Shown piece after piece: positions 1-43,600 of a stretch of 43,600 nucleotides of DNA. How positions within the stretch are numbered: position 1 is the stretch's first letter; each line of letters starts with the position of its first letter. Source of the stretch: Terriglobales bacterium (lineage in GTDB: Bacteria > Acidobacteriota > Terriglobia > Terriglobales > Acidobacteriaceae); NCBI GenBank assembly GCA_030038475.1, contig JASHOU010000023.1, forward strand, positions 1 to 43,600, given 5' to 3'. The notes beneath the pieces were generated by a model. The model was not told the DNA's origin. It did no database searches and saw only the letters and a list, made by a program, of their open reading frames with translations. The translations under genes and the position numbers were made by a program.

Positions 1-374
1 AGCCATCGTTGTCATAATCGCCGATGGCGACGCCGAGACCGAAAAGCGAAATGGCGAGTCCGGATTTGGCGGTTACGTCAGTAAAGGTGCCATTGTGGTT
101 GTTGTGGTAAAGCTTGAGCGTGGTTGCTCCGGATTTCGCGTGGCCGGGCCAGTCCTGGCCGTTGACGAGCAGAATGTCGGGATAACCGTCGTTGTCGTAA
201 TCGATGAATGCGCAGCCGGGCCCCATGGTTTCCGGCAGCCATTTTTTCCCGAATGCTCCGTTGTTATGCGTGAAGTGGATGCCGGCTTGCGCGGTAATGT
301 CGCGAAAAGTGATGGTTTGCTCTTGCGCATGAGCGAAGCTAGCCACGCTGAGTAACAGAGAAAACAGCCACCAC
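1..374 (-). CDS. CRTAC1/ASPIC-UnbV family FG-GAP repeat protein, N-terminal part (cut by window edge)
   Basis: The minus-strand frame is open to the window edge and reads as an exported FG-GAP (VCBS) beta-propeller protein. A hydrophobic leader ending near SFAHAQ is followed by DITAQAGIHFTHNNG. Two calcium-binding-like repeats then appear, AFIDYDNDGYPDILLVNG and GVAIGDYDNDG, typical of the CRTAC1/ASPIC-UnbV family. The start is uncertain. GTG at 372-374 (or 369-371) is the best in-frame choice because no ATG precedes the leader and a stop lies upstream; no good Shine-Dalgarno is visible. The gene follows the TPR cytochrome gene on the same strand after about 55 bases, so co-transcription is likely. 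In related genomes such proteins accompany TPR or cytochrome proteins in the cell envelope. The substrate is unknown. The C-terminus lies outside the window. Confidence 0.8.
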
Positions 375-429
375 GCGGACACGGAGACACGAAGAATTGC
401 ACAGAGGGAATTTCGATTCAGCCAAAGTA

Positions 430-3297
430 TCACCGATGAGCCTCTGCGGTCGTTATAGTTCCAGCCAACTCATGACTGCGTTCGGCGCGGACGGGCCAGA
501 CGCTTCCTGCGCGAGCGGGCTTCGCTGAACTGAGAATTGGCAACGGCACTGAAACGTGCTCGTGGATGTTTTGCCGTTCGTTATTGTCTTCGGGGTTGAG
601 CTGTCGATACGGACCGGTGATGACTTGCGAAGCTTCATCGGCTTTGAAGCGCAGATAGAGCGCTTCATGCTCCTTGGACATTTTTTCGTCACCGAGGCCG
701 TTGTAGCAGAGCATGAGATTGTAGTGTGCCTGCAAATCCTCGGGATCGACGGCGAGAACCTGCTGCAAAGTTTTCACGGCTTCGGAATACTTGCGCTCGA
801 GAAAAAATATGCGGCCAAGATTGTTGATCGCAACGCGGTCACGCGGATATTGGGCAAGCACTTTCGTGAGATGCCGCGCCGCGCCATCGTAGTCGCCTTC
901 CTGCCGCAGAACGCCAGCGTAGAAGAAATTTGCTCGGGCAAGATCGGGACTGAGCGCGAGAGCTTTTTCAAGAACGGCACGCGCGCGACTTACATCGCCT
1001 TCCTGCAGAGCGGCGCGGCCGATATTGACCCAGCCGTCGGGATTCTGGGGGTCGGCCTCGGTGACTTTCTCGAAGGCCGCTTGCGCGTCTTTCAGATCGC
1101 CTTGCAGCAACAGACCGATGCCGTAATCGTTCCAGCGCTGCCAGTCTTCCTTTGCAAGCTGAATCTTTGCTTGCAGCGGGGGCGCGCTGGCGGGCAAAAC
1201 GTCAATCGTTACTTCGTTTTTCGCCACGCAGACGATCGGCAGATCGGGAATCTTTTCCGTCTTTGCCGAGACTCCAGTCAGCGATTTGGTAAACACAAAC
1301 TTTCTGTCGTCAAATCCGGGCGTGACTTCCGTTGCTAAATCGCCGCCCGCGCGTTCGTCAGGTTCTCCGGCAAACGCAAACTGTGTGTTCCACCATGCGA
1401 ACTTGCGATAACAGAGTCGCGCAGTAAGAGTAATCTTGCCACCCGTTTTTCCCGGAACCTTCATGCGGAAGTGCACCGTGTCGGCAGCTCCAGGCGGAAT
1501 CAGGCGCACATAGACGACGGCACGCGTGGCCCACGCGTTACGCTTGTTGATTCGGTTGCCGTGTGCGTCCACCTGCAGCGAGCGATAGAAGTGAGCGCCT
1601 TTTTCGACCGGGCCTTTGCCATCGTTTTCGACCATTCCACTCCAGAAAATTGTCTGGCCCTGATCGTCCACGCCCTTGAGCTCAAGCCATGTGTCATAGG
1701 CATCGACCGTGCCGCCCGGGAAAAAATGTCCGATGCGCTTGGTGCGCACCACGACATCAATGCGAACCGTGTCTCCGCGGCGCACCGCCGGCTGCACGCG
1801 ATTGAGCGGTGCGGTGACGGGCGTGGCCGGGGCGTTGGAAACCCCGTCCGGCGAGATTTTTGTCTCCGCCTCCTCGCCGACGGCGAAGGTGGTTGAAAGC
1901 TCATGTTGCGCGACCGCTCCAGGCTTGAGCGGAGCGCTGGCCGGCGAGAGCGCAAAAATATCTACCGTGAGAGCTCCGCTGGTTAGGAAATCTTCGGTCG
2001 TCTTCAACTGCGCCGCGTCTTCGTAGGCCGTCGGCACCGCAGTATTCGCGCCGGGGAACCGATGAGAATGGATCTTGCCATCGACATTTCCCAGATCGTT
2101 CGACGGCGTCAGCGGCATGTGGCAATCGGCGCACTGCTGTGGCTTGGGCGGATAGTAAAAGGAGCGCGCGCCCTCGCCGGAAACGCCGCTGGCTTGCCAG
2201 TTGTCATATTCATTAAAGCCGCGAAACCAGCGGTAGTGATTCACTGGCACATCCAGATGCACTTTGTGGCAGCTGGAGCAGAACTGCGCCGTCTGCTGTC
2301 GCATGAAGGGCTTGAGAAAGACGCGGCGGTGCGGCTCGGGATTCAGCTTGACCGTGAAATCGTGCAGCAGGCGAATCACGGGATTCTTGCTGGCCGCCAG
2401 CTCGTGCAGCTTTGGGTATTCAAGGTAGAAATCGGCCTGGCCCATGGTGCTTTTTACATCGGCAATCGAATGGCACATCATGCAACCAAGTCCGGCCTGC
2501 GCTTCGGGCGAATGCACAAACTGCTTGATCGGCGTATCCATCTTGCCGGCGTAGAGCACGGCTGGGTCGTGGCACCCCCCACACCATTTGGAGGGCTTGG
2601 TGCCGATCGTATCCTGCATATACTCGATCGACTTGCGGTACCACTGATTGTTGAACGATGAAAAATGATGGGCCGAGCTGTTCCACTGGTTGTAAATATC
2701 CTGGTGGCAGCGCTTGCAGGAATCGGACTGCATGAAAAACTCGCTGGGAATTTTTTCTCCACCAAATACCTGTGCCGAACTTGGGAAGAATGGGCCCTCC
2801 GGGCCGTCGCCTTCGCCATTCATGTTGAGCGGCGGCAGAGTTGGATTTTCAATGTGGGCATGTTGTGCCCACCGCGTTTCGCGTAGATAACGAGCAATCG
2901 GCCACAACGCGACCAACACGACTACAACGGCCGCGACACCCAGAACCGAGTGGTGCGGCCATCCAATTCGCGCGGCAACAAGCAGTCCAGCGCCAAGAAA
3001 ACTTACGCCCAAGTGGATGTAGACAAGGTTCCAGTTCGCGCGCAACGCTCCCGTATAAATCAGCACCATTCCGGGGATTGCGCCCAGAAATAAAATTGCC
3101 ATGCCCACGCACACTAGAGGCTCACTCCCGCGCCACGAGCGAACGAGCCAGACAAGCACCAAAACCGAAGCCAGGATGCCTCCCAACGCATGGGCCAGCA
3201 CCACTCCGGCATAGAGAACATTCGCCTGCGGGAATGTGTAGAGGTAGACCGCCGACAAAACCAAGAAGCCGATCAGCAGCGTCAACGCTCGATTCAT
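430..3297 (-). CDS. Membrane-anchored pentahaem cytochrome c with C-terminal TPR repeats
   Basis: The protein has about 955 residues if started at ATG 3297. That start places MNRALTLLIGFLVLSAV at the N-terminus; a longer frame to 3444 adds 49 residues without family character. The first ~140 residues form four or five membrane helices. Five CXXCH haem-binding motifs follow: CKRCH (~194), CGGCH (~239), CMMCH (~272), CSSCH (~340) and CADCH (~389). A beta-rich middle segment comes next, then about five TPR units (~740-910), for example DAQAAFEKVTEADPQNPDGW. Architecture and motif spacing resemble cytochrome c554-like multihaem proteins, so a periplasmic electron-transfer role is likely; the partner is unknown. 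It lies downstream of the aldehyde dehydrogenase and upstream of the FG-GAP gene on the same strand. There is no strong ribosome-binding site. Confidence 0.9.
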   Translation of the reverse strand: MNRALTLLIGFLVLSAVYLYTFPQANVLYAGVVLAHALGGILASVLVLVWLVRSWRGSEPLVCVGMAILFLGAIPGMVLIYTGALRANWNLVYIHLGVSFLGAGLLVAARIGWPHHSVLGVAAVVVVLVALWPIARYLRETRWAQHAHIENPTLPPLNMNGEGDGPEGPFFPSSAQVFGGEKIPSEFFMQSDSCKRCHQDIYNQWNSSAHHFSSFNNQWYRKSIEYMQDTIGTKPSKWCGGCHDPAVLYAGKMDTPIKQFVHSPEAQAGLGCMMCHSIADVKSTMGQADFYLEYPKLHELAASKNPVIRLLHDFTVKLNPEPHRRVFLKPFMRQQTAQFCSSCHKVHLDVPVNHYRWFRGFNEYDNWQASGVSGEGARSFYYPPKPQQCADCHMPLTPSNDLGNVDGKIHSHRFPGANTAVPTAYEDAAQLKTTEDFLTSGALTVDIFALSPASAPLKPGAVAQHELSTTFAVGEEAETKISPDGVSNAPATPVTAPLNRVQPAVRRGDTVRIDVVVRTKRIGHFFPGGTVDAYDTWLELKGVDDQGQTIFWSGMVENDGKGPVEKGAHFYRSLQVDAHGNRINKRNAWATRAVVYVRLIPPGAADTVHFRMKVPGKTGGKITLTARLCYRKFAWWNTQFAFAGEPDERAGGDLATEVTPGFDDRKFVFTKSLTGVSAKTEKIPDLPIVCVAKNEVTIDVLPASAPPLQAKIQLAKEDWQRWNDYGIGLLLQGDLKDAQAAFEKVTEADPQNPDGWVNIGRAALQEGDVSRARAVLEKALALSPDLARANFFYAGVLRQEGDYDGAARHLTKVLAQYPRDRVAINNLGRIFFLERKYSEAVKTLQQVLAVDPEDLQAHYNLMLCYNGLGDEKMSKEHEALYLRFKADEASQVITGPYRQLNPEDNNERQNIHEHVSVPLPILSSAKPARAGSVWPVRAERSHELAGTITTAEAHR

Positions 3298-3507
3298 AAG
3301 AGTTGGGGGTGACAAAGCAGATTTACACAAAATTACCCCACAAGCTTGCGCATGTTGCGCCATCGTACCGGTCAGCGGAAACCAGATGTCTCTACTCAAA
3401 ACAGATCGGAAGAGGGGACATCTTACGCATTGTGGTTCCCGCAATCTTTCGTAGCTATTCGCACCGACAAACGCCGCTGTCGTCCCGGGACAACAGATTT
3501 GTTGATC

Positions 3508-5079
3508 TTACAATTTCTTTCGCCACAGTGCTCCGGCTGAACGCAGGCCAGCTTTGAGTTTTTCTCGCAGCGGGCGTGCGTAGAGTATGTCGACGAAACC
3601 CTTCATCTCGCCAGCGAATCCACCGCCATAGCTGAACCACCAGATTTTTTTTATGCGTGGAACGAGGTCGGAATCAACGTACTTCAGGCGAGTCATTTCT
3701 TCCAAGCCCCAGCGTCCGTGTGTCCGTCCCAGGCCACTCGATTTGACCCCGCCATGCGGAGCTTCGCTGATGCTGAAATATGAAACCGCATCGTTCACCA
3801 TGACCGTGCCGGCATCGATCTGGCGAGCCAGCCGCTCGCCGCGGGCGCGATCGCGTGTCCATACGCTCGCGGCGAGTCCGTAATCGGAGTCGTTGGCCAG
3901 GCGAACGGCCTCGGTGTCGTCGCGGAATGGCACAATCGGCAGGACCGGGCCGAAGGTTTCTTCTCTCATGACGCGCATGTTCTGATCGACGTCGGCGAGC
4001 ACGGTTGGCGCAAAGAACGTCGGACCGAGTTCGCGCAGCCGCGTGCCTCCAGTCAGAACGCGCGCCCCTTGCCGACGCGCATCCTCCAGATGCGATTCCA
4101 CCACGCGCACCTGCCGCTCGTGAATCATCGGGCCAACATCAGTCGCCTCATCCATGCCATTGCCCACGCGCAGCTTGCGCGCCTTCTCGCAGCATGCCTC
4201 GATGAAATGTGAATACAGGCTCCGGTGCACGTAGCAGCGTTCGACCGACAGGCAGGCTTGCCCCGCATTGACAAATGCTGCCCAGACCGCGCCACTCGAG
4301 GCGACATCGATGTCGGTGTCTTCAAGCACCAGCATGGGATCTTTGCCGCCCAGTTCGAGAACTATGGGAAGCAGGCGCTCGGCGGCGATTTGCGCGATTC
4401 GCCGTCCCGTCGCCACACTTCCTGTGAAGATCAATTTGTCGATCGCGCTTGCGACGAGCGCCGCTCCGGTTGCGCCCTCGCCCGGCAGCACCTGAAAAAT
4501 ATCGTCGGGAACCCCTGCTTCGCGCAACAAAGATCGCAATTCAAATGCGATCAAGGGCGTCAACTCTGACGGCTTGAGGACAACTGCATTTCCCGCAACC
4601 AAAGCTGCCAGCGCCTGGGTCGCCGGAATCGAGAACGGATAATTCCACGGCGAAATGATTCCCACTACGCCATAGGGCTCGTGCAGAATGCGTCCGGATT
4701 TGGTCTTGAGCGCAGGATTGCCATGTGGGAGTTTCTCTTCGCGCAGGATGGCAAAGGCATTGTCGATCAGGAATCGTGCCGCATCGAGCACAACCAGCAC
4801 TTCGGTGAGCAGCGCCTCGACCACGGGCTTGCCCGCTTCCTGTGTGATGCGCCGTGCGATCTCGGATTTGCGGGAGAGAAGAATCTGCTGAAAACGCCGC
4901 ATAACCCGGACGCGATTACGAATCCCCAGGGCATTCCAGTCCGGCTGCGCGTCGCGTGCGCGCGTCACGGCAGCGCGCACTTCGGTCGGGCCGGCGCTAT
5001 CCAGTTCACCCAGAACCTCGCCCGTGGCTGGATTCACACACAGGAGGCGGGAAACGGCGAAATCGACGTTGGCGGCCAT
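3508..5079 (-). CDS. NAD(P)-dependent aldehyde dehydrogenase
   Basis: This is a 523-residue member of the aldehyde dehydrogenase superfamily, which oxidises aldehydes to acids with NAD(P)+. Family signatures are complete: SPWNYPF with the oxyanion Asn (~N146), VLKPSE, FTGSVATG for cofactor binding, the general base in LELGGKDP (~E242), and the nucleophile in NAGQACLS (~C276). The C-terminus carries an extra ~50 residues after the catalytic core (KKIWWFSYGGG and a basic tail), longer than typical succinate-semialdehyde dehydrogenases. That tail may mediate membrane or partner contact. It is co-directional with the cytochrome gene downstream (210-base gap), so electrons could pass between them, but this is inference. 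The exact substrate cannot be assigned. Confidence 0.92.
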   Translation of the reverse strand: MAANVDFAVSRLLCVNPATGEVLGELDSAGPTEVRAAVTRARDAQPDWNALGIRNRVRVMRRFQQILLSRKSEIARRITQEAGKPVVEALLTEVLVVLDAARFLIDNAFAILREEKLPHGNPALKTKSGRILHEPYGVVGIISPWNYPFSIPATQALAALVAGNAVVLKPSELTPLIAFELRSLLREAGVPDDIFQVLPGEGATGAALVASAIDKLIFTGSVATGRRIAQIAAERLLPIVLELGGKDPMLVLEDTDIDVASSGAVWAAFVNAGQACLSVERCYVHRSLYSHFIEACCEKARKLRVGNGMDEATDVGPMIHERQVRVVESHLEDARRQGARVLTGGTRLRELGPTFFAPTVLADVDQNMRVMREETFGPVLPIVPFRDDTEAVRLANDSDYGLAASVWTRDRARGERLARQIDAGTVMVNDAVSYFSISEAPHGGVKSSGLGRTHGRWGLEEMTRLKYVDSDLVPRIKKIWWFSYGGGFAGEMKGFVDILYARPLREKLKAGLRSAGALWRKKL

Positions 5080-5208
5080 CTGCGAAGAAGTGTACGCGGG
5101 ATGAAACCGGTGCGCCAGAAGATTGAAGTTCAGTAGGCAGCGAACGTTATCTATGGTTCGTTTCCTTCGCTGGGTTACCCGTCGTTCGGGACTTTGACCG
5201 AAGACGTC

Positions 5209-6468
5209 CTATCCGCTTCCGCCGCTCAATTGGCCATAGACATACAAAACGGTTAATCCGATCATGATCACGGTGGTCGCCCAGGCAATAATGTTGAACG
5301 TACGTGTATTTACATAGTCGCCCATCAGGTCGCTCTTATTGATCAGCAGCAGCATGAAAATCAGCACAAAGGGCAACACCGCGCCATTAACCACTTGCGA
5401 GAATACCGCGATCTTGATCAGGGGCAGACCGGGTATCAGAACCACAGCTCCACCGGCCACGATGAGCGCGGTATAAAGCCAGTAAAATGCCGGCGCCTCG
5501 GAAAATTTCCGCTCTACACCCGATTCCAGTCCTAACCCTTCACACACCGTATAGGCTGTCGAAAGCGGCAGTATCGAAGCCGCAAACAGCGACGCATTGA
5601 AAAGTCCTAGCGAAAACAAAATGTAGGCATAGTCACCGGCCAACGGACGAAGCGCCTGAGCGGCATCGGCGGCGTCGCGGATGTCACGAACATTGTGCAC
5701 GTAAAGCGTGGCGGCGCATGCCACGATGATGAACCACGCAACCACATCGGTGAAGATGCAACCCACAATCACATCGAGCCTCGAGGTTCCGTACTGGCGT
5801 CGGGTGACTCCTTTTTCTACAATCGACGACTGCAGATAAAACTGCATCCAGGGTGCGATCGTAGTTCCCACCACGCCAATCACCATGTAGAGATACGAAC
5901 TTTCCTTAAAGGATGCCAGCGCAGGAGGCTTTATGGTCGCCTTCACCGCCTCGATCCACGCGGGCTTGGCCAGCACTCCGGCGAATATATATGTGAAGTA
6001 GAAAAACGAAGCGGCGAGAAACACCTTCTCAATGCTTTTGTATTGCCCTTTGACTGCGATGAGCCAGACGATCACGGCGCAGATCGGCACCGAGATGTAC
6101 TTTGAGATTCCGAACAGCCCCATGCTCCCCACAATGCCGATAAACTCGGTGATGACGTTTCCGAAATTTGTAATCAGAATGCCGATCATCATGAGGAACG
6201 TAATCCGCAGGCCGTACTCTTCGCGGATCAGATCGCTCAAGCCCTTGCCGGTTACCGCTCCCATGCGGGCGCACATCTCCTGCACGACGATCAGGGCGAT
6301 CGTTGTTGGGATCATCGTCCACAACAGGATGTAGCCGAACTGCGCGCCCGCGGCGGAATAAGTAAAGATTCCGCCGGCATCGTTGTCGACATTCGCGGTG
6401 ATAAATCCCGGCCCGACGACGGCGAAGAACAGCAGGATCCGGAATTTCCAGCTTCTCAGGAATTTCAT
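5209..6468 (-). CDS. Nramp-related (SLC11) divalent metal transporter, probable Mg2+-type (NRMT) clade
   Basis: This is a 419-residue polytopic protein clearly homologous to MntH along its length (GPGFITANV, FGYILLW, TGKGLSDLIREEYG, LMGDYVN near the C-terminus). The metal-binding motifs differ from true Nramp. The TM1 DPGN motif is DAGG (residues 30-33), so the metal-ligand Asn is Gly. The TM6 MPH motif is APW (205-207), so the ligand Met is Ala. Asn-to-Gly and Met-to-Ala are the changes associated with the Nramp-related magnesium transporters. A larger hydrated site and Mg2+ (or Mn2+) uptake without proton coupling are therefore expected. It sits 139 bases or more downstream of a membrane-less MgtE_N-CBS gene on the same strand, which supports a magnesium role. 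Mn2+ transport cannot be excluded. Confidence 0.88.
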   Translation of the reverse strand: MKFLRSWKFRILLFFAVVGPGFITANVDNDAGGIFTYSAAGAQFGYILLWTMIPTTIALIVVQEMCARMGAVTGKGLSDLIREEYGLRITFLMMIGILITNFGNVITEFIGIVGSMGLFGISKYISVPICAVIVWLIAVKGQYKSIEKVFLAASFFYFTYIFAGVLAKPAWIEAVKATIKPPALASFKESSYLYMVIGVVGTTIAPWMQFYLQSSIVEKGVTRRQYGTSRLDVIVGCIFTDVVAWFIIVACAATLYVHNVRDIRDAADAAQALRPLAGDYAYILFSLGLFNASLFAASILPLSTAYTVCEGLGLESGVERKFSEAPAFYWLYTALIVAGGAVVLIPGLPLIKIAVFSQVVNGAVLPFVLIFMLLLINKSDLMGDYVNTRTFNIIAWATTVIMIGLTVLYVYGQLSGGSG

Positions 6469-6607
6469 GCGCGCCGACGGAAACGCTCAAAATGGCAAAA
6501 ATAGAACGATCAGAATAAACGCTGAAAGCGACTCTGGGTAGGTGAAAACTGAAAACTGCGAAGATTTTTTCGAGAGGCGGTACAAGCCCCGTCCCTACGC
6601 GAAATAA

Positions 6608-7849
6608 TTACAATTTGGCGCGCAGCATCGCGATCACATCGTCGGGCGTAATCACACCGGTGAGATGACTCTGCTCGTCGATTACCGGTAAAGTGAGCAG
6701 ATTGTACTTGTCAAACAATTCAGCGAACTCCTTTTCTTTCGCCTTTTCGTGGCAAGAAATCAGCGGTTCCTGAGCCAAACCAAGCAGTGGGGTACTGGCG
6801 GGCGCCAATACGATCTTCACCAGCGGAACCGAGCCGGCCAGGGTTCCATGAGAATCCGTCAGGTAAATGGCGCTCATGTTTTCCATGCGCCCTTCAAAAG
6901 TCCGCATGGAGTCGATTGCGTCCTGGGCGGTGGATGTCACCGGCAGCGCGATATATTCGGTGGTCATGCGGCCGGCAGCCGTGTTTTCCTTGAACTCGAG
7001 CAGTTCAGCGACTTCTTGGCGTTCTTCAGGCTCCATCTGCACCAGGATTTCCTCGGTCCGCTCATCGGGAAGATCGGCCAAAACGTCTGCGGCGGCGTCG
7101 GGTTCCATCTCCTCCACGATGTCGGCGGCACGCTCGGAATCGAGCGACTCCAGAACAGCCTTCTGCACCTTCGGTTCAAGTTCTTCGAGCGCACCCGCTG
7201 CGACGCCTTCGTCCAGTGTTTCAAACACGGCTTCGCGCTCATCGGGAGCAAGATCCTCGACAATGTCGGCAATGTCGGCGGGATGGAGTTTGGCCAGCCG
7301 GTCATGCGAAATCTTCAGCCTCACGCGACGCGCGGGATCGGTTTCGATGAGATCGACAAAGTCCCAGGGGATCTCGCGAGGAGGGATTCGTACCAATAAA
7401 GCTCGAAGAGCAGCCGCCGGAATCACGCCCTTTAGCAGACGCCGAACCGCCCCACGCGCTCCCACATCGACGCCGCCAACTTTCAGTACAGGTCGATTCT
7501 GGGCGCTCTCCTGGTAGAAATCCACGTCATTCACGCGCACCACTTTCCGGCCGTGCACGTCGATCACCTGCTGATCGAGCAGGTCGCGGCTCAGCAACAA
7601 CAATCCTTCAGAGCCATCTGCGGCGGTCCAGCCGGCAGCGCCAGTAGAAGCGCGAATGCCGCCATCGATTGTGGAAACGGCGTTCAATGGCAAAATGCGG
7701 TTTCCGGCGGGTGTTTTGACAATCAGGAGCGAAACGCGCGACCGATCTTCCTGCGGCGTGAGAGCCACCTCGCGCACACGGCCACTGGCGGCGCCGGAGG
7801 CGTCATAGACAGTCAAACCCAGGATTTCGCTCAACGAGACCGTGGCCAT
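6608..7849 (-). CDS. Soluble PRC-barrel / MgtE N-domain / CBS-pair protein (no transport domain)
   Basis: From the ATG at 7849 this protein has 413 residues. A frame to 7957 adds 36 residues with non-coding-like codons. Two PRC-barrel-like segments (VSLSEILGLTVYDASG and VIDVHGRKVVRVNDVDF) come first. A MgtE intracellular N domain with its helical repeats follows (KLHPADIADIVEDL, ADIVEEMEPDAAADVLADLP). Two CBS motifs end the protein (RMTTEYIALPV... and LPVIDEQSHLTGVITPDDV). The membrane channel domain of MgtE is absent, and the frame ends cleanly after the CBS pair. In MgtE these domains sense intracellular Mg2+ and gate the pore. Here they probably act as a separate regulatory subunit, most simply of the Nramp-related transporter encoded next. 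Some family members also occur as stand-alone proteins of unknown role. Confidence 0.88.
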   Translation of the reverse strand: MATVSLSEILGLTVYDASGAASGRVREVALTPQEDRSRVSLLIVKTPAGNRILPLNAVSTIDGGIRASTGAAGWTAADGSEGLLLLSRDLLDQQVIDVHGRKVVRVNDVDFYQESAQNRPVLKVGGVDVGARGAVRRLLKGVIPAAALRALLVRIPPREIPWDFVDLIETDPARRVRLKISHDRLAKLHPADIADIVEDLAPDEREAVFETLDEGVAAGALEELEPKVQKAVLESLDSERAADIVEEMEPDAAADVLADLPDERTEEILVQMEPEERQEVAELLEFKENTAAGRMTTEYIALPVTSTAQDAIDSMRTFEGRMENMSAIYLTDSHGTLAGSVPLVKIVLAPASTPLLGLAQEPLISCHEKAKEKEFAELFDKYNLLTLPVIDEQSHLTGVITPDDVIAMLRAKL

Positions 7850-8335
7850 CCCGAAGAGAATACCCAAGACCGGGTGCAGATGCCAGATGAATGATGATGT
7901 TTTTAGTCCGAAAGGCTCGATACGACTGGTACTTTCCCCGTTCGCGCTCGTTGCCATTGCCCTCGTTCAGGCGCGAAGCCTAGCCCGCAAATCGCGATCT
8001 GAGAACGAATTCTATACTGCCGCCGGTTGCCCGCGATTCGCTATCGTAACCGAAGCCAGACACGGCGGCTTCCCCTCCCCTCTTGCTTCTGCAATGGTTT
8101 CCGGTTTTTCGTCGGATTCCAGCTCGGATGCTGGGATTGGGCTTCCGACCTGAGTATATCCGGTCTCCGGTTTTCGCCCACAAGCACTTTATCAGCCGCG
8201 CTTTGCGTTTTGTGCTTGCTGCATCGCCGAAACCTTTCACTCCAAGTGCGATCCCGCCTGATCGTAGTGTTTGAACTGGATAGCCATAATTCAGGTAAGG
8301 TCCTACTGTTTGCGGAATTGGATTATGGAAATCCG

Positions 8336-8361
8336 GGTAGTGGCTGAATTCAGCCACTACC
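8336..8361. repeat. Perfect 26-base palindrome (13-base arms)
   Basis: The arm GGTAGTGGCTGAA is followed directly by its exact reverse complement. Both flanks carry the direct repeat GAAATCCGG (8328-8336 and 8362-8370). It could be an operator for a dimeric regulator of the downstream kinase gene, or a copy of a dispersed palindromic repeat. Confidence 0.75.
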
Positions 8362-8376
8362 GAAATCCGGTTGTGG

Positions 8377-8406
8377 TTGACACAACCCGACACCTCTGAC
8401 TACACT
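8377..8406 (+). promoter_or_regulatory. Predicted sigma-70 promoter of the ribokinase gene
   Basis: TTGACA (8377-8382) and TACACT (8401-8406) are separated by 18 bases and lie about 75 bases ahead of the ATG at 8483. The -35 box is inside an inverted repeat, GGTTGTG...CACAACC (8369-8387), just downstream of the 26-base palindrome. Repressor control at this site is therefore plausible. Confidence 0.55.
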
Positions 8407-8482
8407 CTGCCTTCCCTGCTTCCAATTCAGCATGTAGTTCGGAGCTCGTTGGCTGCGCCCGGAAAAACGTCGCCGATAAACC

Positions 8483-9418
8483 ATGGCAAAGCGTCCTCGC
8501 ATCGCGGTTGTGGGTAGTGCGAATGTTGATTTGACAACGTTCTCGAATCAGTTTCCCAAGCCTGGAGAAACCATCTTTGGCCAGAAGTTTGACCTGGGAT
8601 TCGGCGGAAAAGGCGCGAATCAAGCCGTAGCCGCCCGGTTATGTGGAGCTGATGTCTTCATGGTGGCGCGGGTGGGAGACGATCTTTTTGGTCCATCCAC
8701 CATCAAGAATTTCGAAAACCTCGGTATCGATGCTACGCATGTGCGCCAAGTAACCGGCGTTTCCAGCGGAGTGGCGCCGATCTTCGTCGATCCTTCCGGC
8801 CAGAATCGGATCATCGTGGTCAAGGGCGCGAACGATGCCTTGAAGCCTGCCGATGTCGATGCCGCGGCTGATGTGTTAAAGAGCGCGGACTGTATCGTAC
8901 TTCAGTTCGAAATCCCGTTGGAAACCGTGTACTACACGATCAAGTTCGCCCACAAAAACCGTATCCGTTGTATTTTGAACCCGGCGCCGGCGCAACCCAT
9001 CGACCTCAATGCAATCGCGCATCTCGACTATTTCATTCCCAATGAAAGCGAAGCATTCGCAATCTCCGGAATGCCGGTGTGTGACGTGGATGAGGCCTCG
9101 CGCTGCGCCAGCAAGCTTCTTGCCAGCGGCGTTCGGCGCGTCATTATTACTCTGGGTGAGAACGGTTCGTTGCTGGCGGGAAGCGAAGGAATGCAACATG
9201 CGCCCGCATACACGGTGAAGAGCGTCGATAGCACCGGCGCCGGCGACGCGTTTATCGGCAGCTTCGCCACATTTCTTGGCGAAGGCTTGCCGGAGCTGGA
9301 AGCGGTGAAGCGCGCAAACCTTTACGCCGCTCTTTCAACTACCGGCGTGGGAACGCAGAAATCGTTCTACGACCGGGCGCGCTTCGACGCGGAATGGGCG
9401 GCCAGAAATAAAAGTTAG
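8483..9418 (+). CDS. rbsK: Ribokinase / PfkB-family carbohydrate kinase
   Basis: A 311-residue PfkB-family sugar kinase that transfers the ATP gamma-phosphate to a sugar hydroxyl. It is most similar to ribokinase (ribose to ribose 5-phosphate). Signature one is seen as GFGGKGANQAVAAR (~39-53). Signature two with the anion hole and catalytic base is STGAGDAF (catalytic Asp ~256). Further ribokinase features are GSANVDL near the N-terminus, NPAPAQPID, and NESEA. Length is as expected for the family. It stands alone between a regulated-looking promoter and the convergent pyrR, with no sugar transporter next to it. The exact sugar (ribose, deoxyribose or a nucleoside) is not certain. The ribosome-binding site is weak. 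Confidence 0.88.
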   Translation: MAKRPRIAVVGSANVDLTTFSNQFPKPGETIFGQKFDLGFGGKGANQAVAARLCGADVFMVARVGDDLFGPSTIKNFENLGIDATHVRQVTGVSSGVAPIFVDPSGQNRIIVVKGANDALKPADVDAAADVLKSADCIVLQFEIPLETVYYTIKFAHKNRIRCILNPAPAQPIDLNAIAHLDYFIPNESEAFAISGMPVCDVDEASRCASKLLASGVRRVIITLGENGSLLAGSEGMQHAPAYTVKSVDSTGAGDAFIGSFATFLGEGLPELEAVKRANLYAALSTTGVGTQKSFYDRARFDAEWAARNKS

Positions 9419-9450
9419 CGTCTGGGCTCGGCTTCGACTCTTCAGCTTCC

Positions 9451-10023
9451 TCACTTCTCCATCAGCAGAACTCTTTCCGCATCGTCGATCTCGGTCAACT
9501 TCACCTCGATTACTTCGTTATCCGTTGTTTGTATGGTTCGACCGATGAACGTGGCTTCCACGGGCAATTCCCGATGGCCGCGATCGATCAGCACCAGCAA
9601 CTGCACCAGGCTCGGCCGGCCGTGCGAAAAAAGCGCGTCGAGCGCGGCCCGCGTGGTACGGCCGGTGTACAGCACGTCGTCGACCAGCACAATCCTCTTC
9701 CCCTCGACAGGAAACCCAATTTCCATTTCCTGAACCATCGGTTTGGGCCCCAGTGTGGAAAGGTCATCGCGATAAAACGTAATGTCCAGTGTGCCCACGG
9801 GAACCTTCCTCTTTTCCACTTGCAGAATCATCTTCCCCAGCCGTTCGGCGATAGGAACTCCTCGCCGGCGAATCCCCACTAGTCCCAGACCGTCCACGCC
9901 GCCATTTTTCTCCAGGATTTCGTGGGCCAGCCGGACGAGCGTACGTTCAATCTCAGAGCCCGACATCAACTGCGCTTTTTGCCGGAGCGCCGTCTTGCGA
10001 ACCGCGTGTTTCTTCATCGTCAT
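9451..10023 (-). CDS. pyrR: PyrR bifunctional pyrimidine regulator / uracil phosphoribosyltransferase
   Basis: A 190-residue type I phosphoribosyltransferase with the PRPP loop IVLVDDVLYTGRTTRAA (~111-127). PyrR hallmarks are GLGLVGIRRRGVPIAERL, the flexible segment DITFYRDDLST, and LIDRGHRELPVEATFIG. It converts uracil and PRPP to UMP. In many bacteria it also binds pyr mRNA to attenuate transcription. pyrR usually leads a pyrB-pyrC operon, but here the stop at 9451 faces the convergent kinase gene, so no pyr genes follow. Two closely spaced ATG codons (10023 and 10017) are possible starts. GAGGT about ten bases upstream supports the first. The RNA-regulatory role is inferred from the family only. 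Confidence 0.92.
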   Translation of the reverse strand: MTMKKHAVRKTALRQKAQLMSGSEIERTLVRLAHEILEKNGGVDGLGLVGIRRRGVPIAERLGKMILQVEKRKVPVGTLDITFYRDDLSTLGPKPMVQEMEIGFPVEGKRIVLVDDVLYTGRTTRAALDALFSHGRPSLVQLLVLIDRGHRELPVEATFIGRTIQTTDNEVIEVKLTEIDDAERVLLMEK

Positions 10024-10330
10024 GCAGCCAGTACCTCATAAAGTCTGAATTCGGAAAAAATGCCTTTTGTGCGATCGATCCCGGCTCTTGAAATGTATTG
10101 ATTCATCTTTTGCGCGTCAAGCCGACCGACTTGGATCGGCAGCAGATGACGTGCGCGCCGATCCTGCGCTCTGCACTTAGAACCAGCGCGACCGTCCGCG
10201 AAGGAACCTCCGAGTTTATTGCCCTGCCCTTTCTTTCCGAGGTTGGGTTACAATCAATCCGCTCGCGCTTCGTCTCGAAATCTGGCAACACCTAATCAAA
10301 ACTTGTATCTAAGCCCCACCGAGGTGTGTC
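10024..10330. promoter_or_regulatory. Divergent intergenic region, pyrR / beta-propeller gene, with an 8-base-arm inverted repeat
   Basis: This 307-base gap must hold both promoters. An inverted repeat GGATCGGC (10133-10140) and GCCGATCC (10157-10164), spaced by 16 bases, lies in it and could be an operator or an RNA hairpin in a leader. GAGGT at about 10320-10324 is the ribosome-binding site for the plus-strand gene. No PyrR-binding consensus was recognised. Confidence 0.45.
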
Positions 10331-11959
10331 ATGAGACTGCTTCTGCCTGCGCGTATCGTTCTGTTGTCCGCTGCCATCCTGCTAATTTCGGTGCTGGTCT
10401 TCCGCCACGAACTGTCGGTCGGAGCCGCTCCCGAGTTCAAAGGCGTCCTTACCTACCACAACGACAACATGCGAACCGGACGAAATTCAAGCGAGAACTC
10501 GCTCACGCTCAAAAATGTCAATGTCAACACCTTTGGCAAGCTCTTCGTCATCCCGACCGACGGAAAGGTAGATGCCGAGCCGCTCTACGCGCCCAATATC
10601 AACATACCCGGAAATGGCACGCACAACGTGCTCTTCGTGGCCAGCGAGAATGACACAGTGTATGGTTTTGACGCCGACGAGGGCACAAATCTCTGGCAGG
10701 TCACCATGCTGGCGCAGGGTGAAGTTCCATCAGATGACCGCAATTGCTCGCAGGTTGAGCCAACCATCGGAGTCACTTCAACTCCCGTGATCGATCTTGC
10801 CGAAGGGCCGCATGGGACGATCTATGTGGTCGCTATGAGCAAAGATTCCAGCGGTAATTACCATCAGCGGATTCATGCGCTCGACATTACCAGCGGAGCG
10901 GAGCAGTTCGGCGGGCCGATGGAAATTGTGGCGCAATATCCCGGAACCGGCGCTGGCAGTCAGAACGGCTACGTTGTTTTCGATCCCGTACAATATAAGG
11001 AGCGAGCGGGATTGTTGCTGCTGAATCACATCGTTTATACGTCTTGGGCGTCTCATTGCGACAACGCTCCATATACAGGATGGATCATCAGCTACGACGA
11101 GGCGACGCTGGCGCAGAAGTCCGTGCTCGACGTTACTCCGAACGGCAACGACGGCGCAATCTGGGCATCAGGCGGCGGTCTCGCTGCTGACTCAAGCTCA
11201 AACATCTACTTTCTCGACGCAAACGGCACCTTCGACACCACCCTGAATGGCAGCGGCTTCCCTATCAATGGAGACTATGGGAACGGGATTCTGAAGTTGT
11301 CGACTAAAAAAGGGCAGTTATCCGTGGCTGATTACTTCAATATGTACAACACGGTAGCCGAGTCGAATGCCGATGAGGATCTCGGTTCCGGCGGCGGAAT
11401 GGTAATTCCCAACTTCAAAGACTCAAGCGGTACCGAGCACCTGCTAATCGTTGGCGCCGGTAAAGATGCAAATATCTATCTGGCGAATCGGACTAACATG
11501 GGAAAGTTTAACCCGGATAATAACAATCAGATTTATCAGGAACTGTCGGGCGTACTCGCAGGATCGATCTATTCCGCGCCTGCGTTTGCCGACAACAGCA
11601 TTTATTACGGAGCGGTCGGGGATAACATCAAAGCTTTTTCTTTCAATAGCAGCGGGATGCTGAATACCACGCCGGCTTCAGCGACTGGCACGCAATTTGG
11701 ATATCCGGGAGCTTCGCCGAGCATTTCCGGTAATTCGAAAAACGATATGATCCTGTGGGCCACAGAGAATACTTCGCCCGCGGTGCTACATGCCTACAGC
11801 GCCAAGAATCTCGCTATCGAGTTATATAACTCGAACCAGGCCTCGGGCGGACGCGATAACTTCGGCACGGGGAACAAATACATCACGCCCATGATCGCTA
11901 ACGGCAAAGTTTATGTGGGCACAACCAGCGGAGTCGGAGTGTTAGGGCTGTTGCAATAA
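10331..11959 (+). CDS. Secreted PQQ-like beta-propeller protein
   Basis: A 542-residue protein with a Sec signal peptide (MRLLLPARIVLLSAAILLISVLVF..., cleavage probably near VGAAPE). The remainder reads as a beta-propeller of the quinoprotein-like (PQQ repeat) fold. Blades such as VLFVASENDTVYGFDADEGTNLWQ and IYLANRTNMGKFNPDN match the pattern of a strand plus DADxGxxLW. No haem motif or clear catalytic residues are visible, so dehydrogenase activity should not be assumed. Similar outer-surface propeller proteins with the opening TYHNDNMRTGRN are common in soil Acidobacteria. Function is unknown, perhaps binding or scaffolding. GAGGT six bases before the ATG supports the start. It is monocistronic, with a convergent gene downstream. 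Confidence 0.82.
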   Translation: MRLLLPARIVLLSAAILLISVLVFRHELSVGAAPEFKGVLTYHNDNMRTGRNSSENSLTLKNVNVNTFGKLFVIPTDGKVDAEPLYAPNINIPGNGTHNVLFVASENDTVYGFDADEGTNLWQVTMLAQGEVPSDDRNCSQVEPTIGVTSTPVIDLAEGPHGTIYVVAMSKDSSGNYHQRIHALDITSGAEQFGGPMEIVAQYPGTGAGSQNGYVVFDPVQYKERAGLLLLNHIVYTSWASHCDNAPYTGWIISYDEATLAQKSVLDVTPNGNDGAIWASGGGLAADSSSNIYFLDANGTFDTTLNGSGFPINGDYGNGILKLSTKKGQLSVADYFNMYNTVAESNADEDLGSGGGMVIPNFKDSSGTEHLLIVGAGKDANIYLANRTNMGKFNPDNNNQIYQELSGVLAGSIYSAPAFADNSIYYGAVGDNIKAFSFNSSGMLNTTPASATGTQFGYPGASPSISGNSKNDMILWATENTSPAVLHAYSAKNLAIELYNSNQASGGRDNFGTGNKYITPMIANGKVYVGTTSGVGVLGLLQ

Positions 11960-12039
11960 GCCGGGAGAAGAGAAGAAGCTGCACTTCAAGCGGGCGGACG
12001 AGCTGAAAAATTCTGACCTGCTGAGCAACACCGGTCCGT

Positions 12040-12312
12040 TCAGGCGGCAAGCTCACCCGCTTCGATCTCGTCCACATAGCACCAGATCCATCTCTCGCCC
12101 GGTTCGATCGAGCGCATGATGGGATGCTTGGTGTGGTGAAAGTGCTTGGTCGCATGTTTGTTCTTGGATGAGTCGCAACAGGCGGCGTGCCCGCAAACCA
12201 GGCACATGCGCAAATGAACCCAGCTGTCGCCCGTCTTAATGCAATCTTCGCAGACGTGTTTATTCGTTTCTCTTATTTTGATCTGATCGAGGTGAGTGCA
12301 TTGTTCTGCCAT
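12040..12312 (-). CDS. Small UBP-type zinc-finger protein
   Basis: A 90-residue protein that consists almost entirely of a zf-UBP domain. Zinc ligands are visible as CTHLDQIK, CEDCIKTGDSWVHLRMCLVCGHAACCDSS, and H-x3-HFHHTKHP. The tryptophan-rich end GERWIWCYVDE is also typical. In eukaryotes this fold binds the C-terminus of free ubiquitin. Bacterial stand-alone copies are widespread and their partner is unknown. It lies 52 bases downstream of egtD on the same strand and may be co-transcribed with the ergothioneine genes. A functional link is not established. Confidence 0.88.
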   Translation of the reverse strand: MAEQCTHLDQIKIRETNKHVCEDCIKTGDSWVHLRMCLVCGHAACCDSSKNKHATKHFHHTKHPIMRSIEPGERWIWCYVDEIEAGELAA

Positions 12313-12364
12313 CGAACCCTCCTGTCTTTACCAGAACGTCTGAACGAAAAATCGGTACGGGAGA

Positions 12365-13357
12365 TCACTCTGCGATGAACAGACTCTCTGCGAAAGGCCA
12401 TTGCTCGTCGATCCACTGCGCCTGACAGCAGAAGCCAGAGTTGGTTGCCATCTCGAAAACTTCCTCCCGCGAGTACTTGTGGCTGCTCTCCGTCCAAATG
12501 GTTTCGCCTTCCAGGAAGGCGACGCGCAAGCCTGCTGCCGGAATGCTCACCGTTTGCCGGCGTGCAGATTGCAGATGCATTTCCACACTGCGGGCGCTGC
12601 GGTTGATCTTAGCCACATGAGCGAATTGGCCCAGGTCAAAATCGGCATCGAGTTCGCGATTGATGCGGGCGAGCAGGTTCAGATTGAAAGCGGCGGTGAC
12701 TCCCAGTTCATCGTCGTAGGCCTTGAGCAACTGCGCGCTGGGTTTTTCAAGATCGGTTCCGAGAAGAAGTGAATCTCCCGGCTTGAGAACGCGGCGAACG
12801 TCGGCCAGAAACTTCACGCCGGCAGGACGGTCAAAATTCCCGATGGTGCTGCCCAAAAATAATACGAACAGGCGTTGCCCGCGCTGCCGGTTCGCGGCCA
12901 CTTCCCGCAAACCGTCCAGATATTCGCGTTCAAAACCCACAATGCTAATGGAATCGATATCGCTCAGTTCGCGCTGGCACATGAGTAACGCCGAGCGCGA
13001 TATTTCCACGGGATAATAAAAAGTCCGCTGCCAGCGGCTCAGAGCCTCCAATATCCATCGCGTTTTCTTGCCAGTGCCGCTGCCGAGTTCGGCCACCGCC
13101 ACCGGAGCATCCAGCCGTTGTACAATGTCACCCGCATGACGCCGTAACAAACGCTCGTCAGCCCGGGTGAGTCCGTACTCGGGCAGATGACTGATGACTT
13201 CAAAAAGCGCCGAGCCCACATCGTCGTAGAGGTATTTGGAAGGTAGTTCCTTCTGTCCGGGGCGGGTCAAGCCGGCACGAACGTCGGAAACAAAACCATC
13301 GGTCGCAAATCCGGCGGCGAATTCGTGAGCCGCATTGTGAATCGCTTGAACCACCAT
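12365..13357 (-). CDS. egtD: L-histidine N-alpha-methyltransferase EgtD
   Basis: A 330-residue SAM-dependent methyltransferase that trimethylates histidine to hercynine, the first step of ergothioneine synthesis. Family motifs are intact: LPSKYLYDDVGSALFE and HLPEYGLTRAD near the N-terminus, the SAM loop ELGSGTGKKTR (~90-100), YYPVEIS, FLGSTIGNF, and LLLGTDLEKP. The EgtD-specific C-terminal segment EGETIWTESSHKYS, which contacts the histidine substrate, is also present. It lies 33 bases downstream of egtB on the same strand, so the two form an operon. Length agrees with characterised EgtD proteins. Confidence 0.96.
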   Translation of the reverse strand: MVVQAIHNAAHEFAAGFATDGFVSDVRAGLTRPGQKELPSKYLYDDVGSALFEVISHLPEYGLTRADERLLRRHAGDIVQRLDAPVAVAELGSGTGKKTRWILEALSRWQRTFYYPVEISRSALLMCQRELSDIDSISIVGFEREYLDGLREVAANRQRGQRLFVLFLGSTIGNFDRPAGVKFLADVRRVLKPGDSLLLGTDLEKPSAQLLKAYDDELGVTAAFNLNLLARINRELDADFDLGQFAHVAKINRSARSVEMHLQSARRQTVSIPAAGLRVAFLEGETIWTESSHKYSREEVFEMATNSGFCCQAQWIDEQWPFAESLFIAE

Positions 13358-13390
13358 CGTCTAATTCCTTTCGATCGCGCGCCGGTTCGA

Positions 13391-14809
13391 TCAGCGGCTG
13401 ACGCAGCGAAACCCCGCATACACGTACTGGTAGTGCGCCTGGAACCAATTGCGAAACGTGGACCGTAACATGCATGCGGCGGTGCGAGCCGAGCCGCCCT
13501 TCATGACGAAATGCTTGCCATCAAAGAAATCGGCCGAGTAGCCACGATAAAACGGAAACGGCTGGAAACATGGGAACGGAGCGAAAGCTGTTGATGTCCA
13601 CTCCCAGCCGTTGCCTAGCAGGTCGTCAACTCCGAACGCGCTCCGGCCGCGCGGAGACGCATTGACGGGCATCGGATCCCAGCGTTGGAAATCAAAGTTG
13701 CCTAGGTTGCCATTGGGCGCTTGACTGCCCCATGGGTAAAGCCTGAGCCGGTCCCCGTCGCTGGTACCGTACGCGGCGCGCTGCCACTCCACTTCGCTTG
13801 AAAGCGACTTGCCTGCCCAGCGCGCGTAAGCCGAGGCTTCCGCCTGACTCACATACACCGGCCAGTCGAGCGGCAAGGGAATTTCGTCAAACATCGTTCG
13901 CCAAAGCCATGATTGCCCAGCCGACTGATTCCCTTCCCGCTTCCAGAAAAGCGGATGCGAAATCTCGCGAGTGGTCTTCCAGTTCCAGTCATCGTCATTC
14001 CAGTAGGCGCGAGTTTCATAGCCGCCATCCGCCATGAACGCGAGATATTGCCGGTTGGTTACCTTGTAGCGATCGATCTCGAACGCTGGAACGCTCACGG
14101 TATGAGCTTCGTACTCGTTGTCCCAGCCAAATTCTTCCGCGCTCCGCTTAAGACCGAGCGTCACCTCACTGGCGGGGATGGCGATCATCCGCTCGGAAAT
14201 TGGCGGTCCCGCCATAAGCAGTAAGTTGGGCTGCCGCACCTTCGATTCGAGCGGCAGCCGGTGCAGCATATACGCGAGCGTTTCAATGTGCATCAATCGA
14301 TGCTCTACAGCTACGTTCAGTAGGGTGCTGATCGGAAAAGAATCTCGCGATTGAATATGCGGATGACAATCTGGCTCAAGATCGAGCTTTTCAAGATTCG
14401 CGTCGAAAGCGCTGCGGACCTGACTTACGTATTCGCGGACGGCATCCAGCGCAGGCCAGTCAGAAGGCACATCAGTTGGCAATCCGCTGCCAATCGGATC
14501 GATGCCGAACGCAAACAGCCGATCAAAACCAGGATTGACGCTCTTCATTCCGAAGACGCTGCCGTTCAAAAGATTCCAATCAAACGCCTCCAGATGTCCG
14601 ACATAAAAAATGATGCGGTGACGCTCGGGGATGGGCCGGTCATACAGCGAATTGGAACGCACCACAGCGAAGAGGGCGTCACTGCGGCGTCGCGCGTCCA
14701 GGACCCGTTCGATCAGGTCATGGGAAATGAGATCACGAGAAACTTTTTCACTCTTTGGCGCAGCAAGCATTCGGACGCTCCCAATGCGGACGCGATGAAG
14801 TGCGGGCAA
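13391..14809 (-). CDS. egtB: Ergothioneine sulfoxide synthase EgtB
   Basis: A 472-residue non-haem iron enzyme that uses O2 to join a thiol donor to hercynine. An N-terminal DinB-like domain supplies the three-histidine iron site: GHLEAF (H72) and EHRLMHIE (H170, H174; H-x3-H-x-E). A C-terminal formylglycine-generating-enzyme-like fold follows (MIAIPASEVTLGL, YKVTNRQYLAFMADGGY, PVYVSQAEASAYARWAGKSL, GNGWEWTS). The protein ends in YAGFRCVSR. No egtA or egtC is adjacent. That is compatible with the acidobacterial enzyme type that uses cysteine directly, known from Chloracidobacterium, though specificity cannot be read from sequence alone. The start could also be at the ATG at 14770. egtD follows within 33 bases. 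Confidence 0.94.
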   Translation of the reverse strand: MPALHRVRIGSVRMLAAPKSEKVSRDLISHDLIERVLDARRRSDALFAVVRSNSLYDRPIPERHRIIFYVGHLEAFDWNLLNGSVFGMKSVNPGFDRLFAFGIDPIGSGLPTDVPSDWPALDAVREYVSQVRSAFDANLEKLDLEPDCHPHIQSRDSFPISTLLNVAVEHRLMHIETLAYMLHRLPLESKVRQPNLLLMAGPPISERMIAIPASEVTLGLKRSAEEFGWDNEYEAHTVSVPAFEIDRYKVTNRQYLAFMADGGYETRAYWNDDDWNWKTTREISHPLFWKREGNQSAGQSWLWRTMFDEIPLPLDWPVYVSQAEASAYARWAGKSLSSEVEWQRAAYGTSDGDRLRLYPWGSQAPNGNLGNFDFQRWDPMPVNASPRGRSAFGVDDLLGNGWEWTSTAFAPFPCFQPFPFYRGYSADFFDGKHFVMKGGSARTAACMLRSTFRNWFQAHYQYVYAGFRCVSR

Positions 14810-15131
14810 TGATAGGACGAATTAGCGCGGCTCATGGCAAGCCGACCCCGGGCCGTGCCATGAAGTCCCTACTTAGATGACAAGATGCCTTGCCGGTTGC
14901 AGAAAGAACTGATTTATTACAAGGCCGTTTCTGCGGCATTTCGTGCTTCAAAAGTGCCGCGCGGAATCGCCCGCAATTGTATATCAAGCTCGCGGATCGC
15001 GGCTCGCGGCTCCTGTTCGTTCTCGGTCGTGGGCTAACACAGAATTAGCCCACTACCCGCCGCTGGCAAGGTGGAAGAATCTGAGGCTGCTCGTACGATA
15101 ATGCTTTATAACAATCCAAGAGGAGCTTCGC
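14810..15131. other. Divergent intergenic region, egtB / ADOP permease
   Basis: These 322 bases have no gene-like frame. They should hold the egtB promoter on the left and the permease promoter on the right. A near -10 motif lies in the segment around 15098-15112 (ATAATGCTTTATAAC). The hairpin at 15029-15053 is listed separately. Confidence 0.5.
15029..15053. repeat. Inverted repeat with 9-base perfect arms
   Basis: GTGGGCTAA and TTAGCCCAC are separated by seven bases (CACAGAA). The right arm continues as TAGCCCACTACCC. This resembles the right half of the palindrome at 8336-8361 (CAGCCACTACC), so the two may be members of one dispersed repeat family. Confidence 0.6.
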
Positions 15132-17594
15132 GTGGCGCAAGAACTGCGACCGGATATCCGCTATGGCCTGCGGCTGATCAAACAAAACCCGGGGTTTGCC
15201 GCAGTTACCGTGCTTACCCTGGCGCCCGGAATCGGCGCCAATACCGCCATATTCAGCATTCTCGACGCGCTCGTGCTTCGCGATCTTCCGGTTTGGCGGC
15301 CCGATCGTCTGGTGCAGGTCGCGGCCATCTACCGCAACGGATCGAAAGTGCCGTTTTCGTTTTCCTGTTTTCAGCAGTTGCAACAGAATCAGCGCGCGTT
15401 CTCAAATCTGTTCGGGTGGAGCGGCGGCAACCGCAACAACATCGAGGTTGAGGGTGAACTGTCTCCCAGCAATCTGCACGGAGTCACTGGAAATTACTAC
15501 GCCGCCCTCGGCGCTACACCCCTCTTAGGCAGATTGATCGCACCCGCAGATGCGGAGAGCGTTCCTGGAATGCCTGTGGCTGTAATCAGCTACGAATTCT
15601 GGAGCCGGAAATTCGGTCGAGACCCGGCCGTGATCGGCAAGTCGATAGGCATTGAAGGCAAGACATTCACGATAGTTGGCGTCGGCCGCAAATGGTTTAT
15701 GGGAATGACTCCCGGCACGCCCGCGGATATTACCATCCCCCTCACCGCCGGGCCGTTCACCAGCCTGGCTGCAAATCGGGCGATCTTATGGATCTTCGTG
15801 GCGGGACGGTTGCAGGATGGCGTAACCATTGAACAGGCGCGCTCACAACTGTACTCAATCTGGCACGATGTGCTGAACATGACGGCCCCGACAACGCTTC
15901 CTGGGCCGCGGCTGCAATCGTGGCTGAACATGGGCTTGGAGCTGAGCTCCGCGGCCAAGGGAATCGACGCCGACCTGCGTACGTATTTTGAACGCCCGCT
16001 GCGGGCTTTGATGGGGCTGGCGGCTCTGATTCTGCTGGTTGCGTGCGTCAATCTGGCCAACCTGACGTTGGCACGGGTTATCGCCCGCAGCCGCGAGATG
16101 AGCGTGCGCGTGGCTCTCGGGGCGACGCGGTTGCAGATTATTCGCCAACTTCTCACCGAAACCATCTTGTTGTCTGCGGCTGGTGCGCTGCTCGCGTTCG
16201 CTTTCGCGAACTGGGGTGGACATTTGCTCCTGGCGATGATCGCCGGAAGAACTCCCGTCACTCTGGATTTGCGTCCTGACTGGCGCATCTTCTCTTTTAC
16301 GGCGCTGGCAGCGATCGGAACGGGTGTGCTTATCGCGCTCGCACCCGCGTGGCAAACATCGCGCCAGCACCCGGCCGACGTCCTTCGAGCCGATGAACGA
16401 ACCTCGTCCGGCGGTACAGGACGCCTGAGTAAGTGGCTGATCGTTACGCAGATTGCTTTGTCGCTTGTCCTGGTGTTCGCCGCGGGACTTCTGTTGCGGA
16501 CCTTCCAGATGCTGCGCTCGCTCGATCCTCATTTTCAAAGAACGAACGTACTGGAGATGGTCCTGAATCCCCAGCCCGGCGGATTCGACAACGTCGACGT
16601 GGTCAGCTATCGCAAGCAACTCGTTGACGCAGTATCAAACCTGCCCGGAGTTAATTCGGCGGGCTTTGCGGGATTGGATATCCCCGCCGGTGACCGTGGA
16701 TGGAGAGACACGGTTTCTTCTGCCGCTGGGGATTCTCCCGCCAACACCACCAGGATGGCCACGCTTGTGGTCGTATCGCCGGAATTTTTCCAGACGCTCG
16801 GGATTCCGATCGTCTCAGGACGCAATTTCAGCTGGAGTGACGATGAGAAGCATCCGCCCGTGGCCATCGTGGATAGCAATCTGGCGCGGCGCTTGCTTGC
16901 TTCCGGAGACGTGGTTGGCGAACGTGTGCGTTTCGGTGTGCAGCCGCAACTCCAGGATCTCCAGATCATCGGAGTCGCACGCAGCGCCCGCCTTTTAGAC
17001 CTGCGCGACGCGGACGCGCCGATTATTTATGTACCCTCACCGCAATATCCGGACCGTAGCGATTCAGGAAATCTGTTTGTTCGAGCGGGGAATCCCGCCG
17101 CGACGGCGAAACTGGTACAAAACGAGATTCAATCGCACGGCCATGAATACTCGACGAGCGCGAAAACGCTCGCGGAAACTAGCGATGATGCGCTGGTCGA
17201 AGATCACGCCACGGCCGTGCTCTCCAGCTTGTTTGCTGCACTGGCACTATCGCTTGCAGGCATTGGACTGTTCGGCCTCATGTCCTACGCGGTCACGCGG
17301 CGAACACGCGAGATCGGGATTCGCATGGCGGTAGGAGCGCAGCCGGGCACGATTCTCAAGCTGATCCTGCGGGAGTCCGTCTTACTGAGCGTCGCAGGAA
17401 TCGCGATCGGCGTGCCGTGCGCGATCGCAGCCACGCGGCTTATCGCACACATGTTGTTTGGTGTCGGGCCCGGCGATCCGCTGACTTTCGTGGTTGCGGC
17501 AGCTACGCTGCTCGCCGTTGGAGCCCTTGCCGGATATTGGCCCGCGCGGCGCGCTGCCGAGATCGATCCCATGGCCGCGCTAAGACGCGATTAG
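15132..17594 (+). CDS. Orphan MacB/FtsX-type ABC permease (ADOP family)
   Basis: An 820-residue membrane protein with the architecture of the acidobacterial duplicated orphan permeases. It opens with YGLRLIKQNPGFAAVTVLTLAPGIGANTAIFS and a first MacB-type periplasmic core domain. A first FtsX unit with three helices follows (~285-420, including SREMSVRVALGATRLQIIRQLL). A linker helix, a second periplasmic core, and a second FtsX unit at the C-terminus complete it (RTREIGIRMAVGAQPGTILKLIL, ending PARRAAEIDPMAALRRD). No ATPase gene is adjacent, as usual for this family. The role is probably mechanotransmission or export of an unknown substrate. The start is GTG at 15132, supported by GAGGAG six bases upstream. 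Confidence 0.92.
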   Translation: MAQELRPDIRYGLRLIKQNPGFAAVTVLTLAPGIGANTAIFSILDALVLRDLPVWRPDRLVQVAAIYRNGSKVPFSFSCFQQLQQNQRAFSNLFGWSGGNRNNIEVEGELSPSNLHGVTGNYYAALGATPLLGRLIAPADAESVPGMPVAVISYEFWSRKFGRDPAVIGKSIGIEGKTFTIVGVGRKWFMGMTPGTPADITIPLTAGPFTSLAANRAILWIFVAGRLQDGVTIEQARSQLYSIWHDVLNMTAPTTLPGPRLQSWLNMGLELSSAAKGIDADLRTYFERPLRALMGLAALILLVACVNLANLTLARVIARSREMSVRVALGATRLQIIRQLLTETILLSAAGALLAFAFANWGGHLLLAMIAGRTPVTLDLRPDWRIFSFTALAAIGTGVLIALAPAWQTSRQHPADVLRADERTSSGGTGRLSKWLIVTQIALSLVLVFAAGLLLRTFQMLRSLDPHFQRTNVLEMVLNPQPGGFDNVDVVSYRKQLVDAVSNLPGVNSAGFAGLDIPAGDRGWRDTVSSAAGDSPANTTRMATLVVVSPEFFQTLGIPIVSGRNFSWSDDEKHPPVAIVDSNLARRLLASGDVVGERVRFGVQPQLQDLQIIGVARSARLLDLRDADAPIIYVPSPQYPDRSDSGNLFVRAGNPAATAKLVQNEIQSHGHEYSTSAKTLAETSDDALVEDHATAVLSSLFAALALSLAGIGLFGLMSYAVTRRTREIGIRMAVGAQPGTILKLILRESVLLSVAGIAIGVPCAIAATRLIAHMLFGVGPGDPLTFVVAAATLLAVGALAGYWPARRAAEIDPMAALRRD

Positions 17595-17615
17595 GATTGT
17601 CCGACTCAACAAGAA

Positions 17616-17650
17616 GGAGCAAACCACGGAGTTTCTCCGAGGTTTGCTCC
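17616..17650. terminator. Bidirectional hairpin terminator between convergent genes
   Basis: The arms GGAGCAAACCACGGAG and CTCCGAGGTTTGCTCC are 16 bases each with one mismatch and a three-base loop (TTT). The hairpin lies between the stop of the permease gene and the stop of acs, where a terminator serving both strands is expected. There is no long T-run. Confidence 0.75.
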
Positions 17651-17676
17651 CGAGTTAGTTCTTAGTCCTGCCCCTT

Positions 17677-19788
17677 TTACTCCTCGGTCCCGAATCTCTT
17701 CAGGTCCTCCGGCCCATCTGCCAACACCACCACTTTTTCTTTGCCTTGCACCAATTCGCGGATATTTTCTACCACGTCAGGATTGGCCAGGGTGGTGATA
17801 TCTCCGGTGTTCATGTTATTGGAGAGCGCGGCAAGAATACGCCGCATGAGTTTGCCAGACCGGGTCTTGGGCATATCGGGAACAATATGGATGTGCCTCG
17901 GACGGGCAATCTTGCCGATCATGGTTTCGATCACCTTGTTTACGCTGTCAATGATCGCCTGGCTTGCCTGAACGCCGGGCTTCAGGGCGATATAGACTTC
18001 GGGCACGCGGCCCTTGATCTCATCCGCCACCGGCACCACCGCAGCTTCGGCAACCTCAGGAACCGTCAGACACGCCGACTCGATTTCCTTGGTGCCCAGG
18101 CGATGCCCAGCCACATTAATAACGTCGTCGACTCTGCCGAGAATGCGGAAATAGCCGTCGGCGGCCAGCACCGCTCCGTCCGCCGCAAAATATGGCCAGT
18201 CGTGCCAATCTTTGCTGTTGCGATTCTTGCAGTATTTTGCGAAGTATTGGTTCACGAAGCGGTCGCGATCGCCCCAAATGGTTTGCATGATCCCAGGCCA
18301 GGGATTCCGGATGCAGATGTTGCCTGCCTTCCCTGATCCGGCCGGGACTTCCTGCCCGTTTTCGTCAATAATCACGGGATAGATTCCCGGCATGCCCGGA
18401 CCCGCGCTTCCCGGCTTCATGGGATCGATCGCCGGCTTGGTGCTGCAGAGGAATCCTCCGTTTTCAGTTTGCCACCAGGTGTCGACAATCACCGCCTCGC
18501 CTTTGCCCACCGTTTCGTGATACCAGCGCCAGACCTCGGGCTCGATGGGCTCTCCTACCGTGGTCATGTGCTTGAAATGGTAGTTGTACTTGTCGGGTTC
18601 ATCATGACCCGCCTTGCGCAACATGCGAATGGCCGTCGGTGAAGTGTGGAAGATGTTGACATCCAGGCGTTCGGCGATTCTCCATACCCTGCCGGCATCG
18701 GGATAAGTCGGGACACCTTCGTAGAGGACGCTGGTTGCAGCCAGCGACAGCGGGCCGTAAACGATGTACGAATGACCGGTGATCCAGCCGATGTCGGCCA
18801 TGCACCAGTAAACATCCTCGGGATGAATATCCTGGATGTATTTCGAAGTGCCAGTCACATAAGCGAGGTAACCGCCCGTGCGGTGTTGGCAGCCTTTCGG
18901 CTTTCCGGTGCTGCCGCTGGTATACATGAGAAATAGCGGCGCTTCCGCATCCATGGAGACGGGAGCGACCAGTTGGCCTTTGTATTTCGGGAGAACTTCG
19001 TCAACCCAGAAGTCGCGCCCTTTGACAAACGGCGTAACCGACGCACTCTGGCCCGCATGCCGCCTCCAGACCAACACCTTGTCGACGGTCTGGCCCTCCT
19101 TCTTGGCAGTTTCCAGCGCGATATCGGCCGCCGCCTTGTGGTCGAGCAGCTTGCCATTGCGATAATAACCATCCATGGTGATCAGGACCCGGCTCTGCGA
19201 ATCGGCGGCGCGCATGCCGCAAGCCTCGCCGCTGAAGCCGCCAAACACAACCGAGTGAATCACGCCCAGGCGGGCGCAGGCCAGCATGGTAATCGGCAAC
19301 TCCGGCACCATAGGCATGTGAACGGTGACGCGATCCCCGGCCTTCAGCCCGCAGAAATCCCGCAACAGTGCCGCGAACTCATTCACTCTCACATAGAGTT
19401 CGCGGTAGGTGACCGAGACGGTCGCTTCGGATTCCGGCTCCGGCACAAAAATCAGTGCCGCTTTGTTCTTGTACTTGGTTAGGTGCCGGTCAACGCAGTT
19501 GTAGGAGGCATTGATCTTGCCGCCCACAAACCACTTCCAGAACGGCGGATCGCTGGTGTCCAACGTGGTATGCCAATACTTGTCCCAACTCAGCAGATCG
19601 GCGTACTCGCGGAAACATTCCGGGTAATTCTTCTCGCTGAAGCGTTCGATGACGCTGGGATCGGTCAGATTCGCCTGGCCGACAAATTTCGCGGGCGGAT
19701 AATAATATTCCTCCTCCCGCCAATGGACTGCAATTTGGGCCTCGGTGGCCTCGCTTACCACTTGTGGTTTCGAACGTATCTCCGCCAT
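17677..19788 (-). CDS. acs: Acetyl-CoA synthetase (acetate-CoA ligase)
   Basis: A 703-residue AMP-forming ligase that converts acetate, ATP and CoA to acetyl-CoA. The N-terminal ACAS domain (FWKWFVGGKINASYNCVDRH) is followed by the phosphate loop YTSGSTGKPKG (~289-299). The acetate-pocket motif DTWWQTENGG (~436-445) contains the Trp that limits substrate size. GRVDDVINVAGHRLGT is the hinge. The C-terminal PKTRSGK carries the acetylation-regulated Lys (~646). It is some 50 residues longer than classical Acs, partly through an N-terminal extension and a segment around KNRNSKDWHDWPYF. GAGGG lies upstream of the ATG. The OFA-family transporter gene is upstream on the same strand (178-base gap), suggesting coupled uptake and activation. 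Confidence 0.95.
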   Translation of the reverse strand: MAEIRSKPQVVSEATEAQIAVHWREEEYYYPPAKFVGQANLTDPSVIERFSEKNYPECFREYADLLSWDKYWHTTLDTSDPPFWKWFVGGKINASYNCVDRHLTKYKNKAALIFVPEPESEATVSVTYRELYVRVNEFAALLRDFCGLKAGDRVTVHMPMVPELPITMLACARLGVIHSVVFGGFSGEACGMRAADSQSRVLITMDGYYRNGKLLDHKAAADIALETAKKEGQTVDKVLVWRRHAGQSASVTPFVKGRDFWVDEVLPKYKGQLVAPVSMDAEAPLFLMYTSGSTGKPKGCQHRTGGYLAYVTGTSKYIQDIHPEDVYWCMADIGWITGHSYIVYGPLSLAATSVLYEGVPTYPDAGRVWRIAERLDVNIFHTSPTAIRMLRKAGHDEPDKYNYHFKHMTTVGEPIEPEVWRWYHETVGKGEAVIVDTWWQTENGGFLCSTKPAIDPMKPGSAGPGMPGIYPVIIDENGQEVPAGSGKAGNICIRNPWPGIMQTIWGDRDRFVNQYFAKYCKNRNSKDWHDWPYFAADGAVLAADGYFRILGRVDDVINVAGHRLGTKEIESACLTVPEVAEAAVVPVADEIKGRVPEVYIALKPGVQASQAIIDSVNKVIETMIGKIARPRHIHIVPDMPKTRSGKLMRRILAALSNNMNTGDITTLANPDVVENIRELVQGKEKVVVLADGPEDLKRFGTEE

Positions 19789-19966
19789 ATTGGTTTACCC
19801 TCGTATTCCTGAATTTTGTTATTCACCCAAGCTGTGACCCGCCATTGCCTGCTGGTCGGCGAGATCAATCTTCCACCGTCGAACCACGCATCGCACCGCC
19901 CGGGTTGGCGCGGCGCTGATGCGGGCGACGAAACTTATTGCTGCCTCAGAAACACGCTCCTGGAGG

Positions 19967-21256
19967 CTAGGCTGCCGATGGCGCCTTCGCCCCTGCCAGA
20001 CCGCCGTGCGGTACTTCCGGGCGTTTGGCTGCCAGTTCGCAAATCAGAGCCACCGCCGCCAAGCCCGCCGCAGTATAGAACGCCATCTGATAATTGTGGT
20101 AGGCGTCGTACATCCACCCGCCGATTCTGCCGCCGAGCAGACCGGCCACACCCCAGGCGGTGAATAGCATTCCGTAGTTGATGCCTACATTCTTGGTGCC
20201 CCAGAAGTCGGCCGCCGTCGCTCCGTTTACCGAAAGCTGAGTGCCGTAGCACCAGTAAACGATGAACAACATCACGAACAGACCCACTACGTGGCCGCCC
20301 ACGAAATACAGAATGGGCATGGCCACCATGGAGATGCCGATCATCAGGCGCAACACATTAATCCGGCCCAGGTGGTCCGACATCCAGCCGGAAAGAATGC
20401 GCCCGGAGGCGTTGCCGACCGCTCCCACCACCAAGCCATACGCAGCCAGGGTAGTGCTCGGGATGCCCACGCTCTTCGCGAATGGTACCAACTGGCTGAT
20501 GACCATCAGACCAGCGGCGCATCCAAACGCGTATCCCACCCACAGCAAGTAGAACGAAGGTGTGCGCAGCACCTCGCCAGGTGTGAACTCATAACTCGTT
20601 GCCGCCGCCTTCGAAGCCGGAGCCGGCGTCCATCCGGCAGGCTTGTAACCCGCTGGTGGATTTCTCAGCAGGAACGCGCCAAATACCGTCATCACAAAGA
20701 AGATCAAGCCCAGCACTTGGAACGTGGTGCGCCAGCCAAAACTTGGAATGAGGTAGTTCGCAGCCAACGGCCCGAAGATTGCCGACCCGGCGCCATATCC
20801 ACCCACCGCCAGTCCGACCGCCAACCCGCGCTTGTCCGGAAACCACTTGGACATCACCGGAATCGGAGTTGCATAACCGAAACCGTTGCCCAATCCTCCC
20901 AACACGCCGAAGAAGATAAAAAACTTGTTGATGCTATCGGCCGAAGAACAGAGGAAAAACCCCAGGCTCACCAGGATCGCTCCGGTAATAGAAATTTTGA
21001 AAGGTCCAAGTTTATCCTGCAGCCGACCAGCGACAATGAACGTCAGTGCGAAGACGACCACCGCGATGATGAAGACATTGGAAGTATCGGCCCGCTTCCA
21101 ATGGAATTCTTTTTCCAGTGGCGCCACAAACACGCTCCAGGCATACAGCGAGCCCAGCGCCAGATTCATGGAGACTCCACCGACCACGTGCCACCACCGA
21201 TTGAGATGGGACTGGGCGGCTTCCAAGCCAGATCCAGATGCGACATGAGTAGCCAC
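19967..21256 (-). CDS. OFA-family MFS transporter (oxalate/formate antiporter-like, monocarboxylate)
   Basis: A 429-residue, 12-helix major facilitator. OFA traits are NLALGSLYAWSVFVAPLEKEF at the first helix, GRLQDKLGP in the helix 2-3 loop, GGLGNGFGYATPIPVMSKWFPDKRGLAVGLAVGGYGAGS, and NYGMLFTAWGVAGLLGG. The family exchanges or imports small carboxylates such as oxalate, formate, pyruvate or acetate. The start is GTG at 21256, fixed by a perfect AAAGGAG seven bases upstream. acs lies downstream in the same direction, so acetate or a related acid is the likely substrate. The helix count and family are clear; the substrate is inferred. Confidence 0.9.
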   Translation of the reverse strand: MATHVASGSGLEAAQSHLNRWWHVVGGVSMNLALGSLYAWSVFVAPLEKEFHWKRADTSNVFIIAVVVFALTFIVAGRLQDKLGPFKISITGAILVSLGFFLCSSADSINKFFIFFGVLGGLGNGFGYATPIPVMSKWFPDKRGLAVGLAVGGYGAGSAIFGPLAANYLIPSFGWRTTFQVLGLIFFVMTVFGAFLLRNPPAGYKPAGWTPAPASKAAATSYEFTPGEVLRTPSFYLLWVGYAFGCAAGLMVISQLVPFAKSVGIPSTTLAAYGLVVGAVGNASGRILSGWMSDHLGRINVLRLMIGISMVAMPILYFVGGHVVGLFVMLFIVYWCYGTQLSVNGATAADFWGTKNVGINYGMLFTAWGVAGLLGGRIGGWMYDAYHNYQMAFYTAAGLAAVALICELAAKRPEVPHGGLAGAKAPSAA

Positions 21257-21263
21257 AGTTTTT

Positions 21264-21270
21264 CTCCTTT
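21264..21270 (-). promoter_or_regulatory. Ribosome-binding site deciding a GTG start
   Basis: AAAGGAG on the minus strand, seven bases ahead of the GTG at 21256, fixes the start of the OFA transporter. Confidence 0.8.
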
Positions 21271-21534
21271 ATCCGAGTGACGATCTTAGAACCGGGAGGC
21301 GATGCTGCTCTTAACATCTTCGACTCCCGCAAAGCACAGCCGTGCTAGCTCGAACGAATGAACGCCAACTTCACTGCCCACAACGCGCCGGTCTCGTTCA
21401 CCAGAGATGGAGATCGGCCCAATCCGCTTACGCTGCGAACTATAGGCCCCGAGCGAGCCAATCATGATTACTCGTAGCGCGAAGTTTCGAGGCCTTACTT
21501 TCCTACACTCGCCTTTCCCATCCGTTTTTGCGAC

Positions 21535-22272
21535 TTACTGCGCCTTCTGCAAAACTGCGTTGACGGTCAGTTCCGATCCCGGAGACACCGCCAGCTCCCG
21601 CTTCCACTGCGCAAAACCAGCCATCGAAATCACCACGACGTGGTTGCCAGCGGGCACGCCAAGGACGGAGGGCGTGCTCCCCACGTATCGTCCGTCGAGC
21701 GTGACTTCGGCTCCCGGCGGAGTCGAACTGAAACTGCATTTCACCGTCTCGGGCAGTTTCTGCGCCGCGACGCCAGCAATTGGAGCCGGCTCGGCATCTT
21801 CAGGAGGCAACGGAGCCGGCTGAATGCCGGCCTTAGCCACCGATGACTTGGCGCCGGCATTTGAGTCCCCTACCAGCGTATACAGCTGGCTGCGCGCCTT
21901 GCCCTTGTCGTCGAGGTAGTACACCGTGATGCCGTGTTTCTCTCGTCTGGCATTGAAGTTTTCACCTTTGGGCAACGGCACGCACCGGGATCGTGTGGAA
22001 TCCGCAGTGCAGCTGACACGAAACGGAGGTTCGTCGCCCACCTGCACCAGCAAGGTATTCACCAGAGGCACCATGCGAGAGGAACGGCAATATGCATCGA
22101 AAGTGAGTTGGTCGCAATTGTTGGGGACACCGTTATCCTGAAGGCTCCCCGCTCGAGTTTCAGAGGCCAGAACCGTGATCTGAATTGCGTTGTTCCTCGA
22201 CGCCGCGTTGGCGAACATGGCGACCAACAAGAAAAAACCTGCCTGCACGGCTGCCGCTCTACGCCTGCTCAT
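21535..22272 (-). CDS. Secreted PEGA-domain protein
   Basis: The ATG at 22272 gives 245 residues. It is preferred over an upstream in-frame ATG because GGGAGGAG lies about nine bases before it and because the protein then begins with a signal peptide (MSRRRAAAVQAGFFLLVAMFANAAS). The middle region contains Cys residues (NNCDQLTFDAYCRSS, VSCTADSTRSRCVPLP) that may form disulfides. The last ~70 residues form a PEGA domain (CSFSSTPPGAEVTLDGRYVG, STPSVLGVPAGNHVVVISMAGF). PEGA domains occur in surface and carbohydrate-associated proteins; the function is unknown. It is downstream of the porin gene on the same strand and upstream of the OFA transporter. Confidence 0.85.
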   Translation of the reverse strand: MSRRRAAAVQAGFFLLVAMFANAASRNNAIQITVLASETRAGSLQDNGVPNNCDQLTFDAYCRSSRMVPLVNTLLVQVGDEPPFRVSCTADSTRSRCVPLPKGENFNARREKHGITVYYLDDKGKARSQLYTLVGDSNAGAKSSVAKAGIQPAPLPPEDAEPAPIAGVAAQKLPETVKCSFSSTPPGAEVTLDGRYVGSTPSVLGVPAGNHVVVISMAGFAQWKRELAVSPGSELTVNAVLQKAQ

Positions 22273-22281
22273 CAAACCAAC

Positions 22282-22288
22282 TCCTCCC
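22282..22288 (-). promoter_or_regulatory. Strong ribosome-binding site deciding the PEGA protein start
   Basis: GGGAGGAG on the minus strand, about nine bases ahead of ATG 22272. It favours that start over the upstream in-frame ATG at 22416. Confidence 0.75.
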
Positions 22289-22416
22289 GCCACAACGGAT
22301 GCGACTTTGCATCCCGCGTCGTCCCGGACAATCGGGAAGCTGGCCCCGCAGAATCCGAATATTGTGATCCCTTGTCGTGCCCAGCACAATAGATTTTTTG
22401 CAGGACATTTCTGCAC

Positions 22417-22480
22417 GACGCAAGGAGAGACCTACCCCTGCGGGGCTCGCGACCGTCTAGGGCCCGTCCTCCCTTGCGTC
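22417..22480 (-). other. Long imperfect hairpin (possible structured RNA or terminator)
   Basis: Outer arms GACGCAAGG (22417-22425) and CCTTGCGTC (22472-22480) are exact complements. Inside is a tight hairpin, CCCC-TGC-GGGG (22435-22445). The element lies 3' of the porin gene and 5' of the PEGA gene on the minus strand. It could be part of a leader, a terminator, or a small RNA. No known riboswitch class was recognised. Confidence 0.45.
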
Positions 22481-22499
22481 TGCATCCAGTGTGCTAAGC

Positions 22500-22528
22500 G
22501 GCGCCAGCTACGTTCGTCGGCTGGCGCC
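22500..22528 (-). terminator. Hairpin terminator of the porin gene
   Basis: GGCGCCAGC and GCTGGCGCC form a perfect nine-base stem with an 11-base loop, about 80 bases after the porin stop. No T-run follows, so intrinsic termination is uncertain. Confidence 0.5.
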
Positions 22529-22611
22529 GGTCGTACTTGTCAATGTCACTTGTCAAAAATCCGGGCTTCATCCCCAGCGGCTCGGTTTAGGCCACCAAGG
22601 CGCAGTCCGGT

Positions 22612-24690
22612 CTAGAATGTAAAGATCGGTCCGAATTCGGTTCGGTGATCCTGCCATTCGTTGGAACCAACTCCAGCAATTGTGTATAAGCTGAGGTGGT
22701 CGTATGCACGGGTGGCGTAGATCGACTGCTCAAAGCCAAACGTGGCCCAGGTATTGAGTTTGTAGTACAGGGTTGCTATGGCCGACTTGCCCATCAAAAG
22801 AGGCAATGGGGCCGCATCGTTGGCATTGGTGGTATAGCCAGGATTATTGAGATCCCGATCCACTACCTGATCCTTGCCGAAGGTGAAGTGAAGCTGCCAG
22901 CCCGCGTTGTGACCCTTCGGGTCGGCATTGAACCACCGGGAAAGCGGCAAGCCTAGTTGGATGAATCCGCCAAACGCCCGGATGGGTCGCTGCGGAGCAA
23001 CCACGGCATCCCCCGTCGGGCACGCGCCGGCAACAAGTGCGGCGGTGCAGCCGAGGACGGCCTCTCCAGCAGCAGCCAGCGGGCCACCATCGGCAGTGCT
23101 GTAGGGCCCGGATATCGCAGTCAGCCCGCTTGTATCGGTGGCGAAAGTGTTGAGTTGGCCGCCCAAGTAGAAGCGCAAGTCGCCACCGCGATAGGCGGTC
23201 GCCACCAGGGTGAACCATCGCGTGGGTATTTGCGCCACGATCTGGCCGCCCCACTGTTTGCTGGAGGCTTGAAAGCCGTTCGGAAAGGCAGACTCTAAGG
23301 AGCAAGCCAGCACGTCCTCGCCGCCGTCACAAAGGTACGAGCTATTGGGAACGATCGACGTACGCCTGGAACGGAATCCTGCCAGAGCGATTTGCGCCGG
23401 TGCCACGCCCGCGGCCTTGTCGAGTTGGTAGCTCAACGCCGCTCTGCCCTCCCACTCGGGACGGTCAGCATCAGCGCCCTCCCGCTCGCCTTGCCCGAGC
23501 TGGGCGGCGAGCCCGTTGCCGGCCGCGTCCCCGAGCTTCAGGATTTGACCGGTGCTCGGCATCATGACCCCGAATTGACCCTCGAGGTTCACATGGTTCG
23601 TCTTATCCAGCGTCTGGATGAAGCCGACCCGCAGTTGTGGCGAACGGGTGTAAATGTTGCCCCAAAATGCGCCGTTGAAGGTCGTTTCCAGTATATTCAT
23701 CAGCGCGCCGGACCCGAATAGCGTCCAGTCCTGGCCACCTACGAAGAAGATGTCAGTGGCATCGCTGGCGTGGTAATCCAGGCGGACGTTGGCCTGACGC
23801 AGTCTGGGTTGACTGTTACGTATCGAGGAAACGTCGGCGTTGTCGACTTCGGTGAAGTTGCCTTCGAAGTCGCCCTCGATCTTGCCGGTCAGCGTCAGCC
23901 TTTTCGAAATGTCCGGCCATTCGAAGTTCAACCCGAAGCGCGTGGAGCGCGCCTTGATGTGGACCTCGGGATCCTCTGTCGGGCCGGTGTTGAAGGTCGA
24001 ATTAGGTCCGGCATTGAGCCATATGCCAGGGAACGGGAAGTCATCGCCATCGGGATCGCTGCTGTCATGGACGACCGTCGCCTTGATGAAGCCGTAAGGT
24101 GCAAGCGTGATCGGTCCAGCCTTGATGCCAAACAAGGCGCCGCTCTTGGGGGCATCGACCGGGAACACCCGGACCGGCGCAACTGCTGCAACCACCGCCG
24201 GTGGTGGAGGCGTCACCTCGCCAGCCACTCGCGACGGTAGAGGAGTTTGCCCTGGTTCTGGGCTGGCGAGAGATGCTGCGATGTTTTCCGAAGCGGCAAC
24301 CGGAGCCGCGAACGCGGCGGGTTGGGCGTTTGCCGCCGCGGACAAATCCGCGGCGCTCAAGACACCTTTGCGGGTAAGCGCTTCGACTAGGAGCTGAAAT
24401 TCGGCTCCCGGGGCTGCATTGCGAATGGCATTAGCCTCGGCAGGCGCTAGCACTCCCTTGGTTACGAGCGCATTCAGCAAGGCCGCGACATTGGCGTCGC
24501 TGCCAGTCATAACCGGGCTCAAACTTGGGCTCGGACTGGGACTCGGACTCGGGTTGGCGCTCGCCGCATTCGCTGAATTTGCATTTGCCGGTTTCGCGTC
24601 GTTGCTTCCAGCCATCGTGGGCACAGCCGTAATGGCTACCACTAACAACACCAACAAGAGGATCGACAACCTTTCCTTCCAGTTCGACAT
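22612..24690 (-). CDS. DcaP-like outer-membrane porin
   Basis: A 692-residue protein with a signal peptide (SILLLVLLVVAITAVPTMAG). An Ala/Asn-rich stretch and a Pro-Ser linker (residues 47-59) follow. Next are two related short helical units (LLNALVTKGVLAPAEANAIRNAAPG and LLVEALTRKGVLSAADLSAAANA). The remainder is beta-barrel-like, opening with APYGFIKATVVHDSSDP, then IEGDFEGNF, RLRQANVRLDY and VGGQDWTLFGS, and ending in an aromatic residue (PIFTF). The barrel pattern resembles the DcaP family of trimeric carboxylate porins. Its position between two acetyl-CoA synthetase genes supports a role in organic-acid entry. Substrate and trimerisation are inferred. It is divergent from the second acs gene, with a CRP-type site between them. 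Confidence 0.82.
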   Translation of the reverse strand: MSNWKERLSILLLVLLVVAITAVPTMAGSNDAKPANANSANAASANPSPSPSPSPSLSPVMTGSDANVAALLNALVTKGVLAPAEANAIRNAAPGAEFQLLVEALTRKGVLSAADLSAAANAQPAAFAAPVAASENIAASLASPEPGQTPLPSRVAGEVTPPPPAVVAAVAPVRVFPVDAPKSGALFGIKAGPITLAPYGFIKATVVHDSSDPDGDDFPFPGIWLNAGPNSTFNTGPTEDPEVHIKARSTRFGLNFEWPDISKRLTLTGKIEGDFEGNFTEVDNADVSSIRNSQPRLRQANVRLDYHASDATDIFFVGGQDWTLFGSGALMNILETTFNGAFWGNIYTRSPQLRVGFIQTLDKTNHVNLEGQFGVMMPSTGQILKLGDAAGNGLAAQLGQGEREGADADRPEWEGRAALSYQLDKAAGVAPAQIALAGFRSRRTSIVPNSSYLCDGGEDVLACSLESAFPNGFQASSKQWGGQIVAQIPTRWFTLVATAYRGGDLRFYLGGQLNTFATDTSGLTAISGPYSTADGGPLAAAGEAVLGCTAALVAGACPTGDAVVAPQRPIRAFGGFIQLGLPLSRWFNADPKGHNAGWQLHFTFGKDQVVDRDLNNPGYTTNANDAAPLPLLMGKSAIATLYYKLNTWATFGFEQSIYATRAYDHLSLYTIAGVGSNEWQDHRTEFGPIFTF
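24514..24552 (-). repeat. Hexanucleotide repeat encoding a Pro-Ser linker
   Basis: Imperfect tandem CCGAGT-type hexamers encode alternating Pro and Ser in the porin's N-terminal linker. Such repeats can change in number by replication slippage without shifting the frame, so linker length may vary between strains. Confidence 0.7.
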
Positions 24691-25025
24691 AGAACGGTCT
24701 CTCCTTTCAGGTCGCGAATTGTATCAGAACATGGAGCGCAATCCTGCCTTGTTTTCGGAAACCCGCGCTAGGACGCCAATCACAGATCGCCGTGATTTGC
24801 GCCAAATCTGCCAAGCGCTGAAGAACGCGTGCCTGTGACAGCCGTCACAGACAGAGATTCCGACGCAGAGCAAACTCCACTCGTTCGTAACCCTTTTTCC
24901 TCGCACGCTCGGGAGGTTCCCATGAGCGCTGTCACCGTCCTCACGCGACTTTCCTGTGCATTCGCGGGGCCCGATCAAGACTCCAACGGCGAGGGCGAGA
25001 GGAACAAACCAAAAAGGAGATAACC
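24691..25025. other. Divergent control region, porin / second acs
   Basis: These 335 bases hold no gene. They carry a CRP-type site (24834-24849) and other dyads: AATCAC-N8-GTGATT at 24778-24797 and an overlapping GATTTG-CGC-CAAATC. A strong AAGGAGA (25014-25020) sits before the acs-like start. Promoters for both divergent genes must lie here. Confidence 0.6.
24834..24849. promoter_or_regulatory. CRP/FNR-type operator
   Basis: TGTGA-CAGCCG-TCACA matches the CRP consensus TGTGA-N6-TCACA exactly. One more flanking base pair on each side (CTGTGAC...GTCACAG) extends the dyad. It lies between the divergent porin and acs-like genes, where it could regulate both. In enterobacteria acs is CRP-controlled; here the regulator is unknown. 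Confidence 0.65.
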
Positions 25026-26972
25026 ATGAGCCAGATCAATCCGGTCGTGCAAAAGTGGATCGATGACGGGAAAGAAAATCCGGAAGGCTTTTGGGAACGA
25101 GCGGCGGAGCAGCTACCATGGTTGCGCAAGTGGGATCGGGTGTTCGACTGGACTCCGCCGACCTTCAAATGGTTCGTCGGCGGACAAACGAACCTGGCCT
25201 ACAACGCTCTTGATTATCACGTGAAGCGCGGCTGGGGCGGTCATACGGCCCTCATCTATCTGAATGAACGCGGCGAGCGACGCCTCTTCACGTATGCCAA
25301 TCTGCTGTACCAAGTTGAGCGCGTGGCAGCGGCCCTGCGTGGACTGGGTATCCGAAAGGGAGATCGGCTCACCATCTACATGCCCACTTGTCCCGAAGCC
25401 ATCATCCTGATGCTGGCGACAGTCCGCATCGGCGCCATTCACTCCGTGGTCTTCGCGGGCTTCGGTTCGAAAGCGCTGGGCGACCGCGTGCGCGCCAGCG
25501 GATCGCGTCTTGTGTTTACGGCCGACGTCACTTACCGCAAGGGTAAGAATACGGATCTCAAATGGATCGTCGATGAAGCTTTGCAAACGGGCGGCAGTAG
25601 TAATGTCGAGCATGTCATCGTACTGAAGCGAACCGGCGCCGAAACCCCGTGGACTCCGGGACGCGACATCTCCTGGGAAGACTTCCTCAGCCGCGCCGAC
25701 GGCCAGAGCGGCGACTTTGTTCCGATGGAAGCCAACGAACCGGCGTTTATTCTTGCCACCTCCGGCACCACCGCAACTCCGAAACTGGCAATCCACACCC
25801 ACGGTGGTTATCAGGTTCATATCCATAGCATGGGTAAATGGCTCTTTGCCCTCAAGCCCACCGATGTCTGGTGGTCGACTTCCGACATCGGCTGGATCGT
25901 TGGTCACAGCTACATTGTCTACGCGCCGCTAATCGTCGGCGCCACCACTGTGGCGTTCGAGGGCGCGTTAGATTATCCGACGGCTGAAGCAAATTGGAAG
26001 ACGCTCATCGAAGAGTTCCGCGTCACCGGCATCTTTACCTCGCCTACCGCCGTGCGCTTGCTGATGCGTTATGGCGACGCTCCGCTGCTCAAAGTCAATC
26101 ACGATTCTCTGGAACGCGTCTTCTGTGCCGGGGAGGTGTTGAACACACCGGCCTGGGAGTGGCTGCAGAAGAAGATCTTCAACGACAGAATTCCAGTCAT
26201 CGATCACATGTGGCAGACCGAAACCAGCGGCCCTGTGTTTGGCAATCCCTATGGGATCGCCATGCTGCCGATCAAACCGGGCTCGGCGAGCATACCCATG
26301 CCCGGCATCGACGCGGCAGTCGTGCAAGTCGATGGCAAGCCTTGCGGCGCGAATGAAAAAGGCATCATGGTCATTCGTCGTCCGTTCCCCGGCTTAACGC
26401 CCGCGTTGTGGGGAGAGCCCGAGCGCTACGGCCGCGATTACTGGCAGATTATCCGCGATGTCTACTACAGTGGAGATTCAGCGCACATCGACGATGACGG
26501 CTATGTCTGGTTTGCCGGCCGCGCGGACGAGATTATCAAGATTGCTGGGCACCGTATCGGCACTATCGAAGTTGAAACCGCGCTCCTTACTCATCCCGCC
26601 GTGGCGGAATCGGGCGTGGTTGGCCGCGCCGATGAATTGCGTGGCGAAGTGATCTCAGCCTTTGTTGTGCTCAAGCAGGGATTCAGCCCCTCAGATGAAT
26701 TGAAGAAAGCTTTGCTCGACCAGGTGCGCCATGAACTGGGACCGGTTGCAGTCATCGGCGATTTGAACTTCGTCGAGATGCTGCCAAAAACACGCAGCGG
26801 TAAGATCATGCGCCGCGTGCTGAAGGCCGTCACCCAGGATCGCAATACGGGTGACATTACTACCATTGAAGATGAAGCCTCGGTCGAAGAGGCTCGGCAC
26901 GCGTGGCACCAGATGAAAGAAGCGCTGGACGCCCAGTCGCCGGCAACGGCCGGTCCGGCGTTAGTCAAATAA
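25026..26972 (+). CDS. Second acetyl-CoA synthetase-like AMP-forming ligase
   Basis: A 648-residue ACAS-family ligase: N-terminal FKWFVGGQTNLAYNALDYHV, the Trp pocket motif DHMWQTETSG, the hinge GRADEIIKIAGHRIGT, and C-terminal PKTRSGK with the acetylatable Lys. The phosphate loop is unusual, reading ATSGTTATPKLA (~244-255) instead of TSGSTGKPKG, so Gly and one Lys are lost. That places it in a separate branch from the acs at 17677. Acetate or propionate are the likely substrates because the pocket Trp is kept. AAGGAGA five bases before the ATG supports the start. A terminator follows, so it is probably monocistronic under the CRP-type site. Confidence 0.9.
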   Translation: MSQINPVVQKWIDDGKENPEGFWERAAEQLPWLRKWDRVFDWTPPTFKWFVGGQTNLAYNALDYHVKRGWGGHTALIYLNERGERRLFTYANLLYQVERVAAALRGLGIRKGDRLTIYMPTCPEAIILMLATVRIGAIHSVVFAGFGSKALGDRVRASGSRLVFTADVTYRKGKNTDLKWIVDEALQTGGSSNVEHVIVLKRTGAETPWTPGRDISWEDFLSRADGQSGDFVPMEANEPAFILATSGTTATPKLAIHTHGGYQVHIHSMGKWLFALKPTDVWWSTSDIGWIVGHSYIVYAPLIVGATTVAFEGALDYPTAEANWKTLIEEFRVTGIFTSPTAVRLLMRYGDAPLLKVNHDSLERVFCAGEVLNTPAWEWLQKKIFNDRIPVIDHMWQTETSGPVFGNPYGIAMLPIKPGSASIPMPGIDAAVVQVDGKPCGANEKGIMVIRRPFPGLTPALWGEPERYGRDYWQIIRDVYYSGDSAHIDDDGYVWFAGRADEIIKIAGHRIGTIEVETALLTHPAVAESGVVGRADELRGEVISAFVVLKQGFSPSDELKKALLDQVRHELGPVAVIGDLNFVEMLPKTRSGKIMRRVLKAVTQDRNTGDITTIEDEASVEEARHAWHQMKEALDAQSPATAGPALVK

Positions 26973-27006
26973 GCGGTGGGCATATTCGTCAAATCATTTG
27001 CCACGC

Positions 27007-27038
27007 GGGCGGCGGTCCATCTGTGCGCCGCCCATTTT
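27007..27038 (+). terminator. Rho-independent terminator after the second acs-like gene
   Basis: GGGCGGCG and CGCCGCCC form a perfect eight-base GC-rich stem around an 11-base loop, followed by ATTTT. It lies 35 bases after the stop codon. Confidence 0.8.
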
Positions 27039-27180
27039 CAGCCGTCACACCCCCCGGTGATAAGTGTCCTTGTTGCCCTGTTCCGATAGCGAAAGACTGG
27101 TTGTGAAGTTTGGGCGTGACGATGCCGATATTTCTTACGGGCCCGTGTCATCGCATCACGCACAGGAAAAGAGGGCACAT

Positions 27181-29490
27181 ATGCCGATTACTAAGCAGCA
27201 AGCACTCGACTATCATTTTGGCGGGCGTCCAGGGAAGATCGAAATCTCTCCTACCAAGCCTTGCCGCACTCAACGCGATTTGAGTATGGCTTATACGCCA
27301 GGTGTGGCTGTGCCTTGCCTGGAGATTAAGAACAACCCGCACGACTCTTTCAAATACACCGGACGCGGAAATCTGGTGGCCGTGGTCACCAATGGAACAG
27401 CCGTTCTTGGACTCGGCGATATTGGCGCACTCGCCGGTAAGCCGGTCATGGAAGGAAAAGCTGTGCTGTTCAAGCGCTTCGCCGATGTCAATGTTTTTGA
27501 CATCGAGGTCAACAGCCACAATCCGGACGAAGTGATCAAAGTCTGCCAACTGCTGGAACCGACTTTTGGCGGAATCAATCTGGAAGACATCAAGGCGCCG
27601 GAATGCTTCTACATCGAAGAGACCTTGAAAAAAACGATGCACATTCCCGTCTTCCACGACGACCAGCACGGAACCGCCATCATCACCGGCGCAGCGCTGC
27701 TCAATGCCCTGGAACTGGTCGGTAAAGACATTTCAAAAGTCAAAGTTGTGTTCAACGGTGCCGGAGCTTCTGGAATTGCCTCCGCCGAACATTACGTCCG
27801 GCTCGGCGTAAAGCGTGAAAACATCTTCCTGGTCGACACCAAAGGTGTGGTTTACGAGGGCCGCAGCGAAGGCATGAATCCCTACAAACAGCGCTTTGCA
27901 CAGAAGACAAAGCTGAGGACTCTGGAAGAGGTAACCGAGGGCGCCGATCTGCTGGTCGGTCTGTCGGTAAAAGGCGCGTTCACGCCTGCGATGCTGAAAT
28001 CGATGGCTTCGCACCCGATCGTGTTTGCTATGGCGAATCCCGATCCGGAAATCGGCTACGACGAAGCGCGCGCGGTGCGCAAAGACATTCTCATGTGCAC
28101 CGGCCGATCGGATTATCCCAACATGGTCAATAACGTTCTCGGCTTCCCCTTCATCTTTCGCGGAGCCCTCGACGTCCACGCAACCGCCATCAACGATGAG
28201 ATGAAACTGGCCGCCACGCGGGCGCTCGCCGCGCTTGCCAAAGAAGATGTGCCCGACTCGGTTTGCCGCGCCTATGGCGTCGAGCGCTTCGCTTTTGGAC
28301 CTGATTACATCATTCCCAAGCCCTTCGATCCCCGCGTTCTGGTGTGGGAAGCCTCGGCCGTGGCGCAAGCTGCCATAGAAACCGGAGTGGCGCAGGAACC
28401 GGTCGACCTTGCCGAATATCGCGAACAACTGGAGAAGCGGCTCGGCAAAGCGCACGAAATCATGCGGGTGGTCGTCCACAAAGCACAAGCTAAACCGAAA
28501 CGAGTGGTCTTCCCGGAGGGCGAGAACGACAAGGTCCTGCGCGCCTGTCACGTGCTGGTAGAGGAAAAAATCGCTCACCCCATCCTGCTGGGCAACGAGC
28601 AGATTATTCGCAACTGGGCGGGCGAACTGGCGATTCCGCTCGACGGCATGGAGATCGTGGATCCCGCGGTCTCGAACTGGCGCGAAACTTATATCCAGGA
28701 GTTCTACTGGCTGCGGCAGCGTCGTGGCATCACGCTCTCCGATGCGCGGGAGCTCATCAACAACCGAAACGTCTTCGGTTCCATGATGGTGCACATGGGA
28801 AACGCGGATGCACTGGTTTCGGGCGTCACGCAGCATTATCCCGATACCATACGTCCCGCATTGCAGATTATCAAAGTGCGCGACGGCATTCATAAGGTGT
28901 CGGGCCTCTACGCGCTGATTACAAAAAAGGGCGACATGCTCTTCCTCGCCGATTGTTCGGTCAACATTGAACCGACCGCGGAAGAACTGGTGGAGATCGC
29001 GCTTTGTGCCGCCGAGGAAGCGCGGCGCTTCGACGTCACACCGCGCGTGGCCATGCTGTCGTTCTCCAACTTCGGCAGCACCCAGCACCCGCTCTGCGAC
29101 AAAGTGCGGAAAGCTGTGGAGCTGCTCCACCGGGCAGATCCCAATCTCATCGCGGACGGTGAAGTTATGGCTGATGTCGCTGTCTCTCCTGAGATTCTGG
29201 AGAGCGGCTATTCTTTCAGCCAGCTTAAGGGAGGGGCGAACGTGCTGATCTGCCCCGATCTCAACTCCGCCAACATCGCTTACAAACTTCTTTCCACCAT
29301 CGGAGGCGTGCAGACTATCGGTCCGATTCTGATGGGAATGAGAAAGCCCGTGCATTTGCTGCAGCGCGGAGCTGAAGTGGAAGAGATCGTGAACGTTGCC
29401 GCAATCGCTGTCATGGACGCTCAAGGACTGGAAACACCAGTCCCAGCGGGACGCTCGCCAGAGCCAGTTGTCGCTCTTCCACGTCAATAG
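27181..29490 (+). CDS. maeB: NADP-dependent malic enzyme with phosphotransacetylase domain (MaeB type)
   Basis: The ATG at 27181 with GAGGG five bases upstream gives 769 residues, matching MaeB. The N-terminal malic enzyme part decarboxylates malate to pyruvate: [11 protein letters not shown] with the catalytic Tyr (~38), metal site [33 protein letters not shown], and the cofactor fold [17 protein letters not shown]. From about residue 440 a phosphate acetyltransferase-like domain follows ([58 protein letters not shown]). In MaeB proteins this domain is usually catalytically inactive and binds acetyl-CoA as an allosteric signal. It completes a C2-metabolism block with the upstream ligases. 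Confidence 0.95.
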
Positions 29491-29520
29491 GTGAAAAGCG
29501 TCGAAAGATTGCGCTCGCAT

Positions 29521-29552
29521 CGACGGCAAAGTGAAACTTCACTTTGCCGTCG
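29521..29552 (+). terminator. Perfect 15-base-arm hairpin after maeB
   Basis: CGACGGCAAAGTGAA and its exact reverse complement are separated by two bases. The hairpin starts 30 bases after the maeB stop. There is no T-run, so it may act as a terminator or as an RNA-stabilising structure. Confidence 0.7.
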
Positions 29553-29694
29553 GCGTAAGAGCAGAATCGATAATTGCCTTTCGAGCCACGAACTGTGATC
29601 CGAATCACGGCAGCGAACCCTCTTCGGCGCCATCATCAAACTGGAAACGAGCCCTTAAGTGGCAACTTGATCCGCTGGTTGCCACCAGCCCGCT

Positions 29695-29700
29695 GGGAGG
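29695..29700 (+). promoter_or_regulatory. Ribosome-binding site deciding a start
   Basis: GGGAGG lies five bases ahead of ATG 29706. It favours the shorter frame over an upstream in-frame ATG. Confidence 0.7.
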
Positions 29701-29705
29701 TTTTT

Positions 29706-30029
29706 ATGAAGATCATTGCTTCTTTATTCATTCTGCTCATCGCGGTACAACTCGTAGCTACGGACAAGGCGCCGATCACGGTAAAGAATTCAACAGTGAA
29801 CAACGGCGTTGTCATTGTGACCATTCGCGAAGCCAGCAAGGATTATGAGTTGCAATGCAACCAAAACACCTCGAAATGCACTGCCCCGAAACCCGGAGAG
29901 TATTGGATGGTGCGGCTGCCAGAAAACTACGGCCTTTACGACTGCGCCAACGTCGACCTCTATTCGCAATCCGCCAACCCCGATGAGCACGGCCAGGTTC
30001 TCGGCGAGTACTGCATTAGCGAGAAGTAA
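29706..30029 (+). CDS. Small secreted protein of unknown function
   Basis: A 107-residue protein from ATG 29706; the upstream in-frame extension lacks signal-peptide character. The signal peptide MKIIASLFILLIAVQLVAT is followed by a compact beta-rich domain. Four Cys residues (LQCNQNTSKC, YDCANVD, EYCISEK) could form two disulfides in the periplasm. The motif CTAPKPGEYWMV suggests a small lipocalin- or Ig-like fold, but no family was recognised. It is monocistronic, with gaps of more than 200 bases on both sides. The protein is probably real; no role can be given. Confidence 0.75.
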   Translation: MKIIASLFILLIAVQLVATDKAPITVKNSTVNNGVVIVTIREASKDYELQCNQNTSKCTAPKPGEYWMVRLPENYGLYDCANVDLYSQSANPDEHGQVLGEYCISEK

Positions 30030-30234
30030 GGGCAGAAAACGCGAACAGACTTTCGTCAGATAGCGCACTTCGACAGCCTTCGCTCCGCGATCGGCAAACT
30101 CGATCCATGGCCCAGCCTTCGCAGATAATCCCTATTCTGTTACCCTCTGAAAGTACGTGCCCGGGGTGAGCCATTCGTAAAAAGAGCTCTCAGGCCTTAG
30201 GTGTCCAGTCTCAGGAGAGCGTGTCTTCCCTTTG

Positions 30235-30277
30235 CCTGACATCCGAGCCTGACACCTGAGACCTGACATCTGACACT
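30235..30277. repeat. Degenerate CTGACAYC tandem motifs
   Basis: CTGACATC, CTGACACC, CTGACATC and TGACACTT occur in close succession just ahead of yajQ. A related GTGTCCAG...TCAGG lies shortly upstream. They resemble a decayed short tandem repeat typical of non-coding spacers. The rest of the 260-base gap shows nothing gene-like. Confidence 0.5.
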
Positions 30278-30289
30278 TGGATTATTTCC

Positions 30290-30787
30290 ATGCCCGAGAA
30301 TAGTTTCGATATCGTCAGCAAAATTGATCTTGCGGAAGTCAACAACGCCATCCAGCAGGCGATGAAGGAAGTTACCACTCGATTCGATCTGAAGGATTCG
30401 AAGTCAAAGATCGCGATGGAGGGCAACGACGCCATCATGCTGCACTCCGCAGATGAATTCAAACTGAAGGCGGTGAACGACGTCTTTCAGCAGAAACTGG
30501 TCAAACGCGGCGTGCCCCTTAAGGGCTTGACCTACACTCCATTCGAAACCGCCGCCGGAAGCACGGTGAAGCAGAAAGTCTCCATCCAGCAGGGGATTCC
30601 GATCGAGAAAGCGCGCGAGATTGTGAAACTGGTCAAGAATTCGAAAAAGAAAGCGCAAGCATCGATCCAGGGCGACCTGGTGCGGGTCAGCAGCAAAGAT
30701 CGCGATACCTTGCAGGAGATCATCGCGATGGTCAAACAGCAGGATTTTGGCATCGACTTGCAGTTCACAAATTACAGAACCAATTAG
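30290..30787 (+). CDS. yajQ: YajQ-family nucleotide-binding protein
   Basis: A 165-residue protein that matches the whole YajQ (UPF0234) family: MPENSFDIVSKIDLAEVNNAIQQ at the start, TRFDLKDSKS, KRGVPLKGL, QQGIPIEKAREIVKLVK, VRVSSKDRDTLQ, and the end DFGIDLQFTNYR. The fold has two ferredoxin-like halves. A cyclic di-GMP effector role is reported in Xanthomonas; RNA/nucleotide binding is the more general description. Here it is the first gene of a likely operon with the polyprenyl synthase, whose GTG start lies 11 bases after the stop. Confidence 0.95.
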   Translation: MPENSFDIVSKIDLAEVNNAIQQAMKEVTTRFDLKDSKSKIAMEGNDAIMLHSADEFKLKAVNDVFQQKLVKRGVPLKGLTYTPFETAAGSTVKQKVSIQQGIPIEKAREIVKLVKNSKKKAQASIQGDLVRVSSKDRDTLQEIIAMVKQQDFGIDLQFTNYRTN

Positions 30788-30798
30788 CGCACAATTTC

Positions 30799-31785
30799 GT
30801 GAGCACAACCGCCATCAACGGCAAAGAAATCTTCGATCTGCTGCGCGACGACATTCTCGCGATCGAAGAGGAATTCGGGCGCGACACGGTCTCGAATGTC
30901 GCGGCCATCACCGAAATCGGCGAGTACCTGCGTGCCGGCGGAGGCAAGCGAATCCGTCCCGCGCTGTTGCTGCTGTCGGCCAAACTGCTCGGTTACCAGG
31001 GCACCGGCGCGGTCAAGCTGGCGACCGTGGTCGAGATCATCCACACCGCTACGCTCGTCCACGACGACATCATCGACGAGGCCCAAACCCGCCGCGGCCG
31101 TCCCGCTGCCAACACGCAGTGGGGCAATTCGATGTGTGTGCTGGCCGGGGATTGGCTTTACATGCAGGCTTTCAAAATCGCGGTGCAGGAGCGCAACTTC
31201 CGCATCCTCGACGCGCTGATCGAACTGACCCAGCAGATGGTGGAAGGTGAACTGCTGCAGATGGAAAAACTCGGCCATCTGATTTCCCTGCCCGAACACC
31301 TCGACCTGATCTATCGCAAAACGGCTTGCCTGTTCTCGGTGTGCATGAGGGTCGGCGGCATCCTCGGTGGCGCGAGTGCGCAGCAGGAAGAGCGGCTAAG
31401 CCAGTACGGACGCGATCTGGGATTAGCCTTCCAGATCGTCGACGATATGCTCGACCTGACCGCTTCCGAAAGCGTGCTGGGCAAACCCGTCGCCAGCGAC
31501 CTGCGTGAGGGCAAAGCCACCATGGCCGTAATTCATGCTCTGGAACGCTGCACATCATCCGAGCGAAACCAGATCGAAACCGTTCTCCACGACCGCGCGT
31601 TCAACGGCGTCACCCACACCGATATTTTGGCCATTCTCAACCATTACGGTTCTCTCGAGTTCGCCTCCAAAGAGGCGGCCCGCTACGCCGAGTCGGCCCG
31701 CAACGCCATCTGCATTTTCCCCGACTCGGAGATCAAGCGCGCGCTGTTGTGGGCTCCAGAATACGTAGTGGCGCGCGAGAAGTAG
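30799..31785 (+). CDS. Long-chain trans-polyprenyl diphosphate synthase
   Basis: A 328-residue E-isoprenyl diphosphate synthase that elongates farnesyl or geranylgeranyl diphosphate with isopentenyl diphosphate, probably for the menaquinone or ubiquinone side chain. The first Asp-rich motif is DDIIDEAQTRRG (~89-100) and the second is VDDMLD (~214-219). GGGKRIRPALLLL is the diphosphate-binding segment. Small residues before the first motif suit a long-chain (octaprenyl-like, IspB) product, but chain length is not certain. It starts with GTG at 30799, 11 bases after yajQ, so the two are co-transcribed. Confidence 0.93.
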   Translation: MSTTAINGKEIFDLLRDDILAIEEEFGRDTVSNVAAITEIGEYLRAGGGKRIRPALLLLSAKLLGYQGTGAVKLATVVEIIHTATLVHDDIIDEAQTRRGRPAANTQWGNSMCVLAGDWLYMQAFKIAVQERNFRILDALIELTQQMVEGELLQMEKLGHLISLPEHLDLIYRKTACLFSVCMRVGGILGGASAQQEERLSQYGRDLGLAFQIVDDMLDLTASESVLGKPVASDLREGKATMAVIHALERCTSSERNQIETVLHDRAFNGVTHTDILAILNHYGSLEFASKEAARYAESARNAICIFPDSEIKRALLWAPEYVVAREK

Positions 31786-31862
31786 GAAATCCCTGGAGTT
31801 CCGCGCTTCCGGTTAGACGTCTTCACATCGTTGTGGGATTTATACTAATCAAATTCTAAGAC

Positions 31863-32834
31863 ATGACCGATTTGCTCTCATCGATTTCGCATTATGGCTA
31901 CTTTTACCTCGCAGTGGTGTGCTTCGCCGAGGCAATCGGCCTTCCGCTTCCTGCGGCGCTCGCGCTACTCACAGCCGGAGCGGTTGTACCTTATCGCGAC
32001 CTTCATCTCTATCTCGTCGTCGTCGTCGGTGTGCTGTCCATGATCGTTGGCGATGTCATCCTCTATTTCACGGGCCGCGCCAGCGGGTGGGCGTTGTTGG
32101 GACTTTTATGTCGCGTTTCGGCGAATCCGGAAACTTGTATTCTGCGCTCGGCAGAATATTTCTACCGCCGCGGCAAGCAAACTCTGCTTTTTGCCAAATT
32201 CATCCCCGGCATTAACAGCATGTCTCCTCCGCTCGCCGGCAGCATGAAAATGCGACTTGGCGACTTTTTGCAATTCGACGCCGTTGGAGCCTTCCTATAC
32301 GTCGGAACATATTCGCTCGTCGGCTATCTCTTCAGCGACGCTCTTCGCGCCATTACCCGCGGACTCCGCTCTGCAGGCTTTGCTGCCGAAATGATCTTCG
32401 CGATCGGACTTGGGGCCTATGTCGTCTATCGCATCTGGATCTACCGCAAATACCGCCTGCTCGATGTGATTCCGCGCGTGCCGGTCGAGGAAGTCGCGCG
32501 CCGATTGATGTCGGACCATGCGCAGAACCTGCTGATTGCCGACGTTCGCAGCCACGGCTATTACGACGCCGACTCCGAGCGCATCGCCGGTTCGATCCGC
32601 ATCGAACCCAACAACCTGGTCGAAGAGATCAAGAACCTTCCCAAGGAGCGAGAGATTTATCTCTACTGTACTTGAGCGCGCGAAGCCACGAGCGCCCGGG
32701 TGGCGCAACAACTGCAACAACTCGGATTTAAGGTCTTCGTCATCGCTGGCGGCCTGCGCGCCTGGCGCAAAGCCGGAAACGCCCTCGAGCGGGTTCCAAA
32801 CGATGACCTCGTGAAGCTGCCAACATTCACTTAG
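31863..32834 (+). CDS. DedA-rhodanese fusion with an in-frame TGA at an active-site position: probable selenoprotein
   Basis: Read through TGA at 32673-32675, the frame is 323 residues and ends at TAG 32832-32834. A DedA/SNARE-associated membrane domain (~1-200) has the hallmark LLFAKFIPGINSMSPPLAG and several helices. A cytosolic rhodanese domain follows (VPVEEVARRLM, LIADVRSHGYYDADSERIAGSIRI). The active-site segment reads EIYLYCT-U-AREATSARVA. Relatives of this fusion carry Cys at the TGA position (C-S/T-C-P-N-E-A). After it come 52 sense codons with conserved rhodanese character (LGFKVFVIAGGLRAWRKAGN). A hairpin follows the TGA at SECIS distance. If TGA is a true stop, the protein is 270 residues and lacks the end of the rhodanese domain. 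There is no clear ribosome-binding site at ATG 31863. Fusion and read-through frame are seen directly; selenocysteine insertion is inferred. Confidence 0.75.
32673..32675 (+). other. In-frame TGA, candidate selenocysteine codon
   Basis: It is codon 271 of the DedA-rhodanese frame, two residues after the catalytic-type Cys (C-T-U). It is the only stop between 31863 and the TAG at 32832. Confidence 0.7.
32692..32706 (+). promoter_or_regulatory. Candidate bacterial SECIS hairpin
   Basis: GCGCC and GGCGC form a five-base stem with the loop CGGGU. The loop begins 22 bases after the TGA, and a G is in the first two loop positions. These traits agree with the bacterial SECIS model (a short stem, small loop with early G, 16-37 bases from UGA). 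A competing stem, GCCAC/GTGGC (32685-32689 with 32700-32704), is also possible. Short stems arise by chance in GC-rich DNA, so this is supportive only. Confidence 0.5.
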
Positions 32835-32888
32835 ACAGCCGTGATCCGCGTCCTTGGCAGAGTTCTGCCACTTTGCTATCGTGCCCTC

Positions 32889-33575
32889 ATGGGGCGCGCG
32901 GCTTTTTGCGGAGTTATCCTTGCAGCGGGTGAATCCTCGCGCATGGGCCGCGACAAGGCTTTGCTGCCGTGGCCTCCGTTGACCGACTCGCCAATAACTG
33001 GCTCTCTATTGGCGGATTCGCCAACAACGATCGCAACCGCGGAAACATTCCTCTCCGCCGCCATCCGGCTCTTCCTTCCTCATGTCGATGAAGTGCTGGT
33101 GATCGCGGGCAAAAACCAGGCCGTCCTGGCGCCGGTCGTCTATGCCAACGGTGCGTCATTGGTGGTGAATCCCGAGCCCGAGCGCGGCCAGTTCAGTTCG
33201 TTGAAGGTTGGCCTGCAAGAAGTTCTAAATCGCGGCCGCGACGCAGCCATCGTTACCCTGGTCGACCGCCCGCCCGTCCGCGCGGAAACGATGGATGCGC
33301 TCACGGCGGCCTTCGAACGGGCCACCGCACACCGAAAATGGGCCGCGATCCCGGAATATCACGGTCAACATGGGCATCCCATTTTCCTGGGCCGCGAGAT
33401 ACTGACCGCGTTCCTCAACGCCCCGGAAACCTCCACGGCGCGCGACATAGAGCATGCGCACGAGAACGATATCCAATACGTCCAGGTAGACGATCCGTTC
33501 GTGGCACTCAATATCGATACGCCGGAGCAGTACGCTGCGTTGAACTTGCCGCCTCCGCTTGTATCATCGAGCTGA
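32889..33575 (+). CDS. MobA-like NTP transferase (possible molybdenum cofactor nucleotidyltransferase)
   Basis: From ATG 32889 this is 228 residues (MGRAAFCGVILAAGESSRMG); a GTG at 32841 would add 16. The N-terminal nucleotide-binding signature ILAAGESSRMGRDKALLPW is typical of the MobA/MocA/GlmU superfamily. EVLVIAGKN, NPEPERGQFSSLKVGL, TLVDRPPVRAETMDAL, and the end DDPFVALNIDTPEQYAAL match the MocA/MobA-like branch, which transfers CMP or GMP to molybdopterin. An insertion, DSPITGSLLADSPTTIATAE, between the signature and the fold body is unusual. The gene lies shortly after the DedA-rhodanese stop on the same strand. Confidence 0.85.
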   Translation: MGRAAFCGVILAAGESSRMGRDKALLPWPPLTDSPITGSLLADSPTTIATAETFLSAAIRLFLPHVDEVLVIAGKNQAVLAPVVYANGASLVVNPEPERGQFSSLKVGLQEVLNRGRDAAIVTLVDRPPVRAETMDALTAAFERATAHRKWAAIPEYHGQHGHPIFLGREILTAFLNAPETSTARDIEHAHENDIQYVQVDDPFVALNIDTPEQYAALNLPPPLVSSS

Positions 33576-33660
33576 CGCCGGAAAGTTTACACAGGAAATT
33601 CGCGCCCCAGCTGACAAGCGAAGCTGACGGAAGTGAATTGCCGCCAAGACCCTATATTTC

Positions 33661-34386
33661 ATGACGCCTCTCACGCCTGCTCAGTCCGATTTTGTGAAAA
33701 GTGTACTCGCCCTCAGCCCGCGCCTCGCCACCTTTGACTGCGATGGAACCCTCTGGTCGCCAGACGCGGGCGAAGGCTTTTTCGCATGGGAACTCGACAA
33801 CGGCTTGGTTTCAGAAGCGATCGTCCAGTGGGCGCGTCCGCGCTACGCCGCTTACAAGGCGGGCCAGGTCGCCGAAGACCTGATGTGCGGAGAGATGGTC
33901 ACCATGCACCGCGGAATGCGCGAAGAACTCGTGCAGCAGGCGTGTGACAGCTATTTTGCCAAGGCCATCGCTCCCAGCATTTTTCCCGAGATGCGAGAAT
34001 TAATCGACCGCTTGCGCGCCTCCGGCTGCGAGGTCTGGGCCGTCTCTTCTTCCAATCAGTGGATCATCCGCTCAGCCATGAACATGTTCGACATCCCAAA
34101 AGATCGCATTCTAGCCGCCGAGGTAGTGGTTGAAAATGGCACCATCACTGACCGGCTCATCCGCGTCCCCTCTGGCCCCGGCAAGGTCGAGGCAATTCGG
34201 TCTGTGCTCAAGTCATCCCCCAACATGCGTCCTGATTGCGCCTTTGGCAACGCCATCTGGGATCGCGAGATGCTCGTCCTGTCCAGGCACCCCTTCGCCA
34301 TCAATCCCAATCCCGATCTGAAGGCGATCGCGATCACAAATCGCTGGACGGTCTATCAACCCGATCCCGACCACACCGGCCGGTAG
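33661..34386 (+). CDS. HAD-superfamily phosphatase (SerB-like)
   Basis: A 241-residue haloacid dehalogenase-type phosphohydrolase. Motif I is FDCDGTLW (nucleophile ~D26, acid ~D28). Motif II is VSSSNQWII. The conserved Lys is probably that in PSGPGKVEAI. Motif III is FGNAIWDREML, in which Asn replaces the usual first Asp (GD to GN). The cap (CGEMVTMHRGMREELVQQ) and layout resemble phosphoserine phosphatase-like members. The substrate is unknown. It lies 85 bases after the nucleotidyltransferase gene, and the downstream gene is convergent. Confidence 0.88.
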   Translation: MTPLTPAQSDFVKSVLALSPRLATFDCDGTLWSPDAGEGFFAWELDNGLVSEAIVQWARPRYAAYKAGQVAEDLMCGEMVTMHRGMREELVQQACDSYFAKAIAPSIFPEMRELIDRLRASGCEVWAVSSSNQWIIRSAMNMFDIPKDRILAAEVVVENGTITDRLIRVPSGPGKVEAIRSVLKSSPNMRPDCAFGNAIWDREMLVLSRHPFAINPNPDLKAIAITNRWTVYQPDPDHTGR

Positions 34387-34428
34387 CGGTAACTCGCACG
34401 CGCCCGTCGCGTCCGCTCATCGTTCCAC

Positions 34429-34899
34429 CTATCGCTCCACAAACCGCGCGAACATGCGCTCCGCATCGACCGCGATGAACAAGCCACGACTACGCGCAAG
34501 CACTTGACCCTTCTCGTTCAGGATCTCAGCCATATTGATGTGCTTGCGGCCTGTCACTTTCACCTCGCGCGATTCCACGCGCAGCAGCTGTCGCAGCGGC
34601 ACCGGCTTCAGATAGTTCACGGTCATCTCGGAGGTCACCGCCACCACCTGACGCAATTTATTCACCTTGCCCATGGCTTCATCGAGGATGGTCGCAATAA
34701 TCCCGCCGTGGCAATGTCCGGGTGGTCCGGTGTAGCGCTTGCCCAGCCGGAATCGGCAGACGAAGCGGTTGCGTTCTTCGTCATAGGTGAAGCGTAGCTT
34801 CATGCCGTCGGGATTGCTCGCGCCGCAGACGAAACAGTGGTTCTTTTTCAGTTTTATATCGCGCGTGTCGTGTCCCGATCCGTGTCTCTTTCCGGCCAT
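34429..34899 (-). CDS. Hotdog-fold thioesterase (PaaI-like)
   Basis: A 156-residue single-domain hotdog protein. The catalytic helix segment is GHCHGGIIATILDEAMGKV. The strands read VTSEMTVNYLKPVPLRQLLRVESREVKVTGRK and LARSRGLFIAVD. An unusual N-terminal segment, NHCFVCGASNPDGMKLRF, contains a CxxC pair that is common in this subgroup and may bind metal. It probably hydrolyses an acyl-CoA; the acyl group is unknown. It is divergent from the DUF4287 gene. Confidence 0.88.
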   Translation of the reverse strand: MAGKRHGSGHDTRDIKLKKNHCFVCGASNPDGMKLRFTYDEERNRFVCRFRLGKRYTGPPGHCHGGIIATILDEAMGKVNKLRQVVAVTSEMTVNYLKPVPLRQLLRVESREVKVTGRKHINMAEILNEKGQVLARSRGLFIAVDAERMFARFVER

Positions 34900-34950
34900 G
34901 GCAAGATTCTACCGTGAGCCGGCATCGGGACTGCTGCGGTATCATGTCCT

Positions 34951-34999
34951 GCAAATTCTCGGTGCGAACTTGCGACCGGAATTCCCGAGCCGAATTTGC
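34951..34999. promoter_or_regulatory. Inverted repeat upstream of the DUF4287 gene
   Basis: GCAAATTC (34951-34958) and GAATTTGC (34992-34999) are exact complements, with an inner TCGG/CCGA pair. The dyad lies in the 117-base divergent spacer, 18 bases before the plus-strand ATG. It may be an operator or a leader hairpin. Confidence 0.45.
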
Positions 35000-35016
35000 A
35001 AGTTTAGGAGTTTTCC

Positions 35017-35658
35017 ATGTCCTCCGCCATCAAGATGTCCTCCGCAGTAAAAGCTAACTGCTACTCGGTTCATCCTGGGGTTGCCATGGTTCAGAAGTGG
35101 ATTGACGAGCTCCCGCAGAAAACCGGACGCTCGCTCCAACAATGGATCGCGCTCACGAAACACGACGGCCCGCCGACCGAAAAAGAACGCCGTGAGTGGC
35201 TAAAGAAGCAACATAAGCTCGGCACCAATGCGGCGTCGTGGATCGCCGAAAGAGCCGACGGCAAAGGCACGGAGGAAGATTCGCCCGAAGCATATTTGAA
35301 AGCCGCTGCCGAATGGGTCGAAGCACAGTACTCCGGCCCACGCGCAACGCTGCGTCCTCTCTATGACCAATTACTGAAACTCGGATTTTCGCTCGGCGAG
35401 GATGTGAAAGCTTGTCCATGCAAAACCATGGTGCCGTTGTATCGTAATCACGTTTTCGGGCAGATTAAGCCCTCGACCAACACGCGCATTGATCTCGGAT
35501 TCGCCCTCGGCGACATGAAAACTCCCAAGCGTCTGATCGACACCGGAGGTTACGAAAAGAAAGACCGCATCACCCGGAGGATCGAGGTGAAGTCGAAAAC
35601 GGATATCGACGATGAGTTGAAGCGTTGGTTGCAGAAGGCGTATGAGATGGATGAATAG
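35017..35658 (+). CDS. DUF4287 / DUF5655 domain protein
   Basis: A 213-residue cytosolic protein. The N-terminal third matches DUF4287 (VQKWIDELPQKTGRSLQQWIALTKHDG, ERREWLKKQHKLGTNAASWI). The C-terminal half matches DUF5655, a restriction-endonuclease-associated but often stand-alone domain (YSGPRATLRPLYDQLLKLGFSLGEDVKACPCKTMVPLYRNHVFGQI, RIDLGFALGD, RITRRIEV). No catalytic residues are assigned to it. The function is unknown. AGGAG upstream of the ATG supports the start. The dehydratase gene follows about 120 bases later. Confidence 0.88.
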   Translation: MSSAIKMSSAVKANCYSVHPGVAMVQKWIDELPQKTGRSLQQWIALTKHDGPPTEKERREWLKKQHKLGTNAASWIAERADGKGTEEDSPEAYLKAAAEWVEAQYSGPRATLRPLYDQLLKLGFSLGEDVKACPCKTMVPLYRNHVFGQIKPSTNTRIDLGFALGDMKTPKRLIDTGGYEKKDRITRRIEVKSKTDIDDELKRWLQKAYEMDE

Positions 35659-35777
35659 CAACTGGAGAGACACGCATCTCGCCCGTCCTTTTCATGTGAA
35701 TCTGGTGAGTCCCACGATTTTTCATCCAATGGCGGCTGGGCATCGCGTTTCGGCGTATGCTCTTTTCAGGAGTAACT

Positions 35778-36113
35778 ATGACCACCCTTGCCGACCGAAG
35801 CTGTGTTCCTTGCCGTGGTGGCATTCCCCCGTTGCGTGGCAGCAAACTCAGCGAGATTCATCGTCAGTTGGCCGAACCCAGCCATTGGAGCATCGTTAAC
35901 GAGCACCACATCGTACGCACTTTTAAATTCCACGATTTCAAATCCGCTCTCGCCTTCGTGAATCGAGTGGGCGCAGTTGCAGAGGAGCAGGGCCATCATC
36001 CCGACATCCTTCTCGGTTGGGGCAAGGTCGAGATCACAACTTGGACGCACGCAGTGAATGGGCTGACCGAATCGGATTTCATTCTGGCTGCAAAGATCGA
36101 CCAACTTCTCTGA
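35778..36113 (+). CDS. phhB: 4a-hydroxytetrahydrobiopterin dehydratase (pterin dehydratase)
   Basis: A 111-residue protein from ATG 35778, chosen because AGGAG lies five bases upstream. It has the PCD/DCoH fold signature: WSIVNEHHIVRTFKFHDFKSALAFVNRVGAVAEEQ, the catalytic HHPDI, and KVEITTWTHAVNGLTESDF. It dehydrates 4a-hydroxytetrahydrobiopterin, recycling the cofactor of aromatic hydroxylases; some members also assist other pterin enzymes. The N-terminal SCVPCRGGIPPL, with a CxxC, is frequent in bacterial members. No phenylalanine hydroxylase gene is seen here. Confidence 0.93.
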   Translation: MTTLADRSCVPCRGGIPPLRGSKLSEIHRQLAEPSHWSIVNEHHIVRTFKFHDFKSALAFVNRVGAVAEEQGHHPDILLGWGKVEITTWTHAVNGLTESDFILAAKIDQLL

Positions 36114-36183
36114 ATCGGGCGAACTGGCCATCAGGTCATCTGGCTGTCTGAAATCAGGAGAGTTTAGTTGACCCGATGGTCGA

Positions 36184-37491
36184 TCAGCCGATCACCCGAT
36201 TCTCCGAGTTTCTCCGCATCGCAAGTCCCCACACTGCTGCCGGAATCAGCATCAGCATGCCCGCGACGCTGGCAACGTGCCGTGCCGCGAATCCCCAATC
36301 GACGAAGCGTCCGGCCAGGTAAGCTCCCACGGCAATGGTGAGCATGCAAAGGCCGAGATCGGCCGCAAACACACGGCCGCGAAACTTGTCGTCGCTTTGC
36401 ATTTGCAATAACGTCGTCGAGAATACCCACACGATCGAGCTGCCAAAATGCGCCAGCATCACGCACAAACACGCCTGCCAAAACCGGCCTGACACTCCCA
36501 GCAACGTGTAGCCCGCGGCTGCTCCGAGATATCCCCAAAAGATTGCGCCCTCTAATCGATGTTTCCACTGTCCCGCCCACGGAGCAGTCAACAACGGCCC
36601 GAGCAGCGCGCCCAGACCACGCGCCCCGAGCAGCAGGCTCATACCGAGAAACGCGCCGCGTTCCAACGACAGGCCATGCCAGTGCACGGCGAATTCCTTC
36701 TGCCCCATCACCGTGAACAGCACCCAACTGGGGCCCACGATCAGGTTGCCAAACTTGGCAAACACCGTTGTGCGTAAACGAGCATGGGACCGCACATAGC
36801 GAATGCCCTCGAGCACCGGCGAGAAATCCACCAACTCTTGCGCCCGAAACGGCCGGCCACTGTCTGCATGGGGTTCGGAGAAATGCATTCCCCAAATCAG
36901 TACCGCCGAGATCACGAACGACAGAGCATTCAATAGGAACACGGCATTGCGCCCCAAAAGCGCAGCAACTACCCCGCCAAGCGTCGCACCTACCATCAGA
37001 TTCACCGACCACGTCGTGGAGGCCAGCGTATTGGCCAGAACAACTTTTTCCCGCTCCACAATGTTGGGAATCACCGAATTGCGCGCCGGTTCGAAGAACG
37101 CCGCGAGCAACGTCTCCGCCACCAGCAGTGTATAGATCAGCCACAACTCGCTTCGCGAACGGATCAGCAACATACAGAGCACGATCAGTGTGCGTCCCAG
37201 ATCGGCCGCGATCATCACTTGCTTGCGCCGCAGCCGGTCATTCACAACCCCTGTTGTCGGCCCGATCAGAGTTTGCGGCAGAACCCCCAGCACCAGCGCC
37301 AGCGCTACCGAACCGGCGCGTCCCGTGAGTTGCAGAAGCAGGTTGTAAATCGCCAGCGTGTAAAACCAATCGCCAATCTCGCTGACCACTTGAGCGCTCC
37401 ACAACCGACGGAAGTTCGTGTTGCCTCGCAGCAAACGCGCATACGAGGCAAATGACAGCGACGTAACTTCCAGTTCAGGAGGCGGTTCCAT
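36184..37491 (-). CDS. MFS transporter (MFS_3 / drug or siderophore exporter type)
   Basis: A 435-residue, 12-helix protein. The N-terminal half has FRRLWSAQVVSEIGDWFYTLAIYNLLLQLTG, then GPTTGVVNDRLRRKQVMIAADLGR in the helix 2-3 loop, FFEPARNSVIPNIVEREKVVLANTLASTTWS and LGGVVAALLG. These are typical of the MFS_3 group (EntS-like exporters and enhanced-secretion proteins). The C-terminal half is less conserved. The substrate is unknown; no biosynthetic cluster is next to it. It is convergent with the pterin dehydratase gene. Confidence 0.87.
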   Translation of the reverse strand: MEPPPELEVTSLSFASYARLLRGNTNFRRLWSAQVVSEIGDWFYTLAIYNLLLQLTGRAGSVALALVLGVLPQTLIGPTTGVVNDRLRRKQVMIAADLGRTLIVLCMLLIRSRSELWLIYTLLVAETLLAAFFEPARNSVIPNIVEREKVVLANTLASTTWSVNLMVGATLGGVVAALLGRNAVFLLNALSFVISAVLIWGMHFSEPHADSGRPFRAQELVDFSPVLEGIRYVRSHARLRTTVFAKFGNLIVGPSWVLFTVMGQKEFAVHWHGLSLERGAFLGMSLLLGARGLGALLGPLLTAPWAGQWKHRLEGAIFWGYLGAAAGYTLLGVSGRFWQACLCVMLAHFGSSIVWVFSTTLLQMQSDDKFRGRVFAADLGLCMLTIAVGAYLAGRFVDWGFAARHVASVAGMLMLIPAAVWGLAMRRNSENRVIG

Positions 37492-37615
37492 ACAGACGCG
37501 GGATCAGGATTTCACAGCATAACGGATTGGACGAAGCCCCGCACTCGCGGCTCGAACCGGCAACCTGCCGCTCAAATTGTGCAAAGAATTGCACACCAGG
37601 AACGGCTTACCTCTG

Positions 37616-37642
37616 GAAAAGCCTTGCCCAGTAAGGCTTTTC
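37616..37642 (+). promoter_or_regulatory. Hairpin in the leader of the PEP-CTERM gene
   Basis: GAAAAGCCTT and AAGGCTTTTC form a perfect ten-base stem with a seven-base loop (GCCCAGT), about 100 bases ahead of the GTG start. It could be a leader structure or a terminator-like element. A c-di-GMP riboswitch was considered but not supported. Confidence 0.5.
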
Positions 37643-37742
37643 AGGTAGAATTTCCCTGCAAAAGAGCCTGTTTGAATTGATTGTAAATCTCAGCACATTG
37701 GACAACCGTTTGCCGGTAGCTAGAGCGAAAGGAGTTTCCACC

Positions 37743-37913
37743 GTGCGAAACTCGGGTCCTGTTGTTCTGCTGGTAATGTTTCTGGTAACAAATTCATTCG
37801 CTGCCCCAGTTGCAATTCGCTCCTCAATTGTTCCAGAACCTGGCGTGCTCGTGCTGCTCGGCGGCGGCCTGGTTGGTTTGGCCACTCTGATTCGGCGTCA
37901 TCTCGGCGAATAA
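37743..37913 (+). CDS. PEP-CTERM miniprotein
   Basis: A 56-residue protein starting at GTG 37743, with AAGGAG nine bases upstream. A TTG frame to 37677 would add 22 residues before the signal peptide. The signal peptide RNSGPVVLLVMFLVTNSFAA is followed by only about nine residues (APVAIRSSI), then the sorting tail VPEPGVLVLLGGGLVGLATLIRR. VPEP, a hydrophobic helix and terminal Arg match the PEP-CTERM signal used by exosortase. Almost nothing would remain after removal of both ends. It is either a very small surface peptide or a decayed gene. No exosortase is in this window. Confidence 0.75.
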   Translation: MRNSGPVVLLVMFLVTNSFAAPVAIRSSIVPEPGVLVLLGGGLVGLATLIRRHLGE

Positions 37914-37974
37914 TTCCATCAGCCAAGAGCCGCTCCGGCTTCCAGTCTTTCTGTCGACCCTCCCGGTCGAAGCC

Positions 37975-38538
37975 CTAACGTTTTCCATCTTCCACTAATT
38001 TCAAAAAGTATCTGTGAACGCGGCTGTCGTCGCTCAACTCCGGATGAAACGTCGCAGCCAGCGTTTTGCCCTGGCGCACCAGCACTGGATCTTCGCCTTC
38101 ACTCGCGATCACTTCCACGCCTTCGCCCACCCGTTCAATCCTGGGAGCGCGGATGAAAACCATCTCAATCGGCTCGTTTAGGAAACGGCCTTCGCGGATG
38201 GAGCTGTCGATTTGCCGGCCATAAGCGTTGCGCCGCACCGTGATGTCGAGCGCGCCCAGACCGGCTTGCTTGGGATTTTCGACCTCGCTCGCCAGCAAAA
38301 TTGCGCCGGCGCAGGTGCCAAACGTAGGCTTCATGCGCACGAAATCCTTTAGCTTTCCAATTCCGTCTTCGCCAAGCAGCTTAAGAAACGTGCTCGATTC
38401 GCCTCCGGGAATGACCAGCCCGTCAATCACGTCGAGTTCCTCCGGCTTTTTGACGAGCACTGCCTCAGCGCCGAGTTCTTCGAGACGTCGGCGATGCGCA
38501 TCGAAATCGCCCTGGAGCGCTAAGACTCCAATTTTCAT
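37975..38538 (-). CDS. pdxT: Pyridoxal 5'-phosphate synthase glutaminase subunit PdxT
   Basis: A 187-residue class I glutaminase that feeds ammonia to PdxS for vitamin B6 synthesis. It begins MKIGVLALQGDFDAHRRRLEELG. LVIPGGESST binds the substrate. The nucleophile is in GTCAGAILLA (C76). The His-Glu pair is in FHPELSDD (H165, E167). Length is standard. pdxS, usually directly upstream, is not adjacent; the upstream gene is rmuC with a 15-base gap. Confidence 0.95.
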   Translation of the reverse strand: MKIGVLALQGDFDAHRRRLEELGAEAVLVKKPEELDVIDGLVIPGGESSTFLKLLGEDGIGKLKDFVRMKPTFGTCAGAILLASEVENPKQAGLGALDITVRRNAYGRQIDSSIREGRFLNEPIEMVFIRAPRIERVGEGVEVIASEGEDPVLVRQGKTLAATFHPELSDDSRVHRYFLKLVEDGKR

Positions 38539-38553
38539 GGTGGCCGTTGTGCT

Positions 38554-39897
38554 TTACGCGCTCGCCTTATCGAGCAGCGGCAACGGCTTGTCGATTGGCG
38601 TCGATCCCGCCGTCGGCGTCTCCAACTCCAACTGCTCCTGCCCGCTGAGCGCCGTCACCTTGCCGCGATAGGTCTTCAAATGCCGCTGCGCAGTTTCAAA
38701 TGCTTCCTGCGCCTTGTTCAAATTCTTGCCCACGTTCTCAAACTGGTTCTGGAAAAAGTCGAACGACTTTTGCGCCTTCGCCAGTTCCGCGCGGCTTTTC
38801 TCGAAGCGGCTCGCCACTTCGTACCACTTGTGCACCAGCGCGATCGTGTGCAGGGTCATCAGCAAAGTATTCGGCGAAACCGGAAACACATGCTGCTCAT
38901 TCATCCAGTCGCCCAGTTCGCGGTTGCGGATCACCTCCATATACAGCGTTTCGCTCGGCAAATACATCAGCGCGATATCGGTCGTTCCATTTTCAGGCTG
39001 AATGTACTGCTGAATACGCTTTGCCTCCGCCTTCATCACGCGCAGCAAAGCCACCCGCGCCGCTTCGATCTCGGCCTTATCGTTGCTCTCAAATAGCGCA
39101 ATCACCTGCTCTCGTGGAAATTTGGCATCGATCGGCAGTTTGCGGTCGGGAAAATAAATCACCGCATCGGCGCGTCCTGCGCCTTCGCCCGGCGACGATT
39201 GCATCGCGAACATGTGCGCCGGCAGAAAGTCCGCCAGCAGACGCTCCAGGCTGGCCTCGCCAAACTGGCCGCGCAAATGAGGAAGCTTCAGCAGATTGTT
39301 CAGATCGTTGATCGAGTGTCCCAGCGCTCCCACTTCGCGGAGCTGTTCTTCAGCCGCCTTCAAGTGCTGTTGAACTTTTTCAAACTGCGCAAAACCTTCC
39401 CGAATATTCTCATCCAGCTTCTGCTGCACCTGCTCGGTGATGGCGATCAGCTTCGCATCCACGCGATCGCGAATCGCCTCCAGGCTCTGGGCGGTCTGCT
39501 GATTCAAACTATGAATCTCGCTCTTCAATTGTTGCGTGGTCACCACCAGCGAGCCGGTTAGCTCGCGCCGCCCATCGAACAAACTCCGATTCTGTTCTTC
39601 CCTGCCCGCGGCCAGTTGCTGTTCCACCGAACCCCGAATCTCTGAAAAGCCTTGCTGGATGCGGTCTGTCACCTGCTGCCGCAGGTCCCCTTTGGTCTGC
39701 TCCAGGCGGGTGGCCATATCGGCAGTGCTGAGACTGATCTTCTGGCCAAGGGTTCCGTCAAGCCTTTCGAGCGCGCCCGCAACTTCCGCCTTTACATCGA
39801 TTTGCGCGACCGCTGAAAGACGCCGCAGCAACATCGCCGAGAACCCAAGCAGGACAAGGGTTCCCACCAGCACAGTAACCAGCAGAAAGGTCTCCAT
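38554..39897 (-). CDS. rmuC: RmuC-family DNA recombination protein
   Basis: A 447-residue protein with one N-terminal membrane helix (METFLLVTVLVGTLVLLGFSA). A long coiled coil follows (~30-190, rich in Gln and Glu). The RmuC nuclease-like domain comes next: HLRGQFGEASLERLLADFLP, RADAVIYFPDRKLPIDAKFP, DIALMYLPSETLYMEVI, FPVSPNTLLMTLHTIALVHKW. A second coiled segment ends it. RmuC limits DNA inversion at short repeats and belongs to the PD-(D/E)xK-like group; DAKFP is the expected catalytic strand. It is co-directional with pdxT (15-base gap). Confidence 0.93.
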   Translation of the reverse strand: METFLLVTVLVGTLVLLGFSAMLLRRLSAVAQIDVKAEVAGALERLDGTLGQKISLSTADMATRLEQTKGDLRQQVTDRIQQGFSEIRGSVEQQLAAGREEQNRSLFDGRRELTGSLVVTTQQLKSEIHSLNQQTAQSLEAIRDRVDAKLIAITEQVQQKLDENIREGFAQFEKVQQHLKAAEEQLREVGALGHSINDLNNLLKLPHLRGQFGEASLERLLADFLPAHMFAMQSSPGEGAGRADAVIYFPDRKLPIDAKFPREQVIALFESNDKAEIEAARVALLRVMKAEAKRIQQYIQPENGTTDIALMYLPSETLYMEVIRNRELGDWMNEQHVFPVSPNTLLMTLHTIALVHKWYEVASRFEKSRAELAKAQKSFDFFQNQFENVGKNLNKAQEAFETAQRHLKTYRGKVTALSGQEQLELETPTAGSTPIDKPLPLLDKASA

Positions 39898-39992
39898 AGT
39901 AAGTAGCTGAGCTGAATTCTAGAAGCTAGCGTGAAAGATGGAAAGCGGAACTTTACGCGGCGTCCCCCGCGCCGCAACGCCAACCGCAAACT

Positions 39993-41051
39993 ATGCTTCG
40001 GGCCCTCGGGGTTTTATTCACGCTGTTGGCGCTGTTTTCCGAGGTCGCTGCATCCCAGTCGAATCCACAGTCCGATTCTCACAGCCTCGCTTCTCAGAAT
40101 ATGGCTTCTCAGAACGTCGGCTTTCTGAGCAACGTTCTTCAGAATAATGCTAGCTGTGCTCAGCCCTCCCCTCACTCGAACTCGGCAGCCGGACCATCCT
40201 CCGGCTCAGACCCCACCCCAACGGATAACGAGGACTCCGCTGCCGAGAACGAACTGCTGAAATTGATCAACCAGAACCGCGATGCCGCAGGCATTCCGCT
40301 GTTGCGCATGGATGAAAGCTTGCGCGAAGCAGCCCTTGCCCACGCCGAGCGCATGGTTTCGAACCAACGCCTCGATCATCAGTTCTCCGGCGAGCCCTCC
40401 CTGCTCGAAAGAGTCGCCCAGGCAAGCGACCTGAAAACAGATCGCGCCGGCGAGAACATCGTCTCCAGCAAGTGCGCTTCGACCGCACATGATGCTCTCA
40501 TGCGCTCCGCGCCGCACCGCGCCAACATTCTCGATCGCAGCTTCAACGTCGCGGGCGTCGCCGCTATCTGGAGCAAAGGCCGGCTCTACGTGGTCCAGGT
40601 TTTCGCGCACGAGCTCCCGTCGTATTCCGCGCGCGAAAGCGAGGAATTGGTAAGCGAAGCAGTCGATGAGATCCGGCTACAGGCGGGTCTTTCGGAGCTA
40701 ACGCAATTGACGCCGTCGCATCTCGACAAAGCCGCTTGCTCGCTGGCCAGAGAAAATCATCCCAGCGCCCGTCTGCTCGCGACCGCCTACGTCGATCGAA
40801 ATAACGACGATGGACAGATTGAGACTCGCTTGTTATTCAATCAAGTGCTCGACGGTCAAATGATCGACCCTCGCAAGCTCGACAGTCGAAAGATCGTCAC
40901 CTACGCCGCCAGTCGTCCCGATGCCTTGCCGCCCGGCGCTCTGCGTCTGCTCCGCGAGCCCGCCATTCGCCAGTTTGCCGTCGGTTCCTGCTACGCCCGC
41001 AACGCCGCCTATCCCACCGGCATGTACTGGGTCGCAATTTTCCTCTACTAG
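39993..41051 (+). CDS. Secreted CAP-domain (SCP/PR-1-like) protein
   Basis: A 352-residue protein with a signal peptide (MLRALGVLFTLLALFSEVAAS). A low-complexity Ser/Asn-rich stretch with repeated SQN units follows (~22-85). A bacterial CAP domain follows (~85-210: LLKLINQNRDAAGIPLLRMDESLREAALAHAERM, HQFSGEPSLLERVAQA, RAGENIVSS, SAPHRANILDRSFNVAGVA, LYVVQVFA). The two His and the Glu of the CAP cavity are present. A C-terminal ~130-residue region has no recognised family. The function is unknown, perhaps surface or stress related. Its TAG overlaps the stop of the convergent gene. Confidence 0.88.
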   Translation: MLRALGVLFTLLALFSEVAASQSNPQSDSHSLASQNMASQNVGFLSNVLQNNASCAQPSPHSNSAAGPSSGSDPTPTDNEDSAAENELLKLINQNRDAAGIPLLRMDESLREAALAHAERMVSNQRLDHQFSGEPSLLERVAQASDLKTDRAGENIVSSKCASTAHDALMRSAPHRANILDRSFNVAGVAAIWSKGRLYVVQVFAHELPSYSARESEELVSEAVDEIRLQAGLSELTQLTPSHLDKAACSLARENHPSARLLATAYVDRNNDDGQIETRLLFNQVLDGQMIDPRKLDSRKIVTYAASRPDALPPGALRLLREPAIRQFAVGSCYARNAAYPTGMYWVAIFLY

Positions 41052-42010
41052 GCTAGTCGATACGCCACCTTCCATCGCTCGCACAGTTCGCGAGCGGCGT
41101 CAGGCCAACAGGGAAACGTAAAGCAAAATCCCTCGCGAAGCAGACGTCCGGGAATAACGCGCCGGCTTTTCAGAACGAGCTCCGTTTCCGTTCGCAGAAA
41201 GACCGCTCCGATCTCGAGGAGCCACTTAGCCGACGGAAGACCGATCTTTGTTCCCCAAGCGCGTCGCAACGCAGCCATGAACATGCGGTTCGGAACCGGG
41301 TTCGGCGAAGCCAGATTGACGACGCCATCAATATCGATGCGCTCGATCAGGAAGTAAATAGCTTGGACGAAATCCGCCTCGTGAATCCATGAAACGTACT
41401 GGCGCCCGTCGCCAGACGTTCCTCCAAGGCCTCGTCGGACCAAGCCCAACAAAGTATCGAAGATCCCACCGCGATCTGGACTCATAATAACTGCCGATCG
41501 AAGTGTCACTTTCCTGGTTGTCGGCACCTCTATTTCGTTGAAGGCTGTCTCCCAAGCCATAGCTACCTCGATACTGAAACGCCAAGCGTCAGGAGCATCT
41601 GGCTCGGAGCCTCCAATCACACCTGTCGCCTCGTCGTTAGGCGCTCCGTAAGTATGAGCATAGATTGTTGCTGTGCTCGCCTGGAGCCACACCCGTGGTG
41701 GATGGCTCGCGTTCCGGATTGCCTGTCCTACGGCACGAACCGATTCCACTCGGGACTCAATGATTTCCTGTCGGTTCTGTGGCGTGTACCGGCAGTTAAC
41801 GGACCGGCCAGCGAGATTGATTACGATGTCGGCTTTATCGAGTTTGTCGAACCAACCACTGACGTTCGCAGGGTTCCACTGCTCGACGCGCCACGGGAGG
41901 GGCCTCGTCAACTGCCGTCCGAGCACAATGACCTCATGACCGTCCTTGTGGAACGTACGCGCCAGGACTGTCCCAACCTGGCCGGTGCCGCCGGGGATCA
42001 CGATCTTCAT
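41048..42010 (-). CDS. TIGR01777-family NAD(P)-binding epimerase-like protein
   Basis: A 320-residue extended SDR protein of the TIGR01777 (YfcH/cell-division inhibitor SulA-like) family. GGTGQVGTVLARTF is the dinucleotide loop. DIVINLAGRSVNCRYTPQNRQEIIESRVESVRAVGQAI is the family hallmark; WLQASTATIYAHTYG and RSAVIMSPDRGGIFDTLLGLVRRGLGG follow. The C-terminal DUF1731 part reads SAKWLLEIGAVFLRTETELVLKSRRVIPGRL. The substrate is unknown. Its TAG stop shares the CTAG tetramer at 41048-41051 with the CAP gene. Confidence 0.92.
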   Translation of the reverse strand: MKIVIPGGTGQVGTVLARTFHKDGHEVIVLGRQLTRPLPWRVEQWNPANVSGWFDKLDKADIVINLAGRSVNCRYTPQNRQEIIESRVESVRAVGQAIRNASHPPRVWLQASTATIYAHTYGAPNDEATGVIGGSEPDAPDAWRFSIEVAMAWETAFNEIEVPTTRKVTLRSAVIMSPDRGGIFDTLLGLVRRGLGGTSGDGRQYVSWIHEADFVQAIYFLIERIDIDGVVNLASPNPVPNRMFMAALRRAWGTKIGLPSAKWLLEIGAVFLRTETELVLKSRRVIPGRLLREGFCFTFPCWPDAARELCERWKVAYRLA

Positions 42011-42157
42011 TTCCCTGCCCCATCTTCATACTTCTCTTATGTGTCGATAAGCGTTGTTTGAATTCCTCGTCACGGGGCCGAGCGCGTTTCAGGTGGGTTG
42101 CAAAGTATTGGTCGTAGGAAACGCCTTTTATTGCGGTAACGCCTAGACCTACATCGG

Positions 42158-43438
42158 CTAATCCAACTTCAAATTCTCCCGCAAAATCCCAACATCTTTG
42201 TCCCCGCGCCCCGAAATGTTCACCACCACCACCTCCGACTTCTTCATCCTCGGCGCGCGTTTGATAACTTCAGCCACGGCGTGAGCGGACTCCAGCGCCG
42301 GAATGATGCCTTCGGCTTTTGCTAGCAGCGTCGTCGCCTCCAACGCCTCGGCGTCACTTGCCGGGACATACTCAGCGCGGCCGGTATCGTGAAGTTCTGC
42401 GTGCTCGGGGCCGATTGACGGATAGTCGAGACCGGCCGACACAGAGTGGGTCAGGGCTATCTGCCCAGCTTTGTCTTGTAACACGTACGAGTAAGTGCCT
42501 TGTAACACACCGGGAGAACCTCCGCGAAACCGCGCCGCATGTTCGCCCAAAACCAAACCGCGCCCTCCAGCTTCAACGCCGATGAGCTCAACTCTTTTGT
42601 CTTTGATGAAGTCGTAGAAAATTCCTATCGAGTTTGAGCCGCCGCCCACGCAGGCAATGATGGCGTTCGGTAGCTTTCCCTCGGCCTTCAGAATCTGCGC
42701 CCGAGCCTCCCGTCCGATGACGCGATGGAAGTCGCGCACCATGCTCGGATAGGGATGCGCTCCCAGTACGCTGCCAAGCAGATAATGCGTGGTGCGCACG
42801 TTAGTGACCCAGTCGCGCATGGCTTCGTTGATAGCGTCTTTCAAGGTGCGCGAACCAGAATCGACACCGCGCACCTCGGCTCCGAGCAGTTTCATGCGGA
42901 AGACGTTGAGCTCTTGCCGCCGCATGTCTTCAGTGCCCATGTAGACGACACATTCAAAGCCGAGCAGGGCGCAAACTGTCGCCGTGGCGACTCCGTGCTG
43001 CCCCGCTCCGGTTTCGGCGATCACGCGATGCTTGCCCATGCGCTCGACGAGCAACCCCTGGCCGAGGCAGTTATTGATCTTGTGCGCACCAGTGTGGAGC
43101 AGGTCTTCGCGCTTCAAATAGATTTTTGCTCCGCCGAGTTTTTGCGTGAGGCGGCCGGCAAAAAATAACGGTGTAGGACGTCCCGCATACGTTCTTAGAA
43201 GAAGATCGAGGCGTTGCTGGAACTTCCGATCGCGTTTGGCTTTTTCGTATTCGCGCTCCAGTTCGGCCAGCGCAGCCATTAGCGTTTCCGGAACGTAGCG
43301 CCCGCCATAGGCGCCAAAACGCCCAGCGGACGCGCCATTGGTCGAATTGTTCCGAGTCGGCGTTTTTGCCAGCCCGCCTTTTGCCGACCCGGCCGGCCTC
43401 AACATCCGTCGCTCCACTAAACCTTTTGCGGTCGCCAT
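42158..43438 (-). CDS. trpB: Tryptophan synthase beta subunit
   Basis: A 426-residue PLP enzyme that joins indole and serine to give tryptophan. [13 protein letters not shown] is the normal start of the fold, so the first ~40 residues are an extension. The PLP Lys is in [11 protein letters not shown] (K120). Other motifs are [56 protein letters not shown], and [14 protein letters not shown]. Only two bases separate its ATG from the trpF stop, indicating translational coupling. trpA is not in the window downstream; the next gene on the same strand is the TIGR01777 gene after 147 bases. Confidence 0.96.
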
Positions 43439-43440
43439 GG

Positions 43441-43600
43441 TCAGCCAGCCTCGTCCATAGAACGTACGGCTTCGATAAAAGCGCGCACCCTTCGCGGATC
43501 TTTTTTGCCCGGCTCGCGTTCAACGCCGGTCGAAACATCCACGCCCCAGGGATGGAGCACGTGAATCGCCTCCTGCACATTACCGGGATGCAAACCACCG
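43441..43600 (-). CDS. trpF: Phosphoribosylanthranilate isomerase, C-terminal part (cut by window edge)
   Basis: The last 52 codons of TrpF, read on the minus strand from the window edge to TGA at 43441-43443. The segment [21 protein letters not shown], then [21 protein letters not shown], is the conserved end of the TIM-barrel enzyme with the phosphate-binding loop. The enzyme isomerises N-(5-phosphoribosyl)anthranilate in tryptophan synthesis. It is directly upstream of trpB (two bases). Confidence 0.93.

What the first reader, a model, noticed from the sequence alone, without database searches (positions are those of the whole stretch)
31863..32834. DedA-rhodanese fusion with an in-frame TGA where relatives carry Cys: candidate new selenoprotein
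Seen: one TGA at 32673-32675 interrupts a frame that otherwise runs from 31863 to TAG at 32832. The 52 codons after TGA have no other stop and keep rhodanese character (EATSARVA, VFVIAGGLRAWRKAGN). The TGA takes the place of the second Cys of the C-x-C motif in known DedA-rhodanese proteins, so the motif would be C-T-U. Known: replacement of a redox Cys by Sec with Cys-containing homologues is the usual signature of selenoproteins. Inference: the protein inserts Sec. A decayed gene or a sequencing error are the alternatives.
Basis: partly seen in the sequence, partly recalled or inferred. Interest (0 to 1): 0.95.

Follow-up and report, generated by a model that had tools for sequence, protein, structure and literature searches.

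The report
Membrane rhodanese selenoprotein of Acidobacteriota
The apparent stop codon in this soil-bacterium gene is almost certainly read as selenocysteine, making a membrane-anchored sulfur-handling protein whose relatives across its phylum keep the same signal.

Summary
Confirmed: one in-frame TGA (32673-32675) in a DedA-rhodanese frame, 31863-32834. It behaves as a genuine selenocysteine codon. (1) Of 132 homologue rows, the aligned codon is TGA in 111 and Cys in 21, nothing else. (2) A hairpin whose loop starts 21 nt after the TGA meets four published limits for a bacterial SECIS. Its two arms are identical in 93 of 93 distinct TGA rows and in 0 of 21 Cys rows, with no synonymous variation at four of its codons. 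With phylum-wide rows added, 118 of 118 keep the top three pairs and 110 all five. (3) The genome has selA, selB, selC and selD. (4) selB was found in 77 of 89 TGA genomes and 8 of 56 no-TGA genomes; two Cys forms nested in the TGA clade lack selB and selC. Codons after the TGA are as constrained as those before. Known already: CxU rhodanese selenoproteins (NF041203) and DedA-rhodanese fusions. The search DedA + selenoprotein + rhodanese found no paper. Insertion is unproven at the bench; function, perhaps a Cys/Sec relay at the membrane, is inferred.

The parts
31863..32834 (+). DedA-rhodanese selenoprotein gene, 323 residues with Sec at 271
31950..32327 (+). VTT (DedA) membrane domain, residues 30-155
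   Evidence: Pfam PF09335, 40.9 bits over a cut-off of 33.9
32109..32111 (+). Cys83 codon, Cys in 110 of 110 rows with a letter there
   Evidence: no such Cys pair in the three other DedA matches of the genome (by eye)
32136..32138 (+). Cys92 codon, Cys in 110 of 110 rows with a letter there
   Evidence: E. coli YghB also has a Cys at this place
32490..32771 (+). Rhodanese domain, residues 210-303
   Evidence: Pfam PF00581, 45.7 bits over a cut-off of 22.2; PDB rhodaneses by sequence and fold
32667..32669 (+). Cys269 codon, in the place of the rhodanese catalytic Cys
   Evidence: Cys in 112 of 112 rows tabulated; aligned with the Cys of 6mxv
32673..32675 (+). TGA codon read as selenocysteine (Sec271)
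32692..32706 (+). SECIS-like hairpin, five pairs, loop 32697-32701; 21 nt between TGA and loop
30799..31785 (+). Polyprenyl diphosphate synthase, upstream neighbour in 12 of 16 sampled TGA loci of other genera
   Evidence: PF00348; synteny
30290..30787 (+). DUF520 gene, neighbour of the polyprenyl synthase in the same loci
   Evidence: PF04461; synteny

Best explanation
The gene encodes a 323-residue membrane selenoprotein. Ribosomes translate a DedA (VTT) membrane domain and the first part of a C-terminal rhodanese domain, then meet UGA. A hairpin that begins 16 nt after the UGA recruits SelB with Sec-tRNA, and Sec is placed two residues after the rhodanese Cys, giving Y-C-T-U. Shown here by computation: the conserved frame, exchange of TGA with Cys and nothing else at this codon, the conserved hairpin, the Sec machinery and its co-occurrence with the TGA form. 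Inferred: that Sec is really inserted (about 0.97). Inferred with less weight (about 0.5): Cys269 takes up a sulfur or selenium atom, or an electron pair, and Sec271 resolves it as a selenenylsulfide, probably on the cytoplasmic face. The invariant Cys83 and Cys92 of the DedA part are candidate partners.
For: TGA in 111 and Cys in 21 of 132 rows, no other residue. Identical hairpin arms in 93 of 93 distinct TGA rows and 0 of 21 Cys rows; codons +6, +7, +9 and +10 have zero codon entropy in 81 rows, against a median of 1.59 over 63 conserved columns. The five pairs arise in 6.6% of same-protein codon draws on average, at most 17% for any of 81 genes. Of 118 TGA rows phylum-wide, 110 pair all five and 118 the top three, with C-G replaced by U-A, G-C and G-U at pair 21-33 in one row each. 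Hairpin alone -7.6 to -7.9 kcal/mol in the 93 rows, loop of 5 nt with G in second place, spacing 21 nt, against published limits of at most -7.5, 3-9 nt, G in the first two and 16-37 nt (PMC13188914 figure legend). Folded from position 19, the pairs have mean probability 0.78 in 81 rows and 0.99 in 12, against 0.06 in 21 Cys rows. selA, selB, selC and selD present. selB in 77 of 89 TGA genomes and 8 of 56 no-TGA genomes. pN/pS 0.20 after the TGA, 0.21 and 0.23 before.
Against: No protein or reads were examined. The window's own 48-nt stretch folds slightly better into a competing structure (-11.7 against -10.4 kcal/mol), and the lowest hairpin probability among the 81 rows is 0.04. Five single-sequence folds were no more stable than shuffles. 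Twelve of 89 TGA genomes show no selB; seven of these have tRNA-Sec, and the other five are 65-85% complete. One of 24 TGA genomes of the phylum sample shows no tRNA-Sec and three reach only 50-51 bits. Eight of 118 TGA rows miss one or two lower pairs, and two divergent rows fold at -6.4 and -5.5 kcal/mol, above the limit. Rfam found no known SECIS. For the function there is no substrate evidence, and three of four DedA flippase residues are changed.
Confidence: 0.95

Rival explanations
1. Decayed gene or sequencing error: the TGA is a recent nonsense mutation or a miscalled TGT/TGC.
For: Many of the named sequences are metagenome assemblies (record titles).
Against: TGA at the same codon in 111 of 132 rows and in 25 further rows, 23 of them from other families of the phylum. 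Downstream codons under the same constraint as upstream ones. Conserved synonymous hairpin.
Confidence: 0.01
2. The TGA is a true stop: a 270-residue DedA protein with a cut rhodanese is the functional product, and the rest is untranslated.
For: TGA ends 6 of 28 long ORFs of the window, so it is an ordinary stop here. Some termination at a Sec codon is usual (recalled).
Against: pN/pS after the TGA is 0.20. Residues after it, such as S277, R279 and W301, are kept. The Cys forms are full length.
Confidence: 0.02
3. UGA is decoded as another amino acid (suppressor tRNA or a reassigned code) rather than Sec.
For: The frame is open under any code that reads TGA.
Against: Replacement is by Cys only. 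TGA ends other ORFs. tRNA-Sec with anticodon TCA is present. The hairpin goes with TGA and not with Cys.
Confidence: 0.01
4. Same selenoprotein, but the rhodanese part is an ordinary sulfurtransferase and the DedA part an undecaprenyl-phosphate flippase that it regulates or merely anchors to.
For: A polyprenyl synthase lies upstream in 12 of 16 sampled loci of other genera. [quoted passage not shown] Glu23 matches YghB E39.
Against: YghB D51, R130 and R136 correspond to Ala32, Lys112 and Asn118 (alignment at 24% identity). Sec two residues after the catalytic Cys points to redox chemistry rather than plain sulfur transfer (inference).
Confidence: 0.3

Closest known systems
NF041203, rhodanese_LYCAU, 'rhodanese-related (seleno)protein' (NCBIfam); 'rhodanese-like form 3, CxU' in PMC13188914 (table row)
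   Same: Rhodanese domain with a C-x-U site; matched at residues 201-308, E 2.2e-22.
   Different: A profile of 126 positions, so without a DedA part. This protein scores 79 bits, under the cut-off of 115. None of 16 genomes tested passes the cut-off.
DedA-rhodanese fusions (COG0586 fusions in PMC10127716; PA1209 in PMC12893004; passages)
   Same: DedA domain with a rhodanese domain; in PA1209 in the same order.
   Different: Sec in place of a Cys. That the Cys forms carry C-x-C comes from the 21 Cys rows here, not from the papers.
TsoB, 'rhodanese/DsbD fusion-like selenoprotein' (NF045694; table row in PMC13188914)
   Same: A rhodanese selenoprotein joined to a membrane-protein-like part, going by its listed name.
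   Different: Motif UxxxxU and a DsbD-like part rather than DedA (table row only).
E. coli YghB (DedA, COG0586)
   Same: Same domain; Glu39 equivalent kept.
   Different: No rhodanese; D51, R130 and R136 not kept here.

Membership tests
Selenoprotein | In-frame TGA aligned with Cys in homologues | tested here: met
   111 TGA, 21 Cys, no other residue in 132 rows
[quoted passage not shown]
   5-nt loop CGGGU, 5 bp, 21 nt, -7.6 for the window's hairpin alone; narrow on energy, and a competing fold exists
Selenoprotein | selA, selB, selC, selD in the genome | tested here: met
   each over its cut-off; ARAGORN agrees on selC
Selenoprotein | TGA homologues in other Sec-decoding organisms | tested here: met
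   selB in 77 of 89 TGA genomes, tRNA-Sec in 23 of 24 of the phylum sample
Selenoprotein | Selenium found in the protein | not testable with these tools
   needs 75Se labelling or mass spectrometry
NF041203 rhodanese_LYCAU | Score over the curated cut-off of 115 bits | tested here: not met
   79 bits, 74.5 by the genome search
Rhodanese (PF00581) | Score over the gathering cut-off, with the catalytic Cys | tested here: met
   45.7 bits over 22.2; Cys269 aligned with the Cys of 6mxv
Rhodanese (PF00581) | Sulfurtransferase activity | not testable with these tools
   needs an assay
VTT/DedA (PF09335) | Score over the gathering cut-off | tested here: met
   40.9 bits over 33.9
COG0586 UndP flippase | Acidic residues of the first re-entrant helix and Arg130/Arg136 of the second | tested here: not met
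   E39 kept, D51 to Ala32, R130 to Lys112, R136 to Asn118; one alignment at 24% identity. Arg130/Arg136 are from PMC10127716; that E39 and D51 are the acids is recalled

The most novel reading that the evidence does not exclude
A membrane selenoenzyme in which the Cys-Thr-Sec site of the rhodanese exchanges electrons or a chalcogen atom with the invariant Cys83/Cys92 pair of the fused DedA domain, so that a lipid-transporter fold works as, or is gated by, a redox or sulfur/selenium relay at the cytoplasmic face. It would be an old trait of Acidobacteriota, turned into a Cys form about four times as Sec decoding was lost.
Probability: 0.2. Interest if true: 0.82.

Novelty: new variant of a known kind. 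Interest (0 to 1): 0.64.

Why it matters
The TGA form occurs in 89 of the 145 same-family genomes whose match was printed and in 22 genomes of 11 other families of the phylum sample. An ordinary gene caller would end it at the TGA as a DedA protein with a cut rhodanese (inference). It adds a DedA-fused membrane form to the prokaryotic selenoproteins. It also offers a natural experiment: two Cys forms sit inside the TGA clade, one with the same upstream neighbours, in genomes without selB and tRNA-Sec. The nearly invariant hairpin is a simple five-pair SECIS candidate, with signs of selection against a competing fold, that can be tested directly.

Tried and rejected
Considered and rejected: read error, decay, plain stop and another amino acid (see rivals). 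Single-sequence folding is uninformative here: five stretches gave z from 0.26 to 1.42, none more stable than shuffles; the hairpin came out by comparing codons. My first reading of a GCCAC/GUGGC stem near the TGA was dropped: it is a competing fold whose full form is avoided (of 81 rows, 38 have the outer variable pair, 38 the inner, 5 neither, 0 both; of 12, 4, 6, 2 and 0; 5 of 21 Cys rows have both). The Fisher value for it, 9e-18, takes no account of relatedness. Rfam gave one chance match on the other strand. The AlphaFold model is weak overall (mean pLDDT 58.6; ten-residue blocks of 201-310 are 66-88), so no distances were taken from it. A lead that DedA takes up selenite in Ralstonia metallidurans was seen only second hand, in a review passage (PMC11422209), and is not used as evidence.

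Rows dropped before counts: from 132 rows, two that end at contig ends (L040, L072) and duplicates of the same 105-nt stretch, leaving 114. The last two loci, weak rhodanese matches in Aquimarina and Cellulophaga, were not used. In one search three of 28 rows (L219, L222, L223) missed the script's motif; L219 has TGA and is; L222, L223 and L224 have Cys. The selB table covers 145 of the 291 genomes with a match, those printed. It sorts them by the stop count, and not every sequence was read: the no-TGA class was read as Cys in 21 rows. Its selB list was typed by hand at E below 1e-64: 141 genomes printed as over the cut-off plus two just under it, whereas tallies 143 over the cut-off, so up to two may be missing.

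Full report
What is there. The frame runs from ATG at 31863 to TAG at 32832-32834 with one TGA at 32673-32675. Read through, it has a VTT/DedA domain (residues 30-155) and a rhodanese domain (210-303), both over Pfam's cut-offs. The TGA is residue 271, two after Cys269, which aligns with the Cys of the solved rhodanese-like protein 6mxv. The window lies in a genome of 4.46 Mb in 216 contigs, 98.4% complete. The 22 close named relatives are Acidobacteriota assemblies (titles), so I take the phylum to be Acidobacteriota.

Relatives. A search of 300 genomes of the same taxonomic family found a match in 291. I extracted the frame from 132 rows: 30 loci, 22 and 80 fetched, with some species twice. 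At the aligned codon 111 have TGA and 21 have Cys; nothing else occurs, down to about 34% identity. Without duplicates and two rows cut by contig ends there are 81 TGA rows of 49-100% identity, 12 TGA rows of 34-38%, and 21 Cys rows. On a FastTree tree built without this column, Fitch parsimony needs 4 changes over 114 leaves, the root state is undecided and several inner nodes are weakly supported. Since both TGA groups share the same hairpin in the same register, I read Sec as ancestral and Cys as derived (inference).

Selection after the TGA. Among 24 sequences of the genus (276 pairs), pN/pS is 0.211 for residues 1-200, 0.228 for 201-270 and 0.199 for 272-323 (a simple count with high synonymous differences, pS 0.56-0.62). 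None of 93 TGA rows has another stop in codons 272-312.

The SECIS. Counting the TGA as positions 1-3, positions 20-24 (GCGCC) pair with 30-34 (GGCGC) around a five-base loop, CGGGU in the window: 32692-32706. All 93 TGA rows have exactly these arms; the loop is CGGGT in 72, CGTGT in 19, CGAGT and CGTGC in one each. None of 21 Cys rows has these arms, though 3 can still pair all five. The codons Ser AGC, Ala GCC, Val GTG and Ala GCG show no synonymous variation in the 81 rows; over 63 conserved columns the median codon entropy is 1.59 bits. The first base of the next codon stays C in all 93 rows although the residue changes among His, Gln, Leu and Arg, which points to selection on the RNA. With the same protein and each gene's own codon usage the five pairs would appear in 6.6% of draws on average, 17% at most. 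The rows are related, so no overall probability is claimed. The hairpin meets the four limits of the published bSECIS model (PMC13188914, figure legend in a passage), narrowly on energy (-7.6 to -7.9 against -7.5).

Phylum-wide. Of 396 genomes drawn from the phylum, 71 have a match at 1e-25; 27 of these lie outside the family, and 22 of the 27, in 11 families, have one TGA in the match. I read 28 further rows: 25 TGA (23 from those 22 genomes, 2 from the own family) and 3 Cys. With the earlier 93 this makes 118 distinct TGA rows: 110 pair all five positions, 118 the top three, and 118 have G in the first two loop positions. At pair 21-33, C-G is replaced by U-A, G-C and G-U in one row each and lost in two; one row has a U-G wobble at 23-31. 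Seven rows with Ala in place of Ser, and one other, lose the lowest pair; their own folds differ, and L180 and L202 fold at only -6.4 and -5.5 kcal/mol.

Competing fold. Bases nearer the TGA can form GCCACn with nGUGGC. In 81 rows, 38 keep the outer variable pair, 38 the inner one, 5 neither and none both; in Cys rows 5 of 21 have both. I read this as selection against a misfold, with the caution that the rows share ancestry. The window's own 48 nt still prefer a competing form by 1.3 kcal/mol; a ribosome at the UGA would cover part of it (inference). Folded from position 19 on, the hairpin pairs have a mean probability of 0.78 in the 81 rows (lowest 0.04), 0.99 in the 12 and 0.06 in the 21 Cys rows.

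Machinery. tRNA-Sec (68 bits over 47; ARAGORN tRNA-SeC, anticodon tca), SelB (377 bits), SelA (533 bits) and SelD (361 bits, itself with an in-frame TGA) are present. Of 89 TGA genomes 77 have SelB at E below 1e-64; of 56 no-TGA genomes 8 do (limits of this table under Tried and rejected). Of the 12 TGA genomes without it, 7 have tRNA-Sec and 5 do not; those 5 are 65-85% complete. The two Cys forms nested in the TGA clade (G056 and G100, 100% and 90% complete) have neither SelB nor tRNA-Sec, and G056 keeps the DUF520 and polyprenyl synthase neighbours. In a second set of 27 genomes, 23 of 24 with TGA (22 of other families, 2 of the own) have tRNA-Sec over the cut-off, three of them (G323, G493, G506) only at 50-51 bits; G594 has none. 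Of the 3 with Cys, two have tRNA-Sec and one does not.

How it may work. Cys83, Cys92, Asp227, Arg229, Cys269 and Trp301 are invariant wherever a letter is present in the 112 rows tabulated. The three other DedA matches of this genome, one of them spread over two frames, show no Cys pair there (by eye), so Cys83/Cys92 seem to go with the rhodanese. Arginine- and lysine-rich stretches near 84-105 and 190-198 suggest that both lie on the cytoplasmic face (positive-inside rule, inference). A C-x-U pair is suited to a selenenylsulfide (general knowledge). My best guess is a sulfur, selenium or electron relay at the membrane, about 0.5. Compared with YghB the DedA part keeps one of four residues linked to flipping (24% identity, so approximate). 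DUF520 and a polyprenyl synthase lie upstream in 12 of 16 TGA loci of other genera, but not in the two 34-38% TGA loci or the one Cys locus of the 43-48% group looked at (within 6 kb). The model's rhodanese part matches solved rhodaneses, and residue 271 falls in the loop between strand 264-268 and helix 275-286.

What is known. NCBIfam has a rhodanese (seleno)protein family, NF041203; this protein hits it below its cut-off, and a 2026 review lists that family as rhodanese form 3, CxU (table row). DedA-rhodanese fusions are noted in PMC10127716 and PMC12893004 (passages). Searches: DedA + selenoprotein + rhodanese, 0 papers; DedA + selenocysteine, 22 papers, 20 listed, none about such a protein by title and start of abstract; DedA + selenite, 40 papers, 20 listed; Acidobacteri + selenoprotein + rhodanese, 2 papers, one of which counts 3 selenoprotein families and 4 selenoproteins in Acidobacteria without naming them in the passage seen. 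'DedA' does not occur in the main text of PMC13188914, PMC9312934, PMC12013277, PMC2398784 or PMC5029168. PMC12013277 tested one Acidobacteriota genome, Occallatibacter riparius, and reports 3 known and 0 new selenoprotein genes (passage); either that strain lacks the gene, or it was missed or counted as known. Two papers by Haft and co-workers could not be read, supplements were not open, and subscription journals are mostly not held, so an earlier listing cannot be excluded.

Noticed in passing
L017 (G000:C204:62519-63454): The genome's own SelD is itself a selenoprotein gene with an in-frame TGA (motif AAGU), followed by a stable stem-loop (-21.9 kcal/mol for 48 nt).
   Followed up: partly
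window 30290-31785: DUF520 and a polyprenyl diphosphate synthase stay directly upstream of the DedA-rhodanese gene in 12 of 16 loci of other genera; the NTP transferase and HAD genes downstream matched only in loci of the window's genus.
   Followed up: partly
L118 (G276:C171:8821-9777): A second, diverged TGA paralogue (54%) in a same-genus genome has a stretch after the TGA like that of the main copies of the genus, which looks like gene conversion.
   Followed up: no
L231 (G027:C1:45654-45995): A 145-aa rhodanese frame with one in-frame TGA, 106 bits to NF041203, sits in a genome that also has the DedA-fused form. It may be a standalone relative; the place of its TGA was not read.
   Followed up: no
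G165: A same-genus genome, 99% complete, has selB but no close DedA-rhodanese match (best 7e-20), so the gene may be lost while Sec decoding stays.
   Followed up: no
G077, G037, G452, G416, G530 and others: Several genomes show two or three tRNA-Sec matches over the cut-off, the extra ones mostly at 50-53 bits; they may be second selC genes, assembly copies or serine tRNAs.
   Followed up: no
window 32670-32672: The base before the TGA is T in 80 of 81 rows of the main group and 11 of 12 of the second (mostly ACT), but often C or G in other families of the phylum: perhaps a local context effect on recoding.
   Followed up: partly
G000:C166:3444-3766 (L229, L230): A DedA match of the own genome lies over two overlapping frames, which looks like a frameshift in the gene or the assembly.
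   Followed up: no
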